NCBI GenBank assembly: GCA_001302245.1
Contig: LGYU01000002.1
Location: 62,001-126,000, forward strand
Source: Chitinophagaceae bacterium PMP191F
GTDB lineage: Bacteria; Bacteroidota; Bacteroidia; Chitinophagales; Chitinophagaceae
Length of the DNA: 64,000 nt
Direction of reading: 5' to 3'
Part shown: piece after piece, positions 1-64,000 of the stretch
How the letters are laid out: every line of letters begins with the position of its first letter
Position numbering within the stretch: position 1 is the first letter of the stretch
The notes under the pieces: generated by a model
Databases searched by the model: none
Seen by the model: the letters and a program-made list of their open reading frames with translations, nothing else
Told to the model about the DNA's origin: nothing
Translations under genes and position numbers: made by a program

Positions 1-149
1 TATTGCTGGATTATATTCATCAGTTGGCAAAAGAAACCGTTAAAGAGGCTGTACATCTCGACAGCGGCTATCAGCGCAACGATGCCCATCGTTTATACCT
101 GAACAAAGGATACAAAGTGGCCTGTCATCATTTTTCGAGAGAAGTCTGA
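1..149 (+). CDS. GNAT family N-acetyltransferase, C-terminal fragment
   Basis: Only the last 48 codons are in the window, in the frame that begins at base 3 and ends with TGA at 147-149; the gene starts to the left. The visible piece reads as the end of a GNAT fold: a helix (LLDYIHQLAKE), then HLDSGYQRNDAHRLYLNKGY, which matches the usual motif B end where a conserved Asp/Ser precedes the 'AH-fY-k-GF' segment that binds acetyl-CoA and closes the fold, and then a final strand (ACHHFSREV). The acceptor substrate cannot be told from this fragment. Confidence 0.75.
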   Translation, partial: LLDYIHQLAKETVKEAVHLDSGYQRNDAHRLYLNKGYKVACHHFSREV

Positions 150-347
150 GGACGATTTGAAAATTTGAGAATGGGTTAATTTGAAAACGGATTGCTGCGA
201 TTGCTTAATGGTTCGATTGTTTCATCGACTACTAACTACTCACCACTCACTATTGGCCATTCACCACTCATTCAAAAAACGAAGCATATTATTAATCTGC
301 AACACCCGATCATCAGCACCATAAACTTAAAACAAGAAACCAGCAAT
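150..347. repeat. Intergenic mosaic of dispersed repeat words
   Basis: This gap between the GNAT end and the convergent serine hydrolase has no convincing gene. It contains word-like repeats such as TTTGAAAATTTGAGAATG (about 158-175) and the ACTACTCACCACTCAC / CATTCACCACTCATTC pair (about 236-275). Similar phrases recur at 15390-15430 and 37240-37310. They look like members of the dispersed intergenic family described in the findings. Confidence 0.45.
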
Positions 348-1406
348 CTACTGCACAATCTCCCTTACCAATCCTCTTATTTTCAAACAGGTGAACATGG
401 TGGAGATATAACCATTTACAGGAATATAGGTGAAGACAAAACCGGTTACTTTTTTACTGCGGTTGATCCAGGGATGACTGCCAAACGCACCAGGACTGCT
501 GTTCTCTACCAGTACATCACCGGTAGTGGTCAGATCACGCCAGTTGCCAATGCCATAAATACCGGTTGTATTGATCAGCGCCGGAGGATATGGGGAATAT
601 TCCACGGTAGCTGTACCCAGTTGATTCTGCTCCATGGCCGTTACGGCTGCTTCACTCAACACACGTGTACCACTGGTGGTAACACCTTTATTCATAAGCA
701 TGATGAGTAGCTTGGTATAATCATACGGTGTGCTGCGTGCACCGCCAGCGATCAGTGGATTTTGTGAAAGACCAAAATCTGTATTTGGCATCCCGCAGGG
801 CGTGGTGATCTTTTCGCTTAACAACGTACTCCAGCTTTTACCACTCACCACTTCGCAGATACGGCCGGCCACCTGCATACTGACACCGCCATAATAGAAT
901 TTAGTACCCGGAGCATTGATCAGCGCTACGTTCTTCGCAATCAGGTTAACTGCATCTTCCAGTGTAGAGAGAACATCGTTTTCATATCCCTGTGTAGAAT
1001 TGGCAGGAAATCCTGAGGTATGGGAGAAGAGTTGGGCAATGGTGATATTCCCCTTACCATAGGCAGTAAAAACGGGCAGAAATTTACCCACCGTGTCACT
1101 CAGTTTCAATTTACCCTCATCCACCAGGCTCATCAATACAGCACCCGACAGCCATTTTGAACAGGATGCGATCCATTGCCGCGTATTGCCATCATAACCA
1201 CCATAGCCTTTTTCGTAAGCAATCTTCCCGTTGACAGTAATGACAGTATAACATTTCCCGCTGAACTTACCCGGAACAGAATCATTCAGTACTTTTTCCA
1301 CAGCACTAAAATTGTACACATCAGGGTCTTTAGGAATATCAGTTCCCTTTTTACAGGCTGTCAGTAAGCCAATAATTATCAGCAGGGTGAACACAATACT
1401 TTTCAT
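348..1406 (-). CDS. Serine hydrolase lipoprotein (beta-lactamase/class C-like)
   Basis: 352 aa. The N-terminus is a lipoprotein signal with lipobox LLTAC (Cys18) followed by KK, so the product is probably anchored in the outer membrane or periplasm. The class C beta-lactamase / EstB esterase fold is indicated by the SxxK nucleophile motif SCSK (Ser81, Lys84), a Tyr motif in FYYGG where many relatives have YxN, and a late GAFGS segment followed by HPW in the position of the third (KTG/HTG) motif. Relatives act on D-amino peptides, esters or lactams; the substrate here is unknown. The YGG in place of YxN fits esterase-type members better than true beta-lactamases. It is a single gene with no close co-directional partner; the MFS gene upstream on the same strand is separated by a strong hairpin terminator. 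Confidence 0.8.
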   Translation of the reverse strand: MKSIVFTLLIIIGLLTACKKGTDIPKDPDVYNFSAVEKVLNDSVPGKFSGKCYTVITVNGKIAYEKGYGGYDGNTRQWIASCSKWLSGAVLMSLVDEGKLKLSDTVGKFLPVFTAYGKGNITIAQLFSHTSGFPANSTQGYENDVLSTLEDAVNLIAKNVALINAPGTKFYYGGVSMQVAGRICEVVSGKSWSTLLSEKITTPCGMPNTDFGLSQNPLIAGGARSTPYDYTKLLIMLMNKGVTTSGTRVLSEAAVTAMEQNQLGTATVEYSPYPPALINTTGIYGIGNWRDLTTTGDVLVENSSPGAFGSHPWINRSKKVTGFVFTYIPVNGYISTMFTCLKIRGLVREIVQ

Positions 1407-1510
1407 ACACTGTAATTGAGGTAATGCAATAAACGCCGGAACAGTTGAAGATAGTATGATGTGGTAAAAAGCAGGTGATCAGCACACAATTTCGCTAATA
1501 AACAAACGCA

Positions 1511-1545
1511 AAAATGCCCGGAAAGTATACCTATCCGGGCATTTT
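1511..1545 (-). terminator. Rho-independent terminator after the MFS gene
   Basis: A perfect 12-bp inverted repeat (AAAATGCCCGGA, 11-nt loop, TCCGGGCATTTT) lies 24 bp beyond the stop codon of the leftward MFS gene. The A/T ends give a U-tract in the leftward direction. Confidence 0.75.
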
Positions 1546-1569
1546 AACAATCATATTCCGGTACCGAAG

Positions 1570-2889
1570 CTACCTTTCAATGTTCCTTACTGCGTAATCT
1601 GCAGGCTCCGGCGCACCGGCTGCCCCATCTTTTGATGATACAGTATCATTTTTCATGTCTGCGGCAACAGCCAGTTTTCTTTTTACCATTTTATCTACCC
1701 TGGACAACATGATGATACTGATGATCGAAATGACCACAATGATATACCCCAGCGTATTGTAATGTTCCAGCGGACTGCCTTTTGATTTTTGCACCACAAT
1801 GGTACCGGCAAAAACTGCAGCTACACCACCTGCCATCTGCTGGATAGATGAGTTGATGCTCATAAATGCGCCCCTGTCCTGCATTTTGGGAACGGCTGTT
1901 GTTAATGCCGAAGCCGGGATCATCCTGTTGAGAATTCCCATCATCAGCAATACATTCAGTCCAATAATGATCCAGAGCGGTTGAGCTGTCATATTGGTAT
2001 AGATCACTACCATGATCATCAACCATACAGATGCAATGGTATACAGTTTAAACTTATCAATTTTATCACTAAGCCTTCCTACCAGCGGCATGATCACCAG
2101 CGAACTGAGGCCTGACACCATAAACAGCAATGGCAATTGTTCATTGGTTACATGCAGGTTGTTAATGGCAAATGCACTGCCAAAAGGCATCATCATAAAA
2201 CCACCGATCATCAGCAAGGCACTGGCTGTAAAACCTATCCGGTAATCTTTTTGCATTAAGGTATGCCACAGGTGCAGCACAGCACTTTTATCATTTTGTA
2301 AAGCAAGATGTTTGGTAAGCGGCTGCAACCTGGTAATGATCAGGATGGTTACAACTACAGCAAGACCCACCACCATCAGGAAAGGAGATTGCCATCCCCG
2401 TACATTGGCCATGTACAGGCTGATGGGTACACCCAATACCTGGCTGGCACCAAATCCCATCTGGATAAAGCCCATTACACGACCGCGTTGTTCAATCGCA
2501 AACAGGTCGGTAATAATGGCCATGGAAATAGAACCGATCACACCGCCAAATAAGCCGGTAATAATACGTGCTGCCACCAGCATATGATATGAATGAGACA
2601 ATCCGCAGGCCAGTGTGCCCAGTATAAAACCAGCGTAAAAAAATAACAGCAGTTTTTTACGGTCAAACTTATCAGCAAATCCTGCAGTAAGAAAACCTGA
2701 AATACCAGCACTGAACGCATAAGCAGAAACCGCCAGCCCAAACTGGGATGGTTTTATATCCATAGATTTCATCAGCATGTCGCCCAATGGAGACATTACC
2801 ATAAAATCAAGAATAACCGTAAACTGAGTAATGGCCAGAATGAAAATGACAAATTTCTGGTAAGACGAAAGTGAAGCTGGCTGTTGCAT
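1570..2889 (-). CDS. MFS transporter, drug-efflux type
   Basis: About 439 aa from the ATG at 2889; the frame is open further upstream (to 2982), but the polar extension has no family match and the start MQQPASLSSYQKF places the first membrane helix where MFS proteins have it. Twelve hydrophobic segments are evident. The loop between TM2 and TM3 carries GFADKFDRKK, the MFS motif A (GxxxDRxGRK type), and a second copy-like loop (VGRLSDKIDKFK) begins the C-terminal half, the usual 6+6 pseudo-repeat. The 'VILDFMVMSPLGD' opening resembles DHA1 drug:H+ antiporters (AraJ/EmrD-like). Substrate not inferable. Confidence 0.8.
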   Translation of the reverse strand: MQQPASLSSYQKFVIFILAITQFTVILDFMVMSPLGDMLMKSMDIKPSQFGLAVSAYAFSAGISGFLTAGFADKFDRKKLLLFFYAGFILGTLACGLSHSYHMLVAARIITGLFGGVIGSISMAIITDLFAIEQRGRVMGFIQMGFGASQVLGVPISLYMANVRGWQSPFLMVVGLAVVVTILIITRLQPLTKHLALQNDKSAVLHLWHTLMQKDYRIGFTASALLMIGGFMMMPFGSAFAINNLHVTNEQLPLLFMVSGLSSLVIMPLVGRLSDKIDKFKLYTIASVWLMIMVVIYTNMTAQPLWIIIGLNVLLMMGILNRMIPASALTTAVPKMQDRGAFMSINSSIQQMAGGVAAVFAGTIVVQKSKGSPLEHYNTLGYIIVVISIISIIMLSRVDKMVKRKLAVAADMKNDTVSSKDGAAGAPEPADYAVRNIER

Positions 2890-3065
2890 GAAAAAGCATT
2901 GTTTGTTAGTATGGCTTGTCAAATTGTTTCCGGCAGTAATATCGTGACATTCAATTGATGGTTGAACATCGCTGTAACCCACGCCGGAAGCGTTATTTTT
3001 TTGTCAAGGTACAACAACAAAGCTCGCGCAGAAAGGTTTCACAAACTTCTGCTTTTATTTTTTTG

Positions 3066-3677
3066 TTACTTCTGCCCTTTTACTATCCTGAAAGTAATAT
3101 TGATCCTGGGTCCGATGGATTGTGTCGTTTTGGGAATACTGTGCTCCCAGTAATGCTGGGTTTCGCCCTGCATCAGTAAAAAACTGCCGTGTGTCAGTTC
3201 AACCGCTACCTGGCTCTTTTTGGAAACATAATGACGCAAACGGAATACGCGCCCGGCACCAAAACTTACCGACCCAATTACGGGGTTGGCACCCAGTTCC
3301 GGTTCGTTATCACGATGCCATCCCATGCTGTCTTTCCCATCACGATAAAGGTTCAGCAATGCACTGTTGAACTGTACACCTGCTGTTGCTTCTATCTTTT
3401 GTTTGATTTTTAATAATACACCTGTCCAGGGCAACGGATGCATGGTAATACCGGAATAACTATACACCTTATCCGCATTACCGTACCATGCTGTTAAACG
3501 TGGCTGCATTACTGCTTTTCCGAATATTTTTATAGGCTCCTGTTTCCAGGCAATTTCATGTTGTAAACGATTCAAATGATCATCGCTTTCTGCTTTTGAA
3601 AAAAAATGCGGGAACAGCCGCACATCGCCCTGTTGTGGTAATATATTTCCGTTCTGGTTGAAAATATCAAACTGCAT
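3066..3677 (-). CDS. alkB: AlkB-like alpha-ketoglutarate-dependent DNA repair dioxygenase
   Basis: 203 aa. AlkB family proteins oxidatively remove methyl groups from N1-methyladenine and N3-methylcytosine using Fe(II) and 2-oxoglutarate. The facial triad is visible: HRDNE (His121, Asp123) and His179 in HYWEHSIPK. The 2-oxoglutarate arginines are in PRINITFR (Arg191, Arg197), the same spacing as the RxNxTxR of E. coli AlkB. The substrate-lid region MQPRLTAWYG and YSGITMHPLPW are typical of the ALKBH2/3-like bacterial subgroup. It is the last gene of a leftward cluster (AraC-MGMT, 2OG oxygenase, Ada-type zinc protein, AlkB), 26 bp after the previous stop, so it is probably co-induced with them. 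Confidence 0.92.
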   Translation of the reverse strand: MQFDIFNQNGNILPQQGDVRLFPHFFSKAESDDHLNRLQHEIAWKQEPIKIFGKAVMQPRLTAWYGNADKVYSYSGITMHPLPWTGVLLKIKQKIEATAGVQFNSALLNLYRDGKDSMGWHRDNEPELGANPVIGSVSFGAGRVFRLRHYVSKKSQVAVELTHGSFLLMQGETQHYWEHSIPKTTQSIGPRINITFRIVKGQK

Positions 3678-3703
3678 TGTTCAATCATTAAACTGATCGC
3701 GCA

Positions 3704-3973
3704 TTATAATGCACGTTTCGCCTGTTTCCATGCACGGTATTGTGCGTACATACAATGTGCACAGGGCCTGTATCCCATCATTATCGCTGCTGCTTCTGAT
3801 GCAAAGAATACCCTGTTTTCCGGTTTCATTCTTTTGCCGGAAGCGCATTGCAATGTACCATATATTGCCAGTCGCCGGTTGCCGGCAAAAGCAACCTGTC
3901 TTTCTTGCAGCATACGCACCAATTGCCGCATGCCTGCAAATGTACCGGTATTGATCTTTATCATAATATTCAT
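3704..3973 (-). CDS. Small stand-alone Ada-type metal-binding domain protein
   Basis: 89 aa. The C-terminal half (about residues 37-75) looks like the zinc-binding N-domain of Ada: ENRVFF, then an AA-rich helix, then GYRPCAHC (Cys71, Cys74), matching the EN-F-...-GFRPCKRC end of E. coli Ada. Only three cysteines are present (43, 71, 74). By eye Cys43 aligns with Ada Cys42, and the position of the methyl-acceptor Cys38 has no Cys, so self-methylation as in Ada is doubtful. The start codon overlaps the upstream stop by one base (TGATG), indicating translational coupling with the 2OG oxygenase. Function is inferred only from the domain and context: possibly a zinc-binding DNA-contact or sensor subunit. 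Confidence 0.7.
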   Translation of the reverse strand: MNIMIKINTGTFAGMRQLVRMLQERQVAFAGNRRLAIYGTLQCASGKRMKPENRVFFASEAAAIMMGYRPCAHCMYAQYRAWKQAKRAL

Positions 3974-4683
3974 CAGCTTACGGCATCATGAAAGATAATA
4001 CCCAGCGTGTGTCTTGTTCCATGATGTACCTCGCTTACACCATGTTTCATATTCACGCGGTAATATCCCTTGCTTCCGCGCACCGGCCGGAAACTGGTTG
4101 TAAACAACAGCATATCGCCCTTTTGCGGTTGTAATACAATGGCCTTCGATTGTGCCCTGGGTACCTGTTGCAGTAGTACAAACTCACCTCCGGTATAATC
4201 AATGCCTGGTTCATTCAGAAAAAATACAGCCTGTGTCGGAAAGAACACATCACCATACAGATCCTGGTGCAATGTATTATAGCCGCTTTTACCATACTTC
4301 AAGATCAATACCGTCGGTTTATCCTGCCCGCTTGCATGACACTGTTGCTGCAAACCAATGAGTGTTGAGGGAAAACGTTTTTCCTGATGCAATACTTTCA
4401 TCCAGCCATCAGCTACAGGTACCAGTTGTGGGTAGATCGTTTCCCGCAATTGCTGTATTGGTTCCGGTAAAGGATATTGAAAATATTTGTACTCTCCCAG
4501 CCCGAAACGATACCGCTCCATCACCACTGTTTTCCGATATCGCAACGGGGCATCATATTGCTGTATCAGTTCTTCACACAAGGCAGCATCCAGCACATTT
4601 GGCACAATGGCATAACCAGTATTATTCAGTTGTTCCCGCACGGCCATCCAGTCTGCCGTTTGCACAGACGTTGTTACATCCAT
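3973..4683 (-). CDS. 2OG-Fe(II) oxygenase, nucleic-acid-associated type (Oxygenase-NA-like)
   Basis: 236 aa. It has the double-stranded beta-helix dioxygenase pattern: HQD (His139, Asp141) in TLHQDLYGD, a hydrophobic strand (QAVFFLNEPG), TGGEFVLLQQ, GDMLLFTT, and the distal His214 in MKHGVSEVHHGTR with Arg224 (GTRHTLGI) placed to bind 2-oxoglutarate. The combination 'HQDLYGD...GGEF...HGVS' matches, from memory, the family annotated in Pfam as Oxygenase-NA (PF09859), thought to modify or repair nucleic acids. Its place between the AraC-MGMT gene (40 bp upstream) and the Ada-like zinc protein (1-base overlap) supports a role in alkylation damage. The exact substrate is not known. Confidence 0.8.
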   Translation of the reverse strand: MDVTTSVQTADWMAVREQLNNTGYAIVPNVLDAALCEELIQQYDAPLRYRKTVVMERYRFGLGEYKYFQYPLPEPIQQLRETIYPQLVPVADGWMKVLHQEKRFPSTLIGLQQQCHASGQDKPTVLILKYGKSGYNTLHQDLYGDVFFPTQAVFFLNEPGIDYTGGEFVLLQQVPRAQSKAIVLQPQKGDMLLFTTSFRPVRGSKGYYRVNMKHGVSEVHHGTRHTLGIIFHDAVS

Positions 4684-4723
4684 AAAAATGATTTTAAATG
4701 ATAACAGCCAGGTGATATGCCTG

Positions 4724-5575
4724 TTATTCCATAGTAAGATCAGTTGCAGCGGCTTCCCAGCCGATCATAGCAGCTTTGCGGGTACTGCCCCAGTGGTATT
4801 GTCCAAATTCACCGGTAGCCCTGATCACCCTGTGACAGGGAATGAGAAATGCTACCGGATTATCACCTACGGCAGAACCCACTGCCCGTGAAGCTGTAGG
4901 CTGTTGTAAAGATGCAGCAATGGAAGAATAGGTAGCCAGGTTGCCTGTTGGTATTTTCAGCAGCGCTTCCCATACCTTTAACTGGAAAGATGTGCCTTTC
5001 ACATGCAGCTTTACTTCGCTCAGTTTACTCCAGTCCTGCGTAAACACATACAGCGCCTGTTGCTGTATCATATCTACCACCTGGTGGTATTTTGCGTTGG
5101 GAAATTGCTGCTGCAGGTTGGCAAAGCCTTCCTGTTCATCTTCTGCAAAGGCCATATAACAGATCCCTTTTACAGTAGATGCTACGATCACCGCTCCGAA
5201 AGGAGTTTCTGCAAAACTGTAATTGATATGCAACTGTTCACCGCCATTCTTAAATTCACCGGGTGTCATTCCCTCTATCGAAATGAACAGATCATGTAAG
5301 CGACTGGTACCTGAAAGTCCTATTTGAAAAGCAGTATCCGATAAAGATGCCTGTTGTTGTTTCAGAATGTTTTTAGCATGTTCTACCGTCAGGTATTGCA
5401 GAAATTTCTTGGGACTCACTCCCGCCCATTCCTTAAACATGCGTTGAAAATGAAAAGGACTCAGATGTACCTGCTCCGCTACCTGTTCCAGCGCAGGCTG
5501 TTGTCTAAAATTGTTATTAATATAATCAATGGCTGCCGCTATCCTGTCGTAATTACTGAAATATTGTATTTCCAT
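4724..5575 (-). CDS. AraC-type regulator fused to O6-methylguanine-DNA methyltransferase (Ada C-terminal half)
   Basis: 283 aa from the ATG at 5575; the frame runs open to 5734, but the added residues have no family features and lie in a repeat-containing gap. Residues about 5-108 form an AraC HTH (LEQVAEQVHLSPFHFQRMFK, then SPKKFLQ and MTPGEFK). Residues about 120-275 are an O6-alkylguanine transferase with acceptor Cys247 in IPCHRV and the helix-turn-helix ASRAVGSAVGDNP. E. coli Ada has a zinc domain, then AraC, then MGMT; here the zinc domain is absent and a related small domain is encoded two genes downstream. It probably repairs O6-methylguanine and may control this operon. Confidence 0.88.
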   Translation of the reverse strand: MEIQYFSNYDRIAAAIDYINNNFRQQPALEQVAEQVHLSPFHFQRMFKEWAGVSPKKFLQYLTVEHAKNILKQQQASLSDTAFQIGLSGTSRLHDLFISIEGMTPGEFKNGGEQLHINYSFAETPFGAVIVASTVKGICYMAFAEDEQEGFANLQQQFPNAKYHQVVDMIQQQALYVFTQDWSKLSEVKLHVKGTSFQLKVWEALLKIPTGNLATYSSIAASLQQPTASRAVGSAVGDNPVAFLIPCHRVIRATGEFGQYHWGSTRKAAMIGWEAAATDLTME

Positions 5576-5595
5576 GATCTTCACATTTAATACTG

Positions 5596-5626
5596 TAAAA
5601 TTACCCCGCCACGGAAAGGTGTACAA
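5596..5626 (-). promoter_or_regulatory. Candidate promoter of the alkylation-repair operon
   Basis: Read leftward there is TTG (5624-5626), a 20-bp spacer, then TAATTTTA (5596-5603), close to the Bacteroidota pattern TTG-N17-23-TAnnTTTG (last base differs). It ends about 20 bp before the chosen ATG. Confidence 0.35.
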
Positions 5627-5635
5627 CCCGTTTCT

Positions 5636-5830
5636 TGCGGAAAAGCAGGAAGTCGGAAGTCTGAGGTCTGAAAAGGCACAAGCGACAAGGGTCCAGGAAT
5701 AAATGGTTGGATTGTTATGAACAGCAACGCTCAATTCACATTTTACTTTTCACCTTTCACAAAAAGCTGCAAGCAACAATAGCCGCGATCATTCACAACT
5801 GCCACTTCACGCCCCCGAAACATTCCTATT
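5636..5830. repeat. Intergenic mosaic of dispersed repeat words
   Basis: This lies between the divergent AraC-MGMT gene and ung. It contains GGCACAAGCGACAAGG followed by TAAATGGTTG (about 5675-5710), which aligns closely with 51519-51553, the word GGATTGTTATGAA (5709-5721; also 7338-7350 and, with one change, 51728-51740), and a CACTTCACGCCCC end (about 5803-5816) like 51773-51785. No coding potential is apparent. Confidence 0.55.
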
Positions 5831-5864
5831 CCCAGTTTCCCTTATTTTTACGCAAATTTGCTAT

Positions 5865-6536
5865 ATGGACGTTAAAATACATGATAGCTGGAAGGAAGTG
5901 CTGAAAAATGAATTTACTCAACCCTATTTTCCACAGATCGTTACATTTCTGCGTACAGAAAAAGAAGCCGGTAAAGTGATCTATCCTCCCGGCAGCCTTA
6001 TTTTCAACGCTTTTAATACCACTCATTTTGACAACGTAAAAGTTGTGCTGCTGGGCCAGGATCCCTATCATGGTCCCGGACAGGCGCATGGTCTTTGTTT
6101 TTCCGTGCAGGACGGAATCACACCGCCGCCATCGCTGGTCAATATTTATAAAGAACTGAATACAGATGTGGGTGTTCCCATTCCCAAAAGTGGCAACCTC
6201 ATCAAATGGGCACAACAGGGTGTGCTGATGCTCAATGCATCGCTTACTGTTCGCGCCAATGAACCCATGAGTCATTCAAAAATAGGCTGGGCAACATTTA
6301 CCGATGCTGTGATCAGGACTGTATCAGAAAAGAAAGAACACGTAGTGTTTCTGTTATGGGGTAAATTTGCACAGGAAAAGGCTTCTATGGTAGATGCGTC
6401 CAAACACCTGGTGCTGAGGGCGGCACATCCATCACCTTATTCTGCATCGAATGGCTTTTTTGGCTGTCATCATTTTTCAAAAACGAATGAATACCTGGTT
6501 AAAAACGGCATTGAACCTATAGACTGGTCATTATAA
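5865..6536 (+). CDS. ung: Uracil-DNA glycosylase (family 1)
   Basis: 223 aa, full length for Ung. It excises uracil from DNA to start base excision repair in the cytoplasm. The water-activating motif [18 protein letters not shown] carries Asp66 and His69, the uracil-specificity Asn is in [10 protein letters not shown], and the DNA-intercalation loop is HPSPYSA (His188). The ATG at 5865 is the first Met of the conserved frame. It is divergent from the alkylation-repair operon, so the two repair units share one intergenic region. The stop is 14 bp before plsC, suggesting co-transcription. Confidence 0.97.
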
Positions 6537-6550
6537 TATCCTGATTGAAT

Positions 6551-7294
6551 ATGCGTGTATTTAAAGCAATAGCTGGTCGCATCTGGGCTGTATGGGGATT
6601 GATCCTGTTTGTAAGCACCATGCTGCTGTTCATGATCCCTTTTTTATTGTATAGTTATACTGCAACAGATCCTAAAAGAACGCTGCGTTTCATCAGGCTG
6701 TCGCGCATCTGGATGGGCGTATTTCTGCCACTGGCAGGTTGTCCATTGCGTGTACGCGGCCGCGAACATTTTGCACCAGGTGAAAATTACATTGTGGTGT
6801 GTAATCACAACTCTCTGATGGATATTCCCATCTCTTCTCCGGCCATTCCCGGCGGTAATAAAACCATTGCCAAGATCGAAATGGCGCGCATTCCCCTATT
6901 CGGCCTCATGTATCGTACCGGTAGCGTATTGGTGAACAGAAAAAGTGAAGCCAGTCGCAAGGAAAGCTATATACAGATGCGTAAAGTATTGGAAATGGGG
7001 CTGCACATGTGTATCTATCCTGAAGGAACACGCAATAAAACCGATCAGCCACTTAAGTCCTTTCACAATGGAGCCTTCAAACTGGCTATGGAAAGCGGCA
7101 AAGCCATTGTACCGGGAATTATTTTCAACACACGCAAAGCAGTCCCCTCTGATCAATTCTTTTTCCTGTGGCCTCAAAAACTGGAAATGCATTTCCTCGC
7201 TCCCATTCCCATTCAACCCGGCGATACTACCGAATCACTGAAGGAAAGAACCTTTCAGGTAATGGAAACGTACTACAAGGCCCATGCGAAGTAG
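6551..7294 (+). CDS. plsC: 1-acyl-sn-glycerol-3-phosphate acyltransferase (PlsC family)
   Basis: 247 aa from the ATG at 6551 (a TTG two codons earlier is less likely). It transfers an acyl chain to lysophosphatidic acid in phospholipid synthesis at the inner membrane. An N-terminal hydrophobic segment (about residues 12-34) is followed by the acyltransferase block I, NHNSLMD with the catalytic His86 and Asp91 (Hx4D), a GxxxxxR block around GSVLVNRK, and block III YPEGTRNK (Glu158-Gly-Thr). Block IV is the hydrophobic VPGIIF stretch. It sits 14 bp after ung. Confidence 0.9.
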   Translation: MRVFKAIAGRIWAVWGLILFVSTMLLFMIPFLLYSYTATDPKRTLRFIRLSRIWMGVFLPLAGCPLRVRGREHFAPGENYIVVCNHNSLMDIPISSPAIPGGNKTIAKIEMARIPLFGLMYRTGSVLVNRKSEASRKESYIQMRKVLEMGLHMCIYPEGTRNKTDQPLKSFHNGAFKLAMESGKAIVPGIIFNTRKAVPSDQFFFLWPQKLEMHFLAPIPIQPGDTTESLKERTFQVMETYYKAHAK

Positions 7295-7562
7295 TCCGGG
7301 GGAATTTAAAATGGGTTGAGCAGATTGCGGGATTGTTGGATTGTTATGAATAAGCTGCGAGCCGTGAGCAAATACAGTCCGGAAGGATTGAAAAGTTGAC
7401 AGGTTAACCAGGAATCGGGAAACAAAGCTTCTTTTAATCAGGAGTTTGGGAATTTCAGCACCAGAAACACGTAACCCAAACTGTTTTCATTGACGTCTCA
7501 TGATTCACGATTGACCACTTACACTCCCCAACTCTAAACAACAAACCCGCAACCCAGACTCC
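7295..7562. repeat. Intergenic mosaic of dispersed repeat words
   Basis: This gap separates the convergent plsC and lptD genes. It contains GGATTGTTATGAA (7338-7350), GCTGCGAGCCGTGAGCAAA (7354-7372, related to words at 15485, 15826 and 51485), and GATTCACGATTGACCACTTA (about 7502-7521, like 51755-51780). No clear hairpin terminator was seen. Confidence 0.5.
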
Positions 7563-10247
7563 CTACATTCCATAAAAATACCTGGTGCGGTTAATACGCA
7601 GATCACGCAAAACACCCGATTTTGGATTCAGGGTAATGTTGAATGTGCGAAACAAACCCACCGGGGTAACGTTGATGGACATCTGCCAGCAGTGCATTTC
7701 ACGGGAAATAAACATGGTGAGTGATTGCAGTGACCGGTTGGTAATATCGTAATACCCGTTCAAGCCTACTTTCCAGCGTGGCGTAAGGTTAAAGTCGCCA
7801 TTCCAGTTGTAGTTGGCATTGGTAGTAGTATAATATCCGCTGTAATCACTTCTGATGGTGCGGGAAAAGTTCAGTGAGAATGACATGCTCAACGACCACT
7901 CCACATTAAAGTCAGCAAACTCTGCCGGGTTGGAACGTACATAAGAAAGCTGCGCCAGTTGCTCTTCCGGTGTTAAAACAGGGTTGTTGTTCAACGCATC
8001 CCGTTCTTTTTTCGATTTCTCTGCATCTTTTGGCTTACTCTGGAACGATGTGGAGATGGCTACGTTTCCACTGGTAATAGCACCCAGTGAAAATTTACCT
8101 TTCTGCCATGCGTATTTATTAATGGAGAACCCAAGCGAATCTTTCTGGTAAGGGTCCAGTACAGCACCTGCTGTAATATTGATCTTATCAAACAATGTAC
8201 TGCGCAGGTAAATGCTCATTGGCGACAGTTTGAAAGAATCTGCCAGGAAGTTGTACGAACCGGTAATACCAAAACCGTCAATCAGCTTGATCTTTTTTTC
8301 ACCGGTACTGTCTTTTTTAGAACGCACTTTGGCTTCCAGGTTATTGTCAAGACCAAAGCTCATGCCTGCAAACCTGCCTTCGGAAAAGGCACCGTAAATA
8401 CTTCCGTTATAGTACGAATAGCGTTGAGTATATCCTTTGGTATTGATCTGCGTAGTGTTGTAAGAAGCCTTCGCCAGGTCGGGTTTGAACGAAAAGGAAG
8501 CTGTAGGACGTATTACGTGACGGATAGCCTTCATAAAACTTTTCTTTCCAAACCTGTCGAACTTACCATACAATGCAGTACTGAGACTAAGACTGAAAGA
8601 GATGTCACGCGCTGTATAGAAACCTTTCTGTGTAGAAGTATCTACTTTTTCTGTTACAGGGTTCCAGGTAAGGAATTGTTTGCGTGAGTACCATTTTTCC
8701 TGGTAACTGATACCGGGCGATACCTGCAGCGGTCCCAGTGGCGGCAATGCCAACTGGATGGGAATACTGTGCTGAATACCATACTGCATAGTGTCCAGCA
8801 GTTTGCTCAGTTTAAAATCTTTTTCATACACACTCACCTGGTTGGCCAGGTTGGTGTTTAAACCAATGCCCAGTTTCTCGTACCACTTGCCGGTACCTAC
8901 AGATTCTTTGGATTGGAAAGGATACAGTGTATTTACAGTAAATGCAACGGTAGGCAGGTTCAGGCTGATAACGCCATTCAGGTTATTCTGGTTGTGGTTG
9001 GCACTAGCGGTTAAATTGTATTTAGTGCCCCACGTTTTGGAATAAGCAATGGACGAGTTCAACTGGTTGCTGTAGTTGCGATAGGTATTATTGGTAACGT
9101 ATTGATTGTACTTGGTAGAACCGGCATTTACGTTGGCAGAAAAAGAAGTACCGGGCCTGGCGCGGCTGTCTACCGTGTGCGACCAGGTAACGTTAAAGGT
9201 TCTTGCTGTTGTAAAATCCTGCTTGGCATCACTGCTCAGGATGCGCGAGTTCTGCAGCGAAAAATTAAAGGTACCATTATACCGGTATCGCTTCCGGTAA
9301 GTGGGCGTTACAAACAATGCCCATCCGCCATAAGAATAAATATTCGATCGGAGTGTTACGTCAAAATAATCATTGATCACTTTATAATACCCCAATCCTT
9401 CAAGACCAAGACCAAACTGATCACTGGCGCTGAACTGCGGTGGCAGCAAACCCGAGTGTCTTCCCTGCGACAAGGGGAAGAAACCGAAAGGCAGGTAAAT
9501 AGGCACAGGCACATTTTCAAATTCAGGATGTATAGGTCCTGAAATGGCCAGTTTCTGATTTACCAGTTTCATTTTGCGGGTGCGGAATGCAAAGTGCGGT
9601 GTATCCAGGTTACACGTGGTGATCTGTCCGCGAAAGGCGAAAAAAACGCTGGGCGATGCCCGTTTTACCTTTTCTCCCTGCACATACATCTCTCCCTGCT
9701 GCGTAATGGCATCCCTGCTGATCCCTTTTTGTGTTTTGGTATTATATATAATAAGGTTCGATATGGTTTTGGTACCAGCCTGTTCCATTACCGGCTGACC
9801 AACCATATTACCGGCAGTATCCCTGCGGAAGGTAGCAGTTACCTGGTTGGTCTTCTGGTCCATCAGTATGCTGTCTGCCGTCAGGGTCATATCTTTATAC
9901 GACACTTTGCCTTTACTGTAAAGGATCATCCGCTGGTTGGGAATATCCAGCACCATAGAGTCGGAAGCCTCATAATCCACCTTATCGTCCAGCGAGTCTT
10001 TCGAAATCTGTACGTGCAATGTATCGGTAGTATGTATGGTGGTATCTTTTTTGCCGTCCACTACAGGAACGGTATCATTTTTCAATAACCGGGGGCGAAC
10101 AGTAGTGTCCCGATAAGCCGTTAAGAATTTGCCAAAAAAAGTTGAACGGGAATAATTGGCAGCAAGGTCTTGCGTTAATAGCAAAAGTGTACACAATAAA
10201 AACCACGCTGAACCCTGTTTTAAACTATTTTTGCGTTTCTTGATCAT
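7563..10247 (-). CDS. lptD: LPS-assembly protein LptD, Bacteroidota type
   Basis: 894 aa. It is the outer-membrane beta-barrel that inserts lipopolysaccharide (or lipooligosaccharide) into the outer leaflet. The N-terminus has a signal-like hydrophobic segment, then an OstA/LptA-type jelly-roll region (about residues 90-220: ASDSMVLDIPNQRMILYSKGKVSYKD, LTADSILMDQKTNQVTA), then the LptD signature region PVPIYLPFGFFPLSQGRHSGLLPP and a long barrel of alternating aromatic strands to a C-terminal aromatic (RYFYGM). Length and order match the LptD_2-type proteins of this phylum. It is transcribed away from an amidase, and an OstA-like gene lies 3 kb away, so the LPS export functions are clustered. 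Confidence 0.88.
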   Translation of the reverse strand: MIKKRKNSLKQGSAWFLLCTLLLLTQDLAANYSRSTFFGKFLTAYRDTTVRPRLLKNDTVPVVDGKKDTTIHTTDTLHVQISKDSLDDKVDYEASDSMVLDIPNQRMILYSKGKVSYKDMTLTADSILMDQKTNQVTATFRRDTAGNMVGQPVMEQAGTKTISNLIIYNTKTQKGISRDAITQQGEMYVQGEKVKRASPSVFFAFRGQITTCNLDTPHFAFRTRKMKLVNQKLAISGPIHPEFENVPVPIYLPFGFFPLSQGRHSGLLPPQFSASDQFGLGLEGLGYYKVINDYFDVTLRSNIYSYGGWALFVTPTYRKRYRYNGTFNFSLQNSRILSSDAKQDFTTARTFNVTWSHTVDSRARPGTSFSANVNAGSTKYNQYVTNNTYRNYSNQLNSSIAYSKTWGTKYNLTASANHNQNNLNGVISLNLPTVAFTVNTLYPFQSKESVGTGKWYEKLGIGLNTNLANQVSVYEKDFKLSKLLDTMQYGIQHSIPIQLALPPLGPLQVSPGISYQEKWYSRKQFLTWNPVTEKVDTSTQKGFYTARDISFSLSLSTALYGKFDRFGKKSFMKAIRHVIRPTASFSFKPDLAKASYNTTQINTKGYTQRYSYYNGSIYGAFSEGRFAGMSFGLDNNLEAKVRSKKDSTGEKKIKLIDGFGITGSYNFLADSFKLSPMSIYLRSTLFDKINITAGAVLDPYQKDSLGFSINKYAWQKGKFSLGAITSGNVAISTSFQSKPKDAEKSKKERDALNNNPVLTPEEQLAQLSYVRSNPAEFADFNVEWSLSMSFSLNFSRTIRSDYSGYYTTTNANYNWNGDFNLTPRWKVGLNGYYDITNRSLQSLTMFISREMHCWQMSINVTPVGLFRTFNITLNPKSGVLRDLRINRTRYFYGM

Positions 10248-10260
10248 ATGCAGTAAGGGG

Positions 10261-10268
10261 CAAAAATA
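10261..10268 (-). promoter_or_regulatory. Candidate -7 box for lptD
   Basis: Read leftward, TATTTTTG fits the Bacteroidota TAnnTTTG box exactly and is followed by CCCC, 13 bp before the lptD ATG. No clear -33 TTG was found at the usual distance. Confidence 0.35.
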
Positions 10269-10331
10269 GCTATTAATGCATTAAGAATATGTGAAGAAAG
10301 CAGGCAGGAAAATAAATTACTGAAACGTGCT

Positions 10332-11318
10332 ATGACTAAACGATTTTTAACAGGAATATTCTTTGGTGTTTCGGTTATTGTATTACTGGCATTCGGTGTT
10401 AAGAATACAGGTATGCCGCCGCAAAAACCGGTATTGGGCACCATCATCATCGATCCCGGACACGGCGGTGCAGATCCCGGTGCCTCAGGCCAGATCTCTA
10501 CCGAAGCTGATGTAGCGCTTGCTATTTCGCTGAAGCTGGGCAAAGCCATTGAAAAAGAATTTCCGCAGATAAAACTGGTATATACCCGCACTACCGACGT
10601 ATTGCCGGGTGGTGGTACTGATGTAAAAGCTGCCCTGCGCTACCGTGCGCAACTGGCCAACCAGTCAAAGGGCGATCTGTACATCAGCATACACTGTAAT
10701 GCAGCCGGTGTAAAAGCCGGTGGCTGGAATGCCCGCCGCATTGTGAGTTATCATACAAAAACAGTATATGTAGGCAAAGGCGCCAAAAGGAAGAAAAAAA
10801 CTGTTAAAGAACCGGTGTACGAAACCTACTATGTAAAAAATACCCGGCGTGGTACTGAAACTTATATATGGGCCGCAGACCGTGTTGGTCTTAAAGGCGA
10901 ATCCATTAACCAGACACAGGAAGAGGGTGGAGAATCCATTGAGGACAGCAGCAACGTACTGGACCTGAATTCGCCCGAAGCCCGGATACGCGCCCAGTTA
11001 TATGAGAAAAAATATTTCTCCAAAAGTCTTCAACTGGCCACTTTTATTGAAGATGAATTTGCCACCGAAGGTCGCAATAGCGCCGGCGTTAAACAACGCA
11101 ATGAAAAAGGTATATGGGTGTTGCAGGCTACCGGCATGCCCAGTGTGCTGGTTGAAACCGGCTTCATCACCAATACTGAAGAAGAACAATACCTGAACAG
11201 TGAAGAAGGTCAGGATGCTATTGTTCGCAACATACTGGACGGGCTTAAGAAATACAAAGCCTTGCTGGAAGAATCCAAAAACGGCAGCACTGCTGAACCG
11301 GCTAAAAAAGCTTTTTAG
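10332..11318 (+). CDS. N-acetylmuramoyl-L-alanine amidase (Amidase_3), copy 1
   Basis: 328 aa. It cleaves the amide bond between N-acetylmuramic acid and L-Ala in peptidoglycan, usually for daughter-cell separation. An N-terminal membrane or signal segment (residues 5-23) exports it. Zinc ligands are His44 (DPGHGG), Glu58 (STEAD) and His121 (SIHCNA); the catalytic Glu is in LVETGFITN near the C-terminus. A Lys-rich insert (about residues 140-165) precedes the conserved GTETYIWAADR, as in the paralogue next door. It is divergent from lptD (84 bp) and followed after about 115 bp by the second amidase. Confidence 0.92.
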   Translation: MTKRFLTGIFFGVSVIVLLAFGVKNTGMPPQKPVLGTIIIDPGHGGADPGASGQISTEADVALAISLKLGKAIEKEFPQIKLVYTRTTDVLPGGGTDVKAALRYRAQLANQSKGDLYISIHCNAAGVKAGGWNARRIVSYHTKTVYVGKGAKRKKKTVKEPVYETYYVKNTRRGTETYIWAADRVGLKGESINQTQEEGGESIEDSSNVLDLNSPEARIRAQLYEKKYFSKSLQLATFIEDEFATEGRNSAGVKQRNEKGIWVLQATGMPSVLVETGFITNTEEEQYLNSEEGQDAIVRNILDGLKKYKALLEESKNGSTAEPAKKAF

Positions 11319-11433
11319 TATTTTAACCGCATCATTAAACAAATTACCACCACTCTACCTGCTACCACTGACCTGTAAAAGAATTCACCATATTACATTA
11401 TAAACCTATTTGCTGATAAAACACCCGGTCATT

Positions 11434-12378
11434 ATGGTATTAAGATCCTGTAGTAAACTTCCCGGTATCCTTTTTTGTGCTATCATCTGTTTCTTTATTT
11501 CCGCAACAGCCACCGCGCAGGGAAAAAATACCGTCAGAACCATTATACTGGATGCAGGACACGGAGGTATTAAAACCGGTACAAAAGGCACTTTTTCACT
11601 GGAAAAAAATGTATGCCTCGGCATTACACTGAAGCTGGGTAAAATGCTGCAAAAAGAAATGCCCGATGTAAAGTTGGTTTATATCCGCACTACCGATGTG
11701 CATGTTGACAACCGCGCCCGGGCCGAACTGGCCAATGCCAGCAAGGGCGATCTGTATGTGGCTATCCACGCCAATGCCATGCCTAAACTGGAACAGAAAA
11801 AATTTGCCGGCTACAAAACGGAAGTATATTATACCGGCACCGGTAAAAACAAAAAGAAACACACCCGCAAGGTTAAACAATACAAAATCCATTATATAAA
11901 CAATGTTACTGCAAAAGGTACCGAAACCTATATATGGGCTGCCGACCGCACCGAAGCAAAAGGTGATTTTGTAGAAGAACGGCTTTCAGAAGATACAGAT
12001 TCCACCGACTATAAACCCGATATCAACGATCCAACCTTTAAGGCCAAATCATTATTGTGGACCAAACGTTATTTTGATAAAAGCCTGTTGCTGGCATCAA
12101 TTGTAGAAGAGGAATTGAAAAAAGGAGGCCGCCTGAGCAGAGGTGTAAAACAACGCAATGAAGAAGGCATCTGGATCTTACAGGCCACAGCCATGCCCAG
12201 CATACTGGTAGAAAGTGGTTTTCTGTCCAACCCCCAGGAAGAAAAATATCTTAACAGCCAGAACGGGCAGACAGAAGTGGCCAGGGCAGTTTTTAATGCT
12301 ATCAAACGGTACCGCACAGCCACCGAGCCACGGTCTGCAGCCGTTTCGCACCCCACTAACCCGCACAAGACAAAATGA
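11434..12378 (+). CDS. N-acetylmuramoyl-L-alanine amidase (Amidase_3), copy 2
   Basis: 314 aa from the ATG at 11434 (a TTG 8 codons earlier is in frame but less likely). A signal peptide ends near ATATAQ. Zinc ligands His43 (DAGHGG), Glu57 (SLEKN) and His112 (AIHANA) and the catalytic Glu in LVESGFLSN are all present. It shares with copy 1 the segments KLVYxRTTDV, KGDLY, GTETYIWAADR and RGVKQRNEEGIWILQATAMPS, so the two are tandem paralogues. The C-terminus is a short Pro/Thr/Lys tail instead of the Lys/Glu helix of copy 1, and it lacks the glycine-rich loop after TTDV. Both copies look functional. Confidence 0.92.
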   Translation: MVLRSCSKLPGILFCAIICFFISATATAQGKNTVRTIILDAGHGGIKTGTKGTFSLEKNVCLGITLKLGKMLQKEMPDVKLVYIRTTDVHVDNRARAELANASKGDLYVAIHANAMPKLEQKKFAGYKTEVYYTGTGKNKKKHTRKVKQYKIHYINNVTAKGTETYIWAADRTEAKGDFVEERLSEDTDSTDYKPDINDPTFKAKSLLWTKRYFDKSLLLASIVEEELKKGGRLSRGVKQRNEEGIWILQATAMPSILVESGFLSNPQEEKYLNSQNGQTEVARAVFNAIKRYRTATEPRSAAVSHPTNPHKTK

Positions 12379-12488
12379 TCTGAGTCGTTTCCGGTTTAGG
12401 GCATATATGTATGCAATCTGCATACCAGCAGAATTTTATCTTCTTTGCTGCTGAGGCCATATATTAATATCTGTTGGCCTAATTTTCA

Positions 12489-12496
12489 TACTTTTG
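12489..12496 (+). promoter_or_regulatory. Candidate -7 box for the MCE/OstA operon
   Basis: TACTTTTG matches TAnnTTTG exactly, 80 bp before the MCE start codon. No good -33 element at the expected distance. A 13-bp inverted repeat begins 2 bp downstream. Confidence 0.4.
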
Positions 12497-12497
12497 T

Positions 12498-12550
12498 TAA
12501 TAATCTGCCTTTCTGATAAACGGGTTCAGGCAGATTATTATAGAAGGGAG
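12498..12550. repeat. 13-bp perfect inverted repeat in the MCE leader
   Basis: TAATAATCTGCCT (12498-12510) and AGGCAGATTATTA (12538-12550) are exact reverse complements with a 27-nt loop. There is no U-tract after it, so it may be an operator or leader hairpin, or the terminator stem of the upstream amidase. Confidence 0.55.
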
Positions 12551-12576
12551 ATACAGCCCTTACAAAACTCTGAGGC

Positions 12577-13569
12577 ATGAAAATTTCTAATGAAACCAAG
12601 GTAGGAGCATTAACAGCCGTAGCCATTACCGTTCTTATATTAGGATTTAATTATCTGAAAGGAAAAAATCTCAATGCCCGCAGCAGCACCATTTATGCTG
12701 TATTCCCCTCGGTAGAGGGTTTGGTTTCTTCCAATCCTGTTACCATTAATGGTCTGCAGGTAGGAAAAGTAGCCGAACTGGCCGAAAAGGATAAAAACCT
12801 TTCCGGTATTATTGTATCCATCACACTCAGCAAGAATATCAATATTCCCAATAATTCTGTAGCTTCTATCAGCAGCGACCTGTTGGGTAATTCTTCTGTA
12901 AAGATAGCAATGGGTGCCAACCCTACTGCCTTTATCAAAGACGGAGATACTATACAAACCAATAAGGCTCCGGGACTGGTTGATCGCCTGCAAAGCAGCC
13001 TCGACCCTACCCTCAACAGTTTAAATAAAACGCTGGCATCACTGGACGAGCTGATCCAGAAAGTGAGCGGTATTTTTGATCCAACGGCCAAGAATAACCT
13101 TCAGACACTGATTGCCAACCTGTCTGCATCCAGTAAATCACTGGAACAACTGCTCAATACGCAAAGCGGCATGTTGTCCAAGTCACTCACCAATGTAGAG
13201 TCATTTACAGGCAACCTGGCAAAAAACAACGAAAAGATCACTGCTACACTGGATAACCTGCAAAAAACTTCCAGCAACCTGGCCAGTGCCAAAATTCCGG
13301 AAGCCATTGAATCATTACAACAGACCATGCACCAACTGCAGGGTGCTATTAACAAAATGAATAGCAAAGATGGTTCACTGGGTCTGCTGTTAAATGATCG
13401 CCAATTATACGACCAGCTTAACAATACCGCACGCAGCCTTACTATCTTGCTCGACGATCTGCGGGTACATCCCAAACGCTATGTAAATATTTCTGTGTTT
13501 GGCAAAAAAGACAAAAGCGGTCCGTTGATGACCCCGCTGACTGACTCCACGCCAATCCAGAGAAAGTAA
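12577..13569 (+). CDS. MCE (MlaD-like) lipid-transport protein
   Basis: 330 aa. A single N-terminal membrane anchor (VGALTAVAITVLILGFNYLKG) is followed by one MCE domain (about residues 35-115: YAVFPSVEGLVSSNPVTINGLQVGKV, SDLLGNSSVKIAMG), then a long helical/coiled-coil region rich in Asn, Leu and Ser (about 130-290). MCE proteins form hexameric rings that shuttle phospholipids between inner and outer membranes. No MlaE/MlaF genes are in the window; in many Bacteroidota they are elsewhere. The stop is 4 bp before the OstA-like start, so the two are an operon. Confidence 0.88.
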   Translation: MKISNETKVGALTAVAITVLILGFNYLKGKNLNARSSTIYAVFPSVEGLVSSNPVTINGLQVGKVAELAEKDKNLSGIIVSITLSKNINIPNNSVASISSDLLGNSSVKIAMGANPTAFIKDGDTIQTNKAPGLVDRLQSSLDPTLNSLNKTLASLDELIQKVSGIFDPTAKNNLQTLIANLSASSKSLEQLLNTQSGMLSKSLTNVESFTGNLAKNNEKITATLDNLQKTSSNLASAKIPEAIESLQQTMHQLQGAINKMNSKDGSLGLLLNDRQLYDQLNNTARSLTILLDDLRVHPKRYVNISVFGKKDKSGPLMTPLTDSTPIQRK

Positions 13570-13573
13570 AACG

Positions 13574-15301
13574 ATGAAACAACTGGTATTCTTACTGTTG
13601 CTGACAGCTGGTTTATTCTGCAATGCATTTGCACAGAACACTCCAATGCAGGCTACAGATTCCCTGAAAGAGATACAGCACAGCTCAGACAGGTTTCGCA
13701 GTGAAATGAAAGATTCTGTTACCAGGCTCACTATCCTCATCGGGCATGTGGTGCTTATACAGGATAACACCATTTTCTATTGCGATAGCGCTATCATGAA
13801 TTCCAATACGCATGTTATTGAGGCGTTCGGTAATATTCATATCAATGATCACGACAGCGTACACACCTATTCACAATACCTCATCTATCATACCGATACC
13901 CGTATTGCCAACCTGCGTAAACAGGTACGGCTTACCAATGGCAAAACCGTATTGTATACTGAAGAACTGCAATACAATGTGAACGATAAGATCGGCGAAT
14001 ACCATACAGGGGGCCGCATTGTAAACGAGCAATCTGTACTAACCAGCAAAGAAGGATTGTATTATACCGAACTGAAAGACGCCTATTTCTACGGCAACGT
14101 TTCACTTAAAGATCCCAAATACAGTCTCAAAACCGATTCACTGTTATACAATACCGGCACACAGGTGTCTACATTCATTGCCCTGACCAATATTAAAGAC
14201 AGTGCCAATCGCAATATCACCACCCGCGACGGATTTTATGATCTGAAAAACAGGACGGCATTCTTTGGACAGCGCCCCATTATCCAGGACGGCGCAGTAA
14301 CCATTATTGCCAATACGGTGGAAACAGACGATAGTACAGGTATCAACAAATTAAAAGGTAACGCCATTTATAAAGACACTGCACAGGGTGTTGCTGTAAT
14401 GGGTAACTATATTGAGGCCAATAAGAAAGAAGGTTCATTTTTTGCTACCCGGCATCCGCTGATGATCATTAAACAGGACCAGGATTCTTTGTACATTACC
14501 GCAGATACACTTATTTCAGGCAGACTGAGCAAACTGCGCACAGCAGTGTCTGCACCCGTACTGCAAAACGATTCCATCACCACCACCGCTGCTGTCAGTA
14601 AAGAGCCTAAAGACTCTCTGCAAGCTGTTGTTGGCGCCCCTCCGAAAACAACAGCAACTAACGATACACTGAAAAATACAGTGGTGATCAATACGGACTC
14701 CGTTAAAACCACGGCTTCCAACGACAGTACTGATCGCTATTTTATGGCGTATTCGCATGTACGCATTTTTTCAGATTCGTTACAGGCCATTTCCGATAGC
14801 TTATTCTATTCCGGTAAGGACTCTATTTTCAGACTGTTCAAAGAACCTATTTTATGGGCCAGCAATAGCCAGGTTACCGGCGATACCATTTACCTGTACA
14901 CCAAAAATAAAAAAGCAGACAGGCTCTCTGTTTTTGAAAATGGCATGGCTATTAATAAAAGCGACAGCATGGCCACCATGTTCAACCAGTTGAAAGGCAA
15001 CCGGCTGAACGGCTATTTTATTGATGGCTCTATTGATTACATGCGTGCAAAAGGATCGGCAGAAAGCATCTACTTCGTGAAAGATGAAAAGAATTACCTC
15101 GTTGGCATTAATAAAGCAGTGGCAGACATTATAGATCTCCGTTTCAAAAACAAGGAACTGGATCAGGTGGTATTTATCAGTGAACCCAAAGCTACCATGT
15201 ATCCTGTATCCAAACTGGCAGCAGAAGACCGCCGCCTCCGCAACTTTCACTGGCTGGATTCCAAACGTCCCAAAACCAAAGCAGAGCTGTTCGGGAATTG
15301 A
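13574..15301 (+). CDS. OstA/LptA-like periplasmic protein
   Basis: 575 aa. A clear signal peptide (MKQLVFLLLLTAGLFCNAFAQ) is followed by repeated short beta-strands typical of the OstA/LptA fold (CDSAIMNSNTHVIEAFGNIHIND, TDSLLYNTGTQVSTF, DGFYDLKNRTAFFG, ADTLISG). LptA-type proteins form the periplasmic bridge that carries LPS to LptD. It is far longer than E. coli LptA (about 185 aa), with several OstA units and a low-complexity Thr/Asn/Ser linker (about residues 335-385), as usual for the Bacteroidota OstA-like proteins. It is translationally close to the MCE gene (4 bp). Confidence 0.85.
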   Translation: MKQLVFLLLLTAGLFCNAFAQNTPMQATDSLKEIQHSSDRFRSEMKDSVTRLTILIGHVVLIQDNTIFYCDSAIMNSNTHVIEAFGNIHINDHDSVHTYSQYLIYHTDTRIANLRKQVRLTNGKTVLYTEELQYNVNDKIGEYHTGGRIVNEQSVLTSKEGLYYTELKDAYFYGNVSLKDPKYSLKTDSLLYNTGTQVSTFIALTNIKDSANRNITTRDGFYDLKNRTAFFGQRPIIQDGAVTIIANTVETDDSTGINKLKGNAIYKDTAQGVAVMGNYIEANKKEGSFFATRHPLMIIKQDQDSLYITADTLISGRLSKLRTAVSAPVLQNDSITTTAAVSKEPKDSLQAVVGAPPKTTATNDTLKNTVVINTDSVKTTASNDSTDRYFMAYSHVRIFSDSLQAISDSLFYSGKDSIFRLFKEPILWASNSQVTGDTIYLYTKNKKADRLSVFENGMAINKSDSMATMFNQLKGNRLNGYFIDGSIDYMRAKGSAESIYFVKDEKNYLVGINKAVADIIDLRFKNKELDQVVFISEPKATMYPVSKLAAEDRRLRNFHWLDSKRPKTKAELFGN

Positions 15302-16107
15302 TGAAGTCTGGGAGATACCCTGATTGTTTGACGACCCGATATTTTGATTGTTGTTGACCGCCGGCTTTGCACTACAAGCAGGTACAGCAGCAACTACCCA
15401 CAACTCACCCTTCACCACTGATGATTCACGCTTAGATTGAACAATATACAATTACACCTTAGCGTGCAAAAAACTACGAGCCATCAGCTTTGAGCCGCGG
15501 GCAAGTACAAAGCAATCCCGGCCAAACCATCCAACCATCAGTCAACCCGGCGTTTTCAAATTTCCCTGCCGTTTATGCCGTATTTGCCGCTTCTGCCGGA
15601 ATATGGCCTGATGTTTTGTGCCTTGAATCCTTTTGCCTTGTACCTTCTTCCCCACCTTCCTGCATCTTTCCTGCGGTTTAAAGCGTACAAACTAAGGGTT
15701 TCAATGTTTGGGCTGTAAAAAAAAGGGTAGAGAAGACCGGGAGAAATATTGAGCAAGGTGGCTTTCAGCCATAGCATAAGGCTTCGCAATTACAGGCCGG
15801 GAAGAGCAAAAAAACAACGAGCCATGAGCTTTGAGCCGCGAGCAAAACAGGTATTAACAATTAGCTGTTAGCGGTAAGCTTGCATTTCAACTTATCAAAC
15901 TCCTTACATCTCCGCAACTTTGCGAGCCTTATTCTTCCGGCCTTTCTGACTTCCGGCCTTTCAGACTTTTTTCAACAATCAAACAATCTAATCATTCAGC
16001 CATCCTGCAACCCATTTTCAAATTCCACCATCCTTTCAGACAACTTTAACACCCTGGTTTCAATAGGCCCGGCATGGTATTCGTTTTTACAGGTAAAGCG
16101 GTTAACT
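15302..16107. repeat. Long intergenic stretch built of dispersed repeat words
   Basis: No convincing gene in about 800 bp. It holds CAGCTTTGAGCCGCGGGCAAG (15485-15505) and a near copy (15826-15846), both preceded by ACGAGCCAT(C/G); ATGATTCACG (15421-15430); a C/T-rich stretch around 15620-15670; a directly repeated 16-mer CTTCCGGCCTTTCTGA / CTTCCGGCCTTTCAGA (15934-15949 and 15950-15965); and CAATCAAACAATCTAATCATT-like text (about 15976-15996). The frame of the next gene is open back to 15880, but that part reads as translated repeat. Confidence 0.5.
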
Positions 16108-16566
16108 ATGAACAGGACATTGGGGATTCTTTTCATTATCATAGCGCTTGCCACTTTTAACAAAGTACATGCGCAGGATTACCGGCTGGGATTGGGCATA
16201 CGACTTAGTAATGCCTCTCCTACGCTCAGCAACTCATTCACAGCAAAATATTTTGTAACAGACCGCAGCGCCGTGGAAGGGCTGGTATCATTCGGTACCC
16301 GGTTTGGTGTAGGTGGTTTAATTGAATTGTACAAACCATTTGCCAGTGCACCCGGCCTGTCGTGGTTTTATGGTTGCGGAGCCTACGTAGGTTTCCAGGA
16401 TCATGATACTTACCTGGGGCCAACAGGCATCATCGGGCTTGATTACAAATTCAACAACATTCCGCTGAACCTGTCGGTTGACTGGAAACCGGAGCTGGAT
16501 ATTTTACCAGCCATCAACTTTATACCGGATGCTTTTGCGGTATCCGTACGATTCACGCTACGCTGA
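16108..16566 (+). CDS. Small outer-membrane beta-barrel-like protein
   Basis: 152 aa from the ATG at 16108, which begins a clean signal peptide (MNRTLGILFIIIALATFNKVHAQ). The open frame extends 76 codons upstream, but that part lacks a signal and is repeat DNA. The mature part alternates hydrophobic and polar residues (YRLGLGIRLSN, RSAVEGLVSFGTRFGVGGLIELYKPF, WFYGCGAYVGF, GIIGLDYKFNNIPLNLSVDWKPEL) and ends in an aromatic/basic strand (FAVSVRFTLR), as in 8-strand outer-membrane barrels. No specific family or ligand recognised. A strong terminator follows. Confidence 0.7.
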   Translation: MNRTLGILFIIIALATFNKVHAQDYRLGLGIRLSNASPTLSNSFTAKYFVTDRSAVEGLVSFGTRFGVGGLIELYKPFASAPGLSWFYGCGAYVGFQDHDTYLGPTGIIGLDYKFNNIPLNLSVDWKPELDILPAINFIPDAFAVSVRFTLR

Positions 16567-16930
16567 TTTCATTTATATACACATAGCATTACCTGCAATA
16601 TTCTGCTGACTGCAGTTTCAGTGCCGGTACATTACGGATTATATACCGGGCAGTGTGCTGCCCGTTTTTTTTGCTATACTTTCCCCGTTTATCAGGTTTT
16701 ATCCCTGTAATTATAGTAAACCAGTAGCCTTTCCGTTTCTCACTTATTATCATTTTTTTTATCCTTCAACAGATTATTTTACAAGGAACAAAGCTGGCTA
16801 AAACCTGCAAAAGATAACAGAATAGGCTTATAAACCCGCGCCATTCCTGCGTTTTTCATCTTTTTTTTTCAGCTTACTGCGTTTTTATGCAGGATTTTCC
16901 TTTATTTTGGATACAACCCAAAGCTAACGT
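16567..16930. other. Intergenic region with terminator and short direct repeats
   Basis: 364 bp without a gene. The first part holds a rho-independent terminator (separate entry). The second part is A/T-rich and contains CTGCGTTTTT twice (16848-16857 and 16877-16886, 29 bp apart) just before the DeoR gene. These could be binding sites for autoregulation, but nothing here proves it. Confidence 0.4.
16647..16672 (+). terminator. Rho-independent terminator
   Basis: CGGGCAG, TGTG loop, CTGCCCG, then eight T. A perfect 7-bp GC-rich stem, 80 bp after the outer-membrane protein stop. Confidence 0.85.
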
Positions 16931-17683
16931 ATGCTAAAAAAGGAACGACAGGCGTATATTCTGCACCAGGTCAACCTGCACAACAAAGTGCTGTCGTCCA
17001 GCCTGAGCCAGGAGATCAACGTTTCAGAAGATACTATACGCCGCGATCTGCAGGAACTTGCCGATGAAGGAAAAGTTATTAAAGTACACGGTGGCGCGCT
17101 TTCCCACTCTTTCAGCCAGGTGTACTATCATCCTACACACAATATCTATTCACACGAGCAGAAAAAAACCATTGCACAAAAAGCTGCAGCCCTAATTCAG
17201 GATGGCATGTTTGTTCTGACCACCGGTGGTACTACCATTCTGGAAATGGCGCGCACCCTTTCGCCGCATCTGCGTGCTACATTTATTTCGGGCAGTATTC
17301 CGGCAGTACTGGAATATATGAACCACCCCAATATAGATGTGATCCTGATCGGCGATCGTGTATCAAAAAACTCCAAGATCACAGTTGGTGGCGAAGCTAT
17401 TGCAAAAATAAAGCAGATACGTGCCGACCTGTGTTTTATGGGAATGAATGCCATTGATATTCAACATGGCATTACTGACAACGACTGGGATATTGTGCAA
17501 CTGAAAAAAGCGATGATCGAATCATCGCAGAAAGTGGTTTGTCTCACCATTGCCGAAAAGATCAACACATTACAACCGATCCATATTTGCAACGTCAGTG
17601 ATATTGATATTCTGATTACTGAGCTGCCGCCAGATGATCCTCTCCTGAAACCTTACCGTGACGCAGGCATTGAAATATTGTAG
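16931..17683 (+). CDS. DeoR/GlpR family transcriptional regulator
   Basis: 250 aa, standard length. The N-terminal DeoR helix-turn-helix is clear: ERQAYILHQVNLHNKV, then LSQEINVSEDTIRRDLQELADEGKVIKVHGGA (residues about 25-57). The C-terminal DeoRC sensor domain follows with AxxIxDGMFVLTTGGTTILEMA and IGDRVSK, a Rossmann-like fold that binds phosphorylated sugars. Such proteins usually repress sugar-use genes until the ligand accumulates. It is about 160 bp upstream of a SusC/SusD operon on the same strand, so it may control that operon, but the ligand is unknown. Confidence 0.9.
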   Translation: MLKKERQAYILHQVNLHNKVLSSSLSQEINVSEDTIRRDLQELADEGKVIKVHGGALSHSFSQVYYHPTHNIYSHEQKKTIAQKAAALIQDGMFVLTTGGTTILEMARTLSPHLRATFISGSIPAVLEYMNHPNIDVILIGDRVSKNSKITVGGEAIAKIKQIRADLCFMGMNAIDIQHGITDNDWDIVQLKKAMIESSQKVVCLTIAEKINTLQPIHICNVSDIDILITELPPDDPLLKPYRDAGIEIL

Positions 17684-17841
17684 TTCAATTGCAGCCGGCA
17701 GGCTGTAACAAAATAATTGTGGCGATGGCAACTTGAACGAATGCAATACTGATGAAAGACCAACTTCTGTACCAGTACGCACCAATTACCCTGTAACAGG
17801 GAGATGTTTTTTCTATACGACTGTTAACGATTAATTCAAAA

Positions 17842-20800
17842 ATGTTAGCTATGAGAAGATTTACCAAGCTACTACTGCTCTGCATTTTACTGCTGCCCTG
17901 TGCGCTTTCCTATGCACAGGACAAAACTGTAAAGGGTGTTGTTGTTGATGAAGATGACAACAAACCTGTTATAGGCGCAACTGTTACTGTAAAAGGTACT
18001 ACCCGCGCCTCACAAACCGATCCTTCCGGCGCATTTTCTATCCAGGCCAGGAAGGGCGATGTACTACAATTCTCCTACGTAGGTTACCAGCGAAAAGATG
18101 TTACCGTTGGAGACGCTGCAACAATTTCTGTGAGAATGCGCAATTCTGACAAACAATTGGGAGAAGTGGTGGTTACCGCGATGGATATTAAAAGAAACCC
18201 AAGAGAACTGGGCTACTCTGTACAGAAAGTAGATGGTAAAGAAATAGCGCAGACACAGCGCGAAAACTTTATCAACGGTTTGCAGGGTCGCGTTGCGGGT
18301 TTAACAATCACCCCTTCATCAGGGCTTGCAGGTTCTTCTTCCAGTATAGTTTTAAGAGGTTTCAACTCGCTTTCAATGAGTAACCAACCCCTGTTTATAG
18401 TAGATGGGGTGATCATGGATAACAGCACCATTGATGAAAACTCTGATGGTGGCAAAGGAGTTGGTATGGTTGACCGTACAGGTTTAACCAATACCAGCAA
18501 CAGGAATACTGATTACACAAACAGGATGGCCGATCTGAACCCTAATGATATTGAAAGCATCACTGTATTGAAAGGCCCCGAAGCTACTGCGCTGTATGGC
18601 AGCCAGGCCAGTTCCGGAGCTATTGTTATTTCTACCCGCAAAGCCAAATCTAACAAACTGGCTCTCCAGTACGACAACAGTTTCCGGTACCAGAAAATAA
18701 CACGTTTCCCTGAAACGTATGATCAATACCAGAACGGAAGCAATGGGGTTGCTTCTAATATCTTCAGATATTTTGGACCTGCTTATGATCAAGGAACCAC
18801 CTTGTACGACAACAAGAAATATTTTTTCAAAACAGGTTTTACACAAAGTCATAACCTGGGTGCAGACTTTGGTTTTAAAAAATCAATTTTCAGGGTATCT
18901 GGTTCTACCTTCAACCAGGACGGCGTAGTACCCAACAATACTGCCAACAGGTATACAATAAGGATATCCAATACAACCAAGTTTGGCAAATACGTAGATA
19001 TTACTCCCTCATTCAGCTATATCAGCACCCAGAACCATAAAGTGCTGAACAGTGCGGGAGGCTTCTTGCTAGGCTTATTATTATGGCCCAGTACCAACGA
19101 CATCAGGAACTATGCTGATGACAATGGCACCAAACTTCCTTTATTCAGCTCCAACCCCAACAGCGATTACGACAACCCGCTTTTCAACGTAAACTATAAC
19201 AAGAATTACGACGAAACCAAGCGCTACACAGGAACGCTGGGTATCAATATCAATCCGTTTGACTGGTTAACAGTATCTGGAAGATTTGGATATGAACGAT
19301 ATAACACTTACGGATACCTGCAATACCATCCCAACTCCTATTATATTTCTGCTGGTATCAAAGGACAACAGGATAATTTCTGGAGAAGATATTCAGGTTA
19401 CAACCATACCATAACTGCAACTGCCAGGAAAACCTTTGGCAAAAACTTTTCAAGCCGTTTAATGGTAGGTACTATGTGGCAGGATTATAACACTGAAATG
19501 TTTGCAGTAACAGGTAATACGCTGGTAGATCCTAAGCGTACTGACAGTAACAATACAGCGGCTACAAGCCGCACCAGGTTACTCCGTAATAATTATGGCC
19601 AATACAACCAGCAATTATTGCGTCAGCAGGCATATTTTGGCGAATTAGCGCTCAGCTACAAAAACATGATATTCCTGAACTATACGCACCGCTTTGAGGC
19701 AGCATCAACGCTTCCCAAAAAGAACAGGAACTATAATTACCCGGGAGCCAGCTTAAGTTTGATTGTGAGTGATATGATACCGCAGTTGCGTCAGAGTTCA
19801 ATACTCAATTACCTGAAAGTAAGAGGTTCAATAGCGTCTACTGCGCGTCTGAACAGTCCCTACTCTACCCAATCAGTATTCGTAAACTCATTGGCAAGCG
19901 GTGGCGGTTTTTCTTATGGCTTTACCAATGCCAATCCTGACCTGGGACCAGAAAAACAAAAAACATTTGAGATCGGTACGGAAATGCGCTTTTTCAACAG
20001 CAGGATTAACCTGGATGTAGCGTATTACAATACACTCAACCAGGACCAGATCGTTGAAAACTTCCGTCTGAGCTATGGTACAGGTTTCGTTCTGAACACG
20101 CAGAACGCAGGCAGTACACGTAATAAAGGAGTTGAGATTGTACTGAATGCCTCTGTGGTGAAAACAGCTTCTTTTGGTTGGGATATGACCTTCAACTTCA
20201 ACAAAATGTGGAACAAGGTAGTAAAACTGCCTGCCAACGTTTCAGAATACTATATTGCTGATACCTGGGTATACGCCAATGCAAGAGGTGGTTTAATGCT
20301 GGGAGCACCTACCACTACCATCACTTCTTACGGTTATGCAAGGAATAACAATGGCGATATCCTGATCAGCCCTACCACAGGCTTGCCGGTAGTAGAACAG
20401 ATCTTTAAAGTACGGGGCGACAGAAACCCCAATTTTGCACTGGGCTGGAACAACTCTTTGAGATATAAGAACTGGAGACTTAACTTCCTGTGGGATCTGA
20501 AAGTAGGTGGCGATGTGTTTAACGGAACTAAAATGTTCATGACCAGCATCGGCAAAAGCACACTCACTGCCGATCGTATGACCCCCAGGGTAATCAAAGG
20601 CGTATTGAATGATGGCAACCAGAATACAGCCAATCCTACCCGTAACAATATCGTGATCATCCCCGGCATGAATGATGAGTTTTATACAGCCTCTTACATG
20701 CCTGAAGAAGCATTCATCGAGAAAAATATAAACTGGTTCCGCTTACGCGATGTTACGTTGAGTTACACCTTCCCCGAGGCAACCACCAGAAAATTAAAAT

Positions 20801-20985
20801 TTGTTAAGAACCTGGGAGTTTTTGCTACAGGTAATGACCTGGTACTGATTACCAACTATTCAGGAGCTGATCCTTCTTCTAATGGTAATACAGCCGGTGT
20901 ACGTGGTGTGGGAGCCTTTGGTTTTGATTATGGCAAACTGCCTACTCCCATCAGTGTGAACGTTGGTCTGAGGGCTACATTCTAA
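17842..20985 (+). CDS. SusC/RagA family TonB-linked outer-membrane protein
   Basis: 1047 aa (an ATG three codons later, 17851, is an equally good start). Order: signal peptide ending SYAQ, carboxypeptidase-like regulatory domain (VKGVVVDEDDNKPVIGATVTVKGT), the SusC hinge (LGEVVVTAMDIKRN), TonB plug (FINGLQGRVAGLTI, IVLRGFNSLS, PLFIVDGVIMDN, IESITVLKGPEATALYGSQASSGAIVI), then a 22-strand barrel with C-terminal VNVGLRATF. It forms the channel for a nutrient captured by the SusD partner encoded 19 bp downstream. No glycoside hydrolase or protease gene is adjacent, so the substrate cannot be assigned. Confidence 0.95.
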   Translation: MLAMRRFTKLLLLCILLLPCALSYAQDKTVKGVVVDEDDNKPVIGATVTVKGTTRASQTDPSGAFSIQARKGDVLQFSYVGYQRKDVTVGDAATISVRMRNSDKQLGEVVVTAMDIKRNPRELGYSVQKVDGKEIAQTQRENFINGLQGRVAGLTITPSSGLAGSSSSIVLRGFNSLSMSNQPLFIVDGVIMDNSTIDENSDGGKGVGMVDRTGLTNTSNRNTDYTNRMADLNPNDIESITVLKGPEATALYGSQASSGAIVISTRKAKSNKLALQYDNSFRYQKITRFPETYDQYQNGSNGVASNIFRYFGPAYDQGTTLYDNKKYFFKTGFTQSHNLGADFGFKKSIFRVSGSTFNQDGVVPNNTANRYTIRISNTTKFGKYVDITPSFSYISTQNHKVLNSAGGFLLGLLLWPSTNDIRNYADDNGTKLPLFSSNPNSDYDNPLFNVNYNKNYDETKRYTGTLGININPFDWLTVSGRFGYERYNTYGYLQYHPNSYYISAGIKGQQDNFWRRYSGYNHTITATARKTFGKNFSSRLMVGTMWQDYNTEMFAVTGNTLVDPKRTDSNNTAATSRTRLLRNNYGQYNQQLLRQQAYFGELALSYKNMIFLNYTHRFEAASTLPKKNRNYNYPGASLSLIVSDMIPQLRQSSILNYLKVRGSIASTARLNSPYSTQSVFVNSLASGGGFSYGFTNANPDLGPEKQKTFEIGTEMRFFNSRINLDVAYYNTLNQDQIVENFRLSYGTGFVLNTQNAGSTRNKGVEIVLNASVVKTASFGWDMTFNFNKMWNKVVKLPANVSEYYIADTWVYANARGGLMLGAPTTTITSYGYARNNNGDILISPTTGLPVVEQIFKVRGDRNPNFALGWNNSLRYKNWRLNFLWDLKVGGDVFNGTKMFMTSIGKSTLTADRMTPRVIKGVLNDGNQNTANPTRNNIVIIPGMNDEFYTASYMPEEAFIEKNINWFRLRDVTLSYTFPEATTRKLKFVKNLGVFATGNDLVLITNYSGADPSSNGNTAGVRGVGAFGFDYGKLPTPISVNVGLRATF

Positions 20986-21004
20986 CATTCTAAATTATTG
21001 AACG

Positions 21005-22636
21005 ATGAAAAAGATTTTAAATTCCTTTACATATATAACGCTGACCACGTCGCTGCTGCTGGGGTCATGTGCAAAGAAAATTGACGATGCATTTACCAAT
21101 CCCAATGCCGATGTAAAGCAGCCGGTTGAAACACTTTTGCCAAACATCATTGCCAATATGACCATCAGCTATGCTGCAGCAGGTACCAACTATGGTCTGC
21201 AGAACGATGGTCTTTATATAGGGCGTTATGTACAATACTGGGCCACCAATACCACTGCCAACCAGTACGACCGTATGGGTGGCGCTACCGGCACCAGCGA
21301 TATCCTGGGTTCAATATGGGCCATGCACTATTTTGGGCAAGGCCAAAACCTTAATCGCATGGTTGAGTGGGGCATTGAAGACAAAAAATGGGATTATGTA
21401 GGCGTTGGATATGCCATCAGGGCCTGGAGCTGGTTAACATTAACCGATACATACGGCGATGTGATTCTGAAAGAAGCCTTCAATACAAGCCAGTTGGTTT
21501 TTCATTACAATGAGCAGAAAGATGTGTATGAAGAAGTACGCAGGCTTTGCAGGGTAGCTCTTTCTTATCTCAACCAGACAGGCGATAATGCCAGCCAGGC
21601 CAATCTTGCCAAAGGCGATCAGTATATGAACGGCGGCGATGTGAACAAATGGAAAAAGTTTGTATATGGTGTATATGCACGCTCATTTGCACATCTCACC
21701 AATAAAGGAGCAGACTACTATCCTGACTCTGCCATCTATTATTCAAACCTGGCCATGAAAACCAATGCAGACAATACAATTGCTAAGTTTTCAAACGTTG
21801 GCGGCACCGGAACATTCAGCTATTTTGCTCCCTACCGCGGTAACATTGGCACACTGCGCCAGACAAGGTTTATTGCAGATCTGATGTCGGGTGTAAACAA
21901 TGCATTTCTTGGTGTAAGCGATCCACGCGCCTGGTACATTATACGTGAAAATCCCAACGGTACTTTTAAAGGCATCAGACCCAATAAAGGAACAGATGCC
22001 CTTACCACCAATGACCAGCCACAGAATTTCTGGGGTGGCGCATTCAGCAGTACTGCAGCCCCTGCCACTGACGTAGATTCCCGGTATATTTTTAAAAATG
22101 CTCCGTTGTGGCCTATTATGACTGCCAGCGAAATGGCGTTTATACGCGCAGAATCTTATTTTAAAAAGGGAGATAAAACCAACGCGCTTGCTGCATACAA
22201 AGAAGGCATTGGTCTGAACTTTGATCAGTTAATAGCTGATTACAGTGTATCTGTACCAGCGGCACATATCATGGACGCTTCTACTAAAAACAGCTTCCTG
22301 GCCAATCCGCTTGTAGTACCCACAGAAGCCAATCTTACACTTTCACACATCATGTTGCAAAAATATATAGCCATGTATGGCTGGGGACTTGTAGAAACAT
22401 GGGTTGATATGAGAAGATATCATTACAACCAGGATACCGATGGCGGATTACAGGTATACAGAGACTTTACTCCTCCGGCAGGCTCTGATCTTTTCCCGGA
22501 CAACAATCTGAAGGTAGTGCAAAGAGCCCGTCCACGTTATAACTCAGAATACCTGTATAATGTTGACGAGTTGAAAAGACTGGGAGCACTTGACCTGGAC
22601 TACCATACCAAGGAACAATGGTTTTCGATTAAATAG
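21005..22636 (+). CDS. SusD/RagB-like nutrient-binding lipoprotein
   Basis: 543 aa. Lipoprotein signal with lipobox LLGSC (Cys22) followed by AKK. The protein is helical with TPR-like pairs, e.g. AIRAWSWLTLTDTYGDVILKEAF, the common SusD signature around 'LTDTYGD' and the MTASEMAFIRAESYFKKGD helix. It has the pattern of the SusD-like_2 subgroup (QYWATNTTANQYDRM near residues 75-90). It forms the lid over the SusC barrel and binds the substrate at the cell surface. It is 19 bp after SusC. Confidence 0.93.
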   Translation: MKKILNSFTYITLTTSLLLGSCAKKIDDAFTNPNADVKQPVETLLPNIIANMTISYAAAGTNYGLQNDGLYIGRYVQYWATNTTANQYDRMGGATGTSDILGSIWAMHYFGQGQNLNRMVEWGIEDKKWDYVGVGYAIRAWSWLTLTDTYGDVILKEAFNTSQLVFHYNEQKDVYEEVRRLCRVALSYLNQTGDNASQANLAKGDQYMNGGDVNKWKKFVYGVYARSFAHLTNKGADYYPDSAIYYSNLAMKTNADNTIAKFSNVGGTGTFSYFAPYRGNIGTLRQTRFIADLMSGVNNAFLGVSDPRAWYIIRENPNGTFKGIRPNKGTDALTTNDQPQNFWGGAFSSTAAPATDVDSRYIFKNAPLWPIMTASEMAFIRAESYFKKGDKTNALAAYKEGIGLNFDQLIADYSVSVPAAHIMDASTKNSFLANPLVVPTEANLTLSHIMLQKYIAMYGWGLVETWVDMRRYHYNQDTDGGLQVYRDFTPPAGSDLFPDNNLKVVQRARPRYNSEYLYNVDELKRLGALDLDYHTKEQWFSIK

Positions 22637-22739
22637 TTACAACAGAAACGATATAACACGCTCACTTCTGTAAGCAGAAGTATTACTGAACGGCTGAAAG
22701 ATGTTATACAAATATTCTGATCAATTAATAACTTATTAT

Positions 22740-23495
22740 ATGCATTTAAATAACAGGTATAAAAAAATTTCCGCAGCTATACTGCTAGGATCTGTTATGT
22801 TAACAGCTTCATGCAAAAAGGACACTCATACCAATGATGCACCTTTCGATACCAATCTGGGTGATAAAGCGGTATTAAAAGTGGTTAATGCTGCTATTAA
22901 CACATCACGCAATTATGTTTATATTGATAACACTCCTATCAGTTATACAACACTGGCCTATGCATCCTCTTTTCCATCCGTATACGGAGTTACCGTAAAC
23001 TCAGGAAGCCGGACTGTGCTGGTGAAAGACACCCTGTCTACATCTACACAAAACCCGCTCAACTTTTCAGCTAATTTTGAAGCAGGTAAACACTATACAC
23101 TGTTTACTTACGACACCAGTAACGCTGTAAAGTATAAGCTGGTGAAAGATGCCATTGAAATTCCGGCAGATACTACGGCAAGGGTACGATTTGCCAATTT
23201 GATCTACTCATCTACCCCCATTCCCAATGTAGACGTGTTTTCAGCCAGGAAGAATGCCAATATTTTTACAAACGTAGCTCCGGCAGATATAACAGATTTT
23301 ATAGCATATCCGTCTACACCGGCAATAGATACTTTATACGTAAGAGTAGCCGGCACCACTACTACCATTTTGCAGGCAAACAGTTTCAGCCCCACCAAAA
23401 AACGCAGCTATACACTGGTTTTCCGTGGACGTTATGCAGAAACTACTTCCACCAATACACTGGTAAGAACACTGGCTTCGTATATCACGTATTAG
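22740..23495 (+). CDS. DUF4397-type lipoprotein
   Basis: 251 aa from the ATG at 22740, which gives a good lipoprotein signal (lipobox LTASC, then KK). An ATG at 22701 adds 13 residues but no better signal. The mature protein has two repeated beta-rich units beginning AVLKVVNAAINTSRNYVYIDN and ARVRFANLIYSSTPIPNVDVF, the pattern of DUF4397 (transthyretin-like). It follows the SusD gene by about 100 bp. Such third genes often encode surface lipoproteins that help bind the substrate; the function is not known. Confidence 0.8.
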   Translation: MHLNNRYKKISAAILLGSVMLTASCKKDTHTNDAPFDTNLGDKAVLKVVNAAINTSRNYVYIDNTPISYTTLAYASSFPSVYGVTVNSGSRTVLVKDTLSTSTQNPLNFSANFEAGKHYTLFTYDTSNAVKYKLVKDAIEIPADTTARVRFANLIYSSTPIPNVDVFSARKNANIFTNVAPADITDFIAYPSTPAIDTLYVRVAGTTTTILQANSFSPTKKRSYTLVFRGRYAETTSTNTLVRTLASYITY

Positions 23496-23520
23496 TTTAA
23501 GATCAGGCACATTAATAATA

Positions 23521-23553
23521 AAGAGGCTGTCTCAAAGTAATGAGCAGCCTCTT
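23521..23553 (+). terminator. Hairpin after the SusC/SusD operon
   Basis: AAGAGGCTG at 23521-23529 pairs with CAGCCTCTT at 23545-23553; inside, CTCA pairs with TGAG, giving a 13-bp stem with a 1-nt bulge and 6-nt loop. The following bases are T-rich but not a clean U-tract. The sequence also resembles ends of some insertion sequences (see findings). Confidence 0.6.
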
Positions 23554-23742
23554 CTTATTCGGATACCTGATGGAATCAATTTTTGTTTACGCACTCTCAA
23601 GGCCTTCATTTTACTTTTCAGAAAGCCTCTTTTTCTTTTACTAAAAACATTTATGTATACCTAAACCGTCAATCGTTCTTTGTAAATGCTATGCTTTCCA
23701 CACAACGTTGACAGGTTAGAAGCATTTCTTGTTTGCAGGCTG

Positions 23743-24981
23743 CTAGCTCCAGGGCCAGTTATAAGTAACAATAATAGCTGTAATGATACCGGCCAGGTCG
23801 GCCAGCAGTGCAGCAGGCACCGCATAGCGGGTGTTTTTGATACCTACAGAACCGAAATACACTGCCACTATATAGAAAGTAGTATCTGCAGAACCCTGTA
23901 TTACGCATACCAGGCGGCCTACAAAAGAATCAGGTCCGTATTGATTCATGGCCTCTACCATTAAACCTCTGGCCCCGTTGCCACTGAAAGGTTTCATCAG
24001 CGCAGTAGGGATGGCAGGCACAAAATCAGTATTCATGCCCAGCATGGTAAAAAACCAGCGCAATCCATTCATGGCATAATCAAAAGCACCACTGTTGCGC
24101 AGCAAACCAATGGCTACCAGCATACCTACCAGGTAAGGAATGATGCGAACCGCTACTTCAAAGCCCTGTTTGGCGCCTTCTACAAAAGCTTCAAAAATAT
24201 TAATGCGTTTATACAAACCGCCAAGAATAAATACAACAAATATCAGGAAGATAAGCCCGTTGCTTACCACATTGGAAAATGTCACTGCACCGCTGCTACT
24301 GAGCATATGACGCATAAACCAGGCAAAAAAGCCCAGTAATATAGAAATGCTTCCTCCAAACAATGCAATGGTGGCCCACTGGCTGCGGGAAAATTTTTGC
24401 TTCAGGGCCGTTATACTCATAGCCACCATAGTAGCTGCAAAAGTGCCGATAACACAGGGAATAAATACTTCAGTGGCATTTTTTGAATGTACGCTTACGC
24501 GCATGGCAATAATGCTCACAGGAATAATTACTAATCCTGAAGCATGCAGCACCATAAACATGATCTGCGCATTAGAGGCCGTATCTTTTTTTTCATTCAG
24601 TTCCTGCAGACTTTGCATTGCTTTCAAACCAAAAGGTGTGGCGGCATTATCCAGTCCCAGCAGGTTAGCCGAAAAATTCATCATCATGTGGCCCATGGCC
24701 GGGTGGTTACGCGGTACTTCGGGAAACAGTTTCTGTAAAAAAGGACCTACAATACGCGAAAGGAAATTGATAGCCCCTGCCCTTTCACCCACGCTCATAA
24801 ACCCCAGGAACAGGCTCATGATCCCTATCAGGCCCAGGGAAAGCTCTACCCCCGTTTTGGCAGATTCAAATACCCCGTCTATCAGTACTTTAAAGATCAT
24901 TGCATCACCCATGATCAGGCGTGAACAGGCAATTACAAAGGTGATGAGGAAAAAACCGATCCACAGGTAACTCAGAACCAT
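23743..24981 (-). CDS. Nucleoside recognition (Gate) domain membrane protein, SpmA/SpmB-like fusion
   Basis: 412 aa from the ATG at 24981; a TTG 15 codons upstream would only add a polar segment. About eight to nine hydrophobic helices. Two Gate-type halves are visible: residues about 40-170 (GVELSLGLIGIMSLFLGFMSVGERAG, NLLGLDNAATPFGLKAM as in SpmA) and 260-400 (FVEGAKQGFEVAVRIIPYLVGMLVAIGLLRNSG, PTALMKPFSGNGARGLM as in SpmB). In Bacillus the two are separate spore-maturation genes; in non-sporulating Bacteroidota the fused form is common and its substrate is unknown. Confidence 0.85.
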   Translation of the reverse strand: MVLSYLWIGFFLITFVIACSRLIMGDAMIFKVLIDGVFESAKTGVELSLGLIGIMSLFLGFMSVGERAGAINFLSRIVGPFLQKLFPEVPRNHPAMGHMMMNFSANLLGLDNAATPFGLKAMQSLQELNEKKDTASNAQIMFMVLHASGLVIIPVSIIAMRVSVHSKNATEVFIPCVIGTFAATMVAMSITALKQKFSRSQWATIALFGGSISILLGFFAWFMRHMLSSSGAVTFSNVVSNGLIFLIFVVFILGGLYKRINIFEAFVEGAKQGFEVAVRIIPYLVGMLVAIGLLRNSGAFDYAMNGLRWFFTMLGMNTDFVPAIPTALMKPFSGNGARGLMVEAMNQYGPDSFVGRLVCVIQGSADTTFYIVAVYFGSVGIKNTRYAVPAALLADLAGIITAIIVTYNWPWS

Positions 24982-25114
24982 AGCAGGAGTATAATGTTTT
25001 GGGATTTGAAGATAGTTGAAAGTCAACGATTATTGTCCATTTCACGAAAAATATCCCCGGTAGCAGGCCGTAATAGTACAAACCCTTCAACTGGGAAATC
25101 AGGATGCTTTAGCC

Positions 25115-25122
25115 TATATTTG
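25115..25122 (+). promoter_or_regulatory. Candidate -7 box for ychF
   Basis: TATATTTG followed by CGG fits TAnnTTTG exactly, 80 bp upstream of the ychF ATG. A matching -33 TTG is not clear. Confidence 0.4.
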
Positions 25123-25202
25123 CGGCCCGAAACCGTGCAAGGTGCAAGCGTTAAACGTTCAGCATATCGCATTAAGCGTTCAAAACAACATATTATTATA
25201 CA

Positions 25203-26300
25203 ATGGCTTTACAAGCAGGCGTGGTAGGATTACCCAATGTAGGAAAATCAACTTTATTCAATGCGGTGAGCAATAGTGCCAAAGCACAGGCCAGCAATTA
25301 CCGTTTCTGTACCATTGAACCCAACGTTGGCCTGGTAGATGTACCGGACGAACGTTTGAATAAACTGGCAGAACTGGTAAAACCTGATCGCGTTGTACCC
25401 ACCCAGATTGAAATTGTAGACATTGCCGGACTGGTAAAAGGCGCCAGTAAAGGTGAAGGACTTGGTAATAAATTCCTGGCCAACATCCGCGAGGTTGATG
25501 CCATCATTCACGTGATCCGCTGTTTTGAAGACGAGAACATTCTGCGTGATGAAGGCCCCATCAATCCTGTAGGTGATAAAGAGATCATTGATACCGAACT
25601 GCAGTTGAAAGACCTGGATAGTGTTGAGAAAAAGATCAGCCGCATTGAAAAACAGGCCCGCAACGACCAGAAGCTGAAAGCAGAATATGATGTACTGGTT
25701 CGCTGCAAAGCACACCTGGAGCAAGGTAAAAGCATCCGTACTTTAGAAATCACCAAAGAAGAAAGACCCGCTATTGCCGACCTGTTCCTGCTTACAGAAA
25801 AACCCGTGTTGTATGTAGCCAACGTAGATGAACCTTCCATGCATACGGGTAACAAATTCTCTGCCCTGCTGCAGGAATCTGTAAAAAACGAAAATGCAGA
25901 AGTGATCATCATGAGCAATTCTATTGAAGCACAGATTTCCGAAATGGAAGATCCTGCAGACAAACAGATGTTCATGGAGGAATATAAAATGACGGAACCC
26001 GCATTGAACCGCCTGATCCGTTCTACCTATAAACTGCTGAAACTGTATACTTACTTTACTGCGGGTGTACAGGAAGTACGTGCCTGGACCATCCAGGAAG
26101 GCTGGAAAGCTCCACAGGCTGCCAGTGTTATCCATACCGACTTTGAAAAAGGCTTTATCAAAGCCGAGGTGATCAGTTATAGTGATTATGTGCAATATGG
26201 TTCAGAAGCTGCCTGTCGCGATGCCGGCAGACTGCGTATTGAAGGAAAAGAATACATCGTAAAAGATGGCGATGTAATGCATTTCCGCTTTAACGTATAA
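25203..26300 (+). CDS. ychF: Redox-regulated ATPase YchF (Obg-family, OLA1-like)
   Basis: 365 aa, typical for YchF. G1 is GLPNVGKS (residues 9-16), the switch region DIAGLVKGASKGEGLGNKFL carries the G3 DxAG, and the base-recognition position is NVDE-like (YVANVDEPS) instead of NKxD, which explains the ATP preference of this family. A coiled-coil insert (residues about 125-170) and the C-terminal TGS/ubiquitin-like domain (TYFTAGVQEVRAWTI, VKDGDVMHFRFNV) complete it. It associates with ribosomes and is linked to stress responses. A terminator follows. Confidence 0.97.
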   Translation: MALQAGVVGLPNVGKSTLFNAVSNSAKAQASNYRFCTIEPNVGLVDVPDERLNKLAELVKPDRVVPTQIEIVDIAGLVKGASKGEGLGNKFLANIREVDAIIHVIRCFEDENILRDEGPINPVGDKEIIDTELQLKDLDSVEKKISRIEKQARNDQKLKAEYDVLVRCKAHLEQGKSIRTLEITKEERPAIADLFLLTEKPVLYVANVDEPSMHTGNKFSALLQESVKNENAEVIIMSNSIEAQISEMEDPADKQMFMEEYKMTEPALNRLIRSTYKLLKLYTYFTAGVQEVRAWTIQEGWKAPQAASVIHTDFEKGFIKAEVISYSDYVQYGSEAACRDAGRLRIEGKEYIVKDGDVMHFRFNV

Positions 26301-26324
26301 AATGTCAGGCTATAAAATCAGTGA

Positions 26325-26352
26325 ATGCCTCCGCCATGCGGGGGCATTTTTT
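26325..26352 (+). terminator. Rho-independent terminator after ychF
   Basis: ATGCCTCCGC, CAT loop, GCGGGGGCAT, then a T-tract. A 10-bp stem with one G-T pair, 24 bp beyond the stop. Confidence 0.85.
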
Positions 26353-26532
26353 ATGTAGAATAACCTTCTTTCCGTATCCGCTTTCCGGTTCCCATTTATG
26401 TATCCGGTAGAATAAAAATCCCATATCGGGAATATTAGAGCTTTTCAGAATTTTGCAATCTATTGATATAAAACAATTTATCTTATTGGCATGTAGCTTG
26501 GCTATTCATTCGCATCACTCAAATCCGTGCGT

Positions 26533-27741
26533 ATGAAAAGAATGTTACTTACCCTGATCGTGCTTTTTATGATGTTGACTGGTTATAGCCAGGTTATCAG
26601 CAATTTTACATGGGACAGCAACCCGGTTACACAGGCTACTGTAGGTCCCAATGCTACTTCTGTAAGCAGTGTAGCTACATCTTCTCCTGGCGGAGTTACC
26701 AATAATGGTTTGAACGCAGGTAAACCTACTACCGATATTAACCTTATCATTCCGGGCTCACCTTACTTTGATGTACCGGGTATTGATATTTCTGTTGATT
26801 TTCGTCGTGAAGAAGCTGTTGCCAGTTTTTTCAAACGCGGCAGCAATTTCGATTTCGGTATGAACAATGGCAATCTTACTGCAAAATTTACCATCAGCAA
26901 CGGCAGCAATGGCACCACCGTGGTAAACTCCGGTAATGTGTATGCCATTCCAAACGATCATAAATTTCACCGCTACCGTTTCCTGTACAACAGCTCTACC
27001 GGAAAAGCATACATTACTGTAGATGGTCAGAACGTATATACTTACACTGGTACTGCAGGACGTGTTTTAAGCTGGAACAACACCGGTGACATTACAATAG
27101 GTTACCAGATGGATGGTACCGGTAATAACGTGGCTATCCTTGACAACCTGCTGGTACAGAACGTACCCGTAAATGCAGCACTGCCGGTAAAACTGACCTC
27201 TTTCACTGCACAGGCACAAAATAATATGGTTGTTACCAGATGGACCACCACACAGGAAGAAAATATGAGCGGTTATGTAGTAGAGCGTTCTGCTGACGGT
27301 ATCAGCTTTACCACACTGAAAACAATTGGTGCTTCCGGAAATTATAACACTTCTACGCAGTATGCCAGCATTGATAGCACCCCACTGTCTCCCATTGGCT
27401 ACTACCGCCTGAAAATGGTAGATATTGATGGCAGCTTTACTTATTCAGACATACGTACTGTAAACATGTCATCAAACACAGCCAATGTAAAAGTTAGCTG
27501 CTACCCCAACCCCGCTATTGATCATGTGGTAATGACCATCAGCAATAATGAGGCTGCACAATACCGCTACTCAGTAGTTTCTATGGATGGTAAAATACAG
27601 CAAACTAAAACAGTGCTGTTGCAACGTGGTGCACAACAGGTAACTGTTAACTTAAACAATGCAGCACAGGGTATCCTGTTCATTAAACTGGAAAATACCA
27701 ACAACAATACTGTTCAGTCATTTAAGGTTATTAAGAATTAA
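26533..27741 (+). CDS. Secreted T9SS cargo protein with LamG-like and C-terminal sorting domains
   Basis: 402 aa from the ATG at 26533 (a GTG two codons earlier is less likely). Signal peptide (MKRMLLTLIVLFMMLTGYSQ). Residues about 25-215 form a beta-sandwich with the concanavalin/LamG-like pattern (HKFHRYRFLYNSSTGKAYITVDGQNVYTYTG). Then the phrase LPVKLTSFTAQAQNN-MVVTRWTTTQEENMSGYVVERSADG marks the fibronectin-like linker that often precedes a type IX secretion C-terminal domain, which follows as CYPNPAIDHVVMTISN to IKLENTNNNTVQSFKVIKN. It is probably exported across the outer membrane and attached to the surface; ligand unknown. Confidence 0.88.
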   Translation: MKRMLLTLIVLFMMLTGYSQVISNFTWDSNPVTQATVGPNATSVSSVATSSPGGVTNNGLNAGKPTTDINLIIPGSPYFDVPGIDISVDFRREEAVASFFKRGSNFDFGMNNGNLTAKFTISNGSNGTTVVNSGNVYAIPNDHKFHRYRFLYNSSTGKAYITVDGQNVYTYTGTAGRVLSWNNTGDITIGYQMDGTGNNVAILDNLLVQNVPVNAALPVKLTSFTAQAQNNMVVTRWTTTQEENMSGYVVERSADGISFTTLKTIGASGNYNTSTQYASIDSTPLSPIGYYRLKMVDIDGSFTYSDIRTVNMSSNTANVKVSCYPNPAIDHVVMTISNNEAAQYRYSVVSMDGKIQQTKTVLLQRGAQQVTVNLNNAAQGILFIKLENTNNNTVQSFKVIKN

Positions 27742-27800
27742 GCAGGTACTGCTTTACCCAAACATACCAGAGGACGATGATAGCAATTGTGGTTTCAGAA

Positions 27801-27829
27801 AAAGACCATCTCGCAAGAGGTGGTCTTTT
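27801..27829. terminator. Bidirectional rho-independent terminator
   Basis: AAAGACCATCTC, GCAA tetraloop, GAGGTGGTCTTT. A 12-bp stem with one G-T pair between the convergent T9SS gene and the serine hydrolase. U-tracts form in both directions. Confidence 0.85.
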
Positions 27830-27862
27830 GTTATATAACGATGTCATTTACCAATCACTGTT

Positions 27863-29485
27863 CTATTGGTTCTTACGCACAAACTGCACCTTACGTGCAC
27901 GCGAAACACTGACATAAAAAGCATTGATATTTCCTTTGCTATCTCTTTCAAAATAAAGATCGCCACCAGGAAATACAAACCCGTCTTTATACCTGGGCAC
28001 CAACCCTTCATCCATACCCATCCTGGGAGATATCTGCAGCTTGCCATTTTTTAGTGTCACAACGGTCTCAGCTTCTGCCTCTGTTGAATAATAAGTGCCG
28101 GTATATTCTTTTAATAACGGTTCATTGTATTGCACCGTATCAACGCCGGTCAGTAACAAAGTATCACCGGCTCCATTGATCAATGCAGCGCTTCGAGGTT
28201 GAACATTGGTAAATACAATACGTGCGCGACCTGCCTGCAGAGTATGATCATTGATTGCAGGTAATGGTCCGCCATTGTTCTCACTGTAAATACCATTTTC
28301 TTTCATGTAGAACTTATAACAGGCACCGGTTACATTATCCTTATATGCCCCCATGTATGGAAACATTTTTTTGATATCTGCATTACTTTTTACTGCCGGT
28401 TCAGCAACACGGTGCGCTTTATTTTTTACCAGCAGGTTACGCACCGCAGCAGGTGTACTGCCAAGATCAGGTTGTGAGTTATTACTAAGCCATGCAATGG
28501 AAAGACCCAACTGCGGAAAATGATCCAGGTTGGCGCGATACCCTGCTGTAGCACCACTGTGTGCAATAGAGAACCAGCCATTGACCGAATCCACAAACAA
28601 ACCGGCTGCATAAACATTGCGTTTTCCATTGTTCAATGGTACAGAAGTTATCTGGCGCGACAATAAAGATGGATTGCCCAGTTTGCCATTGAGATAATAA
28701 TTATTCCAGGCCAACAGATCTTCGGCAGTAGTCAGTAATCCGCCATTGCCATATACATCTTCATTGGGCATATTGGTAAGGTATCCATTGCTGCCTTTGC
28801 TGTAAGCAATAGCTCTATGTTGTACTACCCTTCTGTAATTGTCTCTCCATTCGGTATGCATCATACCGGCCGGGGTAAAAATATATTGTTTTGAAAATGC
28901 CGCCAGGCTCATGCCACTTACCCGTTGTACAATAATGGCCATGAGATTGTAATTGGAATTGCTGTATATAAACTCATCGCCGGGCTTGTTGTTCAGTGTT
29001 TTTTGCAATGATATAATGTGCAATGCATCATCATTGTTATACGCTTTGGAACCTCTTGGCCAGCCCGCAATATCCGCTATGCTTCCCCAGTCTTTCAATC
29101 CACTGGTATGACTCATCAGGTGCCGGATGGTAATGGTATATCCATAGTTGGGTACTTCGGGTACATATTTCCTGACATCATCATTCAGTGATAATTTTCC
29201 CTGTTGTTCCAGCAGCAATATGCTGGCTGCCGTAAATTGTTTGGAAATAGAACCTGCTTCAATTTTTGATTCTTTTGTCAGCGCTGTACCATCTTCCAGG
29301 TTGGCCATTCCCCTGACTGAAGAATAAATTAATTGCCCGTTGCGGCTGATGGCCAGTTGCGCACCGGGATTTTCAGGAGCATACCGGCTGAATATTTTAT
29401 CGATCAGTACTACAGTATCCTGCCAGGTCTGGGCAGACGCCATCAAACCAGTTGAAAGGCAGATCAGTAACAGCAATAGTTTCAT
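27863..29485 (-). CDS. Secreted serine hydrolase (class C beta-lactamase-like) with C-terminal beta domain
   Basis: 540 aa from the ATG at 29485, which begins a signal peptide (MKLLLLLICLSTGLMASAQ); an upstream in-frame start would put polar residues before it. The catalytic domain (about 25-360) has SxxK in AGSISKQF (Ser79, Lys82), YSN in FIYSNSNYN, and HSGATAGYRA as the third motif. The remaining 170 residues are a lipocalin-like or DUF3471-type domain (YTGTYYSTEAEAETVVTLKNGKL). The start is 10 bp after the stop of a membrane-tethered regulator, so the two form an operon. Substrate unknown. Confidence 0.87.
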   Translation of the reverse strand: MKLLLLLICLSTGLMASAQTWQDTVVLIDKIFSRYAPENPGAQLAISRNGQLIYSSVRGMANLEDGTALTKESKIEAGSISKQFTAASILLLEQQGKLSLNDDVRKYVPEVPNYGYTITIRHLMSHTSGLKDWGSIADIAGWPRGSKAYNNDDALHIISLQKTLNNKPGDEFIYSNSNYNLMAIIVQRVSGMSLAAFSKQYIFTPAGMMHTEWRDNYRRVVQHRAIAYSKGSNGYLTNMPNEDVYGNGGLLTTAEDLLAWNNYYLNGKLGNPSLLSRQITSVPLNNGKRNVYAAGLFVDSVNGWFSIAHSGATAGYRANLDHFPQLGLSIAWLSNNSQPDLGSTPAAVRNLLVKNKAHRVAEPAVKSNADIKKMFPYMGAYKDNVTGACYKFYMKENGIYSENNGGPLPAINDHTLQAGRARIVFTNVQPRSAALINGAGDTLLLTGVDTVQYNEPLLKEYTGTYYSTEAEAETVVTLKNGKLQISPRMGMDEGLVPRYKDGFVFPGGDLYFERDSKGNINAFYVSVSRARKVQFVRKNQ

Positions 29486-29495
29486 ACAATGTAAA

Positions 29496-30359
29496 TTAAG
29501 CGGAGATTTCAAGTTTATAGCCTCTGCCATGGATGTTCACCAACCGGATAGCCGGATCATCCTGCAGTCTTTTGCGTAGTTTAGAAACAAACATATCCAG
29601 GCTTCTGCCAGTGATCACACCTTCATCTTCCCATACTTCTTTCTGTAAACGGTCGCGATCCACAATTTCATTAATGTGCCGGGCAAAGATGTTCAGCAAG
29701 TTGCATTCTTTTGCAGTAAGCTGTACTTTGTGCTGCTGCAATTCCAGTAACTGCAATGCAGGATGAAAAGTATATTGTCCCAGCCGGAACACCCCGGCTT
29801 CAACCGGAGCAGTGTTTACAGGTTGTTGTTGTGGTATTGTACGGCGAAAATACCATAATCCAATACCGGTCAACAACATTAATGTTAATGCCCCTGCCGT
29901 TATATAATAACCACCGGATGTTTCCTGCTGAAACAGGATCCGGATCTCATAACATCTTACAGGTTGTACTCTTCCCAGGCAGGCTATTGGTTGTTGTTCC
30001 CTGTTGAACGTAAAACCATAGGCAACATCCGTACGTCCACATTCCAATACCTCTACAACATAATTTTTGGGTAATGTGCTGGTGGCAATACGTGCTGTTA
30101 CCACTTTTACCAGCGAATCAGGGCTAAAACCAAAAGGATTTTCAAAACGCAGCAGGTATTCATGCTCACCTGTTTTTTGCACAGGCATTACCCTGGAAAC
30201 AGAATCGCCCGATGCCAGCAATACCTGGTGGCCAATGGTGCGCATTACCACCATATCGGCCGCATCTTCAAATGCAGCATCACTCTTATGACCTGTACCG
30301 ATAGTCCAGGAAAGGGCTATCAGCATCACAACAATGGTTAATGGTAGCTTCCACTTCAT
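29496..30359 (-). CDS. Membrane-tethered winged-helix transcriptional regulator
   Basis: 287 aa. An N-terminal hydrophobic signal/anchor (residues 5-22) leads to a 125-residue domain likely in the periplasm (three Cys at 107, 127, 136), then a transmembrane helix (about 151-171), then RR and a short linker, and a C-terminal OmpR/PhoB-type winged helix (about 188-286: LTAKECNLLNIFARHINEIVDRDRLQKEVWED, SLDMFVSKLRKRL, NIHGRGYKLE). No receiver domain. It is a one-component regulator that could sense an envelope signal and act on DNA while in the membrane. It is the first gene of an operon with the serine hydrolase and is divergent from the YceI gene (164-bp gap), both plausible targets. Confidence 0.85.
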   Translation of the reverse strand: MKWKLPLTIVVMLIALSWTIGTGHKSDAAFEDAADMVVMRTIGHQVLLASGDSVSRVMPVQKTGEHEYLLRFENPFGFSPDSLVKVVTARIATSTLPKNYVVEVLECGRTDVAYGFTFNREQQPIACLGRVQPVRCYEIRILFQQETSGGYYITAGALTLMLLTGIGLWYFRRTIPQQQPVNTAPVEAGVFRLGQYTFHPALQLLELQQHKVQLTAKECNLLNIFARHINEIVDRDRLQKEVWEDEGVITGRSLDMFVSKLRKRLQDDPAIRLVNIHGRGYKLEISA

Positions 30360-30523
30360 AGTTTAAAAGTAATACAATACATCAACCCGATCGGCTGTAC
30401 AATGCTGATTTACATAGATTTTACACCCTGTTTACACTTCTTTACCTCCATTTTGCATAACACACTCAAAGGCAGGCGTAGGTTTGATGAGAACATTTCA
30501 TCATTAAAAAATACAGATAAAAA

Positions 30524-31192
30524 ATGACATCACTCATTATCAAAATTACAGGCGCGGGCTGTATAGCCGTTCTTGTCTACTGCCTGGTTATACCCCACCG
30601 TTCTGCAGCTACCGCCTCTGTACTAACACCTGCCGTTAATACACCATCAGACACTAATAGTACCTGGCATCTGTCAATGGCAGCAAGCCGTCTGCAATGG
30701 AAGGCTGGTTATACCAAAGGAGGTGGCCATGAAGGAACCATTCTGATTACAGAAGGCACTTTACTGGTATCAGACGATCATCTTATCAAAGGCGGAAATT
30801 TTACCGTTGACATGAACAGCATTTTTACTACAGATCAGAAAGACGGCAAAGGCAATAAAGACCTGGAAGATCACCTGAAATCAAACGATTTCTTTTCAAT
30901 AATCAGGTTTCCCAAAAGCTTTTTTACTATTTCAGCAGCAAGTATTTCAGCATCCCATATAGAGGGTAAACTTACCATCAAAGGGATCTCTATACCCATC
31001 AGTTTTCCGGCCGATATACAGTTCTATAAAGACAGTATCCGGGCAAAAGCTGTATTTCCGATTGATGGAAGCCAATGGAATATTATCCAGCAATCACCCA
31101 ACCCGGTTATTGGCGCAGATGACAATAGTATTTCCAAATACATCCAGCTTTCTGTTAACCTGTTGTTCAAAAGGCAGAAAGAGGGATGCTGA
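30524..31192 (+). CDS. YceI family lipid-binding protein
   Basis: 222 aa. An N-terminal hydrophobic segment (residues 4-24) acts as signal or anchor. The YceI lipocalin-like fold follows: TWHLSMAASRLQWKAGYTKGGGHEGTILITEGTL, then GGNFTVDMNSIFTTD, LEDHLKSNDFF and the FPKSFFTISAASISASHIEGKLTIKGISIPISFP strand pair, the usual 'D..L..hLks.dFF....fP' pattern. Relatives bind isoprenoid quinones or other amphiphiles. It ends in a strong terminator and is divergent from the membrane regulator. Confidence 0.9.
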   Translation: MTSLIIKITGAGCIAVLVYCLVIPHRSAATASVLTPAVNTPSDTNSTWHLSMAASRLQWKAGYTKGGGHEGTILITEGTLLVSDDHLIKGGNFTVDMNSIFTTDQKDGKGNKDLEDHLKSNDFFSIIRFPKSFFTISAASISASHIEGKLTIKGISIPISFPADIQFYKDSIRAKAVFPIDGSQWNIIQQSPNPVIGADDNSISKYIQLSVNLLFKRQKEGC

Positions 31193-31197
31193 TGATA

Positions 31198-31234
31198 AAA
31201 TCAAAGGCCATCCCTGCGGGATGGCCTTTGATTT
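31198..31234. terminator. Bidirectional rho-independent terminator
   Basis: A perfect stem of 17 bp including the A/T ends (TCAAAGGCCATCCC, loop TGC, GGGATGGCCTTTGA), between the convergent YceI and TonB receptor genes. Confidence 0.9.
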
Positions 31235-31268
31235 ATTGTGGACAAACTATCTTTAATACACCTGTTTT

Positions 31269-33986
31269 TTACAGCACATTAAAAGCAAAGCTCACATAGT
31301 ATACGCCACCCATAGCAGGGTTACCGTACTGTGTTATATAATAATGATTCAGCAGATTGGTTCCACCCAATTTGATCATTGATTTTGCTTTGAACAGCTT
31401 GTAGTTGATCTGTGCATCCAGCACCATGAATGAACCTACAGGACCACTTCTGAAATCACTTTCAGTATAGTAGCTATCCTGGTAGCGGAACTGTGTATTG
31501 AAACCCCAGTGTTTGCCTTTACCAAAACCGGAATTAGACACACCTATGTTGGTACGCAGTTTGGGCGTATTGTAATAGGTTTTAAAACCGGCAGGAGGTG
31601 TAGTATTCAGCTTATCAATAGCAGTGTTGGCAGTAACACTGAAGTTAGAAGGCAACAAGTATTCAATACCTGCACCATAACCATAGGTTTCCAGGTCTAC
31701 TGTACTGTTTACAGATACGGAATAGAACAACCTGGTAGCGCTGTTGGTATACAGATCAGTCGGGTTGCCTGTAGAAGATTGTACTACAGTAGTACGACCG
31801 ATGAAGTTTTTGTATTTGGCAAAGTAGCCATACACATCGATCAGCAATCTTTTTTCAATAATACCTTTATAACCCAGTTCGTACGTATTAACCGTTTCGG
31901 GTTTATACTCGCCAAACACCGCTTCCTTTAAAGCAGTAGGTCCCTGCAGGAAGCTTTCATAAGTATAGGCCTTATTGGTATTGAATTTATAGAAATCACG
32001 CAGTGCAGGCAATCCGCCTATCAGCGTGGTTCTGGGCGAAGTACCGATCACAAGGTTGATCCACTGGTTCTGTGTAGTGGGGAAACGATACGCTGTCTGG
32101 AAAGATGCACGGATATTGTGGTCCTTTGCAACTTTGAATACAGCGGTTACCCTGGGGGTAAAACGTCCTTTAAAATTCTCGTTCTTATCATAACGACCGG
32201 AAGCAGTCAGTTTTACCACATCGTTGAAAAATGCGCGGGCCAGTTGTATATAACCGCCATATTCGTTGATACGGATACGGCCTGCGGTATCAGCAAACAA
32301 AGTACCTTCCGAGTTCAATACATATTGTTTCCAGTTACCACCCACCAATACATCGGCAAATTTCAGTTTGTTGCCAAAGTTATACTGTCCTTCAGCCATG
32401 TACAGGTTGGTTCTGTCCAGGAACAGACCACCACCTTTTGAAATGGGTGTGGAACGTACTTTGTCAAAATACTGGTTGAACTGATCTGAGCCTGCTACGG
32501 GTCTGCCATTATCAGCCGCCTGTCTGGCAGCCAGGTGAGCAGCAGTATTGTTAGCTCCGCCTGCCAGTGAACTCAGATATTTGTTTAAGTAATCGCTGTA
32601 CCAGGTAGTGCTGGGTTTCCAGGCCTCGTTGAAATATTGGGTAGTAACGGTGGCGTTGTATGAATCACCGGCGTTTTCCTGGGTAGTATACAGGCGCAAA
32701 AACCAGTTATCATGTTTCAGTTCCGCTTTATATTGTCCCATTTTCAGGTTGCGCAGTGAATAACGGTCACTTCCGGTATAGACTGTATTACCGGTGGCCC
32801 AGTAACCTATCAGTGAAGCTTCCAGGCGTTCTGTGATCTTGTAATACAAACCACCGGATACCTTAAAGTTCACAGTATTATGATTAATCACATCCTGTTC
32901 ATTGTAGCCCGTACGGGATACGTTAAGGGAAGTAGTGCCGGCAGGCAGCAATGGACGATATGCAACCGGTACCGAAGGATAAAGATCTGTAGTTGTTTCA
33001 TCACCATATACATTCACACCGTTGTAATTGGGATCAGTTGCGCGCGTGCCGCTGATAGGCATACCGGTGGTAACAGAATAGTTGGTACTGTCTGTAGCCA
33101 GCCAGTCTTTGGCCTGTACAAACTGACCACCTATTTTGAACGCAAATTTTTCGCTGATCTTTTTACCCCAACGGAAACTCCAGTCGTAATAAGGAGCCGG
33201 GTTCATGATATCTTTACCCTTATCAATATGCATTATACCCTGTTTTACCTGGAAGGAAAAACCCTGGTATTTGAAAGGGTTTTTGCTGTTGATCAATAAT
33301 GTGCCGTTCATACCACCGGGACCATACAATGCCGAAGAGGCACCCGGCAGTAATTCCATATTGTCCACATCCAGCTCTGTAAGACCGATCACCGAACCTA
33401 CTGAGAAATTGAGACCGGGCGCCTGATTGTCCATGCCATCCACAATCTGGTTCAGGCGGGTATTGCCGCTGCCACTGAAACCGCGGGTGGTAACCGTTTT
33501 GAAGGTAAGACTGGAGGCAACCATATCCACACCTTTCAGACTGCCCAACAGGTCGTAATAGTTCGTGGCAGGCGTATTGCGCACAGCCGCTGAATTTACG
33601 CGCTCAATAGATACAGGCGATTCCAGTATCCTTTCCGGAACACGACTGGCAGATACCACTACTTCCACCCCCAGTGTGGAGGCAGGAACAAAGTCAACAT
33701 TAACGGGAGTAGCAGCGTCAGTTACATTTACTTCCCTGGCTTCAAAACCAATAGAAGTAAATACCAGTACCAATGGCAGTTTCTGGGTAGTGGTTAACCT
33801 GAAACTACCTTTGTCGTCTGTAAAAGTGCCACCTCCGTATCCTTTGATGGTTACAGAAACCGAGGGAACCCCTTCCCTGGTTAAACTGTTTTTTACATTA
33901 CCTGTAATGGTGGTTTGGGCTTGGGCAACAATCGTTGTTAACATCATAACCATGAGAGCTGCCAGAATGCTGAAGCGTTTTCTCAT
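31269..33986 (-). CDS. TonB-dependent receptor with carboxypeptidase-like regulatory domain
   Basis: 905 aa from the ATG at 33986, which starts a signal peptide (MRKRFSILAALMVMMLTTIVAQAQ). Then a regulatory domain (TITGNVKNSLTREGVPSVSVTIKGYGGGTFTDDKGSF, about 25-105), a TonB-box-like stretch (VEVVVSASRVPERI), the plug (PATNYYDLLGSLKGVDMV, VTTRGFSGSGNTRLNQIVDGMDNQAPG, ELLPGASSALYGPGGMNGTLLI) and a barrel ending YYVSFAFNVL. It imports a scarce substrate using TonB energy. It is not followed by a SusD gene, so it belongs to the classical receptor group; metal chelate or vitamin uptake cannot be told apart from sequence alone. Confidence 0.92.
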   Translation of the reverse strand: MRKRFSILAALMVMMLTTIVAQAQTTITGNVKNSLTREGVPSVSVTIKGYGGGTFTDDKGSFRLTTTQKLPLVLVFTSIGFEAREVNVTDAATPVNVDFVPASTLGVEVVVSASRVPERILESPVSIERVNSAAVRNTPATNYYDLLGSLKGVDMVASSLTFKTVTTRGFSGSGNTRLNQIVDGMDNQAPGLNFSVGSVIGLTELDVDNMELLPGASSALYGPGGMNGTLLINSKNPFKYQGFSFQVKQGIMHIDKGKDIMNPAPYYDWSFRWGKKISEKFAFKIGGQFVQAKDWLATDSTNYSVTTGMPISGTRATDPNYNGVNVYGDETTTDLYPSVPVAYRPLLPAGTTSLNVSRTGYNEQDVINHNTVNFKVSGGLYYKITERLEASLIGYWATGNTVYTGSDRYSLRNLKMGQYKAELKHDNWFLRLYTTQENAGDSYNATVTTQYFNEAWKPSTTWYSDYLNKYLSSLAGGANNTAAHLAARQAADNGRPVAGSDQFNQYFDKVRSTPISKGGGLFLDRTNLYMAEGQYNFGNKLKFADVLVGGNWKQYVLNSEGTLFADTAGRIRINEYGGYIQLARAFFNDVVKLTASGRYDKNENFKGRFTPRVTAVFKVAKDHNIRASFQTAYRFPTTQNQWINLVIGTSPRTTLIGGLPALRDFYKFNTNKAYTYESFLQGPTALKEAVFGEYKPETVNTYELGYKGIIEKRLLIDVYGYFAKYKNFIGRTTVVQSSTGNPTDLYTNSATRLFYSVSVNSTVDLETYGYGAGIEYLLPSNFSVTANTAIDKLNTTPPAGFKTYYNTPKLRTNIGVSNSGFGKGKHWGFNTQFRYQDSYYTESDFRSGPVGSFMVLDAQINYKLFKAKSMIKLGGTNLLNHYYITQYGNPAMGGVYYVSFAFNVL

Positions 33987-34139
33987 ATGGACATTTTTGG
34001 TTAGCAGATGATTAAATAGCAAAATACATATAGTAAATTTCAAATGGAAATTTTATTTGTAACAACATGATTACACAGTGTGAATATTTTCAATATTTGT
34101 TTTCCGCGTTATTTCATGCCCCAACAGTATCTTCGGGTC

Positions 34140-35063
34140 ATGAATTCGTATCAATTTCCCCGCCAGACCAACTTCTACAGAGGTAAAGTACGTGATGTAT
34201 ACACGATCGATGATCAATGGCTGGTAATGATAGCCTCCAACAGGATCTCTGCATTCGATGTAATTTTGCCACGCCCCATTCCTTATAAAGGACAAGTATT
34301 AAATCAAATAGCTGCTTACATGCTCAATGCCACGAAAGACATTTGTCCCAACTGGCTGCTGGAAGTACCCGCACCGAATGTGTCCATCGGCCGCAAATGT
34401 GTTCCGTTCAAAATAGAAATGGTGGTTCGTGGTAACGTTACCGGACATGCGTGGAGGACCTATTCTTCCGGAAAACGTGAACTGTGCGGTGTTACGATGC
34501 CCGAGGGCATGAAGGAAAACGATTTTTTCCCCACTCCCGTTATCACTCCTTCCACAAAAGCTGCGGAAGGGCATGATGAAGATATTTCCAGGGAAGAGAT
34601 CATTGCACAGGGACTGGCCACTGCCGAAGAATGGGCCGTTCTTGAAAAGTATACGCTGCAGTTGTTTGAACGCGGTAAAGAAATTGCTGCCCGGCAGGGA
34701 TTGATCCTGGTAGATACCAAATACGAATTTGGCAAAATTGGCGATGAAATTTTCCTGATGGACGAAATCCATACTCCCGATTCCTCCCGCTATTTCTACG
34801 CTGATGGTTTTGAAGAAAGACAAGCCGCCGGTGAACGCCAGAAACAGCTCAGCAAGGAATTTGTACGCGAATGGCTTATTGCCAATAATTTTATGGGCAA
34901 AGAAGGACAGGTAATGCCCCAGATGGATAACGAATGGGTAAATACCATTTCAAAAAGATACATTGAGCTGTACGAAAAAGTGATAGGCGAACCTTTTACA
35001 CCGCAGGATCTGGACGAAGCCGAAACCACCGGCCGCATTCTGCATGCATTGGAAAAGTTGTAA
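34140..35063 (+). CDS. purC: Phosphoribosylaminoimidazole-succinocarboxamide synthase
   Basis: 307 aa from the ATG at 34140 ([21 protein letters not shown]), the start that fits the family; the frame is open 20 codons further upstream without conserved residues. PurC joins aspartate to CAIR in purine synthesis using ATP. The GKVRDVY loop, the [13 protein letters not shown] motif, the [20 protein letters not shown] segment, and [10 protein letters not shown] plus [11 protein letters not shown] (metal and substrate residues) are intact. The length is that of the longer purC subclass (about 300 aa). The divergent TonB receptor lies 150 bp away. Confidence 0.97.
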
Positions 35064-35131
35064 ACAATTCGGTTTTTATATTCCCTTTCCCCTCAACAAT
35101 ATAAAAACGGATAATGCTAAAATGATTGTCC

Positions 35132-36004
35132 ATGAATATTGTTGTTATTGGTGCAACATGAATGATAGGCAAACCGGTTACCCGCGAACTTATCAGCGCC
35201 GGTTTTAATATTACCCTGCTTGTACGGAATGCACAAAAAGCACGGCAGCTTTTTACCGGTGTAAATATATTGCAGGGTGATGTGTTTAACACCGACAGTC
35301 TTATTGCCGCCTTTAAAGGACAGGATGCCGTATACATCAGTCTTGCCCCTCCGCACAATGGACGTCCGGACCATATCCTGCCCGAAAGGGAAGGTATTGA
35401 CAATATCATTGCCGCGGCACAGCAAACCGGCATCCGCCGGATCGTATTGTTATCATCACTGATACAGCAATACAACAATACCAACGGCTTTCACTGGTGG
35501 GTGTTTGATATAAAACAGGCTGCCGTGGAAAAGATCAAAGCGAGCGGTATACCCTACACCATCTTCTACCCTTCCACTTTTATGGAAAGCATTGACCAGT
35601 TAATGCTGCGGGGCAACCGCATTATGCTGGCAAGACGTTCCCTTGCACCCATGCATTTTATTGCCGGCAGTGATTATGGCAAACAGGTAGCATGGTCGTT
35701 CAGAAAACTGACCACAGAAAACCGGGAATACAATATACAGGGGCCCGCTGCCTGGAACTGGGATGAAGCAAGTCAGCGTTTTATCCGTTGTTATACTGTA
35801 CGCAAACTGAAAATAATGAAGGTGCCTGCTGCTATGCTCCGGTGGATGGGTGCACTGAACACTACCATCGGGTATGGCGCAAAAATTTCTGAAGCGCTGA
35901 ATAACTTTTCCGAACAGTTCGTTTCTGAAACTACCTGGAACGAACTGGGCAAGCCGCTTATCATCATAGAAACATATGCAGAAAAGCTTACCCGGATACA
36001 GTAA
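35132..36004 (+). pseudogene. NmrA-like NAD(P)-binding protein gene interrupted by an in-frame TGA
   Basis: From the ATG at 35132 the frame reads MNIVVIGAT, then TGA (35159-35161), then MIGKPVTRELISAGFNITLLVRNA and continues for 280 codons. In atypical short-chain dehydrogenases this segment is the Rossmann motif GATGxxG, so the TGA stands exactly where GGA (Gly) is expected; a single G-to-T change explains it. The rest looks intact: DVFNTDSLIAAFKGQDAVYISL, the IVLLSS strand, and the later PYTIFYPSTFME. An ATG directly follows the TGA, so reinitiation could give a 280-aa product lacking the first beta strand and part of the cofactor loop, probably inactive. A sequencing error is the alternative. 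Confidence 0.75.
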
Positions 36005-36098
36005 AATACCGGCACTGTTACCACCCGGCCGGATTCCTGTTGTCAAATAAATTAAGTTCTGTAAGTTCGTAACTCAACCAAACACAATCCACGGTCAT

Positions 36099-37226
36099 AT
36101 GAAGAGAATTCTGTTATTGCTTGCTGTTGCCTTTTTGCTGCAACAGGTATCTGCACAGGTTAACAAAAGCTATTATATGCTGGCCGGCACCTATACATCC
36201 GGTAAAAGCAAAGGCATTTACGTGTACAAATTCAACACGGCAGACGGCAGTGTGCAGGAAGTCAGCACAGCGGCAGCTTCCAATCCTTCTTTCCTGGCAG
36301 TTTCACCCGATGAGAAGTATGTTTATTCAGTATATGAAGACGCCAATAAAGGCAAAGGTGGAGATGTAGCCGCCTATTCATTCAATAAACAAACCGGGCA
36401 GCTCACTTTTATTAACCGTGAACCTTCCGGCGGTGATCATCCTTGTTTTGTAGCAGTAGACAAAACCGGCAAATGGGTTACAGCCGGTAACTACAGCAGC
36501 GGTAGCCTGTCCTTGTTACCTGTTCAGCCCGATGGAGCCATTGGTGCCATGAAACAACATATTGAACATACCGGCTCCGGTACCGACAGATCAAGACAGG
36601 AAAAACCACACGTGCACAGCACCTTTTTTACCCCGGATAATAAGTGGTTACTTGTTCCAGACCTGGGCATTGACAAAGTAATGATCTATTCATTTGATGC
36701 AGAGAAAGGTTCACTGGTACCCGGTCCGCAGGGTTTTGCCAAAACCACCGACGGTGCAGGACCAAGACATCTTGATTTTCATCCCAATCATAAATATGTA
36801 TACCTGCTGGAAGAAATGGGCGGTCATGTAGTAGTATACAAATACAACAACGGAAAGCTGGATCCCATTCAGCGTGTGAATGCATTGCCTGAAGGTTTTA
36901 AAGGCACCGTTGGCAGTGCTGATATTCATGTATCTGCCGATGGCAGGTTTGTATATGCTTCCAACCGTGGTTCTGCCAACAATATTGCCGTATTCCAGGT
37001 AAATCCTAAAAACGGCAAGCTGTCTATGATCAGCCTGACACCTACACAGGGTACTGTACCCCGCAACTTCAGCATTGACCCTTCCGGAAACTTTTTACTG
37101 GTAGCTAACCAGACATCTGACAACATTGTGATCTTTAAACGCGACCAGGAAACAGGCAGGCTCACTCCTACCGGTAAAGAGATCAGTATTCCCAACCCGG
37201 TTTGTATTAAGTGGATCAGTGAGTAA
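36099..37226 (+). CDS. Secreted lactonase-family beta-propeller (6-phosphogluconolactonase YbhE-like)
   Basis: 375 aa. Signal peptide (MKRILLLLAVAFLLQQVSAQ), so unlike cytosolic Pgl it is exported. Seven-bladed propeller repeats recur: GIYVYKFNTADGSVQEV, NPSFLAVSPDEKYVYSVYE, HPCFVAVDKTGKWVTAGNY, KPHVHSTFFTPDNKWLLVPDLGIDKVMIYSF, GPRHLDFHPNHKYVYLLEEM, and a final VPRNFSIDPSGNFLLVANQTSDNIVIF. These match the lactonase (PF10282) family. The physiological substrate of the periplasmic form is not known. A long inverted repeat separates it from the convergent trhO. Confidence 0.88.
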   Translation: MKRILLLLAVAFLLQQVSAQVNKSYYMLAGTYTSGKSKGIYVYKFNTADGSVQEVSTAAASNPSFLAVSPDEKYVYSVYEDANKGKGGDVAAYSFNKQTGQLTFINREPSGGDHPCFVAVDKTGKWVTAGNYSSGSLSLLPVQPDGAIGAMKQHIEHTGSGTDRSRQEKPHVHSTFFTPDNKWLLVPDLGIDKVMIYSFDAEKGSLVPGPQGFAKTTDGAGPRHLDFHPNHKYVYLLEEMGGHVVVYKYNNGKLDPIQRVNALPEGFKGTVGSADIHVSADGRFVYASNRGSANNIAVFQVNPKNGKLSMISLTPTQGTVPRNFSIDPSGNFLLVANQTSDNIVIFKRDQETGRLTPTGKEISIPNPVCIKWISE

Positions 37227-37240
37227 GGTGCGAATTAATC

Positions 37241-37304
37241 AATGTGCGAATTTGAAAATGAAAAATAGTAAACAGATTTTTATTCATTTTCAAATTCGTA
37301 CATT
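37241..37304. repeat. Long inverted repeat (22-nt arms) between convergent genes
   Basis: The arms at 37241-37262 and 37283-37304 pair over 22 positions (one G-T), with a 20-nt A/T-rich loop. The core word CGAATTTGAAAATGAA resembles words at about 158-190. It may terminate both convergent genes or be a member of the dispersed intergenic repeats. Confidence 0.75.
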
Positions 37305-37310
37305 CTCAAA

Positions 37311-38348
37311 TTATATCTCATTCAACCGCGGGCGCAATCTTGATTTTGATTTATTAAATACATGACGCCCTTTGTCTATTCCGGCGCGGATCTTTTGCTG
37401 TTCTTCTTCCGGCAGGTGTATCACCTCCTGGCATTCGGCACTGCAGCAACCTTCATATTTTGCAGCACACTCTTCACACTGGATAAACAACAGGTGACAG
37501 CCATCATTTACGCAGTTGGTATGTGTATCGGCCGGTTTGCCACACTGGTGACAATGTGCAATGATATCATCTGTAATACGCTCTCCCAGCCTGTCGTCAA
37601 ACACAAAGTTCTTACCAATAAATTTACTTTCCAGTCCCTGTTCTTTTACCTGTTTGGCATAGTTGATAATGCCGCCTTCCAGGTGAAACACATTCCGAAA
37701 ACCATTATGCATCATAAAAGCGCTGGCTTTTTCACAACGGATGCCACCGGTGCAGTACATGATGATATTCTTTTCCTTCTGGTCTTTCAGCATATCTACC
37801 GCCATGGGCAATTGCTCACGGAAAGTATCACTCGGCACTTCCAGCGCATTTTCAAAATGCCCTACTTCATATTCGTAATGATTGCGCATATCAACCATTA
37901 CAGTATTGTTATCCTGCAACAGTTCATTCAGTTGCTCAGCATTTACGTACCGGCCTCTTTTATTCATGTCAAATGATGGATCGCTGATGCCATCTGCTAC
38001 AATCTTGTCACGCACCTTGATCTTCAGTACCCAGAATGATTTACCATCATCATCTACCGCAATATTGAGTCGCAATTCATTCAGGGGCTCAATAGAGTAC
38101 AGGTATTTTTTTAATGCCTCAAAATTGCTTTGCGGCACACTGATCTGTGCATTGATGCCTTCATTGGCCACATAGATACGGCCAAATACCTTCAGGCTGT
38201 TCAATGCTTTGTACAGTTCATCGCGAAACTGTTGCGGCTGTTCAATACGAAAATACTGGTAAAAGGAAATGGTGGTGCGAGGTTCTGTTTCCTGGTATAA
38301 AAGCTCTTTCAGCTCCTTCTGGGAGACGCGGTTGTGTAATACTGCCAT
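37311..38348 (-). CDS. trhO: tRNA uridine(34) hydroxylase TrhO (rhodanese-type)
   Basis: 345 aa from the ATG at 38348 ([15 protein letters not shown]), the start that fits; the frame is open upstream to 38456 with unrelated sequence. TrhO hydroxylates U34 of tRNA with O2-dependent chemistry towards 5-methoxyuridine-type products. Order: N-terminal acylphosphatase-like domain ([15 protein letters not shown]), rhodanese domain ([29 protein letters not shown]) with catalytic Cys199 in [13 protein letters not shown], and a Cys-rich tail ([30 protein letters not shown]) seen in many family members. Confidence 0.93.
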
Positions 38349-38399
38349 AAATTGAAATTTTAAGGACGTATGCCTGACGAACAAAATTTCTGAACGGCG

Positions 38400-38407
38400 C
38401 AAAGGTA
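38400..38407 (-). promoter_or_regulatory. Candidate -7 box for trhO
   Basis: Read leftward TACCTTTG fits TAnnTTTG exactly, about 50 bp before the trhO ATG. No clear -33 TTG. Confidence 0.4.
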
Positions 38408-38472
38408 CTGAAATATGGCTTATAAAAACAGGTTTTCCTGCTAAAACAACCGCCATTCAGCCTTGTTTTTTG

Positions 38473-38480
38473 TAAATTTG
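38473..38480 (+). promoter_or_regulatory. Candidate -7 box for the PH-domain gene
   Basis: TAAATTTG matches TAnnTTTG exactly, 26 bp before the ATG at 38507. It is back to back with the trhO box at 38400. Confidence 0.4.
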
Positions 38481-38506
38481 ATTGAACACCATGTTCCCCA
38501 AACACT

Positions 38507-38995
38507 ATGATATTCAAAGCGTCATTAGATACTGTGGCTAAAATCCTTACCATTGGTATCACTCTTTTGTTCGGAGCCTCCGTATTGTTGCAGGTTTCCA
38601 TTATCAAATCAGGACAAGGCGCAGGCGTTGCCTTTGGCATCAGCACACTGCTGGTCATTATCTATGCAGTTTGTTACCTGCTGCACCCTGTACAGTATAC
38701 TGTTACCACTACAGCTATTGTCATTCACCGGCCACTGGGCAAAATATCCATTCCAAAAAGTGAAGTACTTACTATTACTCCCCTTACCAGCGAGCAGATG
38801 AAATGGACCATCCGCACCTTTGGTGTAGGTGGTTTGTTTGGCTATTTTGGCAAGTTTGCCAATAGTAAAATTGGCAACATGACCTGGTATGCCAGCCGCC
38901 GCAACAATATGTTACTGATCACTACCACCAGCCATAAAAAGATTATTATTACCCCCGACAACCCGGACTTGTTTATTCAACATGTAAATACCTGA
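38507..38995 (+). CDS. Membrane PH-domain protein (bacterial bPH type)
   Basis: 162 aa. Two transmembrane helices near the N-terminus (about residues 10-30 and 39-60) are followed by a beta-rich domain: VQYTVTTTAIVIHRPLGKISIPKSEVLTITPL, then WYASRRNNMLLITTTSHKKIIITPDNPDLFIQHV. The pattern 'Y.it...i.i.rp.g...ip..eI' and the ending 'i.itP.np..Fi..l' are those of bacterial PH (bPH_5-like) domains. Function unknown; relatives are membrane-associated stress or signalling proteins. Confidence 0.75.
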   Translation: MIFKASLDTVAKILTIGITLLFGASVLLQVSIIKSGQGAGVAFGISTLLVIIYAVCYLLHPVQYTVTTTAIVIHRPLGKISIPKSEVLTITPLTSEQMKWTIRTFGVGGLFGYFGKFANSKIGNMTWYASRRNNMLLITTTSHKKIIITPDNPDLFIQHVNT

Positions 38996-39077
38996 ATACA
39001 ATGATTGAATGGTATGAGCGCTATGTAAAAGAAATTTCGTGGAACAATGACCGCTGATTATTTTGCAGTCACCCTAC

Positions 39078-39707
39078 ATGACCACCGGATCTACAGCACA
39101 ATACATAGCTGCCATACGCAAAAGCAAAGGCATGACGCAGGAAGAACTGGCTGACAAAGCTGCTGTTACTGTGCGCACCATCCAGCGTATTGAAAGTGGA
39201 GAAAGCGCCCCCCGCGACTATACATTAAAGGCCATTGCTGCCGCACTGGACATTGATCCGGCAATATTTTTTCCACGTGCTCCCGTATTAACACCGGCAA
39301 CTACAGAAACACCGGATGAGAACACGCATCATTTTCTGCAAATGCTGAACCTCTCCTGTTTTTCTTTTATAGCAATTCCCTACATCCATTTCCTGGTGCC
39401 ATCGCTTTTGCTGAAAAACCACCGCGACAATAAATTTGTGATGCGTACCGGACGGCGTATGGTCCGTTACCAGGTATGGTGGACGATTGTGCTCAACGTA
39501 TGCATGCTTTGTGTTGTGGCCATTAACCTGGCAGCGAAAAAACTATTCCATTCCTCTTTTTATATCAGCTACCTGTGGACTGCATTGTTCATTTATCTGC
39601 TCAATGCCATTGTAGTAGCTGCCGCTGCATGGCAGTTGCATAAAGAAAATTACAATGTGTACACCCGCACTTTTTTTAAAAAGCTGTTAGGCCTTCGCTC
39701 CACATGA
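39078..39707 (+). CDS. XRE-type HTH protein with C-terminal membrane segments
   Basis: 209 aa from the ATG at 39078 (a TTG five codons upstream is less likely). Residues about 5-60 are an XRE/Cro helix-turn-helix (YIAAIRKSKGMTQEELADKAAVTVRTIQRIESGESAPRDYTLKAIAAAL). After a linker of about 30 residues there are three hydrophobic stretches (CFSFIAIPYIHFLVPSLLL, WWTIVLNVCMLCVVAINLA, YLWTALFIYLLNAIVVAAAAW), resembling a DUF4870-type domain. The DNA-binding part would be tethered to the inner membrane. Signal and targets unknown; the neighbouring PH-domain membrane gene on the same strand may be related. Confidence 0.8.
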   Translation: MTTGSTAQYIAAIRKSKGMTQEELADKAAVTVRTIQRIESGESAPRDYTLKAIAAALDIDPAIFFPRAPVLTPATTETPDENTHHFLQMLNLSCFSFIAIPYIHFLVPSLLLKNHRDNKFVMRTGRRMVRYQVWWTIVLNVCMLCVVAINLAAKKLFHSSFYISYLWTALFIYLLNAIVVAAAAWQLHKENYNVYTRTFFKKLLGLRST

Positions 39708-39757
39708 AGCATTGATTATCAATAATTGTCGCCTGAATGTCGGGGTATTTACACGCG

Positions 39758-39784
39758 TTTGGCAAGTCTGTACCTGCTACTTTG
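39758..39784 (+). promoter_or_regulatory. Candidate promoter for the aspartic protease gene
   Basis: TTTG (39758-39761), 16-bp spacer, then TACTTTG (39778-39784), one base short of TAnnTTTG. It lies 24 bp before the ATG. Confidence 0.3.
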
Positions 39785-39807
39785 CAGACTGTTCTAAACC
39801 GTAAAAT

Positions 39808-40740
39808 ATGCTAGTTATGAAATTCATCAGGCTATCTTGTTTGTTATTGTTATGCGCAATTCATGTAAGCGGTCAACAGACCAAAAAGCCATTGACAGTC
39901 CCTAATGGAAAGATCAGTTTTACCTGGCAGGGCGATAGCCTGCACCAGGAATGGGAACCTCACGCTGCTATTCTGATACCGGTGCGCTTGCCGGGCTGTT
40001 CCGTTACCTGGTACATGCAATTTGATCTTGGTGCACCCCGCTCTGTTTTCTATAGTCGCACGCTGGAAGCTATCCGCAATCAATACCCCGGTTGTGCTAT
40101 CCGTACGGATACCACCACACAAACCTTTAGCGGACGTTTCAAAGCAGGCAATATTGACATCCAGGCCACGGCAATACCGGTGCAGACATTTGGCAATAAC
40201 ATACTCAATACCGCCCGCAACAGCATCAACATCATTGGTACCATCGGTGCCGATCTGATCGACAATAAAGTGGTAATGATCGATTATCCCCGAACTACTA
40301 TTACCCTTGCAGACACTGTATCTCCTGCTATTGCCATTACCGGTTTTTCATTTATACAAGGTCGTGTATTACTTCCTGTAGTACTCCAGGGCAAAAGATC
40401 TGTGTTGTATTTTGATACCGGTTCCAGCTCTTTTGAACTGCTGATTGACAAAGCCACCTGGAGTCAACTGGCCGACAGTACAGCAGCGCCCGTTCGTTAT
40501 CCTGTAAAATCATGGAACAATACCATGTATGCCAATACTATTGCCACTTCACAGCATATAGAAGTTGCCGGGGTCACATTACCTCTTAATCATGTAACTT
40601 ATATGGAAGGAGCCAACAGCACGCAGATCAAACAGATGATGCAACTGGGCATCAATGGTATGACGGGTAATAAACTCTTTCTGCAACATACCCTTGTGCT
40701 GGATACCAGGAACAGGAAATTTGGCTTGATCGGTAAATAG
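39808..40740 (+). CDS. Secreted aspartic-protease-like protein with two D(T/L)G lobes
   Basis: 310 aa. Signal peptide ending HVSGQ. Two related halves are visible. The first has MQFDLGAPRSVF (Asp73-Leu-Gly) and later IIGTIGADLIDNKVVMIDYPRTTITL; the second has LYFDTGSSSFELLI (Asp203-Thr-Gly) and later INGMTGNKLFLQHTLVLDTRNRKFGLI. The order 'hhFDxG ... hGxxG ... hhhD...r...L' in each half is that of pepsin/retropepsin folds. The first motif is DLG rather than DTG, which may lower or remove activity. An ATG three codons later (39817) is also possible. Substrate unknown. Confidence 0.7.
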   Translation: MLVMKFIRLSCLLLLCAIHVSGQQTKKPLTVPNGKISFTWQGDSLHQEWEPHAAILIPVRLPGCSVTWYMQFDLGAPRSVFYSRTLEAIRNQYPGCAIRTDTTTQTFSGRFKAGNIDIQATAIPVQTFGNNILNTARNSINIIGTIGADLIDNKVVMIDYPRTTITLADTVSPAIAITGFSFIQGRVLLPVVLQGKRSVLYFDTGSSSFELLIDKATWSQLADSTAAPVRYPVKSWNNTMYANTIATSQHIEVAGVTLPLNHVTYMEGANSTQIKQMMQLGINGMTGNKLFLQHTLVLDTRNRKFGLIGK

Positions 40741-40779
40741 TAATGTATTGCTTTCAATGGCCGGTACTATTGCCGACCA

Positions 40780-42225
40780 TTATTGTTGTTTACCTGTACG
40801 AACCAGTGAAAGTGCATATTCGTATACCACGTCCCTGCCCTGCAACAGATTTTCAATAGCAGGCACTGCCGGGTAATCTGGTATAACACCCCTGTTGGCA
40901 GGTTTTACTTTTTTAACAGCCATATTGTACTGCACTGTACCAAAACTGATGCTGATACCTGTTTTGGGCAACAATGTGTCGATCTGCACACCAGATGTAT
41001 TTCCGTTGTATGCACCGCCGGTTTCAGTACCAATAAATTTACCACGTTTATGACTACGTGCTATAGCACAGAATTCTGCCGTGGTAGAAAAACTCATTCC
41101 ATCTGTCAGGAACCATACGCGGCCGTTATATTGATTAGCATCGGGCTGAAAATATTGTAACCCGGCATGCGCATTGGCTGTCATGGCATATTGATGACCG
41201 GATGTTTTTGTAAGCATGGCGGGCGTAAGATCGCTATAGGAAGAAGTGGTACTACTAAATTCAGCAAATGGAAGACCAGTAGTGGCTGTGACCAGGCTTT
41301 TATACCAGGCAAATTTTTTATTGGCCAGGTACGTATACAACAGGCTTCCATACAGGTCGCGACCACCGCCATTTCCCCGCAGATCAATGATCAGCCGGTT
41401 CACATTGCGCCGCGTAATATCACTAAAAGCTGTATGCAGAAAAGCAGGCAGATCCTCACCTGCATTGCTGTTCTCCGTTTTACTGAAAGTTTTAATGGTC
41501 AGCACCGCTATGCTATCCCGGGTATATTGCAGATCCAGTAATTTTTTTGCCGGCGCTGTATCCGTTTGTTGTACTGCCAGGTCTTTTTCCGGTAAACCAT
41601 GTATTTTCCTGGTAATGGTTTCACCCGCAGCGGTTCTGAAAACGATACTGAAAGTATTTTGTCCGCCGTATACAAAAGCATAATAGAACCTGAACACATT
41701 ATTGAGGATAACATACTTTTTTGTTTCAATGGCACCATCTGCCGCCATATAGCGGAACAGTTGCTGCCTGATACGATCTACCGGTTCATTATTGATAGAA
41801 ATGATCTCTGTACCTGCAGTGATGCCATTTCCCAGCTCATGCAGCATATAAGCTTCATGCCCTGTAAAATGAATGGACAGGGGAAATAAGGCTGCCTCTT
41901 CTTCCAGGTATTGTTTTATGGCTGCTGAAGGCCTGCAGGATAAATGCCCATCGCCCACAGCGCTTAACAGGTATTTGATCGTGCGGTAAAAATCAAGGGA
42001 GGTGGTTTCGTCATTCAGCGAAGCATAGCAGCTATCCAGTAAAGCATTCATTTTCTTTTTACGCACATACCGGTATAATGACGGGTAACTGGTTTGTAAG
42101 GAATTTCTGAAAACAATAAAATCCTGCCGGTAATCTTCCTTACTCAAAGATTGTTCCTGCAACTCCTGGCCGGTCACTGTTGTAACCACCATTAAAGTAT
42201 GCAGGAACAAAATCAATATTTTCAT
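40780..42225 (-). CDS. Secreted S41 family peptidase
   Basis: 481 aa from the ATG at 42225, which begins a signal peptide (MKILILFLHTLMVVTTVTGQ). The S41 (tail-specific protease/CtpA-like) core is seen as IDLRGNGGGRDLYGSLLYTYL, VWFLTDGMSFSTTAEFCAIARS (the Ser region) and GKFIGTETGGAYNGNTSG. A helical N-terminal domain (about 20-110) and a degenerate PDZ-like middle region (GTEIISINNEPVDRIRQQL) precede it. Such enzymes degrade misfolded or tagged periplasmic proteins. It lies 36 bp after the DUF5686 gene, so it is probably co-transcribed. Confidence 0.88.
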   Translation of the reverse strand: MKILILFLHTLMVVTTVTGQELQEQSLSKEDYRQDFIVFRNSLQTSYPSLYRYVRKKKMNALLDSCYASLNDETTSLDFYRTIKYLLSAVGDGHLSCRPSAAIKQYLEEEAALFPLSIHFTGHEAYMLHELGNGITAGTEIISINNEPVDRIRQQLFRYMAADGAIETKKYVILNNVFRFYYAFVYGGQNTFSIVFRTAAGETITRKIHGLPEKDLAVQQTDTAPAKKLLDLQYTRDSIAVLTIKTFSKTENSNAGEDLPAFLHTAFSDITRRNVNRLIIDLRGNGGGRDLYGSLLYTYLANKKFAWYKSLVTATTGLPFAEFSSTTSSYSDLTPAMLTKTSGHQYAMTANAHAGLQYFQPDANQYNGRVWFLTDGMSFSTTAEFCAIARSHKRGKFIGTETGGAYNGNTSGVQIDTLLPKTGISISFGTVQYNMAVKKVKPANRGVIPDYPAVPAIENLLQGRDVVYEYALSLVRTGKQQ

Positions 42226-42261
42226 GCATCGTTTTTGATACAAACGAAAGAACAGGTCATT

Positions 42262-44808
42262 TTATTGGTTACTGATCTGTATACTGCCACCCAGTAATCC
42301 ACCCAGGCCAATACGTACTGCCACAGTACCTTTATTGCCATTGAGGTAAGAGCCTACCACATCTACACGCAGTACTTTAAAGATATTTTCCAGACCTGCA
42401 AACACCTCTACATAGTTGTTATTCCTGTTTACATAGAAGGCATTGCTACCACCTACCAGGTGCCAGTTAAGACGTTTAAACAGCGGTATTTTATTGGTCA
42501 GCATGCCGTTGAAATGGTGCTCCAGGTGACCTACAGCATAAAAAGAGGCTGTGGTGCTGTTTGCGTAATATGGTGCTACCTGGAAACTATTGAGGTAGGT
42601 AGATGCCAGCACTAACTGGTTACCATTGAAATGCTGGTAATCCTGTATGTAAACGGATTTATCGTTCAGGAACCCGCCCACACTAAACCGGTATTTCAGC
42701 ATACCACGCAGTTTCAGGTTCACATCATCCCATACCGATACTTTCCATTTATCAAAGTTCACATCACTACCCAGCAGCCCTTCTATGCCTTTCTGGTATT
42801 GGGCAGAGAATGTAGGATATTTTGAACCTACCGGTACTTTATTGTTCGGGAATTGAACATACTGTTGTCCCGGTGTGAACTGTGCATACACCGACGCTGT
42901 TACCGCTTTATGGCGTGGAAATTGTGCTCCTATTTTTTCATACGGATAGTTCGGTGTGAAAACCCTGTCTTTGTAGAAGAAAGAATAATCCGTAGTGTTC
43001 TCTATTGGCAAACGGTCCTCATACAACAAGTTGCCGCTAATGGTAAGACTATTATCAAAACGCTTTCTGTAATTCAGTTCTGCGAAATAGTTTTCGTAGA
43101 TCTTCATGTAATTACGATGGAAGAACAGCGTGGTAACACTATTGAACAAAGGTGTAATGGGATTGTCCTTGTTGAACTGGCTTACCCGCTTACCACCGGA
43201 AAATGTCCAGGTATCGACACTAGAGGTGCTTTCACCATCATTGTACGTTCGTTTTATTTTAGATAGTGATATGGTTCCCCACGGGTTCAGGTGACCATTG
43301 TTTATACCATAACGTACCTGCGGCGAAAAGCTGATGGGCATTTTAGTCTTACCAATACGTGTGGCATAAGTAAGCCCGGCAGTGGCAACAATTCCTTCCA
43401 CGGTATTATATCGCACATTCTGTAACAGCGGATGCCAACTGAGCGATGAAGAGGCACGTCTCTCTTTTCCGTTAAACCAGTAATAGGTATATCCAGACCA
43501 CACCAGTTTACCCAACGTAGGTTTATTCCATTTTCTTCTTATTGAATCTACATCGCGTTTGCTCCATACAGAATCGCGGCGGTATTCGTAGGCGCTGTCC
43601 TTGATCTTATAATCCCTGGCCTCTTCTGGTTCCAACTGAACAGGACGTATCGAATCCCAATATGATTTTGATTTCTTATTTACAGCAGTATCGTATTTCG
43701 CAACAATATTGTTGAAATACCTGCGGGAGAATTTCGGTGCTACTTCATACTTGTTGTATACATTGAGGAAATTGCCCGTGGCATCAATACCGAATTTATT
43801 GAATGTGAAATATATAGTCTGGTCTTTTACCTGCCATACATCACGGGTTACCGGTACATGGATCTGCTTGATGCGCAGTGAATCCATCAGTTCCAGTTGT
43901 GATGTTTTGGTCAGCAACAGTTCAAGACTGTGAATACGCCAGTCGCCTTCTGTAATATTAATGGTACCGGAAAACAACGGCTCATATTCGCGGCGGGGAA
44001 TAACCTGGATCTGGTTGATCTCTTTGCCATCTTCCCAGAAAGAACCCAGGTATTTGTAACGATAGTAATTCAATGCACCCTCTGCTATTGGAGATACAAA
44101 ACCGCGCGGGTTCATCTGGGTGAGAAATACGTTTACATTATTGTTGTAAAAATTAATGAATGTAGGGAAATTGAATCCATATCCACCACTCCCACTCTCT
44201 CTGCCCGAAAGCACTTCCAGTTTTATTTTACCCGGCTTTTTGGAAGCAATTTTCGTCAATGACTCCGACAGGAAGATGATACCTTTTCCTGCAGAATCCA
44301 CGCCCATATCTTTCCTGTCTGCCTCATCTATTTTTTGTCCCAGCACGCGTTTGGGTAGTTTGCGTGTCTTTACCAGTGTTTTAATATATGCCTCACAGGT
44401 AAATGAATCCAGCGGTTCCTGGTAATCCTTTCTTTTTTTGATGGCATTGCGGATGATCTCATACGCCGGGTCTTCACGGTTGGCATTGATCACCACCTCC
44501 TTCATGGTAGTTTGCTGTTGCAACAATTTAAAATCTACTGTAAGGGTACCACTACCCACTTCTATTGCTTTTTCAGCCTTGCTGTAACCGATATACTGAC
44601 AGATAATGGTGTATTTACCAGGCTCCAGGTCAATAAAGAATTTACCCTCTGCATTGGTAGTGGTACCGCGTGTGGTACCTTTTACAAGAATGGTGGCATA
44701 AGGTAAGGTGTTTCCGTTTTCGTCAGTTACAAGACCGGTTACACGACCGCCATAACATACAACGCTTGCAATCAGCAGCAGATTGGTGAGGAGTATATTT
44801 ATTTTCAT
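42262..44808 (-). CDS. DUF5686 outer-membrane protein with carboxypeptidase-like regulatory domain
   Basis: 848 aa from the ATG at 44808 (signal MKINILLTNLLLIASVVCYG). Residues about 20-100 are a carboxypeptidase regulatory-like domain (VTGLVTDENGNTLPYATILVKGTTRGTTTNAEGKF). The large remainder (AYEIIRNAIKKRKDYQEPLDSFTCEAYIKTLVKTRKLPKR, GWNI-like surface strands, barrel-like C-terminus ending IGLGGLLGGSIQISNQ) fits DUF5686, a Bacteroidota-specific family of outer-membrane proteins with unknown function. It is the first gene of a probable operon with the S41 peptidase. Confidence 0.87.
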   Translation of the reverse strand: MKINILLTNLLLIASVVCYGGRVTGLVTDENGNTLPYATILVKGTTRGTTTNAEGKFFIDLEPGKYTIICQYIGYSKAEKAIEVGSGTLTVDFKLLQQQTTMKEVVINANREDPAYEIIRNAIKKRKDYQEPLDSFTCEAYIKTLVKTRKLPKRVLGQKIDEADRKDMGVDSAGKGIIFLSESLTKIASKKPGKIKLEVLSGRESGSGGYGFNFPTFINFYNNNVNVFLTQMNPRGFVSPIAEGALNYYRYKYLGSFWEDGKEINQIQVIPRREYEPLFSGTINITEGDWRIHSLELLLTKTSQLELMDSLRIKQIHVPVTRDVWQVKDQTIYFTFNKFGIDATGNFLNVYNKYEVAPKFSRRYFNNIVAKYDTAVNKKSKSYWDSIRPVQLEPEEARDYKIKDSAYEYRRDSVWSKRDVDSIRRKWNKPTLGKLVWSGYTYYWFNGKERRASSSLSWHPLLQNVRYNTVEGIVATAGLTYATRIGKTKMPISFSPQVRYGINNGHLNPWGTISLSKIKRTYNDGESTSSVDTWTFSGGKRVSQFNKDNPITPLFNSVTTLFFHRNYMKIYENYFAELNYRKRFDNSLTISGNLLYEDRLPIENTTDYSFFYKDRVFTPNYPYEKIGAQFPRHKAVTASVYAQFTPGQQYVQFPNNKVPVGSKYPTFSAQYQKGIEGLLGSDVNFDKWKVSVWDDVNLKLRGMLKYRFSVGGFLNDKSVYIQDYQHFNGNQLVLASTYLNSFQVAPYYANSTTASFYAVGHLEHHFNGMLTNKIPLFKRLNWHLVGGSNAFYVNRNNNYVEVFAGLENIFKVLRVDVVGSYLNGNKGTVAVRIGLGGLLGGSIQISNQ

Positions 44809-44902
44809 AAGTGTTGGAACGAAAATAGTCGCCAGAAAGTTACAAGCCTTACACAACATTCACATTTTAGGAACATTTAACAGGCTTGTTATCTTGTTGG
44901 TC

Positions 44903-45364
44903 CTATGCCTGCACAACAAACGTTTTGGCCACCAGGTCGCCTACACGTTGTTTTTTTGTGGTATTTGTTGCTACCAGTACGCCTGTAAGACCGAAAAAAG
45001 GCAGGTAGTCAATACAATCAAATAAACGGCGCAGTAATAAAATCCCAAAACCAGGTTTACTGAAATCGTCTTTTACTACTTTAATTTTCATAAATGCCTT
45101 GCCAATAGTTTGTCCTCCATTAATGGTTTCCAGCACCGGGAACAGTACGATCCACGGAATACATACTACCAGCAGCAACTTTGCATCTTCTACATGGTAA
45201 CTTACACTTCCCCGTTCATTTGTAACAACATCCCCAAAAACATACATCAGCAGACTCATTACTATTACAAACAACAGGTAGTCTATAAAAGCAGCCGTCC
45301 ACCGGGTACTTACACTTGCCGGATGTGCTTCAGGAACCAGGTTGTCCAACAGGTTAGCCATCAT
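44903..45364 (-). CDS. RDD family membrane protein
   Basis: 153 aa. The family motif appears as TRWTAAFIDYLLFVIVMSLLMYVFG (Arg and Asp in the first helix), followed by a second hydrophobic segment (LLLVVCIPWIVLFPVLE), the GQTIGKAFMKIKVV loop, and RRLFDCIDYLPFFGLTGVL, the third helix. RDD proteins are small membrane proteins, some linked to Na+/H+ exchange; the role here is unknown. It starts 8 bp after the stop of a small membrane protein in a leftward run that begins with penicillin acylase. Confidence 0.87.
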   Translation of the reverse strand: MMANLLDNLVPEAHPASVSTRWTAAFIDYLLFVIVMSLLMYVFGDVVTNERGSVSYHVEDAKLLLVVCIPWIVLFPVLETINGGQTIGKAFMKIKVVKDDFSKPGFGILLLRRLFDCIDYLPFFGLTGVLVATNTTKKQRVGDLVAKTFVVQA

Positions 45365-45372
45365 TACTGGTT

Positions 45373-45720
45373 TTATTGTTTACGCAGTCGCAGATAACAA
45401 CCCGTCAGTGCAGCAAAACCAGCTACCATAGCGCCTACCAGTGCTGTTATCAGTATCAGCAGCCACGATGAACCATTCAATGGTAGTAGTAAAGCTATTT
45501 TATGCGAAAGCAGTCCCTGGTTCTTTACATCGATCCACCAGGCCAGGCCACCCCATAGCAAAAATAATCCCAGAAATCCGGACAGGTAAGCCAGTCCCGG
45601 TTTCTGTGGAATAGCAGCAGCTACTATAAATGCCGCCACCGCAATGCTCCACCAGCCCATAAATAGTCCTAACGCCATACTCAGTAGAAGGGTTAAAACG
45701 ATGGAAATGATAAACTTCAT
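45373..45720 (-). CDS. Small four-helix membrane protein, unknown function
   Basis: 115 aa. Four hydrophobic stretches (FIISIVLTLLLSMALGLFMGW, SIAVAAFIVAAAIP, LAYLSGFLGLFLLWGGLAWWI, LLILITALVGAMVAGFAAL) and a basic tail (YLRLRKQ). No family recognised. It sits between penicillin acylase (57 bp upstream) and the RDD gene (8 bp downstream) on the same strand, so it is real and probably co-transcribed. Confidence 0.75.
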   Translation of the reverse strand: MKFIISIVLTLLLSMALGLFMGWWSIAVAAFIVAAAIPQKPGLAYLSGFLGLFLLWGGLAWWIDVKNQGLLSHKIALLLPLNGSSWLLILITALVGAMVAGFAALTGCYLRLRKQ

Positions 45721-45777
45721 TATAATATTTTGTATTGGATGTTACAGATCGTATTGTTATTACCGGTATGTAGCCAT

Positions 45778-48306
45778 TTACCTGCTGAAACGCATTGTAT
45801 ATTTCACTTTCGCATCTTTTGTTTCTGCAGGTGTCATTACCCATAAAGTATTATACTTGCCCACAGCCCAGTCGTCTACAAAATTGTCATAATACCTGCT
45901 GCCGGGGTTACCGCTTTGTCCGCCGGGATAAATACCGTAGGCTTCGGTTTTATCTGTCAGGTGTACTACCATCCGCCAGCTTGGCCCATGAAATTTACTG
46001 GCAGCGTTGATAATATGTGCCCCGCCACCAATGGGCAGGTGAAAGCGGCTGAGTGCTTCCTGGCGTAACAGGTGCCTGATGCCACTGTCTTTCAATTTAG
46101 CCCAGGGCAAACGATGATCTGCATCAGCTTTCGACAGCATGGGGATGATCTTTTTGAATGCGGCAGTTACCACATCACTGACCGTTTCCTTTTGTGGTGT
46201 GTTGATATTATCAATAAACCGATTGGCAGTATCATGTTTCAGCAACTGTATGGTCAGTGGTTCGTCAGGCATCATTACCGGTTTGGGCATGGTAGCCATT
46301 TCATCGCCCCACACTTCCTCGGCAAGACTATCTACCCACAATACAAAAATACCAGGTGCTTTCTCTTCGGGATCATTGCGATAGTTCCAGTTGCGCAGTA
46401 TTTCAAGATATCTTCTTTCTTCGTTGTTCAGTGCGGCCTTGTTTACATTGTCCAGCAACACAGGTACTGCTTTTTCTGCAAATACGTTGTAGTTATCGGT
46501 CTGCAGTTTTTCCATATCCCCAGGCGTAACATCATTCATATTACGCAGATAGCGGTTGATGATAAAACCACGATACACATCATAATGTCCGCTGAGATAA
46601 TAAGGATAAGTACTGTCTGTAGGCACCTGGTTGGCACTGCATACAAAACCGGGTGAAGCCTTTTCGTCGCTGACACGTGTTTCATTTGCTGCTGACGATG
46701 ACGAAGAGGCTGTCCAGCTGGCAGGTGCAATGGTATCATGCACATGCGGATTTTCCGGTTGCGGAATATCGTACTGCCACATATATGAACTGTCTGTGCC
46801 CGGCATAATAAAATCGCCCTGCCGTTTCCAGCGTGCAGGAAATTTACCCTGCTGCCAGATAGCTATTTCATTGTTTTTGCTGGCAAATACAAAATTCTGT
46901 CCGGGACAATCAAACTCTTTGATAGCCGTAACATATTCATTGTAATTATTGACACGGTTCAACAGGTAGAAAGCCTTCAGTTCGTTGGAGCCTTCATGTG
47001 CTTTCCATTTTACAGCCAGATTAGTGTAATTCTTGGCACGGCCATTGCCATTGAAAGAAGCATCATATTGCACAGGACCGAATACGGTATAGGCAACAGT
47101 ATCTTTCACTATTGTACCGTTCTTCAGTTTAAAGGTCTCAATATGCATATCTGCTTTTTTCCATTCTCCATTGAACCAGTATTCCTGTCTGCTATCATCC
47201 TTAAAACGGATGGCATAATAGTCTTTTACATCACGGCTTGAATTGGTCATGCCCCATGCACAACTATCGTTAAAACCGATGATCACAGCAGGTGCGCCGG
47301 GAAAAGTTACGCCGTATGCATTGTAGCGCGGAGTGCTCAACTGCATTTCGTACCAAAGCGAAGGCAGGTTCAATCCCAGGTGCGGGTCACTACACAAAAT
47401 AGGACGCCCGCTGCGGGTTTTGATGCCACTTACCGCCCAGTTATTGCTGCCATTGTTTTTATCAGGTTTTTCCAGCGGAACAATATTGGTGGCACCGCCA
47501 TTGCCAAACTGCAGGTACAGCGAATCAACAGATGCAGGAGCCTGTGGTTTCACCGTTGCAGGAGGAAAAACCGTTCCTTTCCGTACAATGGGGAAAATGG
47601 AATCCTGTGTCAGCGGATATAGTTTGTCAAAATCTTCTTTGCTCAGTACCGATTTGGCATTGGTATTTTCAATATCTGTTTCATACGAGGTCAGCTCGTA
47701 ACTCATGTATTTCAGGAAAAGTGCCGTTTTGAGATTGGTCCATTTTTCCGGTGTATAGTTCAGTAACCGGTATTCCAGCGGCAACTCTCGTTTGGGAAGA
47801 TTGGAGATATAAGCATTGATCCCTTCAGTATAGGCATCCAGGCATGCTTTGGAAACCGGATCATTTTCAATAGCCTGCAGCGAGTTCATGGCGCTGTACA
47901 CCATTCCTACCCTGCGCATGTTCCGATCGCTATTGAGATAGGCATTGTCGGGCCCGGCGCCCAGTATTTCTGTCAACCTGCCCGAAGCCAGGTAGGTCTG
48001 CATTTCCATTTGCCACAGGCGGAATTTGGCATGCAGGTATCCCTGTACAAAGTACAGATCATCGTCTTCCTTTGCAAATACATGCGGTACCAGGCGTTCA
48101 TCTAGATAAACGGATACGCTGTCTTTTAACCAGGAAGACTGGATGTTTACCGAGTAGTTTTTGTCGGCGGGTTCTGCATTCTGCCAGAAACCGGTCTGGG
48201 GACTTAAAAGCTCACCCAATGGCGGTGCATCGCCCAGTGAGCGGCCTAATACTATCAGCAAACCGGTTGTAATAACACCGGAGAACAAAAAAGGAACAAT
48301 TCTCAT
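45778..48306 (-). CDS. Penicillin acylase family N-terminal nucleophile hydrolase
   Basis: 842 aa. The hydrophobic N-terminus (FLFSGVITTGLLIVLG) is a signal or anchor. The alpha-chain region (GYLHAKFRLWQMEMQTYLASGRLTEILG) is typical, and the self-cleavage site is NNGSNNWAVSG, where Ser287 would become the N-terminal nucleophile of the beta chain. Downstream DPHLGLNLPSLWYEMQL and GVTFPGAPAVIIGFNDSCAWGMTN are family blocks, followed by the late HLTDK-GIYPGGQSGNPGSRYYDNF segment. Relatives cleave acyl-homoserine lactones or beta-lactam side chains; the natural substrate is not shown. First gene of a leftward three-gene run. Confidence 0.93.
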   Translation of the reverse strand: MRIVPFLFSGVITTGLLIVLGRSLGDAPPLGELLSPQTGFWQNAEPADKNYSVNIQSSWLKDSVSVYLDERLVPHVFAKEDDDLYFVQGYLHAKFRLWQMEMQTYLASGRLTEILGAGPDNAYLNSDRNMRRVGMVYSAMNSLQAIENDPVSKACLDAYTEGINAYISNLPKRELPLEYRLLNYTPEKWTNLKTALFLKYMSYELTSYETDIENTNAKSVLSKEDFDKLYPLTQDSIFPIVRKGTVFPPATVKPQAPASVDSLYLQFGNGGATNIVPLEKPDKNNGSNNWAVSGIKTRSGRPILCSDPHLGLNLPSLWYEMQLSTPRYNAYGVTFPGAPAVIIGFNDSCAWGMTNSSRDVKDYYAIRFKDDSRQEYWFNGEWKKADMHIETFKLKNGTIVKDTVAYTVFGPVQYDASFNGNGRAKNYTNLAVKWKAHEGSNELKAFYLLNRVNNYNEYVTAIKEFDCPGQNFVFASKNNEIAIWQQGKFPARWKRQGDFIMPGTDSSYMWQYDIPQPENPHVHDTIAPASWTASSSSSAANETRVSDEKASPGFVCSANQVPTDSTYPYYLSGHYDVYRGFIINRYLRNMNDVTPGDMEKLQTDNYNVFAEKAVPVLLDNVNKAALNNEERRYLEILRNWNYRNDPEEKAPGIFVLWVDSLAEEVWGDEMATMPKPVMMPDEPLTIQLLKHDTANRFIDNINTPQKETVSDVVTAAFKKIIPMLSKADADHRLPWAKLKDSGIRHLLRQEALSRFHLPIGGGAHIINAASKFHGPSWRMVVHLTDKTEAYGIYPGGQSGNPGSRYYDNFVDDWAVGKYNTLWVMTPAETKDAKVKYTMRFSR

Positions 48307-48543
48307 GGCAGTCTGATTCTTATAAGATCAATCAAAATCGTTTAAAAATAAAGCATTTTTCCAACATGCATTCCGGCACGTGGGCAAGATGTTTATAAGT
48401 GCACGTGGAACCCAGGCCCATATAGTTGAATGAAGATTTTTTTATTTAAGGGGATGTGATATCACCAGCGAACAGCAAGTGGTCCATTGTAGGAAAATAT
48501 GCCATTCAATAATACCCGGACACCCTGGTTGACAATTATCATA

Positions 48544-48565
48544 TACCACGAAGTGGTAATACCAC
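48544..48565. promoter_or_regulatory. TACCAC palindrome array, possible operator
   Basis: TACCAC-GAA-GTGGTA (48544-48558) is a perfect 6-bp inverted repeat, and its right arm pairs again with the next TACCAC (48560-48565, 1-nt spacer). Three alternating copies of the same hexamer suggest a protein-binding site. Confidence 0.5.
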
Positions 48566-48768
48566 AAAATTGTATTGTCTGGCATACTGATAAATGTCAA
48601 ATTTGTACGGGGTATGAAATACTGCTGTTTACAACCGTACTAACAAAAAGGAAGATTACATGTACTTTGATGCTGAACATTTTTGCTGTTGTTTCCCCTG
48701 AATAGTTACTATCGGTAGTGGTTGTGAACAGCGCCCCAATTAGTAAGAGGTTGCTAATCCGTATTATG

Positions 48769-48796
48769 TGCCGGTTCTGTAAGGACCGGCATTTTT
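48769..48796 (+). terminator. Terminator-like hairpin without a coding gene upstream
   Basis: TGCCGGTTC, loop TGTAA, GGACCGGCA, then TTTTT. A 9-bp stem with one T-G pair. No open reading frame ends nearby on the + strand. Confidence 0.7.
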
Positions 48797-48839
48797 ATGG
48801 ATCCCGGTATGTATGATAACTACAAGGTGTACATCAAAA

Positions 48840-48855
48840 TACCATGAAAGTGGTA
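48840..48855. promoter_or_regulatory. TACCAT-GAAA-GTGGTA palindrome, related possible operator
   Basis: Near copy of the palindrome at 48544, with a 4-nt spacer and one T-G position instead of C-G. Confidence 0.4.
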
Positions 48856-48959
48856 TTGACTATTTGTTTTAACAGCCAGACATTTGTAACATCATTCAGC
48901 GTGCAGTTGATCAGTCAATAGATGGGCAGGTACTGTAAAAGGTGCCTTTCATCATCAGG

Positions 48960-48983
48960 CCGGCTCTTAACAGAGCCGGTTTT
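48960..48983 (+). terminator. Second terminator-like hairpin in the gene-free region
   Basis: CCGGCTC, loop TTAACA, GAGCCGG, then TTTT. A 7-bp GC-rich stem about 105 bp before the next gene. Confidence 0.65.
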
Positions 48984-49088
48984 GTTTATCTTAATGTGAT
49001 ATAGACAATCTGGGTATTTTTAATAAAAAAAGTGAAGTCTTTCATCCCAATAACATACAACGTTAACCAATTCAACAAATCTAACATT

Positions 49089-49631
49089 ATGAAAAGTATG
49101 AAGCACTCTCCGTTAAAGTTAATGGTTACAGTAATCCTGTTCTGTACCAGTCTCTTTGCAGTATTTTCCTCCTGTAAAAAAGGAGATACAGGTCCGCAGG
49201 GAAAACCCGGCACTGCCAACGTCATTTATTCCAATTGGGCCAGTGCTGTTGCAACCTCCTTCAAAGACAGTATCATTGACAACTCCAATTTAAAGATAGC
49301 CCGAGTGAACGCTCCTGAACTGGTAGATAGTATTATAAACAAAGGGACACTACTGGTATATTGTATGTTTGGCTCTACTATTGAGCCATTGCCTTATACC
49401 AGCTTTGCAGGTGGAAAGATCAATACCATTGCTTTTTTACCTACTTCCAAAAGTATTGTAATTACACGTTTTACGCACGACAACACAAACAGCATCAATC
49501 TTTCATCATCACTGCAATACCGCTACATCATTATTCCCGGCGGTGTGGTTTCAGGTGGCAGAATGGCAAAACCTGACTATAAAAGCATGACCTACGAAGA
49601 GGTTTGCAAAGAGTTGGGCATTCCTCAGTAA
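49089..49631 (+). CDS. Hypothetical lipoprotein with a short collagen-like motif
   Basis: 180 aa from the ATG at 49089, giving a lipoprotein signal (VILFCTSLFAVFSSC, then KK). The frame is open 19 codons upstream without a signal. Directly after the lipid anchor there is GDTGPQGKPG, three to four Gly-X-Y triplets of the kind seen after many Bacteroidota lipoprotein anchors. The remaining 150 residues are beta-rich (VIYSNWASAVATSFKD, KGTLLVYCMFGS) and end YRYIIIPGGVVSGGR and YEEVCKELGIPQ; no domain recognised. It stands alone and ends at a strong terminator. Confidence 0.75.
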   Translation: MKSMKHSPLKLMVTVILFCTSLFAVFSSCKKGDTGPQGKPGTANVIYSNWASAVATSFKDSIIDNSNLKIARVNAPELVDSIINKGTLLVYCMFGSTIEPLPYTSFAGGKINTIAFLPTSKSIVITRFTHDNTNSINLSSSLQYRYIIIPGGVVSGGRMAKPDYKSMTYEEVCKELGIPQ

Positions 49632-49650
49632 AGATTTTTTTCAACATATG

Positions 49651-49685
49651 ATAAAAGCCGGTTCATATACAGAACCGGCTTTTAT
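49651..49685. terminator. Bidirectional rho-independent terminator
   Basis: A perfect 14-bp stem (ATAAAAGCCGGTTC, 7-nt loop, GAACCGGCTTTTAT) between the convergent lipoprotein gene and bioF. Confidence 0.9.
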
Positions 49686-49688
49686 GTG

Positions 49689-50768
49689 TTACAACAAAGA
49701 TGTCAGTAGCTGTAACTCTTCGCTGGTGTTGAACGCATGTAATACGATCCGCAATCTTTCACTGTTCCTCGGTACTGTAGGATATAATATCGGGCGTACA
49801 TCCAGCCCCGCATCCTGCAAGGTGGCTGCAAGCTGTTTCACCGCTTCATTACCGGGCACCACCACCCCTTGTATGGGCGTTTCGGAAAACAATTTTGCAA
49901 ATCTCATCGTCGCTTGTTGAAACTGTGAGATCAGCTGTTGCAGCAGCCTGCGTTCCTCCTGTAGCTGCGGAAATATTTCATACGCCTTCCTGATCACAGC
50001 AATACTACTTTCCGGCAATGCTGTTGTATAAATAAAGGGCCGGGAAAAATTCACCAGGTAACTGCGTAACACCTCACTGCCCAGTACTACCGCACCGTGG
50101 CACCCAATGGCCTTGCCAAATGTATGTACACGTGCAAAGCATGCCTGTTCCAGATGCAGTTGCTGTACCAATCCTTCTCCTCTTTCACCCACCACGCCGG
50201 TAGCATGTGCTTCATCTATTACCAGGTGTGCTCCATACTGTGTACACAGCTGTGCTATGGTTTCCAGTGGCGCTGTATCACCATCCATAGAAAATACAGA
50301 TTCTGTTACCACAAACACATTGCCCGTAGCGGTTTGCAATCTTCTTTCCAGATCAGCCACATCATTGTGCAGAAATGCAAAAGACTGCGCACCACTCAGC
50401 CGTATACCATCACGCAATGAGGCATGACTCAGAAAATCATAGATAATCGTATCACCTTTCCGTGCCACACAACTCATTAATCCTACATTGGCGTCGTATC
50501 CCGAATTATACAACAATGCCGCTTCTGCCACATGAAATGCTGCAATTAACCGTTCTGTTTCTTCTGCCAGGGCTGAATTGCCCGCCAGCAAACGTGAACC
50601 GGCCGATCCGTGTTTATAATGCTCACCATTCAGTGATAGCTTTGCTGCCAGTCCCAGGTAATCATTTGAACAAAAATCGATCTTCCCTGCCGGCAACTGC
50701 AGTTCACGCAAAGCATTCTGTTGTTTCCGTGCTTCCAGGTGCGACAGTAAAAAATTTGCATTGGCCAT
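49689..50768 (-). CDS. bioF: 8-amino-7-oxononanoate synthase-like PLP enzyme
   Basis: 359 aa from the ATG at 50768 (MANANFLLSH). BioF condenses pimeloyl thioester and L-alanine in biotin synthesis. The alpha-oxoamine synthase pattern is complete: DFCSNDYLGLA, GSAGSRLLAGN, TIIYDFLSHASLRDGI, VIDEAHATGVVGERGEG (Asp185, His188) and the PLP Lys219 in VHTFGKAIGCHGAVVLG. Length is slightly short of E. coli BioF (384). No other bio genes are in the window, so a different oxoamine synthase (2-amino-3-oxobutyrate CoA ligase or serine palmitoyltransferase) is possible, but the SNDYLGLA and HTFGK words fit BioF best. It is divergent from miaE. Confidence 0.82.
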   Translation of the reverse strand: MANANFLLSHLEARKQQNALRELQLPAGKIDFCSNDYLGLAAKLSLNGEHYKHGSAGSRLLAGNSALAEETERLIAAFHVAEAALLYNSGYDANVGLMSCVARKGDTIIYDFLSHASLRDGIRLSGAQSFAFLHNDVADLERRLQTATGNVFVVTESVFSMDGDTAPLETIAQLCTQYGAHLVIDEAHATGVVGERGEGLVQQLHLEQACFARVHTFGKAIGCHGAVVLGSEVLRSYLVNFSRPFIYTTALPESSIAVIRKAYEIFPQLQEERRLLQQLISQFQQATMRFAKLFSETPIQGVVVPGNEAVKQLAATLQDAGLDVRPILYPTVPRNSERLRIVLHAFNTSEELQLLTSLL

Positions 50769-50773
50769 AGTGC

Positions 50774-50781
50774 CAAAACTA
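50774..50781 (-). promoter_or_regulatory. Candidate -7 box for bioF
   Basis: Read leftward TAGTTTTG matches TAnnTTTG exactly, 5 bp before the ATG, which would give a nearly leaderless mRNA. No -33 TTG at normal distance. Confidence 0.28.
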
Positions 50782-50823
50782 CCACTTCTTTCAGGATATT
50801 TGCCCTTCAAACCGCTCGTGCGT

Positions 50824-51432
50824 ATGGAACCTGTTCAGGAACAAAAAAACATACTCGGACTTCAATTGCCTACTGACCCGCGCTGGGTAGATCTCGCCAG
50901 CATGTCGCTGGAAGATATTCTTACCGACCACGCTTACTGCGAACAGAAAGCCGCTACCAGTTGTATTTCGCTGATACAACGATACAGCGAAAAAGAAAAA
51001 CTGGTGAGTGAGCTGGCTCCCATCGTAACGGAAGAATGGGGACATTTTCGCCTGGTACTGGCCGAACTGCACAAACGCAACCTCAAACTGGGCAAACAAC
51101 GCAAGGATGAATATGTAAATGAACTATTGAAATTTGAACAGAAAGGCGGTAGTGAAGGTGATCGTTTGCTGGATAAATTGCTGATTTGTGCTTTGATCGA
51201 AGCCCGTAGCTGCGAACGTTTTAAACGACTGAGCGAAGGACTGAATGACGAATATCTCTGCAGTTTCTATCGTCGTTTTATGGAAAGCGAGGCAGGTCAT
51301 TACCGGTTATTCATTGAGCTGGCAGAAACCTATTTTGACAAACCCAAAGTACGCGCCCGCTGGCAACAGTGGCTTGACTACGAAGCAGACCTGATGAAAA
51401 GACTGGACGTACGCGGAGACAGGATGCATTAA
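50824..51432 (+). CDS. miaE: tRNA-(ms2io6A)-hydroxylase
   Basis: 202 aa from the ATG at 50824; the frame is open back to 50761 but that overlaps the bioF start. MiaE is a di-iron enzyme that hydroxylates the isopentenyl group of ms2i6A37 in tRNA. The ferritin-like helices show the metal ligands in DHAYCEQKAA, EEWGHFRLVLAEL (ExxH) and a second ExxH in ESEAGHYRLFIELA. The start MEPVQEQKNILGLQLPTDPRW matches the family opening. Confidence 0.92.
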   Translation: MEPVQEQKNILGLQLPTDPRWVDLASMSLEDILTDHAYCEQKAATSCISLIQRYSEKEKLVSELAPIVTEEWGHFRLVLAELHKRNLKLGKQRKDEYVNELLKFEQKGGSEGDRLLDKLLICALIEARSCERFKRLSEGLNDEYLCSFYRRFMESEAGHYRLFIELAETYFDKPKVRARWQQWLDYEADLMKRLDVRGDRMH

Positions 51433-51810
51433 AGATAGCTGAATTGTTTAATGTTTGTATGGTTTGATTGTTATAAGTAACTGTGAGCTTTGAGCGGCGA
51501 GCAAATAGAAATCCGAAAGGGCACAAGCAACAAGGTTCAGGGAGTAAATGGTTGAAAAGTTGATAAAGGCTTACTGCTAGCAGCTAAAACCTAGTTCCTA
51601 ACACCTCTCTTTGTGCTCCTTTGTGTCTCGTGTGGTTCAAAAAAACCGAAAGTCATTGCGTTTTTGCGATACTTCGCTGTCTTTGCGTGAAACAAGCCAC
51701 GAACAATAGCAAGATAGATTGATGGTTGAATTGTTATGAATCGCAGTGATCCTCTCACGATTGACGACTGCCGATTCACGCCCCATGATCCCAACCCGAA
51801 ACGCAAAATC
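51433..51810. repeat. Intergenic mosaic of dispersed repeat words
   Basis: 378 bp between miaE and the convergent glycosylase gene, without a gene. It contains GAGCTTTGAGCGGCGAGCAAA (51485-51505), GGCACAAGCAACAAGG with TAAATGGTTG (51519-51553), a TTTGTGCTCCTTTGTGTCTC block (about 51608-51630), GCTGTCTTTGCGTGAAAC (about 51675-51695), GAATTGTTATGAA (51728-51740) and CTCACGATTGACGACTGCC (51754-51772). Each word has a partner elsewhere in the window or is typical repeat text. Confidence 0.6.
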
Positions 51811-52494
51811 CTATCTGCTTCTGAGCCGCTCTACATATACCTGCACAAACTCATCGATCCGTTTGCGTCTGTACTGCATTACCCAACGCGGATGTGGCAA
51901 AGGAGTGATCTTTTTAAAAAAGCCATGTTTATCATTGAGCTTACTGAATATTTTATAATTGGTACCTTCTCCCAAACAGAAACAGGTATCATACACAGCC
52001 ATGGTAGCCAGTTGCTCACGTATACACTCAATAACAAACGGTTCACTGTTTTTCAGTAATTCCTTATCGTCATAATAATTCAGGTTCACACCACCTTTGG
52101 TATAACCCAGCGGAGATAACGCTGTGATGAGAAAATCTTTATAAAATGTTTCCGGCCCGCCATACGCCTTTACCACCTCGTATACAAAAATGGACGACAA
52201 TTCTGCTTTTTTCGCCAGGTCATTATCAATACCGCAAACCTCTTTCAAACGAATAGGATCGGTAAAAGGAACACCCGTTACACCACCACCAAAACGACCG
52301 GGATTGATACCAAAGATCAAGACACGCGGCTGACTGTCATTATAAAATTTATGGTAAAAAGCTTCCGCCAGCTTCAATGCTTCCGCGTCTTCAAAAGGAT
52401 TCATCACCGCTACATCAGGCGGCAAAACGAACTGCGGATGCAGGTTTTTGTAAAAATTCAATATCGCATACGATTGCGTAAGTTTTGTACTCAT
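51811..52494 (-). CDS. SMUG1-like uracil-DNA glycosylase family protein
   Basis: 227 aa. The catalytic-region motif GINPGRFGGGVTGVPFTDP corresponds to the SMUG1 motif GMNPGPWGMAQTGVPFGE, and the second motif is LPHPRWVMQYRR in the position of HPSPR. The segment FLITALSPLGYTKGG supplies the central strand. These features fit the Bacteroidota SMUG1-like/DUF4918 proteins. It should remove uracil or oxidised pyrimidines from DNA. Together with ung at 5865 the window encodes two glycosylase families. It is transcribed alone, convergent with miaE. Confidence 0.82.
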   Translation of the reverse strand: MSTKLTQSYAILNFYKNLHPQFVLPPDVAVMNPFEDAEALKLAEAFYHKFYNDSQPRVLIFGINPGRFGGGVTGVPFTDPIRLKEVCGIDNDLAKKAELSSIFVYEVVKAYGGPETFYKDFLITALSPLGYTKGGVNLNYYDDKELLKNSEPFVIECIREQLATMAVYDTCFCLGEGTNYKIFSKLNDKHGFFKKITPLPHPRWVMQYRRKRIDEFVQVYVERLRSR

Positions 52495-52558
52495 GAGTTT
52501 ATTATAAATTCAAATTCGGTACTTTGCTGCCTGCTATCTTCCAATCAAAACTACCAGC

Positions 52559-53905
52559 ATGAATCGCAGAACATTTGTCAAAAATACCGGTTTAGCTGTT
52601 ACCGGCTTTGCTATACAACCTGAAATGATCTTCAGTCGCGAATCAAAAGTAAAACTTGCATTGATAGGAACGGGATTGCGTGGCCAGAATCACCTGGACA
52701 ATGCTTTACGCCGTAAGGATGTGGACGTAGTGGCTATTTGTGATATTGATGATCGTATGCTGCAAATGGCCACAGACCTGATCAAAAAGGCGGGCAAAAC
52801 CATACCAAAGATCTTTACCGGCAGTACTGATGCCTGGAAAAAATTATTGGAATTAAAGGACCTGGACGGTGTTCTGATCGCTACGCCATGGGAGCTACAT
52901 GCACCCATGATCATCGGAGCGCTGGAAGCGGGAATTAAATATGTAGGTACAGAAGTGATACTGGGCATTACTTTACAGGATCACTGGGATGTAGTAAAAG
53001 CTGCTGAAAAACACAATGCCCAGGTAATGATGCTGGAAAACGTATGCTATCGCCGTGATGTAATGGCCGTACTGAATATGGTACGACAGGGATTGTTTGG
53101 TGAGCTGATCCATTTACAGGGCGGTTACCAGCACGATCTGCGCAATGTGAAATTCAACGACGGGAAACAACCATATGGCGGCGGCGTGGAGTTTGGTGAA
53201 AAAGGGTTTTCCGAAGCACACTGGCGTACTGATCACTCCGTACACCGTAACGGTGACCTGTACCCCACACATGGTATCGGCCCCATTGCAACCATGATCG
53301 ATATTAACCGTGGCAATCGTTTTGTTTCCCTGTCTTCATTTGCTACCAAATCGCGCGGACTGCATGATTACATTGTAAAAAATGGCGGAGCAAATCATCC
53401 CAATGCCAAAGTAGAATTTAAACTGGGGGATGTGGTTACAACCATGATCCGTTGTGTGAACGGTGAAACCATCCTGTTGCAGCATGATACCAACCTGCCG
53501 CGCCCCTACTCACTGGGATTCCGCGTGCAGGGAACCAAAGGTTTGTGGATGGATGTCAATAAGTCGTTGTACCTTGAAGGAGTAAGTCCCAAAGCACACC
53601 TGTGGGAAGAAGCCAAAACATACCTTGAAAAATACGATCATCCGTTGTGGCAGCGCTGGAGCAAAGAGACCGAAGGTGCCGGACATGGCGGCATGGATTT
53701 TTTTGTACTACATGCATTTATTGAGGCCATCAAACGTAAAGCCGCTACTCCGCTGGATGTATACGATGCCGCCGCATGGAGTGCCATTACGCCACTTAGT
53801 GAAATCAGCATCGAACTGGGCAACCAGACTGTTGACTTCCCGGATTTCACCAGTGGGAAATGGATGCACAGAAAAAATGATTTTGCCCTGAATGATCAGT
53901 TTTAA
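52559..53905 (+). CDS. GH109 family glycosidase (alpha-N-acetylgalactosaminidase-like)
   Basis: 448 aa. A Tat-type N-terminus (MNRRTFVKNTGLAVTGFA) directs export. A Rossmann NAD-binding domain starts at about residue 32 with ALIGTGLRGQNHL. The sequence then matches the GH109 enzyme from Elizabethkingia (NagA) along its length by memory: ENVCYRRDVMAVLNMVRQGLFGELIH, GGYQHDLR, GVEFGEKGFSEAHWRT, NGDLYPTHGIGPIATMIDINRGNR, and the final PDFTSGKWMHRKNDFALNDQF. GH109 cleaves terminal alpha-GalNAc by an NAD-dependent mechanism. A kinase related to NahK follows 79 bp downstream. Confidence 0.9.
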   Translation: MNRRTFVKNTGLAVTGFAIQPEMIFSRESKVKLALIGTGLRGQNHLDNALRRKDVDVVAICDIDDRMLQMATDLIKKAGKTIPKIFTGSTDAWKKLLELKDLDGVLIATPWELHAPMIIGALEAGIKYVGTEVILGITLQDHWDVVKAAEKHNAQVMMLENVCYRRDVMAVLNMVRQGLFGELIHLQGGYQHDLRNVKFNDGKQPYGGGVEFGEKGFSEAHWRTDHSVHRNGDLYPTHGIGPIATMIDINRGNRFVSLSSFATKSRGLHDYIVKNGGANHPNAKVEFKLGDVVTTMIRCVNGETILLQHDTNLPRPYSLGFRVQGTKGLWMDVNKSLYLEGVSPKAHLWEEAKTYLEKYDHPLWQRWSKETEGAGHGGMDFFVLHAFIEAIKRKAATPLDVYDAAAWSAITPLSEISIELGNQTVDFPDFTSGKWMHRKNDFALNDQF

Positions 53906-53984
53906 AATATTATAAATAATAGTTTATAAGTTGCAGCGGGTTTAAGACTTTGACGTTTTACGCAAGACTACCACTATTCTCAAT

Positions 53985-55052
53985 ATGCTACAGGAAGGAA
54001 CTATTCAAAAAGCTGCTGCCCAGTTCGGGTACGGCGAACCGGTGATCAGCACCTTAACAGAAGGACTGATCCACCAAACATTCAGGGTAGGTTTTACGGG
54101 CAGCAATGCCAGTGCTCCCATTGTGTTACAGCGTATCAACCTGGCAACCTTCAAACAGCCGGAGAATATTATCGGCAACTACAGGCTTATCCACCAATGG
54201 ATCGATCAGCATCACGATGTACGTATTGCACCGCTGATACCTACACATAGCGGCAAATGGTTCTGGACCGATGGGGAAGGCAATTTCTGGCGGGCCATTA
54301 TGTTTGTCAGCAATGCATATACCAAATCATCTCCCGATAGTCCTGCTGAAGCGGGTAAGACAGCACATTGTTTTGCTGCCTTTACCCGTGCACTGGCAGG
54401 TATTGACGCCAATCAACTGGCGGTTATCATTCCCGGGTTTCATGATCTTGCTTTGCGGTATGAACAGTTTGAACAGGCTATCAGCAAGGCAACCATTCAG
54501 CGTTTGCTGAAATCCACCCACGTTATTGCAGAACTGCGTCAACGGAAAAACCTGGTTGATCTTTATCAATCATTCTGCAGTCAACCGGAGTTTGTTACAC
54601 GCTTGATGCACCACGACTGTAAAATGTCTAATGTGCTGCTGGATATTACCACACAGGAAGTAGTTTGCCCGGTAGATCTTGATACCGTGATGCCCGGTCT
54701 GTTCTTTTCCGACCTGGGCGATATGATCAGAAGTATGGCCGGCACCACAGACGAGAACAGTACCCGCTGGGAAGACATTGCCATCCGTAAAGATTATTAC
54801 GAAGCTATTGTGAATGGATATTTAGCCGGTATAGATAACAGTTTGACCAATGCAGAAAAAAAGCACATCCATTACTCCGGTATACTGATGCTGTTTATGC
54901 AGTGCCTGCGTTTTACAACAGACTTTCTGAATAACGATATCTATTACCAGACCTCCTATCCCGAACAGAATCTCAACCGCGCGCTCAATCAATTGATCAT
55001 GCTGGAGAAACTGGAAGAGTTTGTATCGGAAGAATACAGTTATGAGTTATAG
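53985..55052 (+). CDS. N-acetylhexosamine 1-kinase-like phosphotransferase (APH family)
   Basis: 355 aa. The APH/choline-kinase fold is shown by the catalytic loop MHHDCKMSNVLLD (Asp211, Asn216) and the metal motif VDLDTVMPGLFFSDLGDMIRS (Asp231/Asp233). The ATP side has LTEGLIHQTFRV and VLQRINLATFKQPENI. The phrase order LQRIN...FK.PE...DLDTVMPG...DLGD.IR resembles NahK, which phosphorylates GalNAc and GlcNAc at C1. Next to the GH109 gene this suggests a GalNAc salvage pair: release outside, phosphorylation inside. Substrate is inferred from context. Confidence 0.82.
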   Translation: MLQEGTIQKAAAQFGYGEPVISTLTEGLIHQTFRVGFTGSNASAPIVLQRINLATFKQPENIIGNYRLIHQWIDQHHDVRIAPLIPTHSGKWFWTDGEGNFWRAIMFVSNAYTKSSPDSPAEAGKTAHCFAAFTRALAGIDANQLAVIIPGFHDLALRYEQFEQAISKATIQRLLKSTHVIAELRQRKNLVDLYQSFCSQPEFVTRLMHHDCKMSNVLLDITTQEVVCPVDLDTVMPGLFFSDLGDMIRSMAGTTDENSTRWEDIAIRKDYYEAIVNGYLAGIDNSLTNAEKKHIHYSGILMLFMQCLRFTTDFLNNDIYYQTSYPEQNLNRALNQLIMLEKLEEFVSEEYSYEL

Positions 55053-55147
55053 GGATAAGTTGTAGGTTAGTCAAGCTATTTATGCTTTCGTAATTATTTT
55101 TTATACAAAACTATCTTTTAGCATACTAAACACCGTCAGCATCCAAC

Positions 55148-56155
55148 TTACAACTTGCTGCCTTGAAAATACTCAATCTCTTCCTGCAATGACAAGAACG
55201 GGTATTGTTCCTGTAGTTCACGGGCTTTTACCAGGTGAGCCTGTAAAAATTTTGCGTGGGCTTCTGTTGCCGGATGAAATGCTTTGTGTTTACGGGCAAT
55301 AACAAGTTTCCTGATCTCTTCTGCCAATTCCCTGCTTGCAGGATGTACTCCATATTCCATAAACTTTTCCAGCACAAATTGCGTGGCCGGGTAATTGGGA
55401 TGCACCAGGTCAACATCAAAAAAACGATAATCGCGTAATACGTCTATTACCAGTTCATACGCCGGGAAATAATACAACCTGTCGAATTTGTTCACCAGGT
55501 GATGTACTACTTCTATCAGTCTTGCCTTGCTGCGATTATTGTCCACTACTCCATCGCGTACATGTCTTACAGGACTTACTGTGAAAATGATCTTCAGTGA
55601 AGGGTTAAAATGGAATAACTGGTGAATACAATTGTCCAGCACACTGTTGATCTCTTCAATGGTCATCAGGTGTTTATTAAACCATCCGCCCGGTGCGCGA
55701 TGACAGTTGGCAACGGCTACATTCCCTTTGCGTATTTCAGCAGGAGATTGTTCTGTAAGCCTGTATGAAAAAGATGTGCCCAGTGTGATCACCAGCCACT
55801 GTGCCTGTTTCAGGAACTGGTGCGCCCGTTGCTGAGATGCATTGATAGCAGCCAGGCATTCCTGCTGGTTAATATTGGAAAAGCGACTGTGGTGCTGCCA
55901 GCTTTGCCACACTTCATTCAATTGAAACAGATCATTGACTGTGTATTGCCTGTTCTGTACATACGATACCAATGCTGCAGCTACACTGGCCGGATCAAAT
56001 AATATCCCATTGGGATTTTGCAATACATTAAACTTCAATTCCTGCAGTTTATCGCCGATGTGCTCGGTAAAACAGGAACCAGCCAGTAATAATTTATCGC
56101 GATAAGTAACAGGTTGTTGCAAAGGCTGTAACTGTATCGGCAGTTGAAAATCCAT
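55148..56155 (-). CDS. GSCFA domain protein (SGNH-hydrolase-like)
   Basis: 335 aa. The name-giving motif appears as LLAGSCFTEHIGDKL (Ser/Cys near residues 27-28), followed by NPNGILFDPASVA and VITLGTSFSYR, then IIFTVSPVRHVRDGVVDNNRSKARLI and VDLVHPNYPATQFVLEKF (Asp/His near the end, as in SGNH esterases). Biological role unknown; probably an acyl esterase or O-acyl-modifying enzyme. No signal peptide seen, so cytosolic. It is the last of three leftward genes (prolyl-peptidase-like, HMG-CoA lyase, GSCFA) with gaps of about 90-100 bp. Confidence 0.87.
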   Translation of the reverse strand: MDFQLPIQLQPLQQPVTYRDKLLLAGSCFTEHIGDKLQELKFNVLQNPNGILFDPASVAAALVSYVQNRQYTVNDLFQLNEVWQSWQHHSRFSNINQQECLAAINASQQRAHQFLKQAQWLVITLGTSFSYRLTEQSPAEIRKGNVAVANCHRAPGGWFNKHLMTIEEINSVLDNCIHQLFHFNPSLKIIFTVSPVRHVRDGVVDNNRSKARLIEVVHHLVNKFDRLYYFPAYELVIDVLRDYRFFDVDLVHPNYPATQFVLEKFMEYGVHPASRELAEEIRKLVIARKHKAFHPATEAHAKFLQAHLVKARELQEQYPFLSLQEEIEYFQGSKL

Positions 56156-56254
56156 AAATTCAGTTCAATAAGTTAAGTTCATCATTTTGCCGGAAGATAA
56201 TCCCGGCAATTGATGCAGTAATTGTTTAGTTAATTGTTTGCTGATGATGTACTG

Positions 56255-57115
56255 TTACATAAAAATTTCAGTAGCCAGTCTGCTGCTGTTAGTCAATGCT
56301 GCTTTATCAAGACCCGTTTGCAGACCATTGCGTTCAAAGTAATCTACCATCCATTCTGTATCCATATTACCTACCAGTTCATCATCGGCCATAGGGCAAC
56401 CGCCAATACCTTTTAAAGCACCATCAAAACGTTTACAACCTGCACGCACAGCTGCAGCCGTTTTTTCTTCGCGATTCATTGCTGTGGAGTGCAGGTGTAC
56501 ACCTATTTCGCATTGGGGCAAATGCCGTATAGCATATTCGGTCATACGATATACCTGGTCGGCCGTAGCCAAACCTACTGTATCGGCCAGCGAAATAGTG
56601 CGCACGCCCAATGCAGCAATTTTATCCATCCACGCAAATACAATTTCTTCGGAAAAAGGATCTCCATACGGATTACCAAATCCCATGGAAATATAGACCA
56701 CCAGTTCTTTTGTATATTTTACACAAAGTGATTGTATTCCTTCTACCCTACTCAGCGATTCCTGAATGGAACTATTGGTATTGCGTTGCTGAAAAGTTTC
56801 AGATACAGAGAAAGGAAACCCCAGGTATGAAACGTTATCAAAGGTCACGGCCTCTTCAGCACCCCGCTGGTTAGCAACGATCACCAATAGTTTACTGGTC
56901 AGTTCATCCGGGGGCAAGGCATTTAGTACCTGTGCTGTATCGGCCATTTGGGGAATGGCTTTGGGAGAAACAAAGCTGCCGCAATCCAGGGTATCAAACC
57001 CTGTTTTCAGTAATGCACGCAGGTACTCTACTTTTTTTTCAGTAGGAATAAAGTGTTTCCAGCCCTGCATGGCATCACGCGGACATTCGATCATTTTAAC
57101 GGAAGAGGTAGCCAT
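56255..57115 (-). CDS. Hydroxymethylglutaryl-CoA lyase
   Basis: 286 aa from the ATG at 57115 (MATSSVKMIECPRDAMQ); the frame is open upstream to 57202 with unrelated residues. It splits 3-hydroxy-3-methylglutaryl-CoA into acetyl-CoA and acetoacetate in leucine catabolism. The HMGL-like TIM barrel shows ECPRDAMQGW (catalytic Arg and Asp), TLDCGSFVSPKAIPQMAD, TISLADTVGLATADQV, the metal pair VHLHS, and the lyase signature GIGGCPMADDELVGN with the catalytic Cys. The GGCP motif separates it from isopropylmalate synthases. Confidence 0.92.
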   Translation of the reverse strand: MATSSVKMIECPRDAMQGWKHFIPTEKKVEYLRALLKTGFDTLDCGSFVSPKAIPQMADTAQVLNALPPDELTSKLLVIVANQRGAEEAVTFDNVSYLGFPFSVSETFQQRNTNSSIQESLSRVEGIQSLCVKYTKELVVYISMGFGNPYGDPFSEEIVFAWMDKIAALGVRTISLADTVGLATADQVYRMTEYAIRHLPQCEIGVHLHSTAMNREEKTAAAVRAGCKRFDGALKGIGGCPMADDELVGNMDTEWMVDYFERNGLQTGLDKAALTNSSRLATEIFM

Positions 57116-57204
57116 ATAAGCAAATGTAAGAAGTATAGAATGAGAACAGCACACACCATTCCTGTACTGTACATACAGTATACAAACACCTGCAAAATGC
57201 ACAT

Positions 57205-58263
57205 TTACAGGGAAACTGTTTTTTTGCCTTTATTAACGGATTGTAAAAATTTGATCAACCCGCTCATGTACACCTGCTGATCGTCGTAAAAACACATGTG
57301 CCCGCCTTCGGAACAAAGCAGAAAACTACCGTTCTTTACTTCTTTCGCCATCCATTTCATGTGTTCAGGATCCATGGTGTCGTGCGATGCACCTATTACC
57401 AGGGTTGGTACAGCTATATTGTGCAGATCGGCCTTGCGGTCCCAGAACTCCAGTTTGCCCGAAGCACCAAACTCGCTGGGTCCCTGCATAGTAACATACA
57501 GCAAATTGTTCATTTTACTGAAAGAACGGTTTACCGGCTCCGGCCATTTATCAATTGGTAAACGCAGGATATGCTGTGCATAGAAATTGGGTAACAATAA
57601 CTCCATATACTTCGGGTTATTGTAATCCTTTTTCGCTTCCAGCTTACGAATGGTATCCAGTACTTTCGGATCCATCTGCTTGGCCAGGACATCATTGGCA
57701 TACTTTACATAATCGGGTATGCTGGACATCATATTGGAAATGATCAGTCCTTTCAGGTGTTGCTGGTATTTCAATGCATACTCCATAGCCAGTAAACCAC
57801 CCCATGAATGTCCCAGCAGGTAAAAATTAGTACTGTCCAGCTCCAGTGCTTTGCGTACCTGTTCCACTTCTTCCACATATCGGGGAAGATCGAATAAAGA
57901 AGTGTCTTTGGGATTATCTGAATTACCGCAGGCCAGTTGATCATAATAGATGAATTCGATGCCTTCGGTTGGCAAAAAATTCTCAAAACATTCAAAATAT
58001 TCGTGCGTGGCCCCGGGTCCGCCGTTCAGCAACAATACTTTTATAGAGGGGTGATTGCCAAAACGTTTGGTCCACACATTAAATGTCCCCTTGGGAGTAT
58101 TGATAGGGATCATACGGACACCGCCCGTTTGTAAACCAGAATCAGTACGCTTAAAGTATTCTGAGGTCAGGCTGACTGACTCCTTCAATGGTTCCTGGTT
58201 ACACGAAACGCCACACATCGCAGCCATACAGAGAAACAATATACAGGGAATAACATTTTTCAT
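57205..58263 (-). CDS. Lipoprotein alpha/beta hydrolase of the proline iminopeptidase family
   Basis: 352 aa from the ATG at 58263, giving a lipoprotein signal with lipobox GVSC. The proline iminopeptidase family marks are LLNGGPGATHEYF (HGGPG-type oxyanion loop with Asn for His), YYDQLACGNSDNP, the nucleophile elbow LLGHSWGGLLAMEYAL (Ser153), and a late VIGASHDTMDP (Asp) and SEGGHMCFYDD (His). It should cleave N-terminal residues from small peptides or act on other esters in the periplasm. First of a probable leftward run with HMG-CoA lyase. Confidence 0.88.
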   Translation of the reverse strand: MKNVIPCILFLCMAAMCGVSCNQEPLKESVSLTSEYFKRTDSGLQTGGVRMIPINTPKGTFNVWTKRFGNHPSIKVLLLNGGPGATHEYFECFENFLPTEGIEFIYYDQLACGNSDNPKDTSLFDLPRYVEEVEQVRKALELDSTNFYLLGHSWGGLLAMEYALKYQQHLKGLIISNMMSSIPDYVKYANDVLAKQMDPKVLDTIRKLEAKKDYNNPKYMELLLPNFYAQHILRLPIDKWPEPVNRSFSKMNNLLYVTMQGPSEFGASGKLEFWDRKADLHNIAVPTLVIGASHDTMDPEHMKWMAKEVKNGSFLLCSEGGHMCFYDDQQVYMSGLIKFLQSVNKGKKTVSL

Positions 58264-58466
58264 AATGGTCAATTTTGATATGAGCAAGCTGTATTTATAA
58301 TAAATCTACAACGAATGTACAGATCATCAATATCATAACAACACCCAATACAAAAACCATGCTTGCCCGGACAGGGCACTTTTTTGGCTATACGTCGACT
58401 TTTTCAGAGGACACCTATCTCTACACATTATAAAATCATTTAAATTTATAGACATAACCTTTCTGT

Positions 58467-60731
58467 ATGAAAATAATTCCTCCCCTGCCTTACCTGCTAT
58501 CTGCAGTAATAACCATCAGCTGTCTGCACAGTACTGCACAACTACTGCCTCTTTCAATACCAGCCGGCGCCGACAGTGCATTGCTGCAACAAAAGCTGCA
58601 AATACTTGCGCAACAACTGATCCCGCTGTATACTGAAAAAGAACAGGAAACACGTTTAGACAACCTGTTCAGGCTGCAGATAGTAGCCGGTCAGTACAAT
58701 GCTGCAGTGAACACGCTGGATTCATTACGCGAGCTGTTCAAAAAAAGTGATTCACTGATCATTAAAGGTATCGGTTTCCAGTTTGAATGGTATGCCAGAA
58801 CCAGGCTGGTACAGCAAATGCGCAGCATCAGTTTTGAGGAAGCACTAAACCGCACTTTCACTTCACTATACAACCAACTGCCTGAAAAAGCAACCGCGAA
58901 CATTGCCATGTATTTTGAAACAGAAATACCACCATTGAAAAAAAAGCTGGATGAGCTGGTAGCTGCACAAACCGGCAAAGACAGTATCAGTATTACAGAT
59001 GCCCGTTTGCTATGCAGGACTTATAATTCATGGAATGTATACAACAAAATAGTACCACCCGGTAAACTATTGCTGACACAACAGGATAACAGTAAGTATA
59101 TCATTGAAGACAGTGTAATGATCCCTACACGTGATGGCGCAACTGTTACAGCCGTGGTGGTACGCCCCAAAGAGGGGCCTGCAAAACTACCGGCCATTTT
59201 TATATTTAATATCTATACCGGTGGTGTTGACCGGGCACGCGCAAAAGATGCAGCCCTCAATGGCTATGCAGGCATTGTAGCCAATACACGCGGTAAAAAA
59301 TTGAGTACGCAGGATATTGAGCCCTTTGAACATGATGCCGGTGATGCTTATGATATCATCAACTGGATCAGCCAGCAACCGTGGAGCAATGGCAAAGTAG
59401 GCATGTATGGCGGTAGCTATCTGGGGTTCAGTCAATGGGCTGCAGCTAAAAAAGTACATCCTGCCCTTAAAACAATTGTACCACAGGTAGCGGTTGGCAT
59501 TGGTATAGACTACCCGATGCAGAACCATGTATTCATGAGCTATATGTTGCGATGGATCCATTTTGTTACCAATTCAAAACAAACAGATGAAACAGACTTC
59601 AACAACTCGCAGCACTGGGATTCTGTTTTTACAAAATGGTATATAAGCGGTCGTTCTTTCAGAGCCCTCGATACGATTGAAGGACGACCCAGTAAAATTT
59701 TTCAGCGATGGCTGCAACATCCCTCCTACGACAACTATTGGCAGAAGATGGTACCTTACAAACAGGAGTTTGCCGATATCAATATCCCCATTCTCACTAC
59801 TACGGGTTATTATGATGATGACCAGTTGGGTGCCATGTACTATTTCAACGAACATCACCGCTATCATAAAAGCCCCAATCATTACTTGCTGATAGGTCCG
59901 TACAGTCATGCAGGCGGGCAAAGTATTGCTTCTGCTGTATTGCAGGGATATACCATTGACTCCGTAGCCAATATCAGCATTACAGATCTTACCTATAAAT
60001 GGTTCAACTATATCTTAAAAGACAGTGCCAGACCTGCTTTATTGAAAGACAAGATCAATTACCAGGTAATGGGTGGTAATGAGTGGAAACACCGCCCCTC
60101 CCTGTCAAAGATGAACAATGATACATTGACCTTTTATTTAGGAGACATTCGTACAGGACAGCACTACAAACTGGAAACAAAACCACCGGCCACCAGTGAA
60201 TACATACGGCAGGAAGTAGACTTCCGCGATCGCAGCGATACGGCTGCTTCCAACTCTTATAAACTGCTGGACAGTGTTATTAATACCAAAGGTAAACTCA
60301 CTTTTATTACTGCTCCGTTTGAGAAACCTATAGAGTTCAACGGTTCTTTTTTTGGCAGCCTGCGTACTATGATCAATAAGAAAGATATGGACGTAAGCAT
60401 TGATGTATACGAACAGATGGCCGATGGAAAATATCTTTTTCTCAGCACATACCTGGCAAGAGCCAGCTATACAAAAGATCGCAGTAAACGGCAATTACTG
60501 GTGCCCGGTAAGACTGCAGATATTCCTGTTCATACCACCTTTTTTACCAGCAGAAAATTACAACCCGGCAGTCGCCTGCTGGTAGTATTGGGTATTAATA
60601 AAAACAATGGCTGGCAGATCAATTATGGTACAGGTAAAGATGTAAGTACAGAAACCATACAGGATGCCGGCGAGCCACTCCAGATCAGGTGGTTTAACAA
60701 CAGCTATATTAAAATACCGGTTTGGCGTTAA
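58467..60731 (+). CDS. CocE/NonD-type secreted hydrolase with long N-terminal helical extension
   Basis: 754 aa. Signal peptide (MKIIPPLPYLLSAVITISCLHSTAQ). Residues about 30-200 are helical and polar, of unknown family. The S15/CocE hydrolase domain begins at about 210 (YIIEDSVMIPTRDGATVTAVVVRPK), with the nucleophile in VGMYGGSYLGFSQW (Ser317), an Asp in TTGYYDDDQLGAM and His in GPYSHAGGQ. A C-terminal beta domain (X-Pro dipeptidyl-peptidase C-like, ending LLVVLGINKNNGWQINYG) follows. Relatives hydrolyse X-Pro peptides, cocaine-type esters or glutaryl-cephalosporins. The substrate is unknown; it stands alone. Confidence 0.87.
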   Translation: MKIIPPLPYLLSAVITISCLHSTAQLLPLSIPAGADSALLQQKLQILAQQLIPLYTEKEQETRLDNLFRLQIVAGQYNAAVNTLDSLRELFKKSDSLIIKGIGFQFEWYARTRLVQQMRSISFEEALNRTFTSLYNQLPEKATANIAMYFETEIPPLKKKLDELVAAQTGKDSISITDARLLCRTYNSWNVYNKIVPPGKLLLTQQDNSKYIIEDSVMIPTRDGATVTAVVVRPKEGPAKLPAIFIFNIYTGGVDRARAKDAALNGYAGIVANTRGKKLSTQDIEPFEHDAGDAYDIINWISQQPWSNGKVGMYGGSYLGFSQWAAAKKVHPALKTIVPQVAVGIGIDYPMQNHVFMSYMLRWIHFVTNSKQTDETDFNNSQHWDSVFTKWYISGRSFRALDTIEGRPSKIFQRWLQHPSYDNYWQKMVPYKQEFADINIPILTTTGYYDDDQLGAMYYFNEHHRYHKSPNHYLLIGPYSHAGGQSIASAVLQGYTIDSVANISITDLTYKWFNYILKDSARPALLKDKINYQVMGGNEWKHRPSLSKMNNDTLTFYLGDIRTGQHYKLETKPPATSEYIRQEVDFRDRSDTAASNSYKLLDSVINTKGKLTFITAPFEKPIEFNGSFFGSLRTMINKKDMDVSIDVYEQMADGKYLFLSTYLARASYTKDRSKRQLLVPGKTADIPVHTTFFTSRKLQPGSRLLVVLGINKNNGWQINYGTGKDVSTETIQDAGEPLQIRWFNNSYIKIPVWR

Positions 60732-60750
60732 ATACAATATTGCCATAAAT

Positions 60751-60782
60751 AAAAAGGGGGAGCCAAATGGCCCCCACCTTTT
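60751..60782. terminator. Possible bidirectional terminator
   Basis: GGGGG pairs with CCCCC around an inner CC-AAAT-GG with a small bulge, flanked by A5 and TTTT, between the convergent CocE gene and the PKD protein gene. The stem is imperfect. Confidence 0.5.
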
Positions 60783-60803
60783 CTATGGCTCTCTCTATTC
60801 CCT

Positions 60804-63800
60804 CTATTGCTTAATGAAGCGTGCAGACAAACGGGTTTTGTTGTCAATATTCACGTCTACATTATACACACCTTGCGTTAATTTACTGATGTCGACCGGC
60901 AACTGTGTTACCGTACTGTTTTTGGTAAACACATGTTTCCAGGTTGCTTTACCGGCCATGTCATAAAAAGTTACCCGTGTACGTCCTGTAGCTATACTGT
61001 TGCATACCAGCTGAATAGTATTAGTAGCAGGATTAGGATATACCTGTACACTGCCAGTACCTACAGTAACCTGTTCAGTGGCCGTTGCCTTCGCCTTTAC
61101 CTCAACAGCATCTTTGGCATCGACAGTTACAGCAGGTACAGTGTTGATGGTATCAGTAACTTTTGCTGCAGCATTGGTAGCAGCATTTACAGTTACCACC
61201 ACAGTATCGCCGGTAGGATACCATTCATTATCCCATACGGTTAAGCTGAATACATACCTGCCCTGCACAAGACCGGTTACAGTAGTAGTAGCTGCACGCG
61301 AGCTGGTAATATTGTACTGTGCAGGCCCGCTGAGCCTGATCCACTCATACGCACTGATCTTTCCATCAGGATCATAAGAAGCACTTCCATCCAGTGTAAC
61401 ACTGTTTACCGGTAATGTAATGGTTACATTAGGACCAGGTTTTACCACTGCATACTGATTTGCCGGAGCGTTTACAACTACAGTAGTAGTGTCAGCCGCA
61501 GTAGCACCTTTACTATCAGTAACCAGCAGACTGAATTTGTAGGTTCCCTGTACCAGATTGCTGACACTGGTTGCAGCAACAGCACTATTGGTAATGGTAT
61601 ACTGTGAAGGACCTGATATTTTGGTCCACTTATAGCTGCTGATGGTAGCACCGGTAGCAGGCGTAGCTACCCCACTCAGCATAGTAGTACTTGTGGGCAA
61701 TGTAATGGTTACATCAGAACCTGTGGTTACCGTGGTTACAGATACAGCAGCCCCTTTTACAGTAACAGTTACAGTATCGTTGGTAGGATACCATTTGCTG
61801 TCCCACATACCTAACTGGAATTTATACACACCTGCCACAAGCCTGCTTACCTTGGTAATGGCTGCTGTAGGCGTTTCAATGGTATACTGATCAGGACCTG
61901 ATATTTTGGTCCATTTAAAAGCATTGATCTTACCATTGGGATCGTAAGAAGAAGATCCGTCCAGTGTAACACTGTTCGCCGGCAATGTAATGGTTACATT
62001 GTCACCGGCATGTACACCAGGTGTTTTAGTTACAGTGGCAGGATTTACCACCAGTATCATGCTATCAGCAGCGGTCAGTCCTTTACTGTCTGTAACCTGT
62101 AAACGGAAATTATAAGTACCCTGCACCAGGTTACTTACACTGGTTAATGCGGCATTGGTATTGGCAATGGTATATTGCGCAGGGCCTGACACTTTTGTCC
62201 AGCTATAGCTGGCAATACTATTGGTACCCGCAGTGGCACTACCGTTCAGTGTGGCACTGTTGGCAGGTAAAGTGATCAGGATGGCACCACCCGCATTGGC
62301 AACAGGTGGTACAGTGACCGGTGCTGCATTTACCACAATAGTAGTAGTATCAGTAGCAAACAAGCCAGCATTGTCGGTTACTTTTAAACAGAACCTGTAG
62401 GTACCCTGTACCAGGTTGCTCACGCTCGTTGCGGCAACATTGGCATTGGCAATGGTATATTGTGTTGGACCAGCTACTTTACTCCAGTTGTAAGTACTTA
62501 TAGCATTGGTACCTGCAGCAGCAATTCCGTTCAGTGATGCGGTATTGGCAGGCAATGTAATGGTACTACCAGCTCCGGCACTTACTGTGGGCGCGACAGG
62601 CGCTGCATTTACTATAATGGTAGTAGTATCGGTAGCAGACAGCCCTGTATTATCAGTTACCTTCAGACAAAACCTGTAGGTACCCTGCACCAGATTGCTT
62701 ACACTGGTTACGGCAACACTGGCATTGGCAATGGCATGTTGTGTTGGACCTGCTACTTTACTCCAGTTGTAGGTGCTGATAACATTGGTACCAGCAGTAG
62801 CAGTTCCGTTCAGTGATGCGGTATTGGCAGGCAATGTAATCGTTGCAGTACTTCCTGCACTAACTACCGGTGGTTTACTGCCGGCAGCAGCTTTTACAGT
62901 AATGGTGATCCGTGCATCGCCCGGCAGCCACAGGTTATCCCATGCGCGCAGGTTGAACACGTATACGCCTTCTACCAGGTTTGATAAGGTAGCGTTGGCG
63001 CTTTTGTTATTGGTCAGTGTATAAGTATCAGGGCCACTTACTTTAGACCATTCATAAGCCCCTACCACACCATCAGGATCAGTAGCACTTCCGTTCAGTG
63101 CCACCGTGTTGGTGGGTAATGTAATGGTAACATTGGAACCTGCATTTACAACAGGAGGCTGGTTTACACCGGTACCGTTGGTAACATTTACCTGCATAGT
63201 ATCCAGCGTCCAGTCTGCACGGTCATCTATTGCTTTCAGTTCAAATGTGTAGGTACCGGCAGTACTTAAACCGGTAACAGAGGCAATACCATTGGTAGAT
63301 ACTGCATTGGACATACCTACTGATACAGGACCGGAAATATTTCTCCAGACATAACGTACTATTTTTCCATCCTGATCGGTAGACTGTGAGCCGTTCAGCG
63401 TAGCAGCACCACCAGTGGTAGTAACATTCTGTGCAGAGCCGGCAACAGCAACCGGGCGTTTATTTACTGGCTTGCTTTTATCCTGTGCAATGAACCATTC
63501 AAAAATGTTCGGGTTCTGCCAGTTGTAATCAGTATCATACACACGTCCCCATATCCAGTGGTCACCGTCGGGCCAGATGGTTTTATAAGGCTTTACAGTG
63601 GGACTGCAATTATTAATATTGGTGATGGCATTATTGGTACAGCTTGCACTTACTGTTCCATCATTCGTAGCATGGAAAGCCCATACAGGAAGATTGGCAC
63701 TGGCAAAGTTACACCAGCTAATACCCTGACAGGTACCACAGCTTACACCCACAGCTGCAAACTTCATTGCATTGGCCAGTGAGCTGCCTGCATAATACCA

Positions 63801-64000
63801 GGTACCGCCTCCGCCAAGACTTAACCCGGTTAATATGATACGGTTGGTATCAATACTCAGGTTCTTTTTGGCGTAGTTCAGCATTTCGTCAACATAAAAG
63901 TTCTGCCATGAACCATAGCTGTTACTCAGTTGCGGACTCAATACCAGGAAAGTTTCTGTTTTTCCGTTCCACGTAAATTTCATGGTATGGCCATTCTTGA
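60804..64000 (-). CDS. T9SS-exported esterase-like hydrolase with eight PKD-type repeats (5' end beyond window)
   Basis: At least 1065 aa; the frame stays open through the Met at 63983 to the window edge (KNGHTMKF...), so the true start lies to the right. Order in the visible part: an alpha/beta hydrolase (about 1-175 from the Met at 63983) with LTGLSLGGGGTWYYA (GxSxG), a Cys-rich loop (CGTCQGISWC), an Asp region (FHATNDGTVS) and His in WPDGDHWIW; then eight beta-sandwich repeats of about 85-95 residues; then a T9SS sorting domain (VQVYPNPATNTIQLV ... ARFIKQ). It is probably surface-anchored and acts on a polymer or ester; substrate unknown. Confidence 0.85.
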   Translation of the reverse strand, partial: KNGHTMKFTWNGKTETFLVLSPQLSNSYGSWQNFYVDEMLNYAKKNLSIDTNRIILTGLSLGGGGTWYYAGSSLANAMKFAAVGVSCGTCQGISWCNFASANLPVWAFHATNDGTVSASCTNNAITNINNCSPTVKPYKTIWPDGDHWIWGRVYDTDYNWQNPNIFEWFIAQDKSKPVNKRPVAVAGSAQNVTTTGGAATLNGSQSTDQDGKIVRYVWRNISGPVSVGMSNAVSTNGIASVTGLSTAGTYTFELKAIDDRADWTLDTMQVNVTNGTGVNQPPVVNAGSNVTITLPTNTVALNGSATDPDGVVGAYEWSKVSGPDTYTLTNNKSANATLSNLVEGVYVFNLRAWDNLWLPGDARITITVKAAAGSKPPVVSAGSTATITLPANTASLNGTATAGTNVISTYNWSKVAGPTQHAIANASVAVTSVSNLVQGTYRFCLKVTDNTGLSATDTTTIIVNAAPVAPTVSAGAGSTITLPANTASLNGIAAAGTNAISTYNWSKVAGPTQYTIANANVAATSVSNLVQGTYRFCLKVTDNAGLFATDTTTIVVNAAPVTVPPVANAGGAILITLPANSATLNGSATAGTNSIASYSWTKVSGPAQYTIANTNAALTSVSNLVQGTYNFRLQVTDSKGLTAADSMILVVNPATVTKTPGVHAGDNVTITLPANSVTLDGSSSYDPNGKINAFKWTKISGPDQYTIETPTAAITKVSRLVAGVYKFQLGMWDSKWYPTNDTVTVTVKGAAVSVTTVTTGSDVTITLPTSTTMLSGVATPATGATISSYKWTKISGPSQYTITNSAVAATSVSNLVQGTYKFSLLVTDSKGATAADTTTVVVNAPANQYAVVKPGPNVTITLPVNSVTLDGSASYDPDGKISAYEWIRLSGPAQYNITSSRAATTTVTGLVQGRYVFSLTVWDNEWYPTGDTVVVTVNAATNAAAKVTDTINTVPAVTVDAKDAVEVKAKATATEQVTVGTGSVQVYPNPATNTIQLVCNSIATGRTRVTFYDMAGKATWKHVFTKNSTVTQLPVDISKLTQGVYNVDVNIDNKTRLSARFIKQ
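61140..63450 (-). repeat. Tandem PKD-type repeats within the T9SS esterase gene
   Basis: Eight units of about 260-280 nt. Units 3 and 4 (about 62320-62870) are very similar at the DNA level, with repeated phrases such as TGTACCAGGTT and GCATTGGCAATGG. Others (units 2, 6, 8) form a second class that ends in a W-x-x-W motif before the final strand. This is expansion of coding repeats, not a CRISPR. Confidence 0.75.

Follow-up and report, generated by a model that had tools for sequence, protein, structure and literature searches.

A probable young nonsense pseudogene of an NmrA-like gene, with an in-frame TGA at a Rossmann-motif glycine

We analysed a 64,000-nt stretch of DNA (the window), positions 62001–126000 of a contig of 237,794 bases; the genome comprises 6.45 Mb in 66 contigs. 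Between purC and a lactonase-family gene, the forward strand carries a frame at 35132–36004 that reads MNIVVIGAT, TGA (35159–35161), 280 sense codons beginning MIGKPV, and TAA (36002–36004). Counted from the first ATG and including the TAA, this makes 291 codons (9, TGA, 280, TAA). Translation bore out the first-pass annotation, which had placed an ATG at 35132, the TGA and TAA as above, and a second ATG at 35162–35164; the latter directly abuts the TGA of the NmrA-like frame. The parts of the locus are as follows.

34137–35063, + strand: purC (SAICAR synthetase), the upstream neighbour (Pfam PF01259, 234 bits), also a neighbour in relatives; its left end is a putative GTG start codon that we chose.
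35072–35108, + strand: AT-rich hairpin (11 pairs) in the gap that separates purC from the NmrA-like gene, from a fold of the stretch 35061–35131.
35132–35158, + strand: native start and first nine codons (MNIVVIGAT), comprising strand β1 and the start of the glycine-rich loop; like the N-termini of 37 relatives, with a β strand at residues 2–6 in the model of an intact relative.
35159–35161, + strand: TGA, in frame, where the GxxGxxG motif has its second glycine.
35162–36004, + strand: remainder of the NmrA-like gene, 280 codons and TAA, with Pfam NAD_binding_10 and NmrA above cut-off.
36099–37226, + strand: lactonase-family β-propeller protein, the downstream neighbour (Pfam PF10282, 421 bits), also a neighbour in relatives.

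The 71-base stretch 35061–35131, which holds the hairpin and a second predicted stem, folds to −12 kcal/mol (z −2.96), a stability that 2 of 200 shuffles reach, and the hairpin is possibly the end of the purC transcript. An out-of-frame ATG at 35122, ten bases before the native start and with TAAA ahead of it, opens a short frame that crosses the start region; it may compete for initiation or be a chance occurrence.

The 280 codons after the TGA match the Pfam profiles NAD_binding_10 (PF13460; 92.4 bits against a cut-off of 27.2, E 4.3e-26) and NmrA (PF05368; 61.6 bits against a cut-off of 27, E 1.2e-16), and by these profiles the window protein is of the NmrA/NAD(P)-binding Rossmann type. The N-terminal GxxGxxG loop is not present in a continuous frame, being broken by the stop at its second glycine. 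Four NCBIfam matches, none near its cut-off, give the protein no named function. Solved NmrA-like and NAD(P)-binding structures show weak sequence matches to the part after the TGA; they include E. coli QOR2 YtfG (2zcu/2zcv), triphenylmethane reductase (2vrb) and S. aureus SAV0421 (3e48), all of the same sequence family. Modelling suggests that these NmrA-like proteins share their fold with an intact relative of the window gene: the predicted structure of the relative matches NAD(P)-binding Rossmann proteins and places the first strand at residues 2–6. What sets the window gene apart from the solved proteins is the stop within its glycine motif. In the Rossmann fold, strand 1 lies at the centre of the sheet.

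We compared 37 loci from relatives codon by codon, leaving out a partial copy (L039) and a repeat (L059) of the place of another locus, L058; the 37 are not all independent, since some of the named genomes may belong to the same species as unnamed ones. The named-genome scan gave six loci, the named relatives being Spirosoma, Fibrisoma, Mangrovivirga and a Bacteroidetes MAG. Together with the gene content, they point to a Bacteroidota bacterium as the source of the window. All 37 relatives have a glycine codon at the position of the TGA, in agreement with the earlier assignment of the stop to a Rossmann-motif glycine. The following codon is ATG in 30, Leu in 5 and Arg in 2, and all 37 have an open frame upstream with a strand-1 sequence and a methionine. 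Their N-termini read M..I..IGATG and near variants; because MNIVVIGAT resembles them, the TGA interrupts one gene rather than marking a gene boundary. The ATG of the relatives sits inside a longer frame, so the ATG at 35162 encodes the conserved methionine that follows the motif glycine. The first-pass annotation had asked whether this ATG is the normal start in relatives; with a glycine codon and an open, methionine-containing upstream frame in 37 of 37, we rejected it as a native start. The stop is seen in the window genome only and is carried by none of the 37 relatives, including 15 that share one or both neighbours. In four genomes from a different genus of the family, the orthologues show 58.6–60.8% identity to the window gene, which together with the Pfam matches marks the frame as genuinely coding.

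The partial copy L039 also has glycine at this position. It comes from the same metagenome contig (MEOK01000023.1) as L038, and the two are truncated and full NmrA-like copies, respectively, near-identical over about the first 60 codons. Stops flagged in two relatives were dismissed: a TAG in the G184 relative sits at the C-terminal end of that gene, and two TAA in G610 mark the end of a frame (L068) that is stop-free to the usual C-terminus.

A search of 59 related genomes found 37 with some match at E ≤ 0.001. The only strong match besides that of the window itself was a locus in G006 (4.7e-51); two loci from this search (L002 and L003) were used, the others being weaker and more distant (E 2.5e-10 or worse). 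With at most six candidates per genome scored, the NmrA-like gene is present at E ≤ 1e-20 in 21 of 394 family genomes and in 13 of 395 phylum genomes, the window genome included in both counts. The gene is thus a patchy accessory gene, dispensable in the family: few genomes have it, and in one of these the copy is broken by frameshifts. This copy, L058 (G365:C52, − strand), belongs to another genus of the same family, lies beside purC and carries two frameshifts; its end abuts a lactonase match that starts at residue 140 of the window's lactonase. L058 is an independent decay of the same locus.

The gene for purC, the lactonase or both lie beside the orthologue at 15 of 20 other same-family loci and at none of 16 further loci, a count that excludes L038 and in which absence is not firm because flanks are short. 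Since this neighbourhood is common to 15 of the 20, the window gene occupies the orthologous place and is not a stray copy. In its own genome we found no close paralogue, only two weak matches (32% and 30% identity over ~100 residues).

Beyond the TGA the gene is in good order, as the first-pass annotation had judged from its appearance. We aligned the part after the stop in 34 sequences, four of 38 having been left out beforehand (L058 as broken; L038, L070 and L071 as distant). Relative to this family alignment the window protein neither lacks nor adds columns; it departs at 2 of 38 highly conserved columns, and 7 of the 34 rows have more such departures. One departure replaces Ser by Ala at column 64. 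The other, at column 162, replaces a conserved glycine by arginine (LARRS against LAGxS in relatives), a change that could be early decay or ordinary variation. The branch leading to the window protein, by our own tree sums, measures 0.344, in line with ~0.34, 0.40, 0.41 and 0.41 for four sister sequences from the same node, and so shows no acceleration.

Against the four nearest relatives dN is 0.29–0.34, pS 0.73–0.75 and dS at least ~2.5; dN/dS proper is not informative at this distance, as synonymous sites are near or at saturation. The 280 codons contain no further stop, where ~30 would be expected per unit of neutral change per site, and a simple Poisson count bounds the time without constraint at ~0.10 neutral changes per site (95%). 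With so small a bound, and synonymous sites close to saturation, constraint, if lost, was lost recently relative to the divergence from the nearest relatives. Free of gaps and further stops and on an unaccelerated branch, the part after the TGA looks to have been constrained until recently. A brand-new pseudogene, a sequence error and a gene that is still used would all look alike in these tests.

The intactness of the rest of the gene and the draft state of the assembly, in 66 contigs, would both suit a base-calling or assembly error, with the gene intact in the organism and the TGA absent. The site, however, lies far inside its 237,794-base contig, and the completeness listed for the genome is 99.99%, with contamination given as 0. 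The usual assembly error is of the indel type, whereas this lesion is a substitution. No other split gene was noticed among the 48 long frames of the window, which were inspected by eye and not systematically; Pfam searches on ten frames gave families for nine (the exception is 45376–45741, − strand), and no neighbours looked like halves of one gene. An error is unlikely, if the most plausible of the alternatives. That the TGA is sense here, through selenocysteine or a changed code, has nothing for it beyond the TGA itself and is hardly conceivable. The best SelB score in the genome is 187.3 bits, below the cut-off of 242.25 that 2 of 14 control genomes pass. RF2 is present (468.5 bits against a cut-off of 370), and 7 of the 48 long window frames end in TGA; the TGA-ended frames 38486–38992 and 39051–39704 match Pfam above cut-off. 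The relatives carry glycine rather than cysteine, and the stop is not conserved at the position. ARAGORN output contains no UCA anticodon for 44 loci covering 46 tRNA matches, 2 of which loci gave no call; the matches derive from 150 scored of 272 first-look candidates and include one tRNA-like gene without a readable anticodon. Selenocysteine and a code change were rejected within the reach of these SelB, RF2, tRNA and TGA-ended-frame tests.

Constraint up to the recent past would also fit a functional leaky gene, in which UGA readthrough makes a useful full-length protein and the stop acts as a brake on expression. In PMC7918605, bacterial genes with in-frame stops and dN/dS below 1 are interpreted as readthrough, many such constrained genes are read as functional, UGA is called leaky, and low-level UGA readthrough in the enteric bacteria E. 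coli and Salmonella is described as inserting tryptophan. The window gene resembles those genes in the constraint around the stop; what sets it apart is that its stop is absent from all 37 relatives compared. Tryptophan, the probable product of readthrough at the motif glycine, should impair the cofactor loop; RF2 is present, and no suppressor-type UCA anticodon occurs among the scanned tRNA loci. The stretch 35140–35260 folds no better than shuffles (z 0.09), revealing no RNA structure that would promote readthrough. As for the constraint itself, the same is expected of a brand-new pseudogene, just as, in counterpoint, present-day constraint is equally expected of a gene used through readthrough. 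We consider a leaky gene improbable. A ribosome that halted at the TGA might instead restart at the next codon and make a working 280-residue protein. The abutting stop and start make a restart mechanically plausible, and PMC10666635 describes termination-reinitiation as strongly dependent on overlap or very close spacing. Yet the codon equivalent to the ATG at 35162 lies within the relatives' frames, and the restarted protein would, as the first-pass annotation foresaw, lose the cofactor-binding strand: its predicted sequence is missing strand 1 as well as two of the three motif glycines. Over the first 90 residues the 280-residue form is also modelled less confidently than an intact relative (means of ten-residue blocks ~71 against ~84 in matching blocks), a weak comparison in which models of different sequences came from 5-row alignments with overall pLDDT of 57 and 59. 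Such a working restart is extremely unlikely. A real, functional UGA, in which a leaky stop at the cofactor glycine and beside a restart codon sets a low level of the NmrA-like protein in this lineage, perhaps as a mixture of full-length and truncated forms, seems to us very unlikely.

The locus is therefore best read, with good probability, as an accessory NmrA-like gene that has very recently become a nonsense pseudogene; base error ranks next, then leaky function, then working reinitiation. A recent pseudogene was also one of the three readings offered by the first-pass annotation, beside error and reinitiation, and is the best supported of them. In this pseudogene, one recent nonsense substitution would have hit the second glycine of the GxxGxxG nucleotide-binding motif, and translation from the native start would stop after nine residues. 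UGA readthrough or a restart at the adjacent ATG would yield at most a little product, the restarted form would be without strand 1 and most of the dinucleotide loop, and the allele would be null or nearly null. We infer both the presence of the TGA in the organism itself and the inactivity of the product. The placement of the stop on a motif glycine is unremarkable alone, because a single substitution would likewise turn any of 71 among the 280 downstream codons into a stop.

The single-lesion form is common: of 378 Salmonella pseudogenes in PMC2916853, 346 carry just one inactivating change, which in 131 cases is a premature stop. The window gene shares with the young single-nonsense pseudogenes described there one point change in an otherwise intact frame and intact orthologues at the same place. 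It differs from the Salmonella case in having no close strain by which to date the change: a search of the genus returned one genome only and the nearest relatives are ~60% identical, so that the time of the nonsense change is poorly bounded.

The locus calls for caution in annotation. A gene caller would probably start at the ATG at 35162, which would hide the lesion and present an apparently intact 280-residue NmrA-like protein that is in fact without the cofactor loop. As a pseudogene it would be a further case in which an accessory gene with a patchy distribution was lost very recently, an ordinary kind of find.

Two minor observations concern other parts of the genome. The tRNA-like gene without a readable anticodon (G000:C4:25970–26044, − strand; L122:71–145) scores 34.2 bits with the Rfam tRNA model and lies beside a tRNA-Thr/Gly/Tyr/Thr cluster. 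Among 59 other family genomes it has no match above 81% identity except one of 21 bases. Over 57 bases it shares 76% identity with the adjacent tRNA-Thr, and from this resemblance it is probably a degenerate tandem copy. The locus L082 (G000:C6:153621–153941, − strand) gives a weak match to the release-factor profile prfB and contains seven in-frame stops; it is a possible release-factor-like remnant, or a chance match.
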